Position numbers and translations under genes: made by a program. The notes under the pieces are model-generated. The model worked only from the letters and a program-made list of their open reading frames with translations. It was not told where the DNA came from and made no database searches. Below are positions 1 through 46,320 of a stretch of DNA of 46,320 bases, piece by piece (positions within the stretch are counted from its first letter, which is position 1; each line of letters starts with the position of its first letter). The stretch comes from Clostridia bacterium (GTDB taxonomy: Bacteria; Bacillota; Clostridia; Oscillospirales; CAG-272), in the NCBI GenBank assembly GCA_017503105.1, contig JAFVTS010000016.1:1-46320 (forward strand), written 5' to 3'.

Positions 1-105
1 AAAATATTCAAAGAGAAAAGAGATGAAAAACATCTACGCGGTCATCTTCCAGAATACCACCTTGGACGAGCCGCGCCAATTCTTAATTCAAGGAGGTATT
101 TTATT

Positions 106-168
106 ATGCGTTGGGGTAACTGCGCATCACTACTCGTTATGAGTAGTGATTATGAATTTATGGCTTAA
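106..168 (+). CDS. Putative 20-aa leader peptide
   Basis: A 21-codon frame beginning MRWGNCASLL follows a perfect Shine-Dalgarno (AAGGAGGT, 90-97) at 8-base spacing. It contains two clustered Met/Ser codons and ends in TAA. Codons 7 to 15 lie inside a perfect hairpin (126-150), and a terminator-like structure follows at 206-263. The layout of strong SD, short peptide, overlapping hairpin and terminator is typical of translation-coupled attenuation leaders. No resistance gene follows in the window, so what it would control is unknown. The alternative is that the frame is chance and only the hairpins matter. Confidence 0.45.
   Translation: MRWGNCASLLVMSSDYEFMA
126..150 (+). promoter_or_regulatory. 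Perfect 10-bp hairpin inside the leader peptide
   Basis: ATCACTACTC and GAGTAGTGAT pair perfectly around a 5-base loop. The stem overlaps the leader peptide codons, so a ribosome on the leader would melt it. Confidence 0.55.
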
Positions 169-205
169 CCGCTGCTCTACATAATAAAAAACTGAATAAC
201 GTTAG

Positions 206-265
206 AAAGGCACTTGTTGAATGGTACGCAAAATCGAGCGTATCACGCAATAAGTGCCTTTTTGT
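206..265 (+). terminator. Intrinsic terminator or attenuator after the leader
   Basis: The arm at 206-219 pairs with 248-261 with one mismatch. An inner TACGC/GCGTA pair (225-229 with 238-242) extends the stem, and a T tract follows. It is placed to stop transcription of the recombinase module downstream. Confidence 0.65.
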
Positions 266-317
266 TTGCCTTGGCGAAAAATATCGTATTTACTCTATTC
301 GTGCTCCACCTTGTCGG

Positions 318-348
318 ATTTTGAAATAAAAACCACAAATTTCAAAAT
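318..348 (+). promoter_or_regulatory. 10-bp inverted repeat before the 36-aa gene
   Basis: ATTTTGAAAT (318-327) and ATTTCAAAAT (339-348) are perfectly complementary across an 11-base loop, ending just before the ribosome binding site at 353-358. It could be a protein operator or an RNA hairpin affecting translation. Confidence 0.4.
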
Positions 349-365
349 TTACAAGGAGATACACG

Positions 366-476
366 ATGGAAAAACATTTTTCAAAAAATCGAAACTATTT
401 TTTTGAACTGTTCATTAGGTGGACAGTTCGCCTGTTAGAATACAGCCATCAAGCACGGAAGGAGGTGAGAACATGA
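366..476 (+). CDS. Small protein, 36 aa, unknown
   Basis: The ATG follows AAGGAGA at good spacing. The product is a basic, aromatic-rich 36-aa peptide starting MEKHFSKNRN. Its stop TGA overlaps the ATG of the next gene (ATGA at 473-476), implying translational coupling. I recognise no domain. It may be a true small protein of the element or a leader whose translation delivers ribosomes to the HTH gene. The ribosome binding site and the exact 4-base overlap are the main support. Confidence 0.45.
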   Translation: MEKHFSKNRNYFFELFIRWTVRLLEYSHQARKEVRT

Positions 477-799
477 CGAGTACAACAGAACGCAGACAAC
501 TTGTGTTGGATTACCTTTTGGATCACAGATATACAACGCTTAATGCCTTATGTATGGAGTTTAACGTATCCATGAGTACAATGCGCCGTGACGTTTTGAT
601 ACTCTCGTGTTCTTACCCAATCACCACTATGCAAGGTGGTGGCGGTGGAGTGAAAATCGCCGACGGTTATCGTCTTGGAATGAAATATATGACCTCCAAG
701 CAAACCGACCTGCTTGAAAAACTGTCCGAAACACTATCGGGAGATGAGCTTGCGACGATGCAAAGCATTCTCAAAACCTTCTCCAACCCAATCAAGTAA
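473..799 (+). CDS. DeoR-like helix-turn-helix protein, 108 aa
   Basis: The start at 473 is preferred over an upstream in-frame start at 419 because AAGGAGGTGAG lies 5-8 bases before it and the ATGA overlap joins it to the small gene upstream. Residues about 5-55 read as a winged HTH of the HTH_11/DeoR type (TERRQLVLDYLLDHRYTTLN, then NVSMSTMRRDV as recognition helix). The C-terminal half is a short helical tail with no sugar-phosphate sensing domain, so this is much shorter than a true DeoR repressor (about 250 aa). It probably regulates the element's recombination module. It could also act as a partner of the orphan MazF downstream, but nothing in the sequence shows that. Confidence 0.75.
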   Translation: MTSTTERRQLVLDYLLDHRYTTLNALCMEFNVSMSTMRRDVLILSCSYPITTMQGGGGGVKIADGYRLGMKYMTSKQTDLLEKLSETLSGDELATMQSILKTFSNPIK

Positions 800-804
800 A
801 TCGG

Positions 805-1146
805 ACAAGCCTGATCCTTGACAACTGAATATACCTTCAACAGATACCTTCCCGCTTTTCGCAGGGTGATGAGCCGGCAAGCCACAGTATCCGAAAGCAA
901 AGCTCCGAATAGAACGGAGCTTTGCTCGTTGGGATCGACCACAGAGTTGCTCTTTGTGGATGGCCATGACAGATAGCGGGGACAATGATACTTTCGTAGC
1001 CAAAAGCGCGACCGGCGGAGTACCCGGCGGGGGTGAGATTCCCATGATAACGATTAGCAATCGTTAGTCTGTTGCATGCCCGAAACTTTGCGTTTCCTTT
1101 CCGGGGTGTTGAGAACAAATAGGAATAACAAAAACGATTGATACTC
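805..1146 (+). ncRNA. Candidate structured non-coding RNA
   Basis: This roughly 340-base gap has no convincing gene but many strong helices. They are a perfect 12-bp hairpin (896-907 with 915-926), CCACA/TGTGG (939-943 with 955-959), a perfect 8-bp hairpin with 3-base loop (1048-1055 with 1059-1066), and a two-part stem (1079-1086 with 1092-1105). GC-rich unpaired blocks between them (about 1005-1045) look like conserved junction sequence. The segment ends in an intrinsic terminator directly before mazF. It could be a riboregulator, an attenuator, or an element-specific RNA. I could not match it to any RNA family I know, and its ends are approximate. Confidence 0.5.
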
Positions 1147-1184
1147 AGGCGATAGCCTGCATTTTGCAAGTTATCGCCTTTTTA
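1147..1184 (+). terminator. Intrinsic terminator directly before mazF
   Basis: AGGCGATA (1147-1154) pairs with TATCGCCT (1172-1179), followed by a run of T. It ends 7 bases before the mazF ribosome binding site. Transcription from upstream must therefore read through it to express mazF. Confidence 0.8.
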
Positions 1185-1199
1185 CATTACGGAGGATAT

Positions 1200-1574
1200 A
1201 TGCAGGATCATAATAAGACAATTAGACGAGGTGAAATATATTATGCTGACCTAAGCCCGATTATCGGAAGTGAGCAAGGCGGCATACGCCCCGTACTTAT
1301 TATTCAAAACGATATATGTATAGAAAGTAGTCCGACCATTATTGTGGCGGCAATTACATCAAAGCTGACAAAACCAAAAATGAAAAATCACGTTCGCATT
1401 ACCGAGAAAGTGTTACCAAAAGAATCTCTTGTTCTGCTCGAACAAATCAGGACAGTAGATAAATCACGATTAGGTGAGTATATTGGATGTCTGGACCGGA
1501 CGGCGATGAAAGCAGTTGACCGTGGTATTGCTTTCAGCTTTGGAATTAAACAAATGGAGGAAGCATCAAAATGA
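1200..1574 (+). CDS. mazF: PemK/MazF-family endoribonuclease toxin
   Basis: The 124-aa product matches the MazF family along its length: RRGEIYYADLSP near the N-terminus, then GSEQGGIRPVLIIQND with the conserved arginine, then IVVAAITSK, and a LVLLEQIRTVDKSRL block. MazF proteins are sequence-specific mRNA interferases normally held inactive by MazE. The start at 1200 has GGAGG at 1191-1195; an in-frame start at 1164 would lie inside the terminator stem. No MazE-like antitoxin is encoded immediately upstream: that space is structured RNA. The gene overlaps the next by 4 bases (ATGA, 1571-1574). Cargo stabilisation of the element is a plausible role, and the missing antitoxin is the oddity. 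Confidence 0.9.
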   Translation: MQDHNKTIRRGEIYYADLSPIIGSEQGGIRPVLIIQNDICIESSPTIIVAAITSKLTKPKMKNHVRITEKVLPKESLVLLEQIRTVDKSRLGEYIGCLDRTAMKAVDRGIAFSFGIKQMEEASK

Positions 1575-2065
1575 AAACAGCGATATATATGAGAGTCGGA
1601 AACAAAGAACAACTCAATTCACCCAATCAGGAAAACAGAATTCCTACACCCGAAGAACTTGCAGCCGATGGATACGAGGTGTTAACCTTGCCGAAGAAAA
1701 AAGCATGGCTTTATATCCGTCATAGCGTACCAATGAACGATACACTCCAAGCAAAAGCAATTGCAGATCTCGAATCCTTTGCTAAAGAAATAGGATATGA
1801 GGTTATAGGATCAACTGTGTTGATCGGATCTCAACAGGAATCCATTGCAGAGCTAACTCGTTTCGTTAACACCGAGCCACCTGCCCAAGGTGCTGATGCT
1901 ATCCTTATTCAAAATAGCACGGCAATCTCACGAAAGTACGATGAGGTCAAGGAGATTTACGATGCAATTAGCGATAAAGGAGTGGATTTGCTTTTCCGTG
2001 ATGGTGGAGAGGAAATGTTCGAGGACGAAGCTCCCTCCATGAGCATGGGAGGTGGAATGATATGA
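1571..2065 (+). CDS. Degenerate serine-recombinase-like protein, 164 aa
   Basis: The N-terminus (IYMRVGNKEQ, residues 5-14) resembles the YxRVS active-site strand of serine recombinases but has Gly10 where the nucleophilic serine belongs. A second similar strand (LYIRHS, residues 47-52) begins a region to about residue 143 that follows the resolvase fold, including ADLESFAKEIGYEV and an ISRK segment. The usual arginine-rich catalytic set is not evident. No recombinase or zinc-ribbon domain follows, and the tail is acidic then Met/Gly rich. It is probably a non-catalytic accessory or multimerisation factor. It is translationally coupled to mazF upstream and to the 49-aa protein downstream. Confidence 0.65.
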   Translation: MKTAIYMRVGNKEQLNSPNQENRIPTPEELAADGYEVLTLPKKKAWLYIRHSVPMNDTLQAKAIADLESFAKEIGYEVIGSTVLIGSQQESIAELTRFVNTEPPAQGADAILIQNSTAISRKYDEVKEIYDAISDKGVDLLFRDGGEEMFEDEAPSMSMGGGMI

Positions 2066-2211
2066 ATGACAAGAACAACGCAGCTTTCATTTATAGCGTG
2101 AATTTACTTCGGATGCTTCTCAACATGGGATTGATAACAAACGAAGAATACGAAAAAATTGTAGATATCAGCGCTAACCACTACGGTACAAAAAATATAT
2201 GTCTGAACTGA
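2062..2211 (+). CDS. Small helical protein, 49 aa
   Basis: The ATG overlaps the preceding stop (ATGA, 2062-2065). The 49-aa product carries NMGLITNEEYEKIVDI, the pattern of short SHOCT-like helical motifs (hydrophobic, then GLIT-x-EEYEK). Such peptides are common beside recombinase genes in clostridial mobile elements. The function is not known. It ends the mazF transcription unit, and about 110 bases separate it from the first large recombinase. Confidence 0.6.
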   Translation: MNDKNNAAFIYSVNLLRMLLNMGLITNEEYEKIVDISANHYGTKNICLN

Positions 2212-2290
2212 TAAATCTACGGTAAAACGCTGGATGTATTCGAACTCTTGTGGTATTGTTGGTGTTGCCAACAGGCAAACCACATAATAA

Positions 2291-2306
2291 GCAAGGAGAA
2301 CCTTGC
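2291..2306 (+). promoter_or_regulatory. Short hairpin before the first large recombinase
   Basis: GCAAGG and CCTTGC form a perfect 6-bp stem with an AGAA loop, ending 4 bases before the AAGGAAGGA ribosome binding site (2310-2318). It contains an AAGGAG that could act as a decoy or standby SD. The role is inferred. Confidence 0.35.
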
Positions 2307-2323
2307 AGAAAGGAAGGAATGAA

Positions 2324-3877
2324 ATGAACATTACACAAATTATGCCGACAATACAAGTAACGGCAAAAAAGATCAGACTCGCTCCATACTGCAGAGTATC
2401 AAGCGACTCCGCCGATCAGCTTCACTCCTTCGCCGCACAGATTCGATACTACAGCGATTTTACGAGCAAGCACTCGGAGTATGAGCTTGTAGACATCTAT
2501 GCGGATGAAGGAATCACAGGCACGGACATGAGCAAGCGTGACGATTTTCTCCGCCTTCTGCGCGATTGTAAGAAGGGCTTGATAGATCGAATCATCACAA
2601 AGTCCGTCTCTCGATTTGCGAGGAATACGGAAGAACTTCTCGAAACACTTCGTATGCTCAAATCAATCGGAGTTTCGGTGTACTTTGAAGAACAAGGCAT
2701 CGATACCAACAAAATGAATATGGAAATGATCGTAACATTCCCCGGTATGGCAGCTCAACAGGAGAGCGAAACCATATCGGGGAATTTGCGTTGGAGCATC
2801 AGAAAGCGAATGGAGTCGGGCGAGTACAACTGCACATACCCTGCATTCGGATTCAATCAAAAGAATGGTGTGATGACCATAAACGAAACCGAAGCAATAG
2901 TAGTCAGAAGAATCTTCGATCTATACCTACAAGGATACGGTCTGCAGAAAATCGCAGCCCTACTCAACGCAGAGGGCATCCCAAGACGAGAAGGACAATC
3001 TCGGTGGTATAACTGCACAGTCAAATATATTTTGAAAAACGAAAGGTATATGGGAGATGCAGTCTTACAGAAAAAGTACAGAACGGATACCCTGCCGTAT
3101 AAGCAAAAGAACAACCACGGAGAGCGTCAGCAATACTATGTTGAAAACAGCAATCCGCCGATTATCAGTAAAGAAACCTTCTTAAAGGCACAGGAAATGC
3201 TTCGCTCCAAAAAAGCACCAACGGAGAGGACACAATCTGTACTAAAAGGAAAAATCCAATGTCCCGAATGCGGATGGAACTTCCGCAGACAGAAAATCAA
3301 CGGCAAAAACTATTGGATATGCTCTGGAAGAAGCTCAGGCGAAACCGATTGCAGGCATCGCCGTGTACGAGAGGATATGATATACGAAGCATTCATTAGC
3401 ATGATGTACAAACTCAAGGGTGAGAGAAAATACTTACTTGAAGCGCTTATCCATCAGTTTGAACAGATGCAAAACCGTGCAAGTAAAAGCAACGAACGGA
3501 TACGCCAAATCGATAAGGAGATCGCCGACCTTGGTGCGAGAAACCTTGTAATCTCCAAACTCCACACAAACGGAGTGCTAAATGCGGTTGCATACTCGGC
3601 ACAATCTGCCGACATCAACAATAAGATTGCAATCCTGCGAGCCGAGCGAAAAAAGAAGCTCGCCGAGGACGAGGATGACGAGCTGTTGGATACCCTCAAA
3701 ACGCTAAACGAAATTATAGAAGAATATCAACTTGCGAACGAATTCGATGAGGAACTCTTCGAACAAATCGTCGAGCGAATCACGGTCAACGATAACACAA
3801 GCATCACATTCCACCTTATCGGTGGCGTAGATCTGACCGAAGAAATCAATGAGAAAGGAAGGTGCAAATCAGCGTGA
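2324..3877 (+). CDS. Large serine recombinase, 517 aa
   Basis: Start at 2324 is chosen for AAGGAAGGA at 2310-2318; an in-frame TTG at 2303 lacks a good site. Domain order is that of large serine integrases: catalytic domain (about 18-150) with Y22-C-R24-V-S26, Ser26 the expected nucleophile, and SRFARN (catalytic Arg region); recombinase DNA-binding domain (about 175-290, with SRWYNCTVKYILKNERYMGD); zinc ribbon from C313 (CPEC ... C ... C); then a helical coiled-coil region (about 370-470) and a C-terminal strand segment. It would cut and rejoin attachment-site DNA. It is the first of three recombinase genes, and the next gene begins inside its stop codon (GTGA). Confidence 0.93.
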   Translation: MNITQIMPTIQVTAKKIRLAPYCRVSSDSADQLHSFAAQIRYYSDFTSKHSEYELVDIYADEGITGTDMSKRDDFLRLLRDCKKGLIDRIITKSVSRFARNTEELLETLRMLKSIGVSVYFEEQGIDTNKMNMEMIVTFPGMAAQQESETISGNLRWSIRKRMESGEYNCTYPAFGFNQKNGVMTINETEAIVVRRIFDLYLQGYGLQKIAALLNAEGIPRREGQSRWYNCTVKYILKNERYMGDAVLQKKYRTDTLPYKQKNNHGERQQYYVENSNPPIISKETFLKAQEMLRSKKAPTERTQSVLKGKIQCPECGWNFRRQKINGKNYWICSGRSSGETDCRHRRVREDMIYEAFISMMYKLKGERKYLLEALIHQFEQMQNRASKSNERIRQIDKEIADLGARNLVISKLHTNGVLNAVAYSAQSADINNKIAILRAERKKKLAEDEDDELLDTLKTLNEIIEEYQLANEFDEELFEQIVERITVNDNTSITFHLIGGVDLTEEINEKGRCKSA

Positions 3878-4761
3878 AGAACAGAACAATTCCATACGGA
3901 TATCAAGGCACAAACGGCAACATTATCATCCACCCAAACGAAAGCGTTATCGTAACAATGATATGCCAAGCATACATTTCGGGAACATCATTGCTCAACA
4001 TCGCCAATAGCCTAACCGAACAACAGATCGAGTATATGCCCGGCACGGTAAGTTGGAACAAATCCCGAATCAAGCGGATTATCGAGGACGAAAGATACCT
4101 TGGAACAGACAAATATCCCGAAATCATCAGCATCGACATTTTTCAAGCGATGCAACAAATCAAAAACGAGAGAAACACTCAAAAAGATACCGACCGACAA
4201 GCGGAGATTTTCCAAATCGGTATCCCGGTGTTATGCCCCGAATGCAAAAAGCCCTTGATTAGGCGGCAGGACAAGAGATGCAAATGCAAAGGACGGTGGA
4301 GCTGTGAACAACAAGACGGTTGCAAAACGCTGATAGCCAAAGATGATTCAGAGTTGCTTGCTGATATAACCGCCATCATAAATCAGCTCATAAGCAACCC
4401 TTGGAGCGTTCGAGCAAACGAAGAACGGCGTACTGAAACGAGCATAGAACTTCAACGTTTAAACAACGAGATAGGTTTTATGCTCGATAGCAACGATATC
4501 GACAAGACCGCATTGAGAAAGAAACTATTCGAATGCATGGCTCAAAAATACAAGGAAATCGACTCAACAAGATATTCCACCCAAAGACTGATTGACGAGC
4601 TTATAGCAACAGAACCCCTTGATACATTTTCCCCGGACCTTCTTAAAAAAATAGCCAAAGCAATAATGCTTCAAAAAGATGGAACGGTCGCTTTAATCCT
4701 AACAAACGATCAAATGATCAGAAAGGAGTCGGACGATGGAAGCCACAACCCTACAACCTAA
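3874..4761 (+). CDS. Catalytic-domain-less serine recombinase paralogue, 295 aa
   Basis: The product begins at the recombinase DNA-binding domain (NRTIPYGYQGTNGN, then IIHPNESVIVTMICQAYISG and a VSWNKSRIKRIIEDERYLGTD segment). A zinc ribbon follows from C121 (CPEC ... C-K-C ... C ... C), then a helical C-terminal region. The roughly 150-residue resolvase catalytic domain is absent. GTG at 3874 overlapping the previous TGA fits the 4-base coupling used elsewhere here; GTG at 3862 is the alternative. It has intact reading, its own start and a downstream overlap of 26 bases, so it looks like a maintained DNA-binding partner rather than a decayed gene. Its role as a directionality or targeting subunit is inferred. 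Confidence 0.85.
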   Translation: MKNRTIPYGYQGTNGNIIIHPNESVIVTMICQAYISGTSLLNIANSLTEQQIEYMPGTVSWNKSRIKRIIEDERYLGTDKYPEIISIDIFQAMQQIKNERNTQKDTDRQAEIFQIGIPVLCPECKKPLIRRQDKRCKCKGRWSCEQQDGCKTLIAKDDSELLADITAIINQLISNPWSVRANEERRTETSIELQRLNNEIGFMLDSNDIDKTALRKKLFECMAQKYKEIDSTRYSTQRLIDELIATEPLDTFSPDLLKKIAKAIMLQKDGTVALILTNDQMIRKESDDGSHNPTT

Positions 4762-6376
4762 AAAAGTAGTACGAATTATACCGCCAACGGTTAGCACAAC
4801 CGAAACAATAAAAACGGCACATAGACAGCTTCGAGTGGTTGCCTACTGCCGAGTATCTACCAAGCAAGAGGAACAGTTAAACAGCTACGATGTGCAGAAA
4901 AGATATTACACGGAAAGGATCAATGCTGAACCCGATTGGTGCTTCGTAGGAATCTTCGCAGATAAGGGTATCACAGGAACGAGTGTCAAGAAGCGTGACG
5001 AATTCAATAAAATGATTCGCCTCTGCAAACGTGGCAAAGTCGATATGATTATCACGAAATCAATCTCCCGATTCGCACGAAACACCCTCGATTGCCTCAA
5101 ATACACGAGAATGCTAAAGGAGATCGGAGTGGATGTTTACTTCGAAGAACAAGGCATTCATAGCACCCAACCCGGCGCGGAATTTTATATCACCATATAC
5201 GGCAGCATCGCACAAAGTGAATCCGAAAATATCAGCGCCAATGTTAAATGGGGCAAGGCACAAAGTGCAAAGGAAGGAAGAGTCAGCTTCCACTACAAAC
5301 GCTTCCTCGGATATCGAAAGGGAGAGGACGGCAAGCCCGAAATCGATCCCGAACAAGCTCCGATTGTAAAAATGATATACGAGAGATTCCTCGCAGGCGA
5401 TAGCATCGAAGGAATTATCGCAAAGCTACATGAGATGGGCATCCCCTCACCAAGCGGTAATGCAACGTGGCAAAAATCGACGGTCGTATCTATCCTATCC
5501 AACGAGAGATACAAAGGCGATGCCATCATCAACAAAACCTACATCTCTGATTGTATTACGAAACAAGTAAGGGTAAACGATGGAATACAAAGACCAAAAT
5601 ACTATGTAGAAAACAACCATCCTGCAATCATTGATTCCGCTACCTTCGCAAGAGTTCAAGAGGAACTCTCAAGAAGAACAGGAAAACGCAAGGTCAAGCA
5701 GGTTGGAACGAAAACCGAGCAAGGAAAATACTCAAGCAAATATGCACTTACGGAGCGACTGATCTGTGGTGAGTGCAAAACTCCGTATCGGAGATGCACG
5801 TGGACAATAAAAGGTCAGAAGAAGATCGTATGGCGATGCATCAATCGCCTTGACTTCGGCAAGAAATACTGCCATGAATCCCCAACCGTCGAAGAAAGCA
5901 TTCTCCACGAAGCCATTATGAGAGCAATTATGGAAACGGCACAACAGAATATCGATGTGCTGAAAACTCTGAAGATGCATATCGGTATGGGCTTGCGAGG
6001 TGAGGAAACCGAGGACATCAGTCTGAGTCTACAGATCCGAATGGCAGAGATTGATGCCGAATTTAATGCTATGCTGAATGCGATATCCTCTGATGAGATA
6101 GATAAGTTTGACGAGCAAAGAGCAAGCGAACTGCTGAACGAAAAAAACAGTATCCAAAGCCAACTTGCAGAAATTTCAGAGAGTCGGCAAAAGCGTGAAA
6201 GCACAGAGTCACGACTCGACGAAATATATACCATACTCGATGGACTTAAGAACCATCCGATGGAGTACGATGACCAAATCGTTCGACAGATAATTGAGTG
6301 CGTGATCGTCGAATCCAAAGAGCAAATCAGAGTGATATTCGCCGGAGGATTGGAGGTGACTCAATCGTTAGTATAA
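4736..6376 (+). CDS. Large serine recombinase, 546 aa
   Basis: ATG at 4736 follows AAAGGAG with 7-base spacing. The catalytic domain contains AYCRVS with Ser41 as expected nucleophile, the FADKGITGTSVKKRDEF loop and SISRFARN. A recombinase domain follows (ATWQKSTVVSILSNERYKGD), then a zinc ribbon from C344 (CGEC ... C ... C ... C), a long helical coiled-coil segment (about 430-520) and a terminal strand. It closely resembles the first recombinase in architecture but differs in sequence, so the two are diverged paralogues and not a recent duplication. It is the last gene of the element, and a strong terminator follows at 6444. Confidence 0.93.
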   Translation: MEATTLQPKKVVRIIPPTVSTTETIKTAHRQLRVVAYCRVSTKQEEQLNSYDVQKRYYTERINAEPDWCFVGIFADKGITGTSVKKRDEFNKMIRLCKRGKVDMIITKSISRFARNTLDCLKYTRMLKEIGVDVYFEEQGIHSTQPGAEFYITIYGSIAQSESENISANVKWGKAQSAKEGRVSFHYKRFLGYRKGEDGKPEIDPEQAPIVKMIYERFLAGDSIEGIIAKLHEMGIPSPSGNATWQKSTVVSILSNERYKGDAIINKTYISDCITKQVRVNDGIQRPKYYVENNHPAIIDSATFARVQEELSRRTGKRKVKQVGTKTEQGKYSSKYALTERLICGECKTPYRRCTWTIKGQKKIVWRCINRLDFGKKYCHESPTVEESILHEAIMRAIMETAQQNIDVLKTLKMHIGMGLRGEETEDISLSLQIRMAEIDAEFNAMLNAISSDEIDKFDEQRASELLNEKNSIQSQLAEISESRQKRESTESRLDEIYTILDGLKNHPMEYDDQIVRQIIECVIVESKEQIRVIFAGGLEVTQSLV

Positions 6377-6443
6377 AAGACCGTGGGAGTTCGAAACCTT
6401 ATTGCAAAACGCAAAAAATATCTTTTTCGTAGCCTTTGCACAA

Positions 6444-6478
6444 AAAACGACAATCTTCGACAGAAGGTTGTCGTTTTT
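6444..6478 (+). terminator. Terminator after the recombinase operon
   Basis: AAAACGACAA (6444-6453) pairs with TTGTCGTTTT (6468-6477), followed by further T. Confidence 0.85.
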
Positions 6479-6481
6479 ACT

Positions 6482-6572
6482 TTTTCACTCTTCACTCTTC
6501 ATTTTTCACTAAAACCTCTTGTCGTTTTTCGGCAAGTAATAAGTAATAGTGAATAGTGAAGAAGTAAGGCAG
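6482..6572. repeat. Short direct and inverted repeats between element and chromosome
   Basis: Copies of TTCACTCTTCACT-like sequence near 6484-6510 face AGTGAATAGTGAAGAAG near 6545-6563, giving a loose inverted repeat around CTTG-TCG...CGG-CAAG. Such repeats are common in intergenic regions of gut Clostridia. They sit where the element meets the chromosome, but I cannot show they are attachment sites. Confidence 0.35.
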
Positions 6573-6600
6573 GGGCTGAGTCATTAACTTAGCCCCTTTG
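6573..6600 (+). terminator. Hairpin between element and SGNH hydrolase gene
   Basis: GGGGCTGAG pairs with CTTAGCCCC (one G-T pair), followed on the plus strand by TTTG. It lies between the convergent recombinase operon and the SGNH gene and may serve both. Confidence 0.55.
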
Positions 6601-6621
6601 TTTATGATTATAAATACGCTG

Positions 6622-7296
6622 TTAAAGCTTCTCCGTTATCCTGTCGGCGATGCATTTCATTCCGAAATCGCCCGGGTGGTGTGCGACGCCGCCGTGCTCA
6701 AAGAGCCCTATTGCCATAGTGCGCTCGTCCTCTTCAAGGTCGGTAAGGTGAACGAAGGTATAGCCGTGCTCGTCAGCCACCTCTTTGAAAACAACGTTTT
6801 TCGCGGAATTCCAGAAAAGATCGGTTACTATAACCTGCTCGGCGTTCCAAGAAAGAAAGGCGACAACCTTTTCAAACGACGGCTTACAGCTCGACCTTTC
6901 GTGCTCTGCCGTCGGAATATTCTCACCGATGCGGATTATGACGATGTCAGCACCGAAATCACGCGCGGACTTGAAATGCTTCTCTAAGACCTCGTCGACG
7001 TTGTGATAATTTCCCTCCCAAACGGCGCCCTGCGCTATGCAAAAATCGACCGTGCCGTATTTTTCATCAAGAGCCTTTACGACGAGGTGAACGTAATCCT
7101 TATCGGCGGATGACGCTGCCATACCCCAATCGCCTGACCAGCCTATATCTTCCTTCGGCGCGTGGCGCGTTATGGAATTCCCGAAGAATAGGACTCGCTT
7201 TTTACCTCCGCGAAGGCAGAACTTTACGTATTGATTTTCTTCAAGCTGTCCTCTTGAGCAAACCGTGTTTGCCAACATATTTTTTGAATCCGCCAT
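6622..7296 (-). CDS. SGNH/GDSL-family hydrolase, 224 aa
   Basis: Residues 34-45 (RVLFFGNSITRH) form block I with Ser41 as expected nucleophile. A central RIGEN segment matches block III (Asn), and GVAHHPGDFGM near residues 204-213 matches block V with the catalytic His. SGNH enzymes deacylate esters such as acetylated sugars. No signal peptide is seen, so it is probably cytoplasmic. It is a single gene with its own promoter (7325-7354), convergent with the mobile element. The substrate cannot be told from sequence; relatives are often acetyl-sugar esterases. Confidence 0.85.
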   Translation of the reverse strand: MADSKNMLANTVCSRGQLEENQYVKFCLRGGKKRVLFFGNSITRHAPKEDIGWSGDWGMAASSADKDYVHLVVKALDEKYGTVDFCIAQGAVWEGNYHNVDEVLEKHFKSARDFGADIVIIRIGENIPTAEHERSSCKPSFEKVVAFLSWNAEQVIVTDLFWNSAKNVVFKEVADEHGYTFVHLTDLEEDERTMAIGLFEHGGVAHHPGDFGMKCIADRITEKL

Positions 7297-7324
7297 TTTA
7301 CCGACCTCGCTTTCATTTTCTACA

Positions 7325-7354
7325 ATTATACAATACCTCTCACGGATTTGTCAA
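7325..7354 (-). promoter_or_regulatory. Promoter of the SGNH hydrolase gene
   Basis: On the minus strand TTGACA (7349-7354) and TATAAT (7325-7330) are 18 bases apart, about 30 bases before the start codon. Confidence 0.8.
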
Positions 7355-7433
7355 GCGTTTACTAAGAATTTTCGCGTTGTATCCGCAAACCCCGACGCCA
7401 TACCGTATTTTTTTATATTTTTTTGAAAAATAC

Positions 7434-7462
7434 TTGACTTTTTTGTGAATATTTGGTATAAT
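7434..7462 (+). promoter_or_regulatory. Promoter of the 68-aa membrane protein gene
   Basis: TTGACT (7434-7439), a 17-base spacer and TATAAT (7457-7462). The untranslated leader is about 100 bases. Confidence 0.85.
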
Positions 7463-7571
7463 ATGCTTGCTAATCACGAATTGATGCGTTTACATAAGCT
7501 TTTATTGGGTTTAAAACGACACATCGGTTCTTAATAAAACAATTTAAGTTCTATGAAAGGAGATATCTGTT

Positions 7572-7778
7572 ATGGATTTCGGTTCTATTATCGGCATTAT
7601 CATTTCTCTCGTCGTTGCTTTTATAGCTATTAAGATCGCTCTTAAGCTTCTGTCGGGAATAATCAAGATCGCGATCGCTATCGCAATTGTAGTGGCTCTT
7701 GTTATCGGTATCGCTGCCCTCGTTGGTATGGCAGGCGATGCAGGTATCATAGATTCGATTTCGAATCTGTTCAGCTAA
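7572..7778 (+). CDS. Small hydrophobic membrane protein, 68 aa
   Basis: AAAGGAGAT precedes the ATG at good spacing. Nearly the whole protein is hydrophobic: residues about 5-27 and 29-53 form two transmembrane helices (or one long hairpin) rich in Ile, Ala and Val, with three lysines in the first half and Asp near residue 56. It has its own near-consensus promoter and a strong terminator, so it is a highly expressed single-gene unit. I recognise no family. Possible roles include a small membrane regulator or a type I-like toxin peptide, but no antisense RNA is evident. Confidence 0.75.
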   Translation: MDFGSIIGIIISLVVAFIAIKIALKLLSGIIKIAIAIAIVVALVIGIAALVGMAGDAGIIDSISNLFS

Positions 7779-7797
7779 TATAAAAATAAAAAGATGT

Positions 7798-7834
7798 GCC
7801 GCGTAGAAGAATGCCTCTACGCGGCGCGTTTTTT
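7798..7834. terminator. Bidirectional terminator
   Basis: GCCGCGTAGA (7798-7807) and TCTACGCGGC (7816-7825) form a perfect 10-bp stem. A T run follows on the plus strand, and the A-rich flank gives a T run on the minus strand. It serves the 68-aa gene and the long operon ending at rsgA. Confidence 0.9.
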
Positions 7835-7835
7835 A

Positions 7836-8753
7836 TCAATAGTTTATTTTATTTTTCAAAGTCTTGTATATGGAACGGTACGAATCGAGTCGGCTCTCGG
7901 AAATATCCCCCTGCTCTTTTGCCCTTGCAACGGAGCAGTCCTCCACCCCCTCACCAACGTGAGCACAGTCGGCGTATCTGCACGCGTTGCCGTGTGCCAT
8001 AACGTCGGGAAACGCGGGCAAAAGCTCTTCTACCGTGAAAAAGTCAAAGCGAGCAAAATCTATGAGAGAGAATCCCGGGGTGTCAGCAAGAAATCCGCCG
8101 TTTCCTATATCAAATATCTCAACGTGGCGAGTGGTATGCTTGCCTCTTTCTATTTTACGCGATATTTCGCCCGTGGAAAGCGAAAGATTCGGGAAAAGAG
8201 CGTTCATCAAGGTCGACTTTCCAACGCCCGATGCCCCTGCAAAAGCTGCAGTAGCGCCGTCTTTTACATAACTTTTTATGTATTCTGAAAGTTCAGACAA
8301 GCCTTCTTCCGTCTGCGTAGAGGTGACGAACGTGGGAATACCCGCTTTTTTGTAAACGGAAGCAAACTCGTCGGCGGCGTGCCGCGACATATCCGATTTC
8401 GTTATTACTATGACGGGCGTGATATCATTATGATACGCTATCGCGGTCAGCTTGTCCACCGTTTCAAGAACGGGCTGAGGCTTCGCCGCCGCAAATACTA
8501 TAAAAAGATAGTCGAGATTTGACATTGGCGGACGGATGAGCGCGCATTTTCTCGGAAGTATCCCCGAGATAACTATGCTGTCGGGAGTTTCGTCGTCTAT
8601 TCTGACGACGACTCTGTCACCGATAAGGACCTTTTCCTCGTCGCGCTTTAGTATTCCCTTAGCTCGGCAAAAGAGCACCTCGCCCCCGTCGGTCTTTACC
8701 TCGTAAAGTCCGCCGAGCCCTTTTATTACTTTACCTTCTTTTTCGTTTACCAA
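7836..8753 (-). CDS. rsgA: Ribosome small subunit GTPase RsgA
   Basis: RsgA is a circularly permuted GTPase that checks late 30S subunit maturation. The 305-aa product has an N-terminal OB-like domain (about 1-65), then G4 (ITKSDM), G1 (GASGVGKST) and G3 (DTPGF) in the permuted order, and a C-terminal zinc knuckle (C-x4-C-x-H-x6-C in NACRYADCAHVGEGVEDC). The TKSD in place of NKxD is common in Bacillota members of the family. It is the last gene of the long operon, 16 bases after rlmN. In many Firmicutes a PP2C phosphatase and a PASTA kinase gene sit between these two; they are absent here. Confidence 0.96.
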   Translation of the reverse strand: MVNEKEGKVIKGLGGLYEVKTDGGEVLFCRAKGILKRDEEKVLIGDRVVVRIDDETPDSIVISGILPRKCALIRPPMSNLDYLFIVFAAAKPQPVLETVDKLTAIAYHNDITPVIVITKSDMSRHAADEFASVYKKAGIPTFVTSTQTEEGLSELSEYIKSYVKDGATAAFAGASGVGKSTLMNALFPNLSLSTGEISRKIERGKHTTRHVEIFDIGNGGFLADTPGFSLIDFARFDFFTVEELLPAFPDVMAHGNACRYADCAHVGEGVEDCSVARAKEQGDISESRLDSYRSIYKTLKNKINY

Positions 8754-8769
8754 AGACCTATCCTCTTTC

Positions 8770-9822
8770 TTAAACTTGAACGGCAGACGCCGAGCGACGA
8801 AGCTGACCGCAAGCCGCGTTTACGTCCGAGCCAAGACGGCGTCTGACCGTTGCGACGACGCCGAGGCTCTCAAGCGTTTCGGCAAAGCGCTTCGCGGAAT
8901 CGACGCTTCCTGCGACGAATCCCGTTTCCTTCACCTCGTTCACCCTGATGAGATTCACGTGTATGGGCGCGTGGATGGGAACAAAATATTTTTTCAAAAG
9001 TGACGCCAGGGCTCGCGCATCATCCTCCGTGTCGTTTTTGCCCGAGATGAGCGTGTACTCAAAGGATATGCGTCTTGACGTTTTTTTATAATAATCAACG
9101 CACGCAAGGAGCAGAGCGTCAATATTCCACTTCTTGTTTACAGGCATTATCGCGGAGCGCTTTTCATCGTCCGAGGCGTGCAGGGATATTGAAAGCGTTA
9201 TCGGAATATCGACCTCTGCAAGCGCGCGTATTTTCGGCACCACGCCGCAGGTGGAAAGCGAGATATGCCTGTATCCGATATTAAGACCGTCCTTATGGTT
9301 TACGAGCTTCAGGAATTTAACGACGTTATCAAAATTGTCAAGAGGCTCGCCTATTCCCATCATAACTACGTTATCGACCCGCTCACCGCTGTCGCGCTGC
9401 GCCGCGGTTATCTGTCCGAGAAGTTCGGAGGGGAGAAGATCACGCTCCCGCCCCGCAAGAGTTGAAGCACAGAACTTGCACCCCATTCTGCATCCGACCT
9501 GGCTTGATATGCAAAGGGTATTGCCGTGCTTGTATTTCATAAGCACGCTCTCAACACACGCACCGTCAAAAAGACGGAAGAGATACTTGACCGTGCCGTC
9601 TATTTTTGACGTCAATTTAAGCTCGACGGTGGGGGGCGTGTCAAGAGTTTCGTCAGAAAGGCGGTCTCTGAGCTTCTTTGAAAGCGTGGTAATTTCAGCT
9701 ATGCGCTCACCTCTCGCAAGCCCCTTAAAAGCCTGCGCGGCGCGAAATTTCGGCTCACCGATGGAAACGAAATAATCCGCAAGCTCCTCGGGGAGCATAG
9801 AATAAAGGTCTAATTTTTCCAT
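8770..9822 (-). CDS. rlmN: 23S rRNA/tRNA adenine-C2 methyltransferase RlmN
   Basis: This is a radical-SAM enzyme that methylates C2 of A2503 in 23S rRNA and A37 in some tRNAs. The 350-aa product has the iron-sulfur motif C111-x3-C115-x2-C118 (CRMGCKFC), GIGEPLDN, an SLHASDDEKR segment and the C-terminal RRxGSDVNAACGQL with the methyl-carrier Cys338. Length and motif order are normal. It lies 4 bases after rsmB, grouping two rRNA methyltransferases. Confidence 0.97.
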   Translation of the reverse strand: MEKLDLYSMLPEELADYFVSIGEPKFRAAQAFKGLARGERIAEITTLSKKLRDRLSDETLDTPPTVELKLTSKIDGTVKYLFRLFDGACVESVLMKYKHGNTLCISSQVGCRMGCKFCASTLAGRERDLLPSELLGQITAAQRDSGERVDNVVMMGIGEPLDNFDNVVKFLKLVNHKDGLNIGYRHISLSTCGVVPKIRALAEVDIPITLSISLHASDDEKRSAIMPVNKKWNIDALLLACVDYYKKTSRRISFEYTLISGKNDTEDDARALASLLKKYFVPIHAPIHVNLIRVNEVKETGFVAGSVDSAKRFAETLESLGVVATVRRRLGSDVNAACGQLRRSASAVQV

Positions 9823-9826
9823 ATGA

Positions 9827-11134
9827 TCACTCCGAAATTCTCTTAAGCTTCGCTATAAAGAAGCCGTCTGTGCCGTGAACGTGGGGTAAAAGCGTCAGCA
9901 TTCCGCCCGAGGACGAGAGCGCTCCGACGGAAAAATCAACGAGCTCGAAATTCTCTTCGCATTCAAGGAAGGAACGGACGACGCCCTCGTTTTCAGCGGC
10001 GTTCAAGGTGCAGGTGGAATATATCATCTCGCCGCCAACCTTCAGATAACGTGACGAATTTCTGAGAATTGAGAGCTGAAGGGCGGGAAGCTCGTCTGCC
10101 GCCGCTATATCCTTATAGCGCAGGTCGGGCTTTTTGGCAAGAACGCCGAGTCCCGAGCAAGGAACGTCGCAAATAAGCTTGTCCGCTTTTCCGAAAAGCG
10201 CCTCGTCGGGCGCCTCTGCGTCACGCACGGCGTATTCGATCTCAATTCCAAGGCGCTCAGCACCGCCCGATATCAACGAAAGCTTACTTTCGTGAATATC
10301 AAAGGCGTAAATCTTCGCGCCGCCCGAGAGAATATACGCGGAAAAGCTCTTACCGCCCGGGCAGGCGCAAACGTCAACGAGAGTGTCATTTGCCCCTACC
10401 CCAAGCGCCGCGACCGCTACCGCAGACGCCTCGTCCTGAACGAAGAAGAGTCCTTCATCAAAGCCGAAAATTTGACACGGGTTGACACTTCCGTCAATTT
10501 TTACGGTAATTTTGGAGTTCTCGGCAATCGACGCCTTAACACCGCTTTCGACAAGCTTGCTCACGAAATCCTCTCTTAATATTTTAAGCGTGTTAACGCT
10601 CAAGGAGGTAGTGGGAACTGAATTGAACCGACGGAGCAAGAGCTCCGTTTCAGCCTCGCCGAAAATGCTTATAAACCGCTTTACCGTGGCAAGCGGGAAA
10701 GAATAAAACACCGAAAGATATCTTGCCTCGTTCTTCTTCCTGTCGGGCATAGGCAAAGAATCCTTGCTTCTCACAGCGGCTCTCATCACTCCGTTTATAA
10801 AGGCGCGCTCGCCCTTATTTTTCCCAAGCTTCACCGTTTCGTTAACCGCGGCAAAGTCGGGAACGGAGTCGACGTGCATCAACTGGCAGAGCCCAAGTCT
10901 CAGAATATTTTTAACACGGGGTGCCACGTCGTCTATCGAACGGGCGGCGAGCGCCGATATAATATAGTCGTAAGTTATCTTTCTTTCAACGGTAGTATAA
11001 AGGAGCACCGTGAGAAACGACCGCTCCTTTGCGTCAAGGTTGTCTGCCTTGTGCGACGAGAGCGAGAGGTTTACGTACTTTCCGCTGTTTTCATATTCAA
11101 GAAGAAGCGAAAGCGCTGTTTCTCTTACCGTCAT
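9827..11134 (-). CDS. rsmB: 16S rRNA m5C967 methyltransferase RsmB
   Basis: The N-terminal third (1-140) is the NusB-like RNA-binding domain (RETALSLLLEYENSGKYVN). The C-terminal catalytic domain has the SAM site DVCACPGGKS, then DVPCSGLGVLAKKPDLRY with one catalytic Cys, and YSTCTLNAAENE with the second. The ending HVHGTDGFFIAKLKR is typical of the family. The length of 435 aa is normal. It starts 19 bases after fmt and ends 4 bases before rlmN. Confidence 0.96.
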   Translation of the reverse strand: MTVRETALSLLLEYENSGKYVNLSLSSHKADNLDAKERSFLTVLLYTTVERKITYDYIISALAARSIDDVAPRVKNILRLGLCQLMHVDSVPDFAAVNETVKLGKNKGERAFINGVMRAAVRSKDSLPMPDRKKNEARYLSVFYSFPLATVKRFISIFGEAETELLLRRFNSVPTTSLSVNTLKILREDFVSKLVESGVKASIAENSKITVKIDGSVNPCQIFGFDEGLFFVQDEASAVAVAALGVGANDTLVDVCACPGGKSFSAYILSGGAKIYAFDIHESKLSLISGGAERLGIEIEYAVRDAEAPDEALFGKADKLICDVPCSGLGVLAKKPDLRYKDIAAADELPALQLSILRNSSRYLKVGGEMIYSTCTLNAAENEGVVRSFLECEENFELVDFSVGALSSSGGMLTLLPHVHGTDGFFIAKLKRISE

Positions 11135-11153
11135 ACGGATCTCCTTTCAAAAT

Positions 11154-12086
11154 TCATTCAAGTATATCACCGAGCGCGATCTTCCTGCCGCGGACGAAAT
11201 CTCCCGCGCTCATTCTGCCCTTGCCCTCGAATACGACCGAGCGCACGAGCATAGCACCGTCGCCGCAAGCAACGGTAAACGAGCCCTCACCCTTTGCGTC
11301 AGTGGCAATGACCTCGCCGGGCTTACCCTTACCGCAAACGGGCTCTTGCCTCGTTATCTTCAAAAGCTTACCGCCGAGGTATGCATATGCCCCCGGAATA
11401 GGCGTAACACCGCGGACGAGGCAATCGAGCGTCTTCGCGTCCTTGGTGAAATCGATTTTCGCGTCTTCTTTTTCAATCTTCTTTGCGTAAGTGGCAAGGG
11501 ATGAGTCCTGCGGACGTCTTTTTGCCGTGCCGTTTTCTATTTTTATCAAAGTCTTCGAAAGAAGCTCCGAGCCAAGCTCTGCCGAGCGATCGTGAACGGC
11601 TTCAAAATCGTCACACTTCTCAATAGGGAATGCGACGGTATCGATAATATCGCCCGTGTCAAGCCCCTCGTCCATATACATCACGCTGACGCCCGTTTCC
11701 CTCTCGCCGTCTATGATAGCCCTTTGCATAGGCGCGGCGCCCCTGTATTTCGGAAGCAAGGAAACGTGCATATTGACACATCCGAATTTCGGAAAATCTA
11801 TTACGGATTTCGGAAGTATCTTGCCGTAAGCGACAACGACGATAATCTCGGGAGAAAGCTCGTTTAAAAGCTCGGAAAACGCCTCGTCTTTAAGAGTTTT
11901 TGGCGTATATACGGGAATAGAGTGCGCCTCGGCGACCCTTTTTACGGGGGTGGGGGTCATCACGTTTCCTCTGCCGCGCGGCTTGTCCTCGCCCGTTATG
12001 CAAGAGGTGACCGAATGACCGTCCGCTACGAGCTTTTCAAGCGTCACAGCGGCAATATCGGGCGTGCCCATAAACATAATCTTCAT
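11154..12086 (-). CDS. fmt: Methionyl-tRNA formyltransferase
   Basis: The enzyme transfers formyl from 10-formyl-THF to initiator Met-tRNA. The 310-aa protein starts MKIMFMGTPDIAAVTLEKL and holds HVSLLPKYRGAAPMQRAII with the catalytic Asn/His/Asp set represented by the conserved block, then TGVSVMYMDEGLDTGDI. The C-terminal tRNA-binding domain begins near residue 205. It is directly downstream of def (19-base gap), the usual pairing of formylation and deformylation genes. Confidence 0.97.
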   Translation of the reverse strand: MKIMFMGTPDIAAVTLEKLVADGHSVTSCITGEDKPRGRGNVMTPTPVKRVAEAHSIPVYTPKTLKDEAFSELLNELSPEIIVVVAYGKILPKSVIDFPKFGCVNMHVSLLPKYRGAAPMQRAIIDGERETGVSVMYMDEGLDTGDIIDTVAFPIEKCDDFEAVHDRSAELGSELLSKTLIKIENGTAKRRPQDSSLATYAKKIEKEDAKIDFTKDAKTLDCLVRGVTPIPGAYAYLGGKLLKITRQEPVCGKGKPGEVIATDAKGEGSFTVACGDGAMLVRSVVFEGKGRMSAGDFVRGRKIALGDILE

Positions 12087-12105
12087 AGACCGAAAACCCG
12101 AGCCG

Positions 12106-12585
12106 TCAGCGGCTCATCTCCTTTATTTCCTCACGCGTCAGGGGGCGAAGCTCGATATCCGTGTATATCTTGCCGTCAAGGTGATCGCACTCGTGGCAAA
12201 TGGCACGCGCAAGAAGATCCTTGCCGTTGACCTCAAATTCCTTGCCGTATCTGTCAAGGGCACGCACCGTCACGGCGGCGGGGCGGCGCACTATGCCGTA
12301 GTTGCCGGGGTTGGAAAGGCAGCCCTCGGCATCCTCTTGCTCGCCTGCGTATGCTATTATCTTTGGGTTGATGAGCTCTATAACGTTACCCTCCTCGACC
12401 TCGATAACGACGACTCGGCGAAGCACGCCGACCTGGACAGCCGCAAGTCCGCAACCGCCCGCCGCACGCATCGTTTCCGTCATATCGTCAAGGAGCGTAA
12501 GTATGCGCGGCGTTATCTCCTCAACAGGTCGGGAGACCTTTCTTATAAGAGGTTCGTCAAATTTTACTATTTTTAATATTGCCAT
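12106..12585 (-). CDS. def: Peptide deformylase
   Basis: The enzyme removes the N-formyl group from new proteins. All three family motifs are present in 159 aa: GGCGLAAVQVG (motif I), EGCLSNPG with the metal-binding Cys (motif II) and CHECDHLDG with the HExxH zinc or iron site (motif III). It lies between priA and fmt. A GC-rich hairpin (12602-12617) lies in the 40-base gap after priA and may slightly tune expression. Confidence 0.97.
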   Translation of the reverse strand: MAILKIVKFDEPLIRKVSRPVEEITPRILTLLDDMTETMRAAGGCGLAAVQVGVLRRVVVIEVEEGNVIELINPKIIAYAGEQEDAEGCLSNPGNYGIVRRPAAVTVRALDRYGKEFEVNGKDLLARAICHECDHLDGKIYTDIELRPLTREEIKEMSR

Positions 12586-12625
12586 TTATATACTCCATTC
12601 TGACCGCCCGAGGGGCGGAATATAT

Positions 12626-14863
12626 TTAACCTGTAAGCGGATTGAAATCGACGGAAAGCGTCGCGCGGCGCTCCTTTGAAAACTCGGCTAAAAGCTCGCC
12701 GAAGAGCTCACGCGTCCTCTTTGAGAGGCGGCACTTGACCGTCATTCGCATTCTGTATTTTTCGTTTACTTTATAAACCTGCGCCTCAAACGGACCGAAC
12801 ACCGCGAAAGGCAGGTCTGAATATTCCTTTGCTATCTTATCTTTCAAGCTGTCGGAAAGACGCTTAACGGCATCAAAAAGTTCTCTTTCGTCATCGGAAA
12901 CGACGGTGAGCCGCACTATATCGCAAAACGGCGGATAGGAGAGCTCGCGCCTCACGGCGATCTCACTCTCGTAGAACCGCTCGTAATCCTGAGCGCAAGC
13001 GAGCTTGATGACCTCGTTCGTGGGCGAATAGGTCTGTATTACGGCAACGCCGCCGTCCTTTGCTCTGCCCGCCCTTCCTATTACCTGGGTAAGAAGCGAG
13101 AAGGTGCGCTCGGCGGCACGGAAATCGCTGACGTAAAGAGAGGTATCGGCAAGCGCCACGCCGACGAGCGTTACTCTCGGAAAATCGTGCCCCTTTGCGA
13201 CCATTTGCGTTCCGAGAAGAATATCCGCCCGTCCCGCTCTGAAATCCTCAAGCATAACGTCGTAAGCACTTTTCGCGCCCGTGGTGTCGGCGTCCATTCG
13301 GAGGATCCGCATATCGGGAAGTATCCTTTCAAGCTCGGATTCAAGCTTTTGCGTCCCGAAGCCGAGGTAACTCAACTTTTCCCCCTTGCAGGAAGGACAG
13401 CTGCGCGGTGCGGGCAGTATCATACCGCACATATGGCACATAAGACGGCCGCCGCGCTCCGTGTGATAGGTCATAGACACCGAGCAGTGCGGGCACTGAA
13501 TGACCTCGCCGCAATCGCGGCACTGCACTTGGGACGAATATCCGCGTCTGTTTAAGAAAAGTATCGCCTGCTCATCCCGCTCTCCGACGGACGTCAACGA
13601 TTCGTAGAGTCTTTTGCTGACGGGGGTCATATTTCCAAGACGCAATTCCTCACGCATATCGACTATCAGCGCCTCGGGAAGGTGCACGCCGCCGTAGCGC
13701 TTGCGAAGCGGAACTAACGTATACGTTCCGCTTTTCGCCTTATAAAAGCTCTCAAACGACGGTGTCGCGGAAGCAAGAAGCATCATAGCGCCCGTCCTTC
13801 CGCATCTGTAAGCGGCGACGTCCTTGGCGTGATACTTCGGGTCGCTCTCGGATTTATAGGTATGCTCGTGCTCCTCGTCAATGACTATGAACCCGATATT
13901 TTCAAGAGGCGCGAAGATAGCTGAGCGCGTTCCTATTACGAGGTCAACGTCCCCTCTTTCTATCCTGCGCCAGGCGTCAAGCCGCTCGCCCTGCGAAAGA
14001 GATGAATGTATTACCGCAACGCGCTCGCCGTACCTATGACAGAAAAGCCCCACGGTCTGCGGCGTCAGGGATATTTCGGGAACGAGCATAATCGCCCGCT
14101 TCCCGTCGTCAAGAGTCTTATCTATAAGACTCATTATAACCTTAGTCTTACCCGAGCCCGTGACTCCGAAAAGAAGCGCCGCGCGAGCCTTGTCGTCCGA
14201 GTAAAGCTCGGAGAGCGTGCCGTAAGCCGCGCTCTGCTCATCCGTCAGCTCGATCGGCTCCTCCGCCCTTTTAGCCTCGTAGCCCGAATACGGGTTTCTT
14301 ATATATTCTTCGGCACTCACGCTGACGAGCCCTTTTTCCGAAAGAGCGTTTATGTGCGCGAGCGTTATGCCAGGCAAGTCGCGGAGCACCTGCAGATCCG
14401 ACTCGCCGTTTTTCAAGAGAAATTCAAGAACCTCTCTCTGCCCCTCGCTCCTGATACCCGCGCGGGAGGCGGCGGCAAGCCTCTTTTCGATCTCATCGGA
14501 AGATGCGGCAAGCTTTACCGTTTTTCTGTACCTTATATTTTCCGTTTCGGAAAGAGCGCCCGGCGGAAGGACCGTCCTGACAGCCTCGCCGAAGGTACAA
14601 AGCGTGTGTTCCTTTAAAAATTTACAAAGCCCGAGCATCTCACCTGTCAATGAGTAACGGCTCGAAAGAACCGAATGCACGGGCTTTATATTTTCTCCGT
14701 CGCTTGAGTCCTTGAGGGCGACTACGACGGCGGTGCGATAACGGTTATTTCTTCCGAATGGAACTTTGACAATATTGCCGAGTGAAACGTCGGTCGGGCA
14801 TTCATAATCAAACGGACGGTCGATGGCGTACGGCGCATCCGTAAGATATACCTCACAATACAC
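12626..14863 (-). CDS. priA: Primosomal replication-restart helicase PriA
   Basis: PriA rebuilds replication forks at stalled sites. The 745-aa product has an N-terminal DNA-binding domain (MYCEVYLTDAPYAIDRPFDY), Walker A GVTGSGKT near residue 231, a DEEH box, and a zinc region with paired CxxC motifs (CRDC, CPHC, CHMC, CPSC). The C-terminal helicase half (GTQMVAKGHDFPRVTLVG and QVIGRAGR) follows. Length and order are standard. In the usual Firmicutes order coaBC lies between rpoZ and priA; here they are 33 bases apart with nothing between. Confidence 0.97.
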   Translation of the reverse strand: MYCEVYLTDAPYAIDRPFDYECPTDVSLGNIVKVPFGRNNRYRTAVVVALKDSSDGENIKPVHSVLSSRYSLTGEMLGLCKFLKEHTLCTFGEAVRTVLPPGALSETENIRYRKTVKLAASSDEIEKRLAAASRAGIRSEGQREVLEFLLKNGESDLQVLRDLPGITLAHINALSEKGLVSVSAEEYIRNPYSGYEAKRAEEPIELTDEQSAAYGTLSELYSDDKARAALLFGVTGSGKTKVIMSLIDKTLDDGKRAIMLVPEISLTPQTVGLFCHRYGERVAVIHSSLSQGERLDAWRRIERGDVDLVIGTRSAIFAPLENIGFIVIDEEHEHTYKSESDPKYHAKDVAAYRCGRTGAMMLLASATPSFESFYKAKSGTYTLVPLRKRYGGVHLPEALIVDMREELRLGNMTPVSKRLYESLTSVGERDEQAILFLNRRGYSSQVQCRDCGEVIQCPHCSVSMTYHTERGGRLMCHMCGMILPAPRSCPSCKGEKLSYLGFGTQKLESELERILPDMRILRMDADTTGAKSAYDVMLEDFRAGRADILLGTQMVAKGHDFPRVTLVGVALADTSLYVSDFRAAERTFSLLTQVIGRAGRAKDGGVAVIQTYSPTNEVIKLACAQDYERFYESEIAVRRELSYPPFCDIVRLTVVSDDERELFDAVKRLSDSLKDKIAKEYSDLPFAVFGPFEAQVYKVNEKYRMRMTVKCRLSKRTRELFGELLAEFSKERRATLSVDFNPLTG

Positions 14864-14896
14864 CGTATCACCTCGCCTTCTTTTTTGATACGGGTC

Positions 14897-15178
14897 TTAA
14901 ACGGACTCGGAGGTCTCTTCCTCGGGGCGATACATCTTGAATCTGCCGTCGGAAAGCTTCTGAATAGCTATCTTAACAGCCTTCTGATCCTTGTACTCAG
15001 CGTCAATAAGAGCGGAAAGGGGCTTGTCGGTTTCGTGATTGTCGATGAGCTTTTGAGCCTCGGCTCTCATTTCAACGTACTCGTCGGTAACTATGCGCGC
15101 GCCCTTTGCCACGCCTACTACAAGCTCGTAACGGTTGAACTCACCTTTGGTAAGCTCGTCAATGGTAGGATGAATCAT
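14897..15178 (-). CDS. rpoZ: RNA polymerase omega subunit
   Basis: The 93-aa product begins MIHPTIDELTKGEFNRYELV and contains the NRYELVVGVAKGAR core that binds the beta-prime C-terminus, followed by helices and an acidic end. Omega assists polymerase assembly. It follows remA by 34 bases. The guanylate kinase gene usually found between remA and rpoZ is missing. Confidence 0.92.
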   Translation of the reverse strand: MIHPTIDELTKGEFNRYELVVGVAKGARIVTDEYVEMRAEAQKLIDNHETDKPLSALIDAEYKDQKAVKIAIQKLSDGRFKMYRPEEETSESV

Positions 15179-15212
15179 TTTCTATATCTCCATTTCTTTT
15201 TATTTACAAAAT

Positions 15213-15482
15213 TTATTCTTCCTCGTCGGCGGTGTCAGCCTCGTCAGCGTCACCCGTGAGTCGGTTAGTCAGCGTTTCCGTCTGAATGGCGGAAAGTATT
15301 ACGTGCTCGGAATCGGTGATTATTACCGCTCTCGTGCGTCTGCCGCAGGAGGCGTCTATCACTCTTCCGTCTTCCTTTGCGTCCTGAACAAGTCTTTTTA
15401 TCGGTGCGGAATCGGGCGCCGCGACGGCAATTATCCTGCCTGCGGAAACCATATTTCCGAAGCCTATGTTTATAAATTTCAT
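15213..15482 (-). CDS. remA: RemA-family (DUF370) protein
   Basis: The 89-aa product contains the RemA core ([20 protein letters not shown], ending with [25 protein letters not shown]) followed by an acidic Asp/Glu tail. RemA in Bacillus subtilis is a DNA-binding activator of matrix genes; the family is widespread in Clostridia, also in non-biofilm settings. The position between yicC and rpoZ is the conserved one. Confidence 0.93.
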
Positions 15483-15498
15483 ATCTCAAGGTCCCCTC

Positions 15499-16386
15499 TT
15501 ATTCTATATTCTGGACCTGCTCGCGAATCTTTTCAAGCTCGCCCTTCATATTCACGACTATCCTCGCAATGCGGGCGTTGTTTGCCTTTGAGCCGATGGT
15601 GTTCGTTTCACGGTTGAGCTCCTGCATAAGGAAATCGAGCTTTCTGCCCGAGGGCTCCTTCATATCGGCGATATCGTAAAACGCGCCGAAATGCGAGCGC
15701 AAGCGCACGAGCTCCTCGTCTATCGCTATCTTATCAGCCCATATAGCGCACTCTGTGAGCAGGCGGTTTTCATCAATGCTGACCGAGTTATCCGCGAGTA
15801 TCTGACGAAGCCTTGCCTCAAGCTTGTCACGGTAGCCGACGGTGTCCTCCTTCGATATAGCCTCGACCTCGTCGGCGAAGGCTCTGACGGCTTCGATCTT
15901 CGCCTTTATGTCGGTCTCCGCCTTCTTTCCCTCGATGCTTCTCATCTCGTCGTATCCCGCGATAGCCTCGTCAAGAACGACGCGTATAGCGTCCCACTCG
16001 CGCTCCATATCCTCTTCTTCTCTTTCGTATTTAAAGACGTCAGAGTTGCGCGCGACGCTCATCGTGCTGATGTCATCGGGGAGCGAAAATTCTTTAGAAA
16101 GCTCACGCAAAGCGGCAACGTAGCTCTCGGCAAAATCTCGGTCGAGCCTTACCGTGCCAACCCCCGATCTATGGCTGTCAACGGTTATGAAAACGTCGAC
16201 CTTCGCTCTTGAAACGGCGTTTTTCTGAACGTAATTCTTTATTCTTTCCTCAAGGAAGATATAAGCTCTCGGCATCTTGACGTTGCAGTCAAAGAAGCGG
16301 GAATTGACGCTTTTTATCTCAACCGTAATATCCTTATCCTCGCCCTCGCGCTTTGCTCTGCCGAAGGCTGTCATACTCTTTATCAT
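15499..16386 (-). CDS. yicC: YicC/YloC-family endoribonuclease
   Basis: The 295-aa protein begins MIKSMTAFGRAK, a hallmark of the family, and ends with the conserved C-terminal block (GRKLDFLMQELNRETNTIGSKAN then EKIREQVQNIE). Family members act in RNA turnover, with endoribonuclease activity reported for E. coli YicC. The helical middle region (about 150-230) is normal for the family. It overlaps nrdR by 4 bases and is followed by remA, the usual neighbour. Confidence 0.95.
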   Translation of the reverse strand: MIKSMTAFGRAKREGEDKDITVEIKSVNSRFFDCNVKMPRAYIFLEERIKNYVQKNAVSRAKVDVFITVDSHRSGVGTVRLDRDFAESYVAALRELSKEFSLPDDISTMSVARNSDVFKYEREEEDMEREWDAIRVVLDEAIAGYDEMRSIEGKKAETDIKAKIEAVRAFADEVEAISKEDTVGYRDKLEARLRQILADNSVSIDENRLLTECAIWADKIAIDEELVRLRSHFGAFYDIADMKEPSGRKLDFLMQELNRETNTIGSKANNARIARIVVNMKGELEKIREQVQNIE

Positions 16387-16865
16387 TCCGCGCTCTCCTT
16401 CTTCTCGGGGATCTTCTTGCGAGTCTTTTTCGAGAGTCTTTTTATCTCCTCCATAAAGGAATCTATATCCCTGAACTCACGGTAAACGGAGGCAAATCTG
16501 ATATAGGAAACTATGTCGATCTCCTTCAAGTGCGTGAGAACTATCTCACCGAGATCCTTCGAGGATATTTCCGTTACTATGGTATTCTGAAGTTCAGCCT
16601 CAATGGACGCGGCAACGGCGTCGGCATCGACGGGGCGCTTCTGGCAGGCGCGCTCTATTCCGACGGCAAGCTTGTGCTTGTCGAAGAACTCGCGTCTTCC
16701 GTCACGCTTGACGACAGCTATCGGCACGGTGTCAACGACCTCGTAGGTCGTAAAGCGCTTACCGCAATTCGGGCATTCCCTGCGGCGCTTTATGCTTGCG
16801 CCCTCCTCGGCGGAGCGCGAATCTATAACTCTTGAATCAAGATTCCCACATACGGGACATTTCAT
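16383..16865 (-). CDS. nrdR: Transcriptional repressor NrdR
   Basis: NrdR represses ribonucleotide reductase genes in response to ATP/dATP. The 160-aa protein has the N-terminal zinc ribbon (C3, C6, C31, C34) with DSRSAEEGASIKRRRECPNC, then the ATP-cone domain (VVKRDGRREFFDKHKL, and the YIRFASVYREFRDI end). The Lys/Glu-rich tail is longer than needed but common. It is the first gene of the ten-gene operon, an uncommon position, and follows a good promoter at 16905-16933. No NrdR box pair is evident nearby. Confidence 0.96.
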   Translation of the reverse strand: MKCPVCGNLDSRVIDSRSAEEGASIKRRRECPNCGKRFTTYEVVDTVPIAVVKRDGRREFFDKHKLAVGIERACQKRPVDADAVAASIEAELQNTIVTEISSKDLGEIVLTHLKEIDIVSYIRFASVYREFRDIDSFMEEIKRLSKKTRKKIPEKKESAE

Positions 16866-16904
16866 ATCGGGTCTTCTCCTAAAGCAATATTATTACATTA
16901 TATA

Positions 16905-16933
16905 ATTATATCATAAATATTTAGAAAAGTAAA
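16905..16933 (-). promoter_or_regulatory. Promoter of the nrdR-to-rsgA operon
   Basis: Minus-strand TTTACT (16928-16933), a 17-base spacer and TATAAT (16905-16910), about 40 bases before nrdR. Genes down to rsgA have gaps of 40 bases or fewer, so this may drive about 9 kb. Confidence 0.8.
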
Positions 16934-17046
16934 GGTATTTTTAAAAAAAATTAACTTTGTTCCGGCAACCGTGCGACTCACGAGGAAGCATACAAGCGTT
17001 TTTACACTTTGTTTACTAAAAGTGCACAAAAAAACGCGAAAAAACA

Positions 17047-17075
17047 TTGACACACTTTGTGATTTATGCTATAAT
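17047..17075 (+). promoter_or_regulatory. Consensus promoter of the lipoprotein gene
   Basis: TTGACA (17047-17052), a 17-base spacer and TATAAT (17070-17075), an exact sigma-A match. About 75 bases of leader precede the start codon. Confidence 0.9.
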
Positions 17076-17159
17076 AATTATGCATAAAGAATGCGCACGA
17101 ATGCACCGCCGCCAATATTTTAAGCCACCGCAATTTACGAAGAAAGGAGCTACCGTTCT

Positions 17160-18221
17160 ATGAAATCAAAATTTCTTTTACTATCGTTCGTTTTAGGAAT
17201 ACTCGTTGCGTTTACGCTTTTGGGATGCACGGTAAGTATTCCGCAAGCTGACCCCGCACCGCAAGGCGGCGTCACACCGCCCGACACTGAGCAAGAGCCC
17301 ACGACGCCCGAAGTCGGTCTCAGAGTAGGCTTCGATCCCGAAGAGGCTCCCATCACCAATATTATGGCAACTATACGAAGCAAACAGCGTGAATTTGATC
17401 TGAACGACGTGACGCTTACCCTCGGTTACGGGGCGTACCGCGACGAAGAGTACAAGTCCGACAAAAATGACGGTGCTACCGCGGAGCTGTTTTTAAGCAT
17501 AGACGGCAAGGAGGAAGAGAGGCTCTATGAAGAACTGAATCTTCAAGCGCCTTTCAATCTGACATATTATATCGTGGATTATACGATTCCTGCGGAGGAC
17601 CTGACGAAAGACTCGGGAGTTATAAATTACCGCGTGCGCCTTTACAACGGCGGTGAGTCTGCTTTTTCGGAAACAGCCACGCTCTATTATAAGAAGACTC
17701 TTGACACCGTAATACTGTCGGAGAAGGAAGGCGAATTTACGGGCGAGGGAGCTCTTTACGTCGGCATAGGTGACGACGCGACTCTTCATTCGGAAAGACT
17801 CAGAATAGCCGTGTCAAGTGAGAATTCCATCTTCGACAAAGAGAATGCGAAGATTACCCTTCACTACGGATTTTTCCGTTACGACAAAACGGAGCTTTAC
17901 AACAGCACCTCGCGCTTTTGGATCAGAATCAACAATTCGGCGCTGACCGAGGACAAATATTTCTATTATCGCAAGGAGTACGAAGCGGATCTTGCGGACG
18001 CGAAATATAACTGCGCGTACGATACCGCGCTCGGCGAGTACGTTTTTGCTTACAGCGAGGAAATAGAGCTTTCGTCGTCTTTATTCAGCGAAGAGCTTGG
18101 CGAGATCAGCTTTAAAATGACCGCGCACGGAGAACACGAGTGGCGGGAGGCTTCAAATGAAGTCACCGTATATTACAGAACTCTTGACGACGGCAAAATA
18201 GAGCTTTACACCGCCGAATAA
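17160..18221 (+). CDS. Lipoprotein of unknown function, 353 aa
   Basis: Residues 1-22 are a signal peptide ending in the lipobox LLGC (Cys23), so it is anchored outside the membrane. A Pro/Thr-rich linker (about 26-50) precedes a beta-rich body with two similar-looking halves, each with a tyrosine-rich strand (TLGYGAYRDEEYKSD near 90; TLHYGFFRYDKTELYN near 230). This suggests an internal duplication of an Ig-like or jelly-roll fold. No family is recognised. It has an exact consensus promoter and its own terminator, so strong expression as a single gene is expected. Confidence 0.85.
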   Translation: MKSKFLLLSFVLGILVAFTLLGCTVSIPQADPAPQGGVTPPDTEQEPTTPEVGLRVGFDPEEAPITNIMATIRSKQREFDLNDVTLTLGYGAYRDEEYKSDKNDGATAELFLSIDGKEEERLYEELNLQAPFNLTYYIVDYTIPAEDLTKDSGVINYRVRLYNGGESAFSETATLYYKKTLDTVILSEKEGEFTGEGALYVGIGDDATLHSERLRIAVSSENSIFDKENAKITLHYGFFRYDKTELYNSTSRFWIRINNSALTEDKYFYYRKEYEADLADAKYNCAYDTALGEYVFAYSEEIELSSSLFSEELGEISFKMTAHGEHEWREASNEVTVYYRTLDDGKIELYTAE

Positions 18222-18246
18222 TTAAAAAGAATGCTTTAAAAAAATA

Positions 18247-18278
18247 AAAAATCACGGTTCTTCGGAGCCGTGATTTTT
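18247..18278. terminator. Bidirectional terminator with UUCG tetraloop
   Basis: AAAATCACGG pairs with CCGTGATTTT, and inside it a short stem closes a C(UUCG)G tetraloop. Runs of T on both strands serve the convergent lipoprotein and membrane-protein genes. Confidence 0.92.
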
Positions 18279-18285
18279 TCTTCAT

Positions 18286-18819
18286 CTATTCATCGTCTTC
18301 TCTGTTCGCGCGTGCTTCCCTTGCCCAGGCGGATATTAGGGCGGCAAACTCGTCGGAGCATTCAATGACGATCTCCGCTCTTTCGTACGCCGAGCGCATA
18401 TTTATTCTGTACACTTTTTCGGGGAAGAGGGTGGGCGTGTAGAGATATTTGACCACCCCGCGCGGAGTTTTATGCTTTTTGAATTCCTCGGCACTTTCCG
18501 CTTTTATACTGAGTATCTCCGCAAAAGAGATGCGACAAAGAGTAGTTGATCGCTTTCCCGTCAGGCGTCTTACCAAAAACAGGGGCTCGCCGTCGGTCGT
18601 TATCATCGTTTCATAATAATAATTTGACGAGATATACTTCGTGTAAAGAAAGACCGACGCCGTGATACAGCCGATCGTGCCGAGATCGATTATGCCGACG
18701 AAGCGATTTACAATAAGCCGCGTGACGAAAAGAACGGCAGCCGCAATAAGACAGGCGGTGGAGATGACGTGCGCCTTGCGGTTTGCGCTCTTCGCTTTTA
18801 CTGAAAGCTCCTTGATCAT
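18286..18819 (-). CDS. Membrane protein, 177 aa, unknown
   Basis: Two transmembrane helices (about 17-38 and 42-62) are followed by a cytoplasmic domain of mixed strands (TMITTDGEPLFLVRRLTGKRST). This pattern resembles small two-helix proteins with a PH-like C-terminal domain, but I cannot assign it to a family. Its start ATG shares one base with the stop of the upstream gene (18819), indicating co-translation. It is the second gene of a two-gene operon. Confidence 0.75.
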   Translation of the reverse strand: MIKELSVKAKSANRKAHVISTACLIAAAVLFVTRLIVNRFVGIIDLGTIGCITASVFLYTKYISSNYYYETMITTDGEPLFLVRRLTGKRSTTLCRISFAEILSIKAESAEEFKKHKTPRGVVKYLYTPTLFPEKVYRINMRSAYERAEIVIECSDEFAALISAWAREARANREDDE

Positions 18820-19562
18820 TAAGCGGGCACCTCCTCGTCAGAGAGCTCGTAGGGAACGAATTCGGGATTCTTTCCGTCGTTCTGGTATATCAGATTTTGG
18901 GTAAATTTATTCTTTCCGTCGAACGTGCCCGTTCCGTCGTCGAGGAAGGTCTCAAGGCGGATCCACGTTGCGGCTTTGCCCGAAAAGTACTCCTCACCGT
19001 CAAAATCAACGCCGTTAAAAACGAGCTTATAGTAGCCGTACTGCATACCCGTGTCAAATATTTTGACCGAAAGTGTGCCGAGAACGCACTTTTCGGAGAA
19101 GGTATCGGCGGTCTTGCCCTCGGGATTATTTCTGACAAGGCGGAAGGTAAAAGCAGTTCCCGAGAGGGTGTCGGGCGACTTACCGAACTTCTTCGCAAGG
19201 TTTTCTTCGACCGATTTATTGAATTTAACAGCGATCTGAAGCTGATTTATCTCACGGATAATTATAAGATTCTGACAGAAAATATTTCCCTCGTCGGGGT
19301 CGTCGTATCTGCGCATAAGCATCTGTGTTTCAGCGCCGATATTGCCGCCCGTTTTTTTGTAATGCTCGGTCAGCACCTCATCAAAATAAATGTTTTCGGC
19401 AAAATCGGGATAGTGATTTGCCATAGCGATGCGTATTATAAGCACGCTCGCAACGGAAAGGCAGATAAGCGCAACGACGATCTTTACGATCAACCGACCT
19501 ATGCTTTTACCGGGAGGGGCGTCTATTTCGTTATAGTCGCCGTATCGCTCCATATCATCCAT
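18819..19562 (-). CDS. Single-pass membrane protein with extracytoplasmic domain, 247 aa
   Basis: A short acidic N-terminus precedes one transmembrane helix (about 27-49). The rest (50-247) is a predicted extracytoplasmic mixed domain (TFRLVRNNPEGKTADTFSEKC, then WIRLETFLDDGTGTFDGKN). No family is recognised. It forms an operon with the 177-aa membrane protein, so the two may work as a membrane pair. The promoter lies 37-65 bases upstream. Confidence 0.75.
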   Translation of the reverse strand: MDDMERYGDYNEIDAPPGKSIGRLIVKIVVALICLSVASVLIIRIAMANHYPDFAENIYFDEVLTEHYKKTGGNIGAETQMLMRRYDDPDEGNIFCQNLIIIREINQLQIAVKFNKSVEENLAKKFGKSPDTLSGTAFTFRLVRNNPEGKTADTFSEKCVLGTLSVKIFDTGMQYGYYKLVFNGVDFDGEEYFSGKAATWIRLETFLDDGTGTFDGKNKFTQNLIYQNDGKNPEFVPYELSDEEVPA

Positions 19563-19598
19563 TAGCAGTTCTCCTTAAAAACACCGTAATACAGATAA

Positions 19599-19627
19599 AT
19601 TATACATTAGTATCAAAAGAAAGTCAA
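19599..19627 (-). promoter_or_regulatory. Promoter of the two-gene membrane-protein operon
   Basis: Minus-strand TTGACT (19622-19627), a 17-base spacer and TATAAT (19599-19604). Confidence 0.82.
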
Positions 19628-19768
19628 CACCGTCCTCCGAAAATTCAAATTAAATTAAAAATCAGACGGTGAAAAGAGCCCTCCTATATATAAAAAAGCA
19701 AAGCGACGGAATAAAAACGCAAATTACGTCCGCTCACCGTTTTTTCGCCTGAGGCAAAGACAAAAAGC

Positions 19769-19791
19769 GAGGCGGAAATTCATTCCGCCTC
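19769..19791. terminator. Terminator after gap
   Basis: GAGGCGGAA (19769-19777) and TTCCGCCTC (19783-19791) pair perfectly. On the minus strand a T run (from AAAAA at 19762-19766) follows, ending the gap transcript. Confidence 0.88.
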
Positions 19792-19814
19792 ACCTTTTTC
19801 AAATAATATTCAAA

Positions 19815-20831
19815 TTATGCAAGCTCTGCGAAGTACTTAATGGTTCTTACCATCTGAGAGGTGTAAGAGTTCTCATTGTCGTACCAAGAAACTACCTGAA
19901 CCTGGTAGGTGTCCTCGTCGATCTTTGCAACCATAGTCTGAGTTGCATCGAAGAGAGAACCGTAGGTCATACCGATAACGTCGGAAGAAACGATCTCGTC
20001 GGTGTTGTAACCGAAGGATGCGGAGGACTGAGCCTTCATTGCAGCGTTGATAGCCTCAACGGTAACGTCCTTGCCCTTAACGACAGCAACGAGGATAGTG
20101 GTGGAACCCGTGCAGGTGGGAACTCTCTGAGCGGAGCCGATAAGCTTGCCGTTGAGCTCGGGGATAACGAGGCCGATAGCCTTTGCAGCGCCGGTAGAGT
20201 TGGGAACGATGTTCTGTGCGCCTGCTCTTGCACGGCGGAGGTCACCCTTTCTGTGAGGACCGTCAAGGATCATCTGGTCACCGGTGTAAGCGTGAACGGT
20301 GGTCATAATACCGGACTGGATGGGGAATGCATCGTTAAGAGCCTTTGCCATAGGAGCAAGGCAGTTAGTGGTGCAGGATGCAGCGGAGATGATCTGGTCA
20401 GCAGCGGTAAGGGTCTCGTTGTTAACACCGAAAACGATGGTCTTAAGATCCTTGCCTGCGGGAGCGGAGATAACTACCTTCTTCGCACCTGCGTTGATGT
20501 GAGCCATAGACTTCTCGGTGGAGCAGTAGAAACCGGTGCACTCAAGAACAACGTCTACGCCAAGCTCGCCCCAAGGGCAGTTAGCAGCGTCCTTCTCTGC
20601 GTAGATCTTGAGGGTCTTGCCGTCAACAGTGATGGTGCCTGCTTCGTCGTCTGCCGAAACCTCGTGGTTGTAACGACCCTGAGCGGTGTCGTACTTAAGA
20701 AGGTGAGCGAGCATCTTGGGGCTGGTAAGGTCGTTGATCGCTACGATCTCGTAACCCTCTGCACCGAACATCTGTCTGAACGCAAGGCGTCCGATACGGC
20801 CGAAGCCGTTGATTGCAACTTTAACTGACAT
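19815..20831 (-). CDS. gap: Glyceraldehyde-3-phosphate dehydrogenase, type I
   Basis: This NAD-dependent glycolytic enzyme oxidises glyceraldehyde-3-phosphate. The 338-aa protein begins with the NAD-binding INGFGRIGR, has the active-site SCTTNC with Cys153, His180 in [10 protein letters not shown], and the family ending [16 protein letters not shown]. The codon choice is visibly more optimised than in neighbours (for example repeated CTG/GTT/GCT patterns), fitting high expression. It is a single gene with an extended -10 promoter and a strong terminator. Confidence 0.98.
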
Positions 20832-20914
20832 GTTAAAATTCCTCCAATATTTTTATTTTTTTGAGAACGTGTTTTAAAGGACGCAAGAGGCATTTCCCTT
20901 TCTGTCCAAAATAC

Positions 20915-20943
20915 ATTATAGCACAAATCAAATCAAGATACAA
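20915..20943 (-). promoter_or_regulatory. Promoter of gap with extended -10
   Basis: Minus-strand TTGTAT (20938-20943), a 17-base spacer and TGCTATAAT (TATAAT at 20915-20920, with the extended TGn). Confidence 0.82.
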
Positions 20944-21065
20944 TAGGATTGACGAAAATTTATCAAATTTGTGAGATTATCCAAAACGGCGCGGGAGCGG
21001 CTTGGTATTTTTCGGCAAAATGCAAAAACGCTTATTTAACAGCCATTATAAAGGCAGCTTTCCTC

Positions 21066-21094
21066 TTGACAAAACTGAAAAAATATATTATAAT
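21066..21094 (+). promoter_or_regulatory. Consensus promoter of rnpB
   Basis: TTGACA (21066-21071), a 17-base spacer and TATAAT (21089-21094), with transcription expected to start near the rnpB 5' end at about 21101-21103. Confidence 0.9.
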
Positions 21095-21102
21095 ATTTTA
21101 TT

Positions 21103-21475
21103 GACTGAGCGGGGCTGTCGCGCGGTATCGTGCCGAAAGGTATTACCGTGAGGAAAGTCCGGGCATCACAGAGCAGGATAACGGATAACATCCGCCCGGG
21201 GCGACCCGCGGGAAAGTGCAACAGAAATAAACCGCCGCTTTTTGCGGTAAGGATGGAAAGGTGAGGTAAGAGCTCACCCACTTCTATGGTAACATAGATT
21301 TGCTGTAAACCCTATCCGATGCAACACCTTGGCTCTTCGGCTTTTGCCGAGGCTGCTCGCCTTTTGCTATGGTGGCAGAGCCTTCGGGCTCAAACTTGGA
21401 GGCAACTTCAAGTGAAGATAGATGACAGTCGCATTTCTTTTTGAAATGTACAGAACCCGGCTTACAAGCTCAGTC
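21103..21475 (+). ncRNA. rnpB: RNase P RNA, class A
   Basis: This catalytic RNA matures tRNA 5' ends. The universally conserved blocks are present: GAGGAAAGTCCGGGC near 21151, ACAGAA then CCGCC, GGTAAGGATGGAAAGGTG near 21246-21263, and GACAGTCGCAT to ACAGAACCCGGCTTA near the 3' end. GACTGAGC (21103-21110) and GCTCAGTC (21468-21475) pair to close helix P1 and so set the ends. It is preceded by an exact consensus promoter. The 3' end lies only 10 bases from the stop codon of the convergent araC-type gene, and I see no separate terminator with a long T run. Confidence 0.97.
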
Positions 21476-21484
21476 ATTTAATTG

Positions 21485-22327
21485 CTATTTTCTAACGGAT
21501 CTTCTGTATTCGAGCGGGGTTTTGCCCGTTGCTTTTTTGAAGCTCCCGATAAAAGAGCTCGTTGAAGGGAATCCGCATTCAAAGCCAATATCCGTAACGC
21601 TCATCTCCGAGGAGGTGAGCGTTTTTTTTGCCATATCTATCCTCGCGGACAAGAGCAGATCGCAAAAGCCTACGCCAAGATGCTCGGAAAGCAGACGCGC
21701 CATATAGCTGTAGCTTATATTCATTTCACGGGCAACTTCCGACGCGGTAATATGCGACGCCGAGTTGCTCTCTATGTATTTTTTTATCTCGCTCACGGTC
21801 TTATTGTGCGAAACGGACGAACGGTAGCCGCGCTTTTTCCACTCCGCAAGAAATTCCGAAAGCACCTCTATCACTCTTGAATAAAGTCTGAGGGGCGCAC
21901 CGTCGTCGGGCGCATTTCGCATATCGAAAAGTTCGTTCATCAAGCTTGCAAGACGTGGGCGGTCTTTAGCCGAAACGATGCACCCCGTGTTAAATTTAGC
22001 GTTTAAAAAAGGAAGGAGCGAGAAATATTCCTCGCACTCCCGGTCCGCGACGAGCGTATCGTAAAAGCCTATAACCACGCGCTCGGAATCAGACCTGTCA
22101 CAGAGAGTGCAGTGAATGCACCCCTCGGGAACGAGCAGAGCCTCGGACTCCTTCACGTCGAGCCACACGCAGTCATAAAAGACCCTCGCCGAGCCCTTCC
22201 TTATATAAATTATTTCCGCACAATCGTGAAAATGCGGCTCGGTCGCGCAGGCGCCGATGCCGACGTCGAGGCAAGCCCTGCTCCCTCCCCTGCCGTCAAG
22301 AGCCTTCGGCAAAAATTTATTCTTCAT
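21485..22327 (-). CDS. AraC-family transcriptional regulator, 280 aa
   Basis: Start at 22327 is preferred over 22405 because AAAGGGGA precedes MKNKFLPKAL and the longer form would cover the promoter region. The N-terminal cupin sensor (about 25-110, with HFHDCAEIIYIRKGSARVFY and PEGCIHCTLC) precedes two C-terminal HTH motifs (about 180-280, ITASEVAREMNISYSYMARL and SVTDIGFECGFPSTSSFIGSFK, ending TGKTPLEYRRS). AraC proteins of this shape respond to sugars. It is divergent from the EamA transporter and GH20 genes, which are its likely targets. Confidence 0.92.
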   Translation of the reverse strand: MKNKFLPKALDGRGGSRACLDVGIGACATEPHFHDCAEIIYIRKGSARVFYDCVWLDVKESEALLVPEGCIHCTLCDRSDSERVVIGFYDTLVADRECEEYFSLLPFLNAKFNTGCIVSAKDRPRLASLMNELFDMRNAPDDGAPLRLYSRVIEVLSEFLAEWKKRGYRSSVSHNKTVSEIKKYIESNSASHITASEVAREMNISYSYMARLLSEHLGVGFCDLLLSARIDMAKKTLTSSEMSVTDIGFECGFPSTSSFIGSFKKATGKTPLEYRRSVRK

Positions 22328-22387
22328 ACTTATTCCCCTTTTTCGGTCAAAACAGTCAAGATTCAAATAGGATATTGAAGCTAATAA

Positions 22388-22417
22388 AGTATAGCATAAA
22401 TACATTTATTTTGTCAA
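22388..22417 (-). promoter_or_regulatory. Promoter of the AraC-family gene
   Basis: Minus-strand TTGACA (22412-22417), an 18-base spacer and TATACT (22388-22393). Confidence 0.75.
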
Positions 22418-22583
22418 GCTTTATAGACCGAAAGAACGCGGCATCTAATATTTTTAATACGTTATTTCAAATAAGCGCAGAAAATGTTTTTCTTTTACAG
22501 TAGAGATTTCTTATATTTTTGTAGTGAAATTGTATATTCATTCCGCTCGCTTTCATTTATAATAATCTTAAAGGAGAGGCGCT

Positions 22584-23468
22584 ATGAATTATTTGCTTTT
22601 ACTTTTATCCACCCTTGCCGCAGCGGCAAAGGGAATTATGTGCAAAAAAATAGGCAGCGACACAGAGAATAAAAAAAGAATGTTTTTGTATAACGGGGTC
22701 ATCTTTTTCACGGCTTCGTTAGTTATCCTCATCTCCCTTTCTTCAAGGCTTGGCGAGATAGCGGGACTGTCAAGGTATTCATTCTTGCTTGCCCTTGCTT
22801 TCGCGTTCTTCTTGCTTTTCACGCAGACGACGGAGATCTTGGCGATGAATTTCGGCTCCGTGTCACTCACTATGCTTATTTATTCCTGCGGATTTCTGAT
22901 ACCAATATTTTACGGATCCATCTTCCTAAGCGAGAGCATATCCGCATTTCAAATAACGGGGCTTGGAATCCTTATAGTTTCTATGGTGCTTATAATCTCG
23001 CCGAAAAAAGGTGAGAAGATCTCATTTCCTTGGCTCATATTCTCGGCGCTCGCAATGCTCGGCTCGGGCACGAACGCCGTTATACAGAAAATACATCAGG
23101 CATCCGAATACAAAACGGAGCTTATGCCCTTCCTCTTCTGGGCTTTGTTCTTCTCGTCGATATTCTCATTTATAGCTTGTTTTTTAACACGGGGCGGCAC
23201 TTCGGAGCGGGAATCTGCAAAAAGCTCAGCTCTCGCCACCGTGATATTTCTCTTGCTCGGCGGCGTTTGCGTAGGGGTTCTCAATATTCTTAACCTGCAC
23301 CTTGCGGGAAAGATACCTGCCGTCGTGCAATTCCCGACATACTCTATCGGCTCGATAATAATTACCGGTCTTGCGGGAAAATTCATCTTCCGCGAAACTC
23401 TGAGCACAAAGAAGCTCGTAGGCTTTGGCATCGGATGTATAGCTATTACGATCATCGCACTTTTATAA
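22584..23468 (+). CDS. EamA/DMT-superfamily transporter, 294 aa
   Basis: AAAGGAGAG precedes the ATG. The product is strongly hydrophobic with about ten transmembrane helices in two halves, the DMT-superfamily pattern; the end of each half (LIYSCGFLIPIFYGSIFLSE and QFPTYSIGSIIITGLAGKFIF) resembles the paired EamA repeats. The substrate is unknown. Because the next gene encodes a GH20-type glycosidase 24 bases downstream and an AraC regulator is divergent, transport of an amino-sugar product is a reasonable inference. Confidence 0.85.
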   Translation: MNYLLLLLSTLAAAAKGIMCKKIGSDTENKKRMFLYNGVIFFTASLVILISLSSRLGEIAGLSRYSFLLALAFAFFLLFTQTTEILAMNFGSVSLTMLIYSCGFLIPIFYGSIFLSESISAFQITGLGILIVSMVLIISPKKGEKISFPWLIFSALAMLGSGTNAVIQKIHQASEYKTELMPFLFWALFFSSIFSFIACFLTRGGTSERESAKSSALATVIFLLLGGVCVGVLNILNLHLAGKIPAVVQFPTYSIGSIIITGLAGKFIFRETLSTKKLVGFGIGCIAITIIALL

Positions 23469-23492
23469 AATACAACGAAAGAAGGAAAAACA

Positions 23493-24512
23493 ATGAAGCT
23501 ACCTTGGAAAACTAAAGGCATCGTGCTCACAGCTCCCCTCACCGAGGAGGTCGATAACGTCGTAAAATTCATCGACGAATATCTTGCGCCGAACGGCTGT
23601 AACACCATAGCGCTCCAGATACGCTACCGTTATCAATTCAAAAAGCATCCCGAGTGTATGGGATACGATCCCCTCTCGGAAGCGGACGTTAAAAAACTCG
23701 TGGCGGTATGCAAGAAAAACGGCATAAGACTTATTCCGAAAATGAACCTCCACGGTCATCAGTCGGGGCTTCCGAACACGCCGACCGACGGTATCCTACA
23801 CGGTCATCACGAGAAGATAAACGACATCCGAGACGGTCTTTTGAGAGCTTATCCCGATCTTGACGAGCAGCCCGACGAGCCCGCGTATTATTCGAGAAGC
23901 ATTTGTCTGACGAATCCCCTCGTCAAGATCATTCTCTTCGACCTTATAGACGAGCTTCTTGAGGTCTTTGAGGCTGACGCTATGCACATAGGATGCGACG
24001 AGGTGCTTAACATAGGTCTTTGCCCCGAGTGCAAGAAGTATTCAAACGCGAAGCTCTTCGGGGATTGGGTCACGGCGGTGCACGATCACCTTGCCTCAAG
24101 AGGCGCGAGAATGCTCATCTGGGGCGACAGATTCTTAAATTCGGCAAAGACGGGTTATCAGGAATACGAGTCCTCCGCAAACGGCACGGACCCCGCCATA
24201 GACACCGTTCCTAAGGACATTCTCATCTGCGACTGGCATTATGAAAAAACGCCCACGGTCTACCCCTCGGTCGATATTTATCACGAGAAGGGCTTCGAAA
24301 TGCTCATAAGCCCTTGGCGTGTACGCGCTAATACCGACCAATTCATAAAGTACGCGATAGAGCACGACAAGGGTCACATAGCGGGAATACTCCTTACGAC
24401 CTGGTGCGGCTCGGGCGATCTTGCGCGCCATATGCTTTACGGCGAAAGCGGCAAATGGCTCCACACCGAAGAGATCGCGCGTATGGTGCGGCACATATTC
24501 GAAGAGGAATAA
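23493..24512 (+). CDS. GH20-type glycoside hydrolase, 339 aa
   Basis: The TIM-barrel protein contains DAMHIGCDEV with the paired catalytic residues Asp169-Glu170 that mark GH20 beta-N-acetylhexosaminidases. It also has an early MNLHGHQS segment, ILICDWHYE, and a late LLTTWCGSGD strand where GH20 places substrate-binding aromatics. There is no signal peptide and no N-terminal GH20b domain, so it is a compact cytoplasmic form acting on imported short glycans. It is co-transcribed with the transporter. Exact linkage specificity cannot be read from sequence. Confidence 0.85.
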   Translation: MKLPWKTKGIVLTAPLTEEVDNVVKFIDEYLAPNGCNTIALQIRYRYQFKKHPECMGYDPLSEADVKKLVAVCKKNGIRLIPKMNLHGHQSGLPNTPTDGILHGHHEKINDIRDGLLRAYPDLDEQPDEPAYYSRSICLTNPLVKIILFDLIDELLEVFEADAMHIGCDEVLNIGLCPECKKYSNAKLFGDWVTAVHDHLASRGARMLIWGDRFLNSAKTGYQEYESSANGTDPAIDTVPKDILICDWHYEKTPTVYPSVDIYHEKGFEMLISPWRVRANTDQFIKYAIEHDKGHIAGILLTTWCGSGDLARHMLYGESGKWLHTEEIARMVRHIFEEE

Positions 24513-24517
24513 AACCG

Positions 24518-24560
24518 AAGAAGCGAGGACGCCCAAGAAAGAGCGCCTTCGCTTCTTTTA
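24518..24560 (+). terminator. Terminator after the GH20 gene
   Basis: AAGAAGCGA (24518-24526) pairs with TCGCTTCTT (24549-24557), followed by T. Confidence 0.85.
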
Positions 24561-24593
24561 TGCTTAATTTTTTGTAAATTTTTAAAAAAACGC

Positions 24594-24621
24594 TTGCAAA
24601 ATATTAAAAACATAGTATAAT
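24594..24621 (+). promoter_or_regulatory. Promoter of the murD-to-rlmH operon
   Basis: TTGCAA (24594-24599), a 16-base spacer and TATAAT (24616-24621). Confidence 0.7.
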
Positions 24622-24652
24622 AAAATAGTACAGTTTTCGGGAGGATAATGCC

Positions 24653-25993
24653 ACGTCTTTTGTCTTTGATGCTTTAAAGGACGCGAAAAGAATAGGATTT
24701 TTAGGATTCGGGAAGTCAAACCGAGCGCTTTTTGATCATCTTTCAAAGCTCTGTTCCTTCAAGGCGGTGATACGCGACGAGCGCGAAGAGCTGCCGTTCC
24801 CCGTCACGGGCGCGGAACTGTTGCTCGGCGGCAAATGCTTTGACGAGCCCTCGGAGGATATAATTTTCATCTCTCCTTCGGTAAGGCGGGAGCGCGAGTG
24901 CGTAAAAAGGCTTTTTTTACGCGGAGCCGTTGCCTGCTCGGATATGGAGCTGTTCTTTTCCGAAAAGCCCGAGAACGTCTTTGCCGTAACGGGCTCAGAC
25001 GGAAAAAGCACGACCTCCGCTCTCATAGGACGCATTTTTTCGACCTCGGGAAAAGAAGCCTACGTTTGCGGGAATTTCGGTCTTCCGCTATCTCCCCTAT
25101 CGGAAAAGCGGGGCGCGTATTTCGTGACGGAGCTTTCGAGCTTTATGCTGAGATATGCAAAGCCACGTTCAAGACGGGCGCTGATAACCAATATCACACC
25201 AAACCATCTGAATTGGCACAAGGACTTTGAAGAATATAAGGAATCAAAGAAAAACGTTCTAAAAAACGGGCAAGAAAGGGTATTTTCTTTCGACTGCCAA
25301 AATTCAAGAGAGCTCATAAACGAGTTTGGCGCATACGCCCTGTTTTCGGTAAGTACCCCGTTCCGAGAGCTCAAAAAAGAAATCAAGGCAGAGGTATATT
25401 GCACTCTTGAGAACGGTGTTCTTTTAAAAAACGGAGAGCCCGTTATCGAGCGCGAAAAAATCCCACTCGTCGGTATTCATAACGTCAAAAACGCGCTCGC
25501 TGCAATATGTATGACGGACGGTTTTTGTTCCGTGGCTGACCTGCGATGCGCTTTGTCGTCATTTACGGGGCTTGAGCACAGGTGTAAAACGGTTTATGAA
25601 AAAGACGGCGTGCGTTATTACGACTCGTCGATAGACTCATCGCCCGAGAGAACACGCGCAACGCTCGCGGCCTTTGACAGGCCCGTCACCGTAATCTTGG
25701 GCGGCAAGGACAAGGGGCTCGATTACGCGCCGCTTGCCGAGGCTCTTCCCTGCTGCGCGGTAGCTGTAATACTGTGCGGAGAAAACGCGGAAAGGCTTGC
25801 CGAGTTTATTTCGGAAAAGCGCATTCCCTGCCCCGTGTTCTTTGCGGATAATTATATTGAGGCTGTAACCGTCGCTCGGAGCATCGGCTGTGATACGGTG
25901 CTGTCGCCCGCATCAACGAGCTTTGACAGATTTTCGAACTTTGAAGAGCGCGGACGCGAATTTTTAAAATCAATTTTGGAAGTATATAAATAA
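24653..25993 (+). CDS. murD: UDP-N-acetylmuramoylalanine-D-glutamate ligase, start anomalous
   Basis: MurD adds D-Glu to UDP-MurNAc-L-Ala in peptidoglycan synthesis. The reading frame carries the N-terminal RIGFLGFGKSNRALF nucleotide-fold, the ATP loop TGSDGKSTTSALIG and the C-terminal ligase domain (VTVILGGKDKGLDYAPLAEAL and SPASTSFDRFSNFEERG), about 446 aa, normal length. No ATG, GTG or TTG in this frame precedes the conserved N-terminus. The nearest ATG (24648) lies 3 bases after GGGAGG and in another frame. ACG at 24653 has SD spacing of 8. Either ACG initiates or one base is missing just after 24648. A GTG at 24767 would remove the N-terminal motif. Confidence 0.88.
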   Translation, partial: TSFVFDALKDAKRIGFLGFGKSNRALFDHLSKLCSFKAVIRDEREELPFPVTGAELLLGGKCFDEPSEDIIFISPSVRRERECVKRLFLRGAVACSDMELFFSEKPENVFAVTGSDGKSTTSALIGRIFSTSGKEAYVCGNFGLPLSPLSEKRGAYFVTELSSFMLRYAKPRSRRALITNITPNHLNWHKDFEEYKESKKNVLKNGQERVFSFDCQNSRELINEFGAYALFSVSTPFRELKKEIKAEVYCTLENGVLLKNGEPVIEREKIPLVGIHNVKNALAAICMTDGFCSVADLRCALSSFTGLEHRCKTVYEKDGVRYYDSSIDSSPERTRATLAAFDRPVTVILGGKDKGLDYAPLAEALPCCAVAVILCGENAERLAEFISEKRIPCPVFFADNYIEAVTVARSIGCDTVLSPASTSFDRFSNFEERGREFLKSILEVYK

Positions 25994-26026
25994 ATCTGCC
26001 GCCTTTGCGGCTGAGAGGATCGGTAA

Positions 26027-27163
26027 ATGAAAAAAACGTTTAAGCTTTTCTTAACACTTATAATAGCTGCTTTTGCAATAGGGCTTTCCTCGTGCGGCGG
26101 TGCAGACGCGCCCGAGGGAATGCAGCTCGCCGGAGGCGGCGACGGTCTTGGCTACAAATTTTTTGTTCCCGAGGAATGGGTAGTATCGTCCTACGGCGAA
26201 TTTGACTGCGCTTACGTTTCTGCGGTAAACAACACGTCCGTCGCATTCGGCGAGGCAAGCATTCCCGATTACGGAAAAGACGGTATGGACGCCGACGAGA
26301 TGCGCAAATATTTCAAAGAAAGAATGGACAATCTTGACTATATGAAGTCAAGAAAGCTCACGGTAGACGCGGAAAAATGCGCTTTCGGAAACGAACAGAA
26401 CGCATACAAATTCGTATACACTTACGATTATCCGCAGAACGGCGGAGCGATACGTTACCGCGCGATGCAGATACTTATAGAGCGAGGCGGCAGACTTTAC
26501 ATATTCCAATACAACTCTCAAAACAGCGTTCCGCAGTATTCCACAGACGCTAAAACGCATTACGATATCTATCTTGAAAAGGTAAACGAGATAATAACGA
26601 GCTTTGTATTTGAAAAAGACGCGCCCGCAAAGGCTCCCGAGGCGGTCGCGGGCTCGACGGGTGACTTCGTGCTCGTTTCGGACCCTGAGCTTTGCGACTT
26701 CGACTTCTATGCGCCGAAGGACAGTCTGCCCATAGCGTCCTCTTCACTCGTGCACAGAGATCTCGGAGGGGGAGCAACGGTTTCGCTCTCAGAGCTCATA
26801 CTCGACTCGATCCCAACGGATACTCAGTTCGGAATAAACGAGTATTGGGAAGGACTTAAAACGAACTTTGAGAAGAGCTTCGGAGAAATAAAAGTCCTCT
26901 CGGAATACAAGAGCAAGGGCAAAGATGAAAACGGAAGAGATATATTCCCAAATCTTCTCGATAATATAAACGGAGCAAACGGCGGAAGATATTACGAATA
27001 CGAATATAATTACGCGGGGAAAACGTACCGTAGCTATATGGTTATTATAGGGATCGCCGACACCTTCAGCCTCGACTATTATATATACACGTATCAGGCA
27101 CCTGTCGAAACCTACGACAAGGCGCTGTGCGATAAAATACTAAGCAAAGTAGAATTCAAATGA
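26027..27163 (+). CDS. Lipoprotein with two PsbP-like repeats, 378 aa
   Basis: The signal peptide (1-22) ends in lipobox LSSC (Cys23). Two homologous domains follow: residues about 32-195 (GLGYKFFVPEEWVVSS ... ILIERGGRLYIFQYN) and about 212-378 (FDFYAPKDSLPIASSS ... MVIIGIADTFSLDYYIYTY). Both have the opening strand-turn and closing helix (VNEIITSFVFEK; LCDKILSKVEFK) of PsbP/DUF1795-like small domains. It sits between murD and a cysteine desulfurase and overlaps the latter by 4 bases (ATGA). The function is unknown; an envelope role is likely from the lipid anchor. Confidence 0.88.
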   Translation: MKKTFKLFLTLIIAAFAIGLSSCGGADAPEGMQLAGGGDGLGYKFFVPEEWVVSSYGEFDCAYVSAVNNTSVAFGEASIPDYGKDGMDADEMRKYFKERMDNLDYMKSRKLTVDAEKCAFGNEQNAYKFVYTYDYPQNGGAIRYRAMQILIERGGRLYIFQYNSQNSVPQYSTDAKTHYDIYLEKVNEIITSFVFEKDAPAKAPEAVAGSTGDFVLVSDPELCDFDFYAPKDSLPIASSSLVHRDLGGGATVSLSELILDSIPTDTQFGINEYWEGLKTNFEKSFGEIKVLSEYKSKGKDENGRDIFPNLLDNINGANGGRYYEYEYNYAGKTYRSYMVIIGIADTFSLDYYIYTYQAPVETYDKALCDKILSKVEFK

Positions 27164-28341
27164 CGGAAAGCAAAAGAGAAATTTATCTTGACAACAGCGC
27201 GACGACCAGAATCTGCGAGGCGGCGCTTGCAAAGTACGTAGAAATATCGAGGGGCAACTTTGGCAACCCCTCTTCTCTTCACGCGCTCGGCTTCGAGGCG
27301 GAAAAAATAATCTCGGACGCTAAAAAAACGGTGCTTGATTCCGTCGGTGCCAAGGATGCGGAAGTCGTTTTTACCTCATCGGGCACTGAGGCAAACAATC
27401 TTGCCATTATCGGACGCGCGCACTCCAAGGAGCGCTATAAAGGACGCGCTAAGATAATCACTACGGACGGTGAGCACGCGTCCGTGTCTGCCCCGCTTGA
27501 AGCTTTAAAAAAAGAGGGCTTCAAGGTCGTTACTATTCCCACCGTGGGCGGAAAACTTGACACGGGTGCCCTCATTTCGGAAATAACGCCCGACACGGTG
27601 CTCGTCAGCGCTATGATGGTCAATAACGAAACGGGTGCTCTTTACGACGTAAAAAAGATAAGCGAGATAATAAAAGCAAAGGCGCCCGAGGCGTATCTTC
27701 ACGTAGACGCTACGCAATCTTATATGAAGATCCCGTTCACGAAAGCGTCGCTCGGAGCTGATATGATAACGCTCTCGTCCCACAAGATAGAGGGCCCGAA
27801 GGGCGTCGGAGCGCTCGTTATCGGAAGCAGAGTTTTCAAAGAGCGCGGCATTTCTCCGCTCGTGCTTGGCGGCGGACAGGAGTCGGGGCTTCGCTCAGGA
27901 ACGGAAAACGTGCCCGCGATAGGCGCGTTTGCCGAAGCCGTAAGGGTGGCAAAGCCGAACGTTTCTCTCCGGCGCGAGTATATGGATTCTCTGAGAGCTC
28001 AGCTTATAAAAATCATTGAGAGCGCCCCTGAGCTTTCCGAAATATCCGTTACAAAACCCGAGTGCCACGCCCCTCATATTCTTAACATAACTCTTCCGAG
28101 GATAAAGAGCGAAACGATGCTGCACTATCTTTCATCCCTCGGTATATACGTCTCAAGCGGCTCTGCCTGCTCTTCAAACGGGGCTCACACGTCCTCAGCC
28201 CTGATAGCGTACGGAAGAAGCGCCGAAGAGGCTGACACGTCGATCCGCATAAGCTTCTCGCACGGCAATACTGCCGAGGACGTTACCGCTTTAGCGGAGG
28301 CTTTAAAGAGCGGACTTAAAAAGCTCTCGAGGATCAGATAA
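27160..28341 (+). CDS. Cysteine desulfurase, NifS/IscS class
   Basis: This PLP enzyme takes sulfur from cysteine for Fe-S clusters or thio-modified tRNA. The 393-aa protein has EIYLDNSATT, SSGTEANNLAI, the PLP lysine K209 in SSHKIEGPKG, SGTENVPAIGAF, and the persulfide cysteine C337 in SGSACSSNG. The length and the short active-site loop fit group I enzymes. In most Firmicutes the partner thiI follows; here rlmH follows, sharing one base at 28341, and no thiI or iscU is in the window. Confidence 0.95.
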   Translation: MTESKREIYLDNSATTRICEAALAKYVEISRGNFGNPSSLHALGFEAEKIISDAKKTVLDSVGAKDAEVVFTSSGTEANNLAIIGRAHSKERYKGRAKIITTDGEHASVSAPLEALKKEGFKVVTIPTVGGKLDTGALISEITPDTVLVSAMMVNNETGALYDVKKISEIIKAKAPEAYLHVDATQSYMKIPFTKASLGADMITLSSHKIEGPKGVGALVIGSRVFKERGISPLVLGGGQESGLRSGTENVPAIGAFAEAVRVAKPNVSLRREYMDSLRAQLIKIIESAPELSEISVTKPECHAPHILNITLPRIKSETMLHYLSSLGIYVSSGSACSSNGAHTSSALIAYGRSAEEADTSIRISFSHGNTAEDVTALAEALKSGLKKLSRIR

Positions 28342-28820
28342 TGGCAAACGTAAGCTTTATAACGGTTGGCAATCTTAAAGAAAAATATCTTAAGGATGCC
28401 GTTTCGGAATACAAAAAAAGAATAGCTCAATACGCAAAAGTGGACGAAACGGAAATCAAAGAAGAGCGCATTGCGAACGAGGACGACAAGAGCGAGATCT
28501 CCCGCGCGCTCGCAGCGGAGGGCGAAAAAATACTCTACTCCGTCCATAAGGACGCTTTTAAAATAGCTCTTTGCGTCGAGGGCACTCAATACGACTCCGA
28601 GGGGCTCGCCGCGCTTATCGGCAAAGGTCTTGACAAGAGCGGAAGAATAGCTTTCATCATAGGCTCGTCTCACGGTCTTTCGGAAAAGGTAAAGGCGGCG
28701 TGCGACGTGCGTCTTTCGGTATCGAAGCTGACCTTCCCTCATCAGCTTATGCGTCCGCTTCTGTGTGAAGCGGTATACCGCTCCTTTACGATAATAGCGG
28801 GAAAGAAATACCATAAATAA
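28341..28820 (+). CDS. rlmH: 23S rRNA pseudouridine-1915 N3-methyltransferase RlmH
   Basis: This SPOUT methyltransferase modifies 23S rRNA position 1915. The 159-aa protein starts ANVSFITVGNLKEKYLKDA and has the SAM-knot FIIGSSHGLSEKV plus the ending LTFPHQLMRPLLCEAVYRSFTIIAGKKYHK, all standard. It is the last gene of the murD operon, before a terminator at 28826. Confidence 0.97.
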   Translation: MANVSFITVGNLKEKYLKDAVSEYKKRIAQYAKVDETEIKEERIANEDDKSEISRALAAEGEKILYSVHKDAFKIALCVEGTQYDSEGLAALIGKGLDKSGRIAFIIGSSHGLSEKVKAACDVRLSVSKLTFPHQLMRPLLCEAVYRSFTIIAGKKYHK

Positions 28821-28825
28821 ATTAA

Positions 28826-28860
28826 CACGGGTGCCTCGGTGTGAGGCATCCGTGCCATTT
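28826..28860. terminator. Terminator between rlmH and the CYTH gene
   Basis: CACGG-GTGCCTC (28826-28837) pairs with GAGGCAT-CCGTG (28843-28854), with T on both sides after a short gap. Confidence 0.75.
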
Positions 28861-29367
28861 TTATATAAGCTCCTTCGGAAACATCGCGGACATTGCGGAG
28901 TTTGAATAAGCACCGTCACCCGTTACGTCACGCACGAGCTCTATAAACGGCGGCATTTCAAAAACGGTATCCCTCGACGGAAGCTCGACCTCCATTATGC
29001 AGCTTCTCTCCCACTCGGGATAAACGTCCACCTCAAAGAGCCTCTCTCCGAAAGAAAAGGTTATTCTGCGCTTTATTACGGGGCGGCTGTTTTCACGTTT
29101 TTCATTCATCAACTCGTTAAAGCGAGCGGGCGTTATCTCCTCTTCTCTCTCCACGGCAGACATTCCGTCAATTCTTATCTTTTCCGTTTTCGTATATGCG
29201 CTGACATTGCCGAACGTCCTCTTCCTTATTCTGCGAGTAACGCCCCCGGGGCTTTGCAGATACACCTGCACTATCTCACTCTCGGAATATTCGGGAAGAG
29301 TGCGGAGCAGGTTGAAATCGGGCATCCTTATCACAAATTTCTTTTCTATCTCTATATTATCCTTCAT
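28861..29367 (-). CDS. CYTH domain protein, 168 aa
   Basis: The N-terminal EIEKKFVIR is the ExExK signature of the CYTH superfamily (triphosphate tunnel enzymes), followed by alternating charged strands (RRIRKRTF, then TKTEKIRIDG, then EREEEITPARFNEL, then KRRITFSF, then FEVDVYPEW, then MEVELPS). These proteins hydrolyse inorganic or organic triphosphates in the tunnel formed by such strands. It is a single gene with promoter 29400-29428, convergent with rlmH and divergent from the 62-aa gene. The substrate cannot be assigned. Confidence 0.9.
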   Translation of the reverse strand: MKDNIEIEKKFVIRMPDFNLLRTLPEYSESEIVQVYLQSPGGVTRRIRKRTFGNVSAYTKTEKIRIDGMSAVEREEEITPARFNELMNEKRENSRPVIKRRITFSFGERLFEVDVYPEWERSCIMEVELPSRDTVFEMPPFIELVRDVTGDGAYSNSAMSAMFPKELI

Positions 29368-29399
29368 TATAGCGGACCTCTTTATTATTTTTCCCTTTT

Positions 29400-29428
29400 A
29401 TTTTATCATAGCGGCGATATTTTTTCAA
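29400..29428 (-). promoter_or_regulatory. Promoter of the CYTH gene
   Basis: Minus-strand TTGAAA (29423-29428), a 17-base spacer and TAAAAT (29400-29405). Confidence 0.7.
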
Positions 29429-29467
29429 CATTTCTCGAAAAAAATATTTTTTTCTTCAAAAATCATA

Positions 29468-29496
29468 TTGACTTGTTAAAAGATGTGTGGTACAAT
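29468..29496 (+). promoter_or_regulatory. Promoter of the 62-aa membrane protein gene
   Basis: TTGACT (29468-29473), a 17-base spacer and TACAAT (29491-29496). Confidence 0.8.
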
Positions 29497-29546
29497 ATAA
29501 TTATCATAATAGTATCTTTAGGTTTACACCGAAAGGGAGCGAAAGA

Positions 29547-29735
29547 ATGGAAAAGAAAAATAAATACGAAGGTCTTACGGAAGAACAGATATTCGAGATC
29601 GAGCACGAGAAAAAGAAAAAGCGTGCCGCAATATTCGATAAGGTAACGACGGGAATACTCATTTTCCTTATGGCAAGCCCCGTGCTTATCCTCGGATACA
29701 TATTCCTGTGGTTTATTATAAACCTTCAACAGTAA
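29547..29735 (+). CDS. Small single-pass membrane protein, 62 aa
   Basis: The start at 29547 has GGGAG a few bases upstream; an in-frame start at 29487 would lie inside the promoter. The first half is highly charged (EGLTEEQIFEIEHEKKKKRA, Lys/Glu-rich helix) and the second is one transmembrane helix (about 36-58). The charge pattern puts the N-terminus in the cytoplasm. No family is recognised. It has its own promoter and terminator. Confidence 0.75.
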   Translation: MEKKNKYEGLTEEQIFEIEHEKKKKRAAIFDKVTTGILIFLMASPVLILGYIFLWFIINLQQ

Positions 29736-29743
29736 TTATCTAT

Positions 29744-29774
29744 AAAGGAAGCTGCTTGGCTTCCTTTTTATTTT
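29744..29774 (+). terminator. Terminator after the 62-aa gene
   Basis: AAAGGAAGC (29744-29752) pairs with GCTTCCTTT (29759-29767), followed by T-rich sequence. Confidence 0.88.
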
Positions 29775-29830
29775 TCAAAAGTTCCATATCATTTATATCA
29801 ATATGATTAAAGCATTTATCAATATTGTAC

Positions 29831-29859
29831 TTGATTTTCCGGAAAATGTTTGATAGAAT
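29831..29859 (+). promoter_or_regulatory. Promoter of the GH3 gene with palindrome in its spacer
   Basis: TTGATT (29831-29836), a 17-base spacer and TAGAAT (29854-29859). The perfect 14-base palindrome ATTTTCCGGAAAAT (29834-29847) overlaps the -35 and spacer and may be an operator. Confidence 0.6.
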
Positions 29860-29890
29860 AGTGATACAGTACAAATCAAGGAGGAGCAAT

Positions 29891-31465
29891 ATGCTTACAC
29901 TCGAACGAATGACCCCCGAGCAAAAGATAGGGCGCGTACTTTGTTTTCGCAGATTCAAGAATCAGGATGACATTGATTTCACCCTTGAGCTTGTAAAAAA
30001 TCAAGCTGCCGGAGTTTTGCAAATACCGTTCAATGAAAACACTCGCGAGCTTATAAAAACGTTCCGCGAGGCGGCAGATTATCCTCTTCTTATTGTAAAC
30101 GATATGGAGCGCGGCGTTCCGTCCTCGCCCCTTCCGAAAATTCCGCTCATATCCCTTTCCGCGACAGGAAACGCCGAGCACGCACGTAATTTTGCCGCTA
30201 TTACGGCAAAGGAAGCAAAGGAGCTCGGTTACAGTGGTTGCTGGAGTCCCATTGTCGATATACTTCATCAAAACGGACCCTGCAAGGTTCCGAGAACTCT
30301 GAGTGACAACCCCTCCGATACTACGAATATTGCCCGTGAGATACTCAAGGTATTTAAATCGTATAATTTCCAAGGCACGGGAAAGCATTACCCGGGCGGT
30401 GACAGCGGCAATATTGACACGCATATGGCTGAGTTCATCGGAGCGGAAACAAAAGAAGAACTTTTGAATTTCGACCTTGTTCCTTATACCGAGCTTGATA
30501 AGGAAGGGCTTCTTCCCGCTATAATGGTCGGACACAAGGTCCTTGGAAATATCGATCCCGATTATCCCTCATCTATGTCGAAGAAGGTCATCGACATTAT
30601 AAGAGAACAAGGCTTTGACGGCGTTATGTACACCGACAGCTTTGCAATGATGGCTATTCTTCAGAAATACGGAGAGGCTGACGCTTACGTCACCGCGCTC
30701 AACGCAGGGATCGACGTTGTTCTCATCAACTACCGCACCCCAACAAAAGAGGCTTACAAAATGATGCTTGACGCGTATAGGGCGGGCAAGATCTCCGATG
30801 AAAGACTTAACGAGGCAGTAAGACGCGTTATGAAGCTTGAAGAGTTCTGCGCGGCAGTTCCCGAGAATCCCTATCCCTGCCCCGCCGATCCCGAGAAAGC
30901 GCTTCTTGACATCACGCGTGACTGCATTGCCTCGGAATGTGACGAAGGGCTCGCCGCAGCACTTCCCGATCCGCAAAAGCCGCGCCTGTTCGTCGTTACA
31001 ACCGCGCAGGATTACAGCGAAGAGGCGTCAGCCGAGGAAATATCACTTAAAGATTTCTACAACCCCAAAAGAGTTACCGCCGCGATAAAAGAGAATTTCC
31101 CGACTTCGGAGATACAATACATCCGTGAGTATCCGACCGGGTTGGAAAACGACCGCATTCTCGCGGCCGCAACGAAATACGACGAGGTCGTGTTCGTCAG
31201 CTTCTGCGCAACGTCGGCGTACTACGGAACGGACTGTATGACAAGAAGACTTGAGGCGCTTATCAACGCTCTCATCATTTCGAAGAAGCTCTCCGCCCTC
31301 GTGCACTTCGGCAACCCGTTAGCACTTGAGCCGCTTATGCACGTTCCGAGAAAGATCTTCGGCTTCACGGCTCCTCACTCGCAAACCTTCGCCATTGAGG
31401 TCCTTGCAGGCAAGATCCCCGCGAAGGGGCATATCCCCTTCCCCCGTTTATATAAAAAGAACTAA
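29891..31465 (+). CDS. GH3 glycoside hydrolase, NagZ-like, 524 aa
   Basis: Start at 29891 follows AAGGAGGAG; upstream in-frame starts overlap the promoter. The GH3 barrel contains K165-H166-Y-P-G-G then D176-T-H178, matching the NagZ Asp-His loop, and MYTD with Asp249 as expected nucleophile. A second domain (about 350-524) continues after the barrel. NagZ-type enzymes release GlcNAc from muropeptides by a phosphorylase or hydrolase mechanism. No signal peptide is seen, so it is cytoplasmic. It is a single gene with its own promoter. It may take part in cell-wall recycling or glycan salvage. Confidence 0.88.
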   Translation: MLTLERMTPEQKIGRVLCFRRFKNQDDIDFTLELVKNQAAGVLQIPFNENTRELIKTFREAADYPLLIVNDMERGVPSSPLPKIPLISLSATGNAEHARNFAAITAKEAKELGYSGCWSPIVDILHQNGPCKVPRTLSDNPSDTTNIAREILKVFKSYNFQGTGKHYPGGDSGNIDTHMAEFIGAETKEELLNFDLVPYTELDKEGLLPAIMVGHKVLGNIDPDYPSSMSKKVIDIIREQGFDGVMYTDSFAMMAILQKYGEADAYVTALNAGIDVVLINYRTPTKEAYKMMLDAYRAGKISDERLNEAVRRVMKLEEFCAAVPENPYPCPADPEKALLDITRDCIASECDEGLAAALPDPQKPRLFVVTTAQDYSEEASAEEISLKDFYNPKRVTAAIKENFPTSEIQYIREYPTGLENDRILAAATKYDEVVFVSFCATSAYYGTDCMTRRLEALINALIISKKLSALVHFGNPLALEPLMHVPRKIFGFTAPHSQTFAIEVLAGKIPAKGHIPFPRLYKKN

Positions 31466-31470
31466 AATTT

Positions 31471-31505
31471 CGTCCGCAGTGGCTTATCGCCTCTGCGGAC
31501 GTTTA
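31471..31505. terminator. Terminator between GH3 and mecA
   Basis: CGTCCGCAG (31471-31479) pairs with CTGCGGACG (31493-31501), T-rich on both sides. It serves two convergent genes. Confidence 0.8.
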
Positions 31506-31507
31506 TA

Positions 31508-32089
31508 TCAGAGCCTTGAAAAAACCTCGACGGCGTCACCCGAGCGAAGGAGCGACGCGTGTTCAATAAGTGCCGTGGCGGTAAGATCGTTTATGCGCCT
31601 TCCGAATTCGAGTATGCGCGAGAGCTTTGAAAGGACGCATCTTTGCTCACGCTCACAAAACGAAAGACAGTAAGCACCGTCCTCGAGTAGGTGAACGCTG
31701 CTCTCCTCGATCTCACCGGGAGGAACGCATCTGACAGCTCCGATAAGGTCTTCAAGCGTGTCGAATATGTAGTACACCCGCTTTGCCGATAGCACGGCAA
31801 CGCGCTCCGAGCGAGAGATCATATTCGCCGCCTCCTTCGATATTATTCCAAGCTTCGTGACGAAGAGCTCCATTCCCCCATCCCGCGATGGATAGAACTG
31901 GATCAACACTTTTTCCTTTCCTATATCAAACCCGACCTTTTCCCTTGCCTCGTCGAGTATTTTTCGGAAGCTGCGCCTCACCTCGGGATCCTCATAATCC
32001 ATTTTATCGCCGTCAAGACCGCGCGCCGCCGCTTCATCAGACGTGAGCATTATTTTTATCTTCGAATTTCCAACCGTTAAGAACTCCAA
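31508..32089 (-). CDS. mecA: MecA-family adaptor protein
   Basis: MecA delivers proteins to the ClpC/ClpP protease and controls competence in Bacillus. The 193-aa protein begins MEFLTVGNSKIKIMLT and has the FRKILDEAREKVGFD then LIQFYPSRDGGMELFVTKLG block of the family. The C-terminal ClpC-binding domain (about 100-193) follows. It is a little shorter than Bacillus MecA (about 218 aa), as usual in Clostridia. It stands alone, with only a weak promoter-like TATACT at 32114-32119 upstream. Confidence 0.93.
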   Translation of the reverse strand: MEFLTVGNSKIKIMLTSDEAAARGLDGDKMDYEDPEVRRSFRKILDEAREKVGFDIGKEKVLIQFYPSRDGGMELFVTKLGIISKEAANMISRSERVAVLSAKRVYYIFDTLEDLIGAVRCVPPGEIEESSVHLLEDGAYCLSFCEREQRCVLSKLSRILEFGRRINDLTATALIEHASLLRSGDAVEVFSRL

Positions 32090-32189
32090 AAGAACTACCT
32101 GCCTTTCTTATACAGTATACCATAGATCTTGAAATTTTGCCACAGGTAAGTTCTGTTAAAAATAAATCGTTTACGTTTTAAAAAAGCTC

Positions 32190-32218
32190 TTGCTTTTTAT
32201 TTTCTTTTGTGATAAAAT
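32190..32218 (+). promoter_or_regulatory. Promoter of the queT-like gene
   Basis: TTGCTT (32190-32195), a 17-base spacer and TAAAAT (32213-32218), directly before the structured leader. Confidence 0.6.
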
Positions 32219-32223
32219 ATTTT

Positions 32224-32280
32224 GCGGTGAGTTCGAAACCATCCTCACCGAGCGGATATACGCCGCGAAAAAACAAAACT
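32224..32280 (+). promoter_or_regulatory. Structured leader of queT, possible preQ1 riboswitch
   Basis: CGGTGAG (32225-32231) pairs with CTCACCG (32244-32250) around a 12-base loop, followed by a small GCGG/CCGC hairpin and an A-rich stretch ending AAAACTA just before the SD. A short stem with an A-rich tail before a queuosine transporter gene resembles class I preQ1 riboswitches. The loop lacks a clear match to the tail needed for the pseudoknot, so the class is uncertain. Confidence 0.4.
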
Positions 32281-32298
32281 ACGGGAGAAAACAAAAAA

Positions 32299-32802
32299 AT
32301 GAAAAGAAAGAGCAACGCCCTGTTTTTAACACGGGGTGCCGTCATAGCGGCAATTTACGTCACCCTTACCTACCTTTCGCACGTTTTCGGGCTTGCGTCG
32401 GGGGTCGTTCAGTTAAGGCTTTCCGAAGCTCTTTGCGTGCTGCCGGCTTTCTTGCCCGAGGCCGTTCCGGGTCTTACGATCGGATGCCTCATCTCAAACC
32501 TCGTCACGGGGTGCGCGCCCTGGGACGTCGTTTTCGGAGCGCTTGCCACGTTCCTCGGAGCTGTCGGCGCGCGGCTTTTTGCAAGGCTTGCCAATAAAAG
32601 TCGGCTCCTTGCGTTTATCATCCCCCTTCCGACGGTCATATCAAACACCCTTATCATCCCGTTCGTTTTAAGATACGCCTACGGAGCTCCCGATGCTCTG
32701 CCCTTTATGATGCTTACGGTCGGTGCGGGAGAGCTTTTATCGGCGTTGGTGCTTGGAATGCTATTATACTTTTCTATCAAGAAGATATTCGGACGCAAGT
32801 AG
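32299..32802 (+). CDS. queT: QueT-family transporter, 167 aa
   Basis: The start at 32299 is chosen because an upstream in-frame start would translate through the structured leader; GGGAGA lies 10 bases before it. The protein has about six transmembrane helices and the family marks RGAVIAAIYVTLTYLS, VQLRLSEALCVLP and PEAVPGLTIGCLISNL. QueT proteins are substrate-binding components of ECF-type transporters that import queuosine precursors. No ECF ATPases are nearby, so shared energising subunits encoded elsewhere are likely. A terminator follows. Confidence 0.92.
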   Translation: MKRKSNALFLTRGAVIAAIYVTLTYLSHVFGLASGVVQLRLSEALCVLPAFLPEAVPGLTIGCLISNLVTGCAPWDVVFGALATFLGAVGARLFARLANKSRLLAFIIPLPTVISNTLIIPFVLRYAYGAPDALPFMMLTVGAGELLSALVLGMLLYFSIKKIFGRK

Positions 32803-32810
32803 ATCCATAA

Positions 32811-32870
32811 AAAACAGACTGAGTCAAAAAGCTTTATAGCAGCTCCCGACTCAGCCTGTTTTCGTTTTAT
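32811..32870. terminator. Terminator between queT and gltA
   Basis: AAAACAG-CTGAGTC (32811-32825) pairs with GACTCAG-CTGTTTT (32848-32862), with T on both strands. Confidence 0.82.
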
Positions 32871-32879
32871 CAAAACCGT

Positions 32880-34298
32880 TTATTTATTCGAAAGATATTC
32901 GTCTATCGCCTTTGCGGCGACCTTACCTGCGCCCATTGCGGAAATTACGGTAGCGGCGCCCGTCACAGCGTCACCGCCCGCAAAAACGCCCTCTTTCGTG
33001 GTAGCGCCGTTCTCCTCCACTATAATTCCGCCGCGCGCGTTAACGTCAAGCCCTGCGGTAGTAGATTTTATCAGCGGATTCGGTGACGTGCCTATCGACA
33101 TTATTACGGTGTCGACGTCGAGGACGAATTCGCTCCCCTCGATCTCTTTCGGGCGGCGTCTGCCGCGCTCGTCGGGCTCGCCGAGCTCCATCTTGACACA
33201 CTTGATCCCCGTTACGAAGCCGTTTCTCGGGTCGCGCCTGTCGTCGGGATTTTCATATCCGAGTATTTCTACGGGATTGTTGAGAAGACGGAAGTCTATT
33301 CCCTCCTCCATCGCGTGCTCAACCTCCTCGCGCCTTGCGGGAAGCTCTTCCATAGAGCGGCGGTAGATCACATACACCTTTTCCGCTCCGAGTCTGAGCG
33401 CCGTTCTCGCGGCATCCATCGCGACGTTTCCGCCACCGACGACGGCAACTCTTCCGCCCTTCATTACAGGAGTGTCGGAATCCTCGCGATAAGCCTTCAT
33501 AAGATTGCTTCTCGTTAAAAATTCATTAGCCGAGTAAACGCCCTTATATGATTCTCCCGGGATACCCATAAAGTTCGGAAGTCCCGCCCCCGAGCCGATG
33601 AAAACAGCCATAAAGCCCATATCAAAAAGCTCGTCGACCGTGAGAGTTTTTCCGATTATGACGTTCGTTACTATCTCAACGCCCATAGCCTTAAGATTAT
33701 CGACCTCTTTTTTCACGATATCCTTAGGAAGTCGGAATTCGGGTATACCGTAAACGAGCACGCCGCCCGCCGTGTGAAGAGCCTCGAAAACGCTGACGGA
33801 ATAGCCGAGCTTGGCAAGGTCACCCGCGCAGGTCAAGCCCGAGGGTCCCGAGCCGACGACGGCGACGCGCTTGCCGTTTTTGGGCGCGGTAACGGGCACA
33901 GCGTCGGAATGAGCGTTATGCCAATCCGCGACGAAGCGCTCAAGCCTGCCTATACCGACGGACTCACCCTTTATACCTCTCACGCACTTAGATTCGCACT
34001 GCGTTTCCTGCGGACACACTCTTCCGCAAACGGCAGGGAGAGAGGACGTCTGACTTATTATCTGATACGCCGCCTCGAAATCCCCCTCTTTTACCTTCGC
34101 GATAAAATCGGAAATGCGGATATTTACGGGACACCCCGACACGCAGGGCATATTTTTACATCCAAGACAGCGAAGCGCCTCGTCTGTTGCCATCTCTTCC
34201 GTATATCCCGTCGCAACCTCGAAAAAGTTTCGGGCGCGAGCGGCGGGATCCTGCGCGGGCATAGGATTTCTTCTCGGATTCATATTTGCTTTTGCCAT
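32880..34298 (-). CDS. gltA: Glutamate synthase small-chain-like flavoprotein, NfnB-type
   Basis: The 472-aa protein has two N-terminal cysteine clusters (CLGCKNMPCVSGCP and CGRVCPQETQCESKC) for 4Fe-4S centres, an FAD site VVGSGPSGLTCAGDLA, an NADPH site VVGGGNVAMDAARTA and the closing FAGGDAVTGAATVISAMGAGK. These define the GltD/GltA flavoprotein family. It directly follows the NfnA-like gene and shares one base with it (34298). In anaerobes this pair forms the NADH-dependent reduced ferredoxin:NADP oxidoreductase, which bifurcates electrons between NAD and ferredoxin. No glutamate synthase large subunit is present, which favours the Nfn reading. Confidence 0.92.
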   Translation of the reverse strand: MAKANMNPRRNPMPAQDPAARARNFFEVATGYTEEMATDEALRCLGCKNMPCVSGCPVNIRISDFIAKVKEGDFEAAYQIISQTSSLPAVCGRVCPQETQCESKCVRGIKGESVGIGRLERFVADWHNAHSDAVPVTAPKNGKRVAVVGSGPSGLTCAGDLAKLGYSVSVFEALHTAGGVLVYGIPEFRLPKDIVKKEVDNLKAMGVEIVTNVIIGKTLTVDELFDMGFMAVFIGSGAGLPNFMGIPGESYKGVYSANEFLTRSNLMKAYREDSDTPVMKGGRVAVVGGGNVAMDAARTALRLGAEKVYVIYRRSMEELPARREEVEHAMEEGIDFRLLNNPVEILGYENPDDRRDPRNGFVTGIKCVKMELGEPDERGRRRPKEIEGSEFVLDVDTVIMSIGTSPNPLIKSTTAGLDVNARGGIIVEENGATTKEGVFAGGDAVTGAATVISAMGAGKVAAKAIDEYLSNK

Positions 34299-35158
34299 TA
34301 CTTGCCCCTTTTCTGCTTCTTAAAAAGATTACACGCCTCGTCATAAGCGTGACGCTCGAAGTCCTTATACATAGTACCTCTGAACATTGCCTCGTCAAAA
34401 TCGACCTCATAACCGTTGAAATCAGGGCCGTCAACGCAAGCGAATTTCGTTATTCTCTTGCCGTCGCGCACGAGCGTCAGGCGACATCCGCCACACATAC
34501 CCGTTCCGTCTATCATAATAGGATTCATAGATACGTCACAAGGAATTGCGTAGGGCCGCACAGCCTCCACTACGAACTTCATCATTATAAGCGGTCCTAT
34601 CGTTATGACCTTGTCAAAGCTCTTTCCTGCCGAGAGCATTTCGGAGAGAGGAAGACACACGTTTCCCTCTCTGCCGTAAGAGCCGTCGTCGGTCATTATA
34701 TGAAGCGTGTCCGACGCTTTGCGGAATTCATCCTCAAGGATGAGAAGATCTTTATTTCTGAATCCGATAATGCTCGTTACCTCACACCCAAGCTCGCGGA
34801 ATTTTTGAGCCACGGGAAGCGCTATCGCGCACCCGACACCTCCGCCGACAATGCAGACCTTCTTGATTCCGTCCGTGTGAGTGGGCACTCCGAGAGGCCC
34901 CGCAAAATCGCTTATATATTCTCCCTCTTCCTTGGCGCCGAGCTTTGCGGTAGTCGCGCCGACGATCTGGAATATGATCTTTACCGTGCCCGCATCTCTG
35001 TCATAGCCCGCGACGGTCAGCGGTATACGCTCACCGTCCTCGTCGACCCTCAGAATAATAAATTGCCCGGGCTCGGCTTTTTTTGCCACGAGCGGCGCCT
35101 CTATATCCATCATAGTAACGCTTGGGTTCAACTGACGCTTAGCCCTTATTCTATACAT
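34298..35158 (-). CDS. nfnA: Ferredoxin-NADP reductase-like subunit NfnA
   Basis: The 286-aa protein has an N-terminal FAD-binding barrel (RIPLTVAGYDRDAGTVKIIFQIVG), an NAD-binding domain starting CIVGGGVGCAIALPVAQ, and a C-terminal 2Fe-2S site with cysteines in GTGMCGGCRLTLV and FACVDGP. This is the dihydroorotate dehydrogenase electron-transfer subunit fold used by NfnA. With the following gene it would make NADPH using reduced ferredoxin and NADH in the cytoplasm. The promoter is at 35204-35232. Confidence 0.93.
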   Translation of the reverse strand: MYRIRAKRQLNPSVTMMDIEAPLVAKKAEPGQFIILRVDEDGERIPLTVAGYDRDAGTVKIIFQIVGATTAKLGAKEEGEYISDFAGPLGVPTHTDGIKKVCIVGGGVGCAIALPVAQKFRELGCEVTSIIGFRNKDLLILEDEFRKASDTLHIMTDDGSYGREGNVCLPLSEMLSAGKSFDKVITIGPLIMMKFVVEAVRPYAIPCDVSMNPIMIDGTGMCGGCRLTLVRDGKRITKFACVDGPDFNGYEVDFDEAMFRGTMYKDFERHAYDEACNLFKKQKRGK

Positions 35159-35203
35159 AGGAAAGGATTCTCCTTTTTAAAAGTAAGCTTTTATATAAAT
35201 ATA

Positions 35204-35232
35204 AGTATACCACTTTTGCGCGTTCTTTTCAA
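35204..35232 (-). promoter_or_regulatory. Promoter of the nfnAB operon
   Basis: Minus-strand TTGAAA (35227-35232), a 17-base spacer and TATACT (35204-35209). Confidence 0.8.
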
Positions 35233-35365
35233 GCGTTTTGAGTGAAAAACTTCACTTTCCGAAATTTTCTCACATTTATACGAAATTTTACGCCAGATAC
35301 GGCTTTAAATTCTATTATTCCCACAAAATCGATAAAGTTTTAACATTTGCATAGGCGCAGTCAAA

Positions 35366-35396
35366 AAAAGAGGGGCTCGCGCCCCTCTTTTTTTGT
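35366..35396 (-). terminator. Terminator of the TetR-GH-ABC operon
   Basis: AGAGGGGC and GCCCCTCT pair around TCGC. A-rich and T-rich flanks give a T run on both strands. It lies downstream of the permease gene on the minus strand. Confidence 0.88.
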
Positions 35397-35443
35397 AAAT
35401 TAAAATTGACATTTTTGTTCGCATATAGGTATGCGTGTTAAAT

Positions 35444-36346
35444 TTAAGCTCTTCTATTTTTCTTCCCTCTCAGCACGCATATCAGTATATAAACAGCGCA
35501 AGAAACCGCCGCCGAGGCGGAAATTACGACGAGCATTGCCCATTCGGGGACGTTCGTACCGAAGAAATCTATGCTCATATCCGTCGCTTCGCGAACTATA
35601 TCCGTATTAAATTCGGGCACACCGAGGGCGCCAAGCTCTTCGACGGCACCGCGCATAGCGTGATTTCTTAAAATACTCGTCGCGTACGTACCGGGAGAGA
35701 AGGAAAGCACGTCGGCAAGTCCTTCGCTGAACTGCGAGATCGGCATATAAGCTCCGCAAATGAAGCCGTAACAAGAGCTCACGATGCTGCCGACTGCGGA
35801 TATTTGCCCCTGTGACGTCAGGAACGAGTTGACGATGGAAGAAAGCCCCGTACCGAACACGGTAAGTATGAAGACGTCAAGCACGATCAGAAGCGCGTCC
35901 GCTACGGAAAGATACCAACCTGTGACGCCCATATATATAAATCCGAGCCCCGCAGCAAACAGAGCTATTATCAGCGTCGAAAAAGCAGATGCAGCAAAGT
36001 ACGACACGGCAAGCTCCCACGGACGCACGGGAGTTATGCGAAAATCGCTGTAAGCCCCCGAGATCTTGTCCTGCACCATTAGCATATTTGAGCAGAACGC
36101 TACCGTTACGCAGCTTACAGCCAGGAGCGACGAAACGAGCTGAGCACCGACGAGTCCGTCTATCACCGCATCCGTCGCGGGCGTTCCCTCAAGCATCGCC
36201 ACGAAGCTGTCACGGTATACGTTGCCAAGGAAGGTGGAATAAAGCACGAGAAGAATGAGCGGAGTTATCAAGGACGTAAAGAACAGAGCCTTATCCTTAA
36301 AAAACAGTTTAATATTTCTTTTGAGCAAAATCAAGGTCTTTTTCAT
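35444..36346 (-). CDS. ABC-2 type transporter permease, 300 aa
   Basis: The N-terminal KKTLILLKRNIKLFFKDKALFF leads into a first transmembrane helix, a long outside loop (about 45-60 aa), then five more helices clustered between residues 60 and 290, the ABC-2 permease layout. A conserved AYSDFRITPVRPWELAVSYF segment follows the second helix, as in drug and polysaccharide exporters. It overlaps the ATPase gene by 4 bases and is the last gene of the operon. The substrate is unknown. Confidence 0.9.
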   Translation of the reverse strand: MKKTLILLKRNIKLFFKDKALFFTSLITPLILLVLYSTFLGNVYRDSFVAMLEGTPATDAVIDGLVGAQLVSSLLAVSCVTVAFCSNMLMVQDKISGAYSDFRITPVRPWELAVSYFAASAFSTLIIALFAAGLGFIYMGVTGWYLSVADALLIVLDVFILTVFGTGLSSIVNSFLTSQGQISAVGSIVSSCYGFICGAYMPISQFSEGLADVLSFSPGTYATSILRNHAMRGAVEELGALGVPEFNTDIVREATDMSIDFFGTNVPEWAMLVVISASAAVSCAVYILICVLRGKKNRRA

Positions 36347-37245
36347 CTTTCATCACCTCCGACAAGGCTTCTGCCCGTCACGGCAAGGAAAACGTCATCC
36401 ATCTTCCCTTTTATTATCTCGTAGTCTGCGAACAGCGTAGGGTTCGAGCATATGAGCGCCGTTGCCGCCGCCGTGTCGGGAACGCTCAGTCTGTACCCGA
36501 AAGCGGTAGATTCGTACTTGCATCCGAGGCGTTTTACATCATCCTCGGTAGCGGAATACAGGTTTATGTAGTCACCCGTGTAGCGATTTTTAAGCTCAAT
36601 GGGCGTTCCGAGCGCCACGGCTTCACCCTTGTCTATTATGAGCACGGAGTCTGCGTCTGCCGCCTCCTCCATATAGTGCGTAGTCAGAAGGACGGTGATA
36701 TTCTCCCTTCTTCTGAGCTCCGATATTACAGTCCAAAGCAAATGCCGCGTCTGCGGATCGAGTCCCGTCGTGGGCTCGTCCAAGATGAGAAGACGGGGCT
36801 TGTGGAAGAGCGCCCTCGCTATATCCACGCGTCTGCGCTGACCGCCCGAGAGCTTTCCTACGGATCTTGACAGAATATCGGAAAAATCAAGCAGTTTGGC
36901 AAGCTCCGAGAGCCGCTCTTCAAACTTCTTTCCGAAAATTCCGTAAAGCGCCGCGCGGCTCTCAAGATTATCTCTGACGCTCATAGCCTTGTCAAGAGCG
37001 CTGTTTTGATAAACCACACCTATCGACGCTCTTACCTCGTCGCACATAGTCATTCCCGCGATACGTACGCTGCCCGAATCTGCTGATAAAAGTCCGCACA
37101 TTATCGAAATAGTCGTTGACTTTCCCGCGCCGTTTACGCCGAGAAAGGCAAACAAAGCCCCCTCGTCGACGGAAAAGCTGAGATTTTTTACCGCGTGGAC
37201 GTCGCCAAAGGACTTATTCAGTCCCTCAATTTCTATCATTTTCAT
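36343..37245 (-). CDS. ABC transporter ATP-binding protein, 300 aa
   Basis: Walker A GVNGAGKST (near residue 37), Q-loop VVYQNSALD, signature LSGGQRRRVD, Walker B LLILDEPTTGLDP and H-loop LLTTHYMEE are all present. A C-terminal domain of about 80 aa extends beyond the ATPase, as in DrrA/CcmA-like exporters. It pairs with the downstream ABC-2 permease (4-base overlap) to form an exporter. It overlaps the end of the glycosidase gene by 20 bases, so all are co-translated. Confidence 0.95.
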   Translation of the reverse strand: MKMIEIEGLNKSFGDVHAVKNLSFSVDEGALFAFLGVNGAGKSTTISIMCGLLSADSGSVRIAGMTMCDEVRASIGVVYQNSALDKAMSVRDNLESRAALYGIFGKKFEERLSELAKLLDFSDILSRSVGKLSGGQRRRVDIARALFHKPRLLILDEPTTGLDPQTRHLLWTVISELRRRENITVLLTTHYMEEAADADSVLIIDKGEAVALGTPIELKNRYTGDYINLYSATEDDVKRLGCKYESTAFGYRLSVPDTAAATALICSNPTLFADYEIIKGKMDDVFLAVTGRSLVGGDER

Positions 37246-39334
37246 TTTTATTCCCCAAAATTTCGTGTTTAGTTTTTTCTATATGAAGCAAGCGCATCTC
37301 GCCCTTCTTCATATACATATCAATAAATCTGTCGTTAACGCTGACGCTCTCGCCGCCGAGAAAATCCCGAGCCACAGCGTCTGCTATCGGCAAGCAGATG
37401 CGCCTGTACCCCTCCTCGGTCGCAAGAATACCGACGTATTCGCCTCCTGCGAATACTACGTCACCCGCTCGGTTATAAAGATGCACGCCCGAGAGAAGAG
37501 CGATATGACGAAGAAGCGCACTCGGCAGAGCCAAAGGCAGGGCAAGGATGCTGTGATATCCCGCCTCGCGTTTCCAAAGCACGGCGGCACCGTCATCCTC
37601 AAACCGTGAGAGCACGTATCCCTCTTCCCTCTCCACCGTCGGCGACGGAATAGGAAAGCTCGGATAGACCTCGCCCTCAAACTCCGCGCGCTTTGCTCTG
37701 TCGTCGCGGCTGACGCGAAGCGAGTATCCCGTAAGCGACTTGCTGTAAGCACCGCTGCCGCCGAGGAAAAGAAGAACGCGGCCGTCGCGCTTCAGCTTTC
37801 TCTCTATCGCGTCAAGCTCCTCATCCGTAGGATCAAACGCCGCTATAAAAATAACGAGTCGGTAAGGCGAGGGGTCAAAATCAGGGTTGGCAATATCGGA
37901 CAGAAGGTAATTATCGTAAGGGAATCCCGCCGTCGCGATATTGTCAAGCAATTCTCGGATGGCGCTCGGCATTTTTTTGTCGTCAAGAGAAGAATATTTA
38001 TGCCCTCTTTCATCCACGACGAGCGCCACCTCGGTAGGAAAGAGATCGCATTTCTGCTCCGAAAGAACGTGTATGCTCCGCTTTATAACAGAGAGCATAT
38101 CGGGGTCGTCGAACCAACCGCCGAACATATCGAACCACCAGATGCCCGTAGGCGTCGTGGCAATGCGCGCGGCGGCTCGCGTGAGCGAATACACGCTCCC
38201 CTCTACGTCAGAGGGTCCCCGCCAGACGGGAGAATCGTAAAAATCGTTATCGGGCATCGCGTGCGCGAGATTTTTACCCATTCCCGAGGACTTGCAGGTG
38301 CGTATGTCGCCCTCACTTATCCACATTTTTCCGTGAAGAATAGCGCTGTTGACGGCGGAGGCAAAGTGCCAATCCACACCGCTGTTCGTGGTAGAAAGGA
38401 AATCGACGTCAGGCGAGGCGAGGACCTTGCCGAGTGCGTGAAGCCCTTTATAGTTTTGCGGCATAGAAAAGACGTAGCCGTAGAAGACACCGACAAGACG
38501 CTCACCACCCGTATATTCCTTGACCTTACGGCAGAAATAAAGTATGGCGTCGGCAACGCTTTCGTTATGATAATCGTAATAATCAAGAACCGCGCGCTCG
38601 GTTTTCGGGTCGCGAAGATATCCGCTCTCGCAGTACCTGCGCTCACACGGATGCGGAAATACTACGTCATCCCACGAGGAATAACTTATTCCGTGCGAGC
38701 GTGAAAGCTCGGAAACGCCGTGATACCGCTTGGAAAGATAACGGCGGTACGCCCTGAGATTAACTTCGCTGTAATCGTAATACTGCGGTGCGTAACGGCA
38801 CTGATACGTCCACTCCTCCGTGCCGCCCGCGGCAACGTGATACCCTATAACACGATCGGCGTACACGGATGCGTTGATATGATCTATAAGGGCGTAAAGA
38901 GCGACGGTCATATCCGCCTTCCAAAGCTCCGAGGCAAACGATTCTCTTTGCTCTTCCCCACGGAAGTCGCGGGAGACCTCGCTCGGGTGGAGCCTCTGCC
39001 ACCATATCGGGGGCTCAAGGCAAACGCGCGGAATAACGTAACCGTCCTCGTTTCCGCTCGGGAAGATGCGTGAAAGAGCCTCGTCCACAGCGGAAAAATC
39101 GTATTCTCCGTAGCCCTTAAAGAAGTTATCGCAAAACGGTCTGAGACCGCTCTCCATATTTATCCCCTCGTCGCCCGCGTAAACGGGAAACATAAAAAGT
39201 CGGATCCCCTGCTCGCGCATAGCATCAAAATTCTCACGGAGCGGAGCGTAGCTCATATACGCGACGGGCACCAAGGTCTTGCCGTCGACGTCTATCACAC
39301 GCTGAATCCCCAGATTTTTAAGCTTGCATATCAT
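37226..39334 (-). CDS. GH42-like glycoside hydrolase, 702 aa
   Basis: The N-terminal barrel (about 1-400) has clan-A features: EPPIWWQRLHP, a GYHVAAGGTEEWTYQ strand with a candidate acid/base glutamate, KMWISEGDIR with a second glutamate as candidate nucleophile, and GIWWFDMFGGW. A Rossmann-like segment (EVALVVDERGHKYSSL ... LVIFIAAFDPTDEELDAI ... RVLLFLGGSGAYS, about 450-550) matches the class-I amidotransferase-like trimerisation domain of GH42 beta-galactosidases, followed by a beta-rich end. There is no signal peptide. It is distant enough that another clan-A family is possible. Overlaps both neighbours, which ties it to the TetR regulator and the exporter. Confidence 0.75.
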   Translation of the reverse strand: MICKLKNLGIQRVIDVDGKTLVPVAYMSYAPLRENFDAMREQGIRLFMFPVYAGDEGINMESGLRPFCDNFFKGYGEYDFSAVDEALSRIFPSGNEDGYVIPRVCLEPPIWWQRLHPSEVSRDFRGEEQRESFASELWKADMTVALYALIDHINASVYADRVIGYHVAAGGTEEWTYQCRYAPQYYDYSEVNLRAYRRYLSKRYHGVSELSRSHGISYSSWDDVVFPHPCERRYCESGYLRDPKTERAVLDYYDYHNESVADAILYFCRKVKEYTGGERLVGVFYGYVFSMPQNYKGLHALGKVLASPDVDFLSTTNSGVDWHFASAVNSAILHGKMWISEGDIRTCKSSGMGKNLAHAMPDNDFYDSPVWRGPSDVEGSVYSLTRAAARIATTPTGIWWFDMFGGWFDDPDMLSVIKRSIHVLSEQKCDLFPTEVALVVDERGHKYSSLDDKKMPSAIRELLDNIATAGFPYDNYLLSDIANPDFDPSPYRLVIFIAAFDPTDEELDAIERKLKRDGRVLLFLGGSGAYSKSLTGYSLRVSRDDRAKRAEFEGEVYPSFPIPSPTVEREEGYVLSRFEDDGAAVLWKREAGYHSILALPLALPSALLRHIALLSGVHLYNRAGDVVFAGGEYVGILATEEGYRRICLPIADAVARDFLGGESVSVNDRFIDMYMKKGEMRLLHIEKTKHEILGNKNENDRN

Positions 39335-39899
39335 TTTTCTTTCTCCTTATATATTCGGAAGCAGCGAGATACATGTCACTCGTCATTTCAGAAACAAGCC
39401 CCCAGTCCATATCGCAGTAAGACGTCGCGAACATCGTGGCTATTCCGTGCACGAAGATCCACATTTCAAGGTGAAAAGTCCGCGCCTCTTCTTTTGATAT
39501 TCCGAGATTCTTCGCTATCACGGGAATTATGCTTTCCTCCAAATAGGAATCTGCCATAGTCGGAACCGAACTCTGCCCCGAGCTCATAAAAAGCAGGCGG
39601 AAAAGCTCGGGCTCATCCTTCGCAAAGCGTATATACGCCATACCCGTGGATTTGTAGTACGGGTATTCTCCGGACGCGATCTCACGCTCCGTATATTCAA
39701 GATATAAGCCGTACGCTGCACGCTCCACCTCTTCCTTTAATTCATCCATATTTTCAAAATTGGAAAATATGGGTTGAGTTGAGCAGGAAAGCTTCCCTGC
39801 CAAAGAACGGGCGTTAAGCGCGCTTTCCCCGCTCTCGCGAACGATATCAAGAGCGGCACTCACTATTTCCGTTTTCGTCAATCTTGCCTTAGGCGGCAT
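39318..39899 (-). CDS. TetR/AcrR-family regulator, 193 aa
   Basis: The N-terminal HTH (about 8-50, KTEIVSAALDIVRESGESAL then CSTQPIFSNFENMDEL) is TetR type. The C-terminal helical ligand domain (about 75-190) contains EPELFRLLFMSSG and MWIFVHGIATMFAT, as in TetR proteins with a WHG-like domain. It is the first gene of its operon and overlaps the glycosidase gene by 17 bases. Two palindromes in its promoter (39913-39928 and 39936-39948) are the likely binding sites, giving self-repression. Confidence 0.93.
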   Translation of the reverse strand: MPPKARLTKTEIVSAALDIVRESGESALNARSLAGKLSCSTQPIFSNFENMDELKEEVERAAYGLYLEYTEREIASGEYPYYKSTGMAYIRFAKDEPELFRLLFMSSGQSSVPTMADSYLEESIIPVIAKNLGISKEEARTFHLEMWIFVHGIATMFATSYCDMDWGLVSEMTSDMYLAASEYIRRKKNDMQA

Positions 39900-39912
39900 A
39901 CGTTACTCCTTG

Positions 39913-39928
39913 TATAACATTTGTTATA
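39913..39928. promoter_or_regulatory. TetR operator candidate 1
   Basis: TATAACA-TT-TGTTATA is a perfect 7-bp inverted repeat lying between the start of transcription and the tetR start codon. Confidence 0.75.
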
Positions 39929-39935
39929 TTACACT

Positions 39936-39948
39936 TGTTATTATAACA
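39936..39948. promoter_or_regulatory. TetR operator candidate 2 on the -10 element
   Basis: TGTTAT-T-ATAACA is a perfect 6-bp inverted repeat with the same half site as candidate 1, oriented inside out, covering the -10 box. Confidence 0.72.
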
Positions 39949-39968
39949 TTTATATCCCTGTTTGTCAA
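39940..39968 (-). promoter_or_regulatory. Consensus promoter of the TetR-GH-ABC operon
   Basis: Minus-strand TTGACA (39963-39968), a 17-base spacer and TATAAT (39940-39945), an exact match. Confidence 0.9.
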
Positions 39969-40012
39969 GACGTTCAACAATTATTTTGCAGCAAATATTT
40001 GCGTGAAAGCTA

Positions 40013-40041
40013 TTGACAAAAGGCTCAAAATATGGTAATAT
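40013..40041 (+). promoter_or_regulatory. Promoter of the tRNA-Leu unit
   Basis: TTGACA (40013-40018), a 17-base spacer and TAATAT (40036-40041). It is divergent from the tetR operon. Confidence 0.75.
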
Positions 40042-40047
40042 AATTAA

Positions 40048-40157
40048 GTAACCGAGTTCATCGGTTTTGCGGAGAAAGCTGAATGTAGGTTTTACCGAAC
40101 GTAAGCTCCGCCTCGGCAGTCCTCGCCGTGTAAAAACAGAGGACGTAATTTTAATAT
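40048..40157 (+). ncRNA. Structured leader upstream of tRNA-Leu
   Basis: About 110 transcribed bases precede the tRNA. They can form CCGA/TCGG (40052-40064 region), GCGGAG/CTCCGC (about 40069-40114) and GTCCTC/GAGGAC (about 40119-40144). It has no T-box AGGGTGG block and no obvious reading frame with an SD. It may be a 5' leader trimmed by RNase P or a separate small RNA processed from the transcript. Confidence 0.4.
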
Positions 40158-40242
40158 GCGGACGTGGCGGAATTGGCAGACGCGCTGGTTTCAGGTTCCA
40201 GTGAAGCAATTCATGTGGGTTCAAGTCCCGTCGTCCGCACCA
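40158..40242 (+). tRNA. tRNA-Leu(CAG)
   Basis: The acceptor arms GCGGACG (40158-40164) and CGTCCGC (40232-40238) pair perfectly. A D arm, an anticodon loop TTCAGGT with anticodon CAG, a long class II variable arm and a GGTTCAAGTCC T arm follow. CCA is encoded (40240-40242). The last pair of the anticodon stem is a T-T mismatch in the CTGGT/TCCAG reading, which is minor. Confidence 0.96.
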
Positions 40243-40251
40243 AACAGGAAT

Positions 40252-40290
40252 AATACGAACCTTTCAGACGATGGGTTCGTATTTTTCTTT
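40252..40290 (+). terminator. Terminator after tRNA-Leu
   Basis: AATACGAACC (40252-40261) pairs with GGTTCGTATT (40274-40283), followed by TTTCTTT. Confidence 0.88.
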
Positions 40291-40357
40291 ACAAAGGATT
40301 TCTTTGGCATAATGATAAGGCGAGAAATCTGACGCCATAGCAAACAATAAAAAATAG

Positions 40358-40397
40358 AGCACGTAAGGTTCTTTAAAAGAGCTTTACGTGCTTTTTA
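40358..40397. terminator. Second terminator-like hairpin
   Basis: AGCACGTAA (40358-40366) pairs with TTACGTGCT (40384-40392), followed by a T run. No gene lies between it and the tRNA terminator, so it may be a remnant of a lost gene. Confidence 0.7.
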
Positions 40398-40622
40398 TAA
40401 ACGGTTAGAATAAAACAGTATATTATATTTTTACGATCTTCAAATTCTCCCAAACAGACCATATTTGCAATTTACATTTATTTGCCTTTCGGGTGGAGGA
40501 TCGTAGCATAGTTCTCGTATATGTAAACGGTCGGTCGGAGTTGAAATTTTGCTTATAAAATGGAAGCCGTTTTAATTCTATAAACTTATCTTTAATATCA
40601 TATCAAATATCATTCGTTAAAG
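40398..40622. other. AT-rich stretch with nothing recognised
   Basis: Between the second hairpin and the next terminator I find no gene, RNA motif or repeat that I can support. A weak TATAAA-like sequence near 40553 is not enough for a promoter call. Confidence 0.5.
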
Positions 40623-40649
40623 GTCGGGTAGAAATACCCGGCTTTTTTG
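40623..40649 (+). terminator. Terminator-like hairpin before the small island
   Basis: TCGGGTA pairs with TACCCGG around a GAAA tetraloop, followed by seven T. The transcript it ends is not identified. Confidence 0.82.
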
Positions 40650-40809
40650 TTTTACAAAGATACAAATTTTCAAGCCTTGCTTTATTCCTAATTTAAGACC
40701 GTTGACATATACAAGCGTTACAAGCATTTTTGTTTTCTTCTTACCGAACCACGCTACGATGGGGTTCGGTGCCGAAAGGCAAAAAATTAAATTTAAGGAG
40801 AAAAGAAAA

Positions 40810-41118
40810 ATGAAAAAAGTTGTTTATTCAGTTCAGAGAGTAGGAAGATTCGAGATTCCAAAGATGACAGGTCTTGGATACGTAGTTGATGACGATTTAC
40901 TCATCGCTGCTACGAGCCAGAAAGGAAAGCCTTACATCAGAGTATTTGAAGGAGCAGTTACCTACTGTCACAAGGTAGTCGGCAAAGATAACGAATTCAA
41001 AGGCTATTTCACCGAGTACAAAGAGGTTGAAGTTGAAAAGAAGACTAACGGATACGTATCTCTTGAAACCATTGAGGTTGAAAACGAATACAAGATCTGG
41101 TACAAATTCGCAGATTGA
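40810..41118 (+). CDS. Hypothetical protein, 102 aa
   Basis: The ATG at 40810 follows AAGGAG. The product is a soluble beta-rich protein starting MKKVVYSVQRVGRFEIPKM with a Lys/Glu-rich end (KEVEVEKKTNGYVSLETIEVE). It is followed 13 bases later by the sigma-like HTH gene. No family is recognised; short proteins of this shape often occur on mobile elements. A hairpin with ACCGAACC/GGTTCGGT (about 40743-40771) lies in its leader. Confidence 0.7.
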   Translation: MKKVVYSVQRVGRFEIPKMTGLGYVVDDDLLIAATSQKGKPYIRVFEGAVTYCHKVVGKDNEFKGYFTEYKEVEVEKKTNGYVSLETIEVENEYKIWYKFAD

Positions 41119-41131
41119 AAGGAGAAGCAAG

Positions 41132-41800
41132 ATGAATGACTTTATAAGATACATAAGAAAACACAAGCTCACGTTAGCTGATGACGTAGTAATTACTTCT
41201 GATAACTTAAAGATGCTCGGAGAATTTATAGGCGTCAGCGCGATAAGCAGAGTTATGCATTGCTTCGGAGAGAGAGGAATTATACTTCACGCAGGACTCA
41301 TACACGATATCCTCTACGAAAAAAGAGCTGATGAGAGGTTTAGTGACGGTTACGATATTGCAAGCGAGGCAATGTGCTTTTTATGCGATTATATGGGACA
41401 GCCTCTTGGGACGGTACTTGCCGTAAACAGCAAGGGAAAAGAACTGACTATTAGGGATATGTGCTTCAAAGCGGTCTTCAGGTACATAAACGGAAACCAT
41501 AAACACGAAAGCAACATTATCCATCTCGACCAGCCGAATTTAAGAGAAATGAGCGTGCCTTTTGAAAGCGAAAGCACCAGCGAAGAACGCTCAACAGATG
41601 TGAACGTAATAATGCTAAAAATCGGCTTGACCGAGAAGGAGAAATACACGCTTAAATTGATCATGGGCGGTATGAACCCGTACAGAGTATCGAAGTTTCT
41701 TGGAATGAGCAACCACGGCATTTATAACCGCGTTTACAGAGCAAGAGATAAGTACGTTAAGGTGTACGGTGTGCCTGCGAGCTGTAATTTACAATTTTGA
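41132..41800 (+). CDS. Sigma-70-like HTH regulator, 222 aa
   Basis: AAAGGAG precedes the ATG. The C-terminal region (about 160-215) has LTEKEKYTLKLIMGGMNPYRVSKFLGMSNHGIYNRVYRAR, the pattern of sigma region 4 or a LuxR-type HTH. The N-terminal part (1-150) is helical and includes DGYDIASEAMCFLCDYMG and IRDMCFKAVFRYI, loosely like sigma region 2. Such divergent sigma-like proteins are typical of conjugative elements. It sits with the 102-aa gene between terminators as a separate small unit. Confidence 0.75.
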   Translation: MNDFIRYIRKHKLTLADDVVITSDNLKMLGEFIGVSAISRVMHCFGERGIILHAGLIHDILYEKRADERFSDGYDIASEAMCFLCDYMGQPLGTVLAVNSKGKELTIRDMCFKAVFRYINGNHKHESNIIHLDQPNLREMSVPFESESTSEERSTDVNVIMLKIGLTEKEKYTLKLIMGGMNPYRVSKFLGMSNHGIYNRVYRARDKYVKVYGVPASCNLQF

Positions 41801-41830
41801 CGAGTTAAATTTCAAAAACGAATAGTAACG

Positions 41831-41887
41831 GCCACCGTGGGAAGAAACGCATTCGTAAAAACGTTCAACCTGCGGTGGCTTTTGTTG
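41831..41887. terminator. Terminator after the sigma-like gene
   Basis: GCCACCG (41831-41837) and CGGTGGC (41873-41879) close a longer imperfect stem, followed by TTTTGTTG. Confidence 0.7.
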
Positions 41888-41910
41888 TTATTCATTTTCA
41901 CGATATTTAA

Positions 41911-42225
41911 TCAAAACTCTTCAACTATACCGTAATCAGCATATTCGAAGATCGGAGCATCTTTGTCGGGGTTTATGGCTATTACGATACCGGAGCCCTC
42001 CATTCCGGCTATATGATGTACAGCACCCGAAATTCCTATTGCCAAATAAACTACCGGGGCAACAGTTCTGCCCGTAAGCCCTACTTGTTTTTCGTATGTC
42101 ATAAGTGCGGAATCGGTCATTCTTCTTAATGAAGCAATAGATGCGCCATAGCACTCAGCAAGCTCTGTTACCCGCCCTAAGTTATCCTTTACACCGTATC
42201 CGGCGGCAGAGCCTTTTATCGGCAA
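41911..42225 (-). pseudogene. etfA: Fragment of electron transfer flavoprotein alpha subunit
   Basis: The frame reads as the C-terminal FAD domain of EtfA: AAGYGVKDNLGRVTELAEC, QVGLTGRTVAPVVYLAIGISGAVHH, then NPDKDAPIFEYADYGIVEEF. The EtfA N-terminal half (about 200 residues) is missing and no etfB is nearby. The end lacks the last residues, cut by TGA with a family-like continuation after it. The open frame begins inside the kinase remnant, so it is a residue of deletion, not a gene. Confidence 0.82.
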
Positions 42226-42301
42226 TTATTGTGCCAAGGGTATTTATAAGCGTTGCCTTAGCCGCACAGCCACCGAAATCTATTCCCAAGAGATATCTCA
42301 T
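42182..42301 (-). pseudogene. N-terminal remnant of an FGGY-type carbohydrate kinase
   Basis: The 39-residue frame starts MRYLLGIDFGGCAAKATLIN, the phosphate-1 loop of FGGY sugar kinases (xylulokinase-like), then GTIIAD. After about residue 28 it loses similarity and runs out of frame into etfA sequence, so the rest of the kinase (about 450 residues) was deleted. The start is complete, so the break is inside the coding region. Confidence 0.7.
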
Positions 42302-42321
42302 AATTTAAATTTTTCTTTTTT

Positions 42322-42501
42322 TCAAAAGTTCGATGATTTATTTAAATTTTCAACCTCGTCTATATTTACGTCTATGTTATTGCAAAAACGCTTAGGTTTG
42401 TGTAAAATATTCAAACGAATCAATAAAATTTATTCGGGAGGATAAACTGCGGATCCCATCATATTGGATTGACCTGCAAATACAAATAAAAGTCTTTTCA
42501 T
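42322..42501 (-). pseudogene. N-terminal remnant of a SASA/CE6-like acetylesterase
   Basis: MKRLLFVFAGQSNMMGSAV is the block I (GQSNM) of sialate O-acetylesterase-like esterases. TAA stops it at codon 24, and the same frame continues for 35 codons with an HKPKRF segment resembling the next part of the family, then TGA. The remaining hundreds of residues are absent. It lies just after the FAD oxidoreductase gene. Confidence 0.65.
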
Positions 42502-42522
42502 CTTTTTAATATCTCAAGTGCC

Positions 42523-43737
42523 TTAAATATCACTTTCGTGAAGCTTTACACCGCGACGCACAAGTTCCATCTGAAGTTTCTTTATATCAAGAGTAGTAAA
42601 GTCATCGCTCATTGCAGCGGCAACTCCTGCCGCCTCGCCTGTAACAGCACAATCCGGAATTGCTCTGGTTATATCCCACATATTGTCGGTAACGGAAATA
42701 CATCTACCGGCGGTAATAAGATTTTTTACTTCTTTACCGTAAAGCGTTTCAAACGGAATTTCAAACACAGGTCCGCGCTTACGCCAATCGGAAATCATAC
42801 CGATGGAGCTTTCAAAGTGTTTATGCACCTCAAACTCGTCGAGCACATATTCACCGACAAGTTTTCTTGTCATTCTTAACTGGGGTATAGTTGCTATTGT
42901 TACAGGAAACGCTACGTTTTTGCCTTCATACTTTGAGAGAAAATCTTTCAAGGTATACTCGTGCGAAAACTGCATAAACTCAGAAATTTCCTCTCCGTCA
43001 ATGCCTCCAAATTTACGTTCAAGCAAATACTTGTGTTTGACGTCATTTTTTCTTTGCTCTTCAGGTACATCAGAAAAACCGACCATATTTAAAATATATT
43101 TTCCTTCAACAAAAGCATAATACCAAGCGGCTAGAATGTTTCCATTAAAATGAGTAGTACATTTTGCACCCGCAAGGTGACATATGTCAGCATCACCGGT
43201 AGTGTCAACAACACTTCTAACCTCTACGGCGCGCCTGCCACTCTTGTTTTCAATGACAACATATGTAATTTTGCCTTCTTCCATTTTCACGTTTGCCGCA
43301 AGAGTGCCGTAAAGAATTTTAACTCCCGCATCAAGAAGGACTTTTTCTGCATCAATAGCAAAAAGCTGCGCGTTAAACTGTACTTGGAAACGTTTTCCTT
43401 TCGCACGAACTTCAATGCTATCGTTCCTATCCAACCACTCATCGGGATATCTCGATTCCACTCCGTGTTTTATGGAAAGTTTTAATAGTTCCTCTGCAAG
43501 TCCAAATGATACCTGACGTCCCATGCCGTCACAAATGGGTAAATATATAGTTACTAGCCCAGCGGTTGCAAGACCGCCGAGCATATATCCTTTTTCGAGC
43601 AAAATGACCTTGGCTCCGCTTCTTGCCGCCGCAAGGGATGCCGCGATTCCCGCAACACCGCCTCCGACAACAAGCACGTCGCATTCATAAGCTACGTTTA
43701 TTATGTTTTTCTCTTCAAAATTTGCAATCCTTCCCAT
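42523..43737 (-). CDS. FAD-dependent oxidoreductase, 404 aa
   Basis: The N-terminal dinucleotide fold CDVLVVGGGVAGIAASLAAARSGAKVILLEKG, GGLATAGLV and the late LITAGRCISVTDNMWDITRAIPDCAVTGEAAG place it in the FAD_oxidored family (PF12831), which often occurs in sugar and cell-wall degradation loci with unknown substrates. The length is normal for single-domain members. AAGGAG precedes the ATG by 6 bases. It sits 41 bases after the large surface-protein gene and before the three gene remnants, so it is probably the surviving part of a partly decayed operon. Confidence 0.88.
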   Translation of the reverse strand: MGRIANFEEKNIINVAYECDVLVVGGGVAGIAASLAAARSGAKVILLEKGYMLGGLATAGLVTIYLPICDGMGRQVSFGLAEELLKLSIKHGVESRYPDEWLDRNDSIEVRAKGKRFQVQFNAQLFAIDAEKVLLDAGVKILYGTLAANVKMEEGKITYVVIENKSGRRAVEVRSVVDTTGDADICHLAGAKCTTHFNGNILAAWYYAFVEGKYILNMVGFSDVPEEQRKNDVKHKYLLERKFGGIDGEEISEFMQFSHEYTLKDFLSKYEGKNVAFPVTIATIPQLRMTRKLVGEYVLDEFEVHKHFESSIGMISDWRKRGPVFEIPFETLYGKEVKNLITAGRCISVTDNMWDITRAIPDCAVTGEAAGVAAAMSDDFTTLDIKKLQMELVRRGVKLHESDI

Positions 43738-43778
43738 AAAATCTCCTTATAAATTTGCAAATAGTTTCTTACGAAAAA

Positions 43779-46320
43779 CTATCCCTCTCCGGTTTCTTTA
43801 TTACAACTCTTCATATTATAATATCCCGAATTAATTATAATGTCATCTACACGAAGTGCCGTATCATTAACCGTGTCGGCATATGCGTTCATAAACACAA
43901 AACCGCTTGAAATCTCATTCCTAAAATCAAGAAAACTTTCAGCAGTCGATCCTTTAGGTATAGCAAGGTCCGTTATGATAGCAGGCACACCGCTTTCAGT
44001 GATTACTACTGAACCGTCAGTGTTATAAGCTGTAAGCGTTGCATTAAAGAAATCTACTGTCACTATAAACTCCGTAAACTCATTGGAAAGAGTTCCTATT
44101 ACGAAATTCTTGTTATTATTCAACAAAATCTTTCCTTGAACATTGGTTTGGAACAGAACAAATGTTATGTTTGAGGATGCGCCTTGGAGTCTTACAACAA
44201 TTTGCGATGGAACTTTATCATCAACGGTTGCAAGTTTAATACGAAAAGTTGCCGAGGTATCATCACCTATAAAGTTTGTTAAATTCCCGATAGCTTGCAT
44301 ATTTGCATATTTTTTTGAAGACCAGAATAAATATTGTCCGCCATTTCCGTCATCTACCGTCTTGATGACAGTACTAAAATTCTTATTAGCATAATAGTTT
44401 ATACCGTTATCACTATCGTTTTTATAGTCCGTTCCGTCCGCATTAGTATAAGCATCTACTGTTACATCGTCGAAATCTTCGATCCATTCAGTTTTCCATC
44501 TAGCATAAACATTAAACTGAGATGTACAACCGGCAGGAACTTCATATATTTGATTTTGGAAAGTAGATTCTGTATACCAACCACAGAATTCCATACCGTT
44601 CTTATCTGCAATCAGAGGAAGACTTGTCTTATCCATAGGTGAATGATAATAATTCGTTCCTTCAGGAAGCTCGTTCAGTTCTATTCCGTTGTAAATTATA
44701 GCATTTTGAGCTTCTGTGTAAGAAATCCATTTTGCATAAACTTTAATCGCTCCAAGAGTACCGGCTTTTATTCTTGTAATCGGCTTTGTAAACTCCTTAT
44801 CTAAAAACCATCCAGCGAAAATTTCAAGTTCTGTACCGGACTCTACATTTTGCGGCAAATCAGTACCTAACTCCCTATCATAATTCATCGGAGAACCAAA
44901 AGGCAAATTAGCCGAACCTAATCCATCGTAAACGATATCGGTTGCATCGGCGGTAAATTTTTTCATTACATACGATCCCGAGTTGATAATTATATCATCA
45001 ACTCGAAGTGCGGTTTCTTTCTCTGTATCCGCATACGCATTTAAAAATACAAATCCGCTAGAAATTTCATTTTTAAAGTCAAGAAAGCTTTCCGCTGTAG
45101 AACCTTTAGGTATAGCAAGATTAGTGATGATAGCCTGGGTACCATTCTCTGTAATTATCACGGAACCATCTGTATTGTAAGCGGTAAGTGTCGCGTTTGC
45201 AAAATCAACAGATACTATTATTTCGGTAAATGTATTTGAAAGATTTCCTATTACGAATTTTTTATTATTATTTAATAGTATTTGTCCTTGAGCGTTGGTC
45301 TGAAACAGAATAAATGTTACGCTTGATGAAGCACCTTGAAGTCTAACTACAATTTGAGAAGAAGCTGTATCGTTATCGGTTGCAAGCTTCATACGAAAAG
45401 TTGCTGAGGTATCATCACCTATAAAGTTTACTAATTTTCCGGTAGGCTGCATATTTGCATATTTTTTTGAAGACCAATATAAATATTGACCTCCGTTTTC
45501 ATCTAATACAGTTTTAATAACAGTACTGTTATTCTTATTTGCGTTATAATTTACGCCGTTATCGGTATCATTTTGATACTCGGTTCCATCCTCGTTAGTA
45601 TAAGCATTTACAATTATTTCATTAAAGTCTTCGATCCACTCGCTTTTCCATCTTGCATAAACATAGAAAGGTCCCGTCTGACCGGCAGGTATTTCATATA
45701 TGGGTGATTCAAAATTTGAATCCGAATACCAACCATAAAATTCCTTTCCGGTTTCGTCAGCAAGAACTGGTAAGGGAGTAGTTTCCTTTGGGTTATAATA
45801 ATACCTGGTTCCAAACGGCATAATACCTACGCCACGGTAAACTATAGCATTAGGTGCACTTTCGTCAGGAAGAACAGCTCCTTCAGGAAACCCACCACTA
45901 ACAATAATATTATCTATTCTTAATTCACCATTACCTTCTATTGGAGATGAATACCAATCAATGATGTATGTGCTACAATAACTAACATATTCGCTATAAG
46001 TGAATACTTTACTATCCTTTGATAACGTCAGCTCGGTTTTTGCTAAAAAATTACCATCATTATCAAATGCATAAAGTATACCGCTTTTGGTATCAAGGCT
46101 TACTGTGAGCGTTGTAAAATCCATTGATAACTTTGTGAGCTTAATCGCTGAATCTCCCAGTCTTACAGCTCCGTCAGCATCAAAATTAAAAAGATTTGAA
46201 CAGTAAAGATTTGATGCCGCCGTGGGTGTCGGCTGTGCACGTAAACGGAGTCTTGATTTTAAAGCTGGGGCATCACCATTAAGAGCAACATCTACGCTAA
46301 ATGTTACAATATTATCTGGA
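43779..46320 (-). CDS. Repeat-built surface protein, partial at the right edge
   Basis: The frame stays open to the window end, so the N-terminus is not in view. Two kinds of module alternate. One is a beta-sandwich, about 225 aa, starting WIEDF and ending IINSG, like LamG or concanavalin-type modules. The other is a short InlB B-repeat (Flg_new) of the form NAIVYRGVG ... FYGWYSD ... VYARWK, near residues 92-162, 395-466 and 474-545 counted from 46124. Proteins of this design are extracellular. The C-terminus (NMKSCNKETGEG) has no LPXTG or other anchor, so it may be secreted or cut short. Base composition is clearly more AT-rich than the core chromosome. Confidence 0.88.
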   Translation of the reverse strand, partial: PDNIVTFSVDVALNGDAPALKSRLRLRAQPTPTAASNLYCSNLFNFDADGAVRLGDSAIKLTKLSMDFTTLTVSLDTKSGILYAFDNDGNFLAKTELTLSKDSKVFTYSEYVSYCSTYIIDWYSSPIEGNGELRIDNIIVSGGFPEGAVLPDESAPNAIVYRGVGIMPFGTRYYYNPKETTPLPVLADETGKEFYGWYSDSNFESPIYEIPAGQTGPFYVYARWKSEWIEDFNEIIVNAYTNEDGTEYQNDTDNGVNYNANKNNSTVIKTVLDENGGQYLYWSSKKYANMQPTGKLVNFIGDDTSATFRMKLATDNDTASSQIVVRLQGASSSVTFILFQTNAQGQILLNNNKKFVIGNLSNTFTEIIVSVDFANATLTAYNTDGSVIITENGTQAIITNLAIPKGSTAESFLDFKNEISSGFVFLNAYADTEKETALRVDDIIINSGSYVMKKFTADATDIVYDGLGSANLPFGSPMNYDRELGTDLPQNVESGTELEIFAGWFLDKEFTKPITRIKAGTLGAIKVYAKWISYTEAQNAIIYNGIELNELPEGTNYYHSPMDKTSLPLIADKNGMEFCGWYTESTFQNQIYEVPAGCTSQFNVYARWKTEWIEDFDDVTVDAYTNADGTDYKNDSDNGINYYANKNFSTVIKTVDDGNGGQYLFWSSKKYANMQAIGNLTNFIGDDTSATFRIKLATVDDKVPSQIVVRLQGASSNITFVLFQTNVQGKILLNNNKNFVIGTLSNEFTEFIVTVDFFNATLTAYNTDGSVVITESGVPAIITDLAIPKGSTAESFLDFRNEISSGFVFMNAYADTVNDTALRVDDIIINSGYYNMKSCNKETGEG
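43806..44486 (-). repeat. Beta-sandwich repeat unit B in the surface protein
   Basis: This unit of about 227 codons matches unit A at most positions, including DGT-Y-ND-DNG, GGQYL-WSSKKYANMQ, NFIGDDTSATFR, IVVRLQGASS and IPKGSTAESFLDF. It is the last module of the protein. Confidence 0.9.
44958..45638 (-). repeat. Beta-sandwich repeat unit A in the surface protein
   Basis: The near-identical partner of unit B, separated from it by two InlB-type modules. Both protein and DNA remain similar, with changes spread along the length, so the duplication is not brand new. Confidence 0.9.

Follow-up and report, generated by a model that had tools for sequence, protein, structure and literature searches.

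Between a gene for a DeoR-type helix-turn-helix (HTH) protein and a mazF toxin gene of a Clostridia bacterium (Oscillospirales, CAG-272) lies a stretch (805–1199) for which the original prediction had proposed a structured RNA of unknown class, and this locus raises the question of what this RNA is and whether it serves the toxin gene. All coordinates refer to the window, i.e., the whole 46,320 bp stretch of DNA that was analyzed, and to its forward (+) strand unless stated otherwise. The HTH gene (473–799 within an ORF of 419–799; PF08220, 35.3 bits; likely ATG at 473 after a GGAGG) is followed by the RNA, a terminator, mazF/pemK (1200–1574 within an ORF of 1164–1574; PF02452, E = 2.3e-31; likely ATG at 1200), a gene for a small resolvase-domain protein (1571–2065; PF00239, 26.0 bits), and three serine recombinase genes. 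The first and third of these encode large serine recombinases (2303–3877 and 4736–6376; both PF00239, PF07508, and PF13408), and the second (3862–4761) matches PF07508 only, with no match to the catalytic domain. Recombinase 3 is the last gene of the element and is followed by host sequence with genes matching the rsgA, rlmN, rsmB, fmt, def, and priA families. In the triplets of loci L172 and L137, too, the middle recombinase lacks a match to the resolvase catalytic domain. In the former (L172:12479–14403, Massiliimalia massiliensis), a phage portal protein gene, of which the C-terminal part is present, lies after the triplet, which suggests that the triplet was inserted into a prophage. No VirD4 coupling protein (PF02534) was matched in the host genome, an assembly of 44 contigs in which the element breaks off at window base 1, and the element is therefore not called an ICE.

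Among ORFs of at least 70 amino acids, three antisense ORFs and the mazF frame itself (from 1164) overlap 805–1199, and the antisense ORF at 837–1169 (− strand) had no match in the Pfam scan, in agreement with the claim that the stretch is free of credible genes. Its folding energy is better than that of all 100 shuffled versions (z = −3.27), and its opposite strand also folds better than shuffles (z = −3.47). Folding energy alone thus is no proof of an RNA and was not used, so that the case rests on comparative evidence, by which the structured RNA in 805–1199 is real. Lack of conservation and lack of covarying pairs had been named in advance as grounds for abandoning it; both were looked for, and the RNA withstood the comparison. 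The RNA proper extends over about 817–1082 (~265 nt) and is followed by a 3′ motif (1103–1121) and the terminator.

Within this RNA, positions 982–1047 match the pemK RNA of Rfam (RF02913) with 69.3 bits against a gathering cut-off of 34.8 (E = 1.5e-10), which overturns the statement that the stretch resembles no RNA family; no other Rfam family reached its cut-off in the window RNA. The dinG RNA (RF03082) was rejected as the family of the window RNA (17.8 bits, cut-off 46.9). The RF02913 model describes a 61-nt motif of the Rfam type cis-regulatory, and this motif is the 3′ core of the longer RNA. The module starts with a boxA-like element CTTGACAACTGAATA (817–831; matrix score 26.3), followed by the 5′ strand of the closing helix P1 (837–845), which pairs with 1067–1075 (837–1075 is mismatched in the window), and the 5′ strand of helix P2 (849–856), which pairs with 975–982. 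Within P2 lie the two perfect hairpins that had been predicted. The 12-bp hairpin P3 (896–926; 896–907 with 915–926) is a lineage-specific arm with 41.8% of its columns paired, and in the 8-bp hairpin P4 (939–959; 939–946 with 952–959, one pair being G-U) 82.7% of the columns are paired. The 3′ strand of P2 (975–982) adjoins AAUGAUACUU and the core (982–1047), and the hairpin P8 (AACGATT-AGC-AATCGTT, 1049–1065) and the 3′ strand of P1 (1067–1075) complete the structure. A common plan was read from the flanks of 31 loci plus 60 stretches (18 of the 20 stretches in one batch were wider cuts of loci already in the set): CTTGAMAACTGAATA precedes helix P1, whose 3′ strand mostly begins ~20 nt after the core, the 3′ strand of P2 stands directly before AAUGAUACUU, hairpins lie within P2, and a hairpin P8 is present. 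P1 and P2 fall outside the Rfam model, and both covary.

A pattern for the core with 300-nt flanks was found in 71 of 95 loci (24 had none), yielding 55 distinct matches. The boxA-like element scored at least 14 in 41 of these 55 loci and below 14 in the other 14. From the 41 loci, 29 representatives with less than 80% identity, among them Tn916, were used for a swap test, which consequently leaves the 14 loci with a poor box outside its scope. The mean pairing of each sequence with its own partner strand exceeded that of swapped strands for P1 (21.05 vs. 12.78) as well as for P2 (18.93 vs. 12.70), a difference reached in 0 of 20,000 permutations for either helix; exceptions were L069 (P1 absent from the part searched), L008 (weak P1), and several poor ranks for P2. 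In a plain MAFFT alignment of 18 sequences, double changes occurred at seven of eight P1 pairs and all seven P8 pairs, and at none of the three pairs of the short helix P7; 83.2% of the cells paired, compared with 69.2% after shuffling and at most 46.0% when the strands were slid. Across 80 rows fitted to a covariance model of the full-length RNA, the paired fractions were 94.6% (P1), 80.7% (P2), 82.7% (P4), 82.2% (P8), and 41.8% (P3), and the covariation score was 0.582 against 0.173 in shuffles, with no excess of pairs changed on both sides (34; shuffles 34.6). Since this alignment was fitted to the structure of the model and includes its 18 training sequences or copies of them, the swap test and the MAFFT alignment are the more independent tests.

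On a tree, double-sided changes between standard pairs numbered 98 (P1), 73 (P2), 55 (P4), and 78 (P8), compared with at most 10, 14, 6, and 9, respectively, when the partners were rotated; these counts cover the best-aligned pairs (9/9, 5/8, 4/6, and 5/7, respectively) and omit P3 and P7. In the same pairs of the four helices, G-U outnumbers A-C by 94 to 23 even with the terminal U-G of P1 excluded, which favors the forward strand acting as RNA, and in 53 of 79 rows P1 ends with a U-G pair. Both observations speak against a DNA-level element, i.e., a site of recombination or transfer whose folded form would be of use to the recombinases. Such a site would fit the proximity to recombinase genes and the good folding of the opposite strand, but the RNA also precedes ParA-type and ParB-like genes, and mutants of its Tn916 counterpart canT are reported to excise normally (PMC11658703), so that we regard a DNA-level function as highly improbable. 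By the same excision result, the proposed role in recombination-site choice is without support.

The box matrix was built from 25 of the 55 distinct RNA loci. A strict box pattern was found in 41 of the 80 aligned rows, and stretches farther upstream also reached a score of 14 in 6 of 54 loci. A boxA of this kind would be expected to recruit NusB/S10. As no rRNA boxA sequence was found in the literature search, rRNA loci were scored instead, and the same matrix detected a box of at least 17 bits beside the 16S rRNA gene in six of seven loci, from two of three genomes of the host's order. Three of these loci (genome G108) carry boxes on both sides of the 16S gene and three (G343) after it only (upstream score 5.9); the single locus of G336 has no box (8.7 and 7.7), and a fourth genome (G330) gave no 16S gene. 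Searching 20 relatives with a box pattern was uninformative.

The same arrangement of parts is found in Tn916. In the copy carried by pCF10 (L032), they lie between orf8 and xis, at the cis-acting processive antiterminator canT, and RF02913 matches inside canT with 55.0 bits. A full-length model (R1), built from 18 sequences excluding Tn916 and with the structure read from the window, finds canT over its positions 1–258 with 102.5 bits (E = 8e-35 by a rough calibration). The window, which unlike canT is a training sequence, scores 180.4 bits over the same positions, and the next match in the 50-kb Tn916 record reaches 13 bits; matches under ~20 bits were taken as noise. The boxA start, P1, P2, and the AAUGAUACU core of this class are all present in the window. 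Judged by this homology, the window RNA is of the canT class and is the same RNA as canT of Tn916, so that it is not of unknown class but a pemK RNA with a known counterpart. A second AACTGAATA box lies at 190–198 of the window, followed by a long terminator-like hairpin; this segment (184–271) matches R1 with 18.5 bits and is possibly a decayed or minimal copy of the RNA, or noise.

The published account describes canT as cis-acting, orientation-specific, and processive, as acting on unrelated terminators in series, and as failing to rescue a canT mutant when supplied in trans (Wirachman and Grossman, 2024; PMC11658703). The mutation canT(S3), in which ATA is changed to TGC from nt 283 after orf8, lowers the reporter activity to below 5% according to this report (PMC11658703). 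By the numbering of that paper, S3 falls on L032 41922–41920, the three positions with which the RF02913 match begins and which read ATA. The published 162-nt deletion maps to L032 41976–41815 and removes the core, and the published active fragment of 452 nt begins at TTGAAAACTGAATA, inside the box. A 400-bp fragment is described as active yet hardly affected by S3, fold predictions as not explaining canT activity, and the interpretation is called complicated by the authors themselves (PMC11658703). No published link between pemK RNA and canT was found in a search that covered few subscription papers, so that such a link may exist elsewhere. In the literature retrieved, pemK is named among RNAs near defense-associated genes (PMC11061315), serves DecoyFinder only as a test set (PMC11507696), and has, according to two papers, a structure from which covarying pairs are missing.

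Downstream of the RNA, an intrinsic terminator (1147–1183; −19.7 kcal/mol, z = −6.9) consists of a hairpin (1147–1179) and a run of U's, which ends 7 bases before the GGAGG at 1191, exactly as had been noted for the Shine–Dalgarno (SD) sequence of mazF. With a relaxed filter and shuffle controls (a stricter filter had missed the window's own terminator), 26 of 58 loci showed a terminator-like site in the 220 nt that follow the RNA, compared with 43 of 290 shuffles, and none was found near downstream in the remaining 32 loci. Between the RNA and the terminator lies the 3′ motif GGGGTGTTGAGAACAAATA (1103–1121), which was matched against GGGGTGTCGAGGACAAATA. When up to four mismatches to GGGGTGTCGAGGACAAATA are allowed, this motif (GGGGTGTYGAGRACAAATA) occurs in 22 of 58 loci and in 0 of 290 shuffles. 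Tn916 differs in being without this GGGGTGT..ACAAATA motif, its best candidate having nine mismatches.

A terminator placed directly before the SD of mazF is what a mazF-specific cis-regulator would need, an attenuator or riboswitch-like RNA that senses a signal, gates only this terminator, and replaces the protein antitoxin. The Rfam typing of RF02913 agrees with such a device, and so does the finding that PemK is the commonest Pfam match among the first downstream genes of related RNAs (22 of 61), ahead of serine resolvases (11), ParA-type ATPases (4), and phage integrases (3). For this count, 62 of the 80 R1 matches were taken and 61 scanned (58 entered the terminator and motif tests). The first ORF was as a rule at least 90 amino acids long and started within 1.5 kb, so that the count misses small genes such as Tn916 xis and may include some spurious choices. 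However, no match to PemK was obtained for 39 of the 61 first genes. Relatives of recombinase 3 were found in 80 loci, 52 of which extend at least 4.2 kb upstream; the RNA precedes the recombinase in 29 of these 52 and in 3 loci with less room, 32 in total (one match, in L126, being partial), and 23 of the 52 have no RNA. A motif pattern search revealed a mazF-like frame after the RNA in just 18 of these 32 loci and none in 14. The proposal that the RNA controls mazF thus holds insofar as mazF often comes first, but not as an exclusive relationship: the RNA accompanies operons for integration and partition and hence serves these, with mazF as one passenger. As canT moreover precedes xis and int and acts on unrelated terminators, a switch dedicated to mazF is unlikely, and the best reading is that the RNA is not mazF-specific.

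In the window, the genes beside mazF are the DeoR-type HTH gene upstream, beyond the RNA, and the resolvase-like gene downstream, and no antitoxin family was found there among ORFs of at least 70 amino acids, where a type II mazEF system would have one. This would leave room for a trans-acting or RNA-antitoxin-type (type III-like) RNA that binds MazF, but homologues occur without an adjacent mazF and the trans-supplied canT was without effect, making an RNA antitoxin very improbable as well.

In surveys of genomes, RF02913 matched in 139 of 394 from the host's order and in 26 of 398 drawn from its phylum, with no match in the 14 control genomes of both surveys. The full-length model matched in 9 of 59 relatives and in none of 35 other genomes of the same genus, a patchiness expected of a mobile element.

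Given the structured RNA and the terminator-like hairpin observed here, the order of the genes, and the homology of the RNA to canT, positions 817–1082 very probably represent a canT-class antiterminator RNA that forms the leader of the integration operon of a mobile element. Antitermination by the window copy, the involvement of Nus factors, and read-through across joined ends are inferred from what is described for canT and boxA. Transcription would start upstream, and the nascent RNA would fold into the boxA, a multibranched structure closed by P1, the P2 domain, and the AAUGAUACUU core. Acting in cis, and probably assisted by Nus factors that are recruited to boxA, this RNA would render the elongating polymerase resistant to terminators. 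The polymerase could then pass 1147–1183, the first terminator that it meets, and transcribe mazF, the resolvase-like gene, and the recombinase triplet, in keeping with the early expectation that the business of this structured RNA is terminator read-through. Spurious transcripts without the RNA would stop at the terminator, so that mazF would also be kept silent. An outward-pointing RNA near the element end would further allow transcripts to cross the junction after excision and continue into the rest of the element, as in Tn916.

The assignment gives an Rfam family named after a neighboring toxin gene a testable function, and provides canT with a covariation-supported secondary structure in which one inactivating mutation falls on the conserved core. 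If RF02913 RNAs act like canT, RNA-based antitermination would be a common control layer of mobile elements in the host's order and phylum. We moderately favor the wider view that pemK RNA, dinG RNA, and canT form one widespread class of boxA-bearing antiterminators, by which mobile elements of this phylum would switch on integration and partition operons, borrowing the host machinery for rRNA antitermination, and of which a natural minimal form (boxA, P1, and core, in tandem arrays in one genome) would exist. The dinG RNA, found in one genome out of 98 from the host's order, shares the box in all three loci examined (15.9, 24.9, and 21.7), together with a strong P2-like helix. A clear P1 is seen in L033, the only one of the three loci with an R1 match at E = 1e-6 (L033:1374–1616, 25.3 bits), whereas the cores of L034 and L035 read AATGGCACT and not AATGATACT; the dinG RNA thus may belong to the same class. 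At L042:5935–7536, four tandem 233-nt repeats spaced by 431–498 nt carry a short version of the RNA in which boxA, P1, and the core are present and the P2 domain is almost absent, located by eye upstream of a ParB-like gene; this is a possible natural minimal antiterminator array.

Other systems resemble the window element in part. In the conAn system of pLS20, a conjugation operon likewise begins with an RNA component and antitermination is processive, but the protein ConAn1 is needed as well (PMC8955417); positions 1–50,000 of the 65,774-bp pLS20 record, within which conAn2 was not located, contain no R1 (E = 1e-6) or RF02913 match. The put RNA of HK022 and the EAR element of eps operons are RNA antiterminators too, as cited in PMC11658703, and are set apart here by Rfam scores, RF02913 being the sole family above its cut-off in the window RNA. 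Streptococcal ICEs with serine-integrase triplets share the three tandem serine integrase genes at the element end, although their description makes no mention of a leader RNA (PMC4701971). In Tn916, for whose canT antitermination was tested and to which the window RNA is likened from its sequence, canT precedes xis and the tyrosine integrase gene int with no mazF between them, whereas the window element encodes serine recombinases, and P8 of canT is short and poorly matched. The two nevertheless have in common the boxA, P1, P2, and the core in the same order, the outward-facing position by the integrase genes, and the succession of RNA, integrase genes, and element end.
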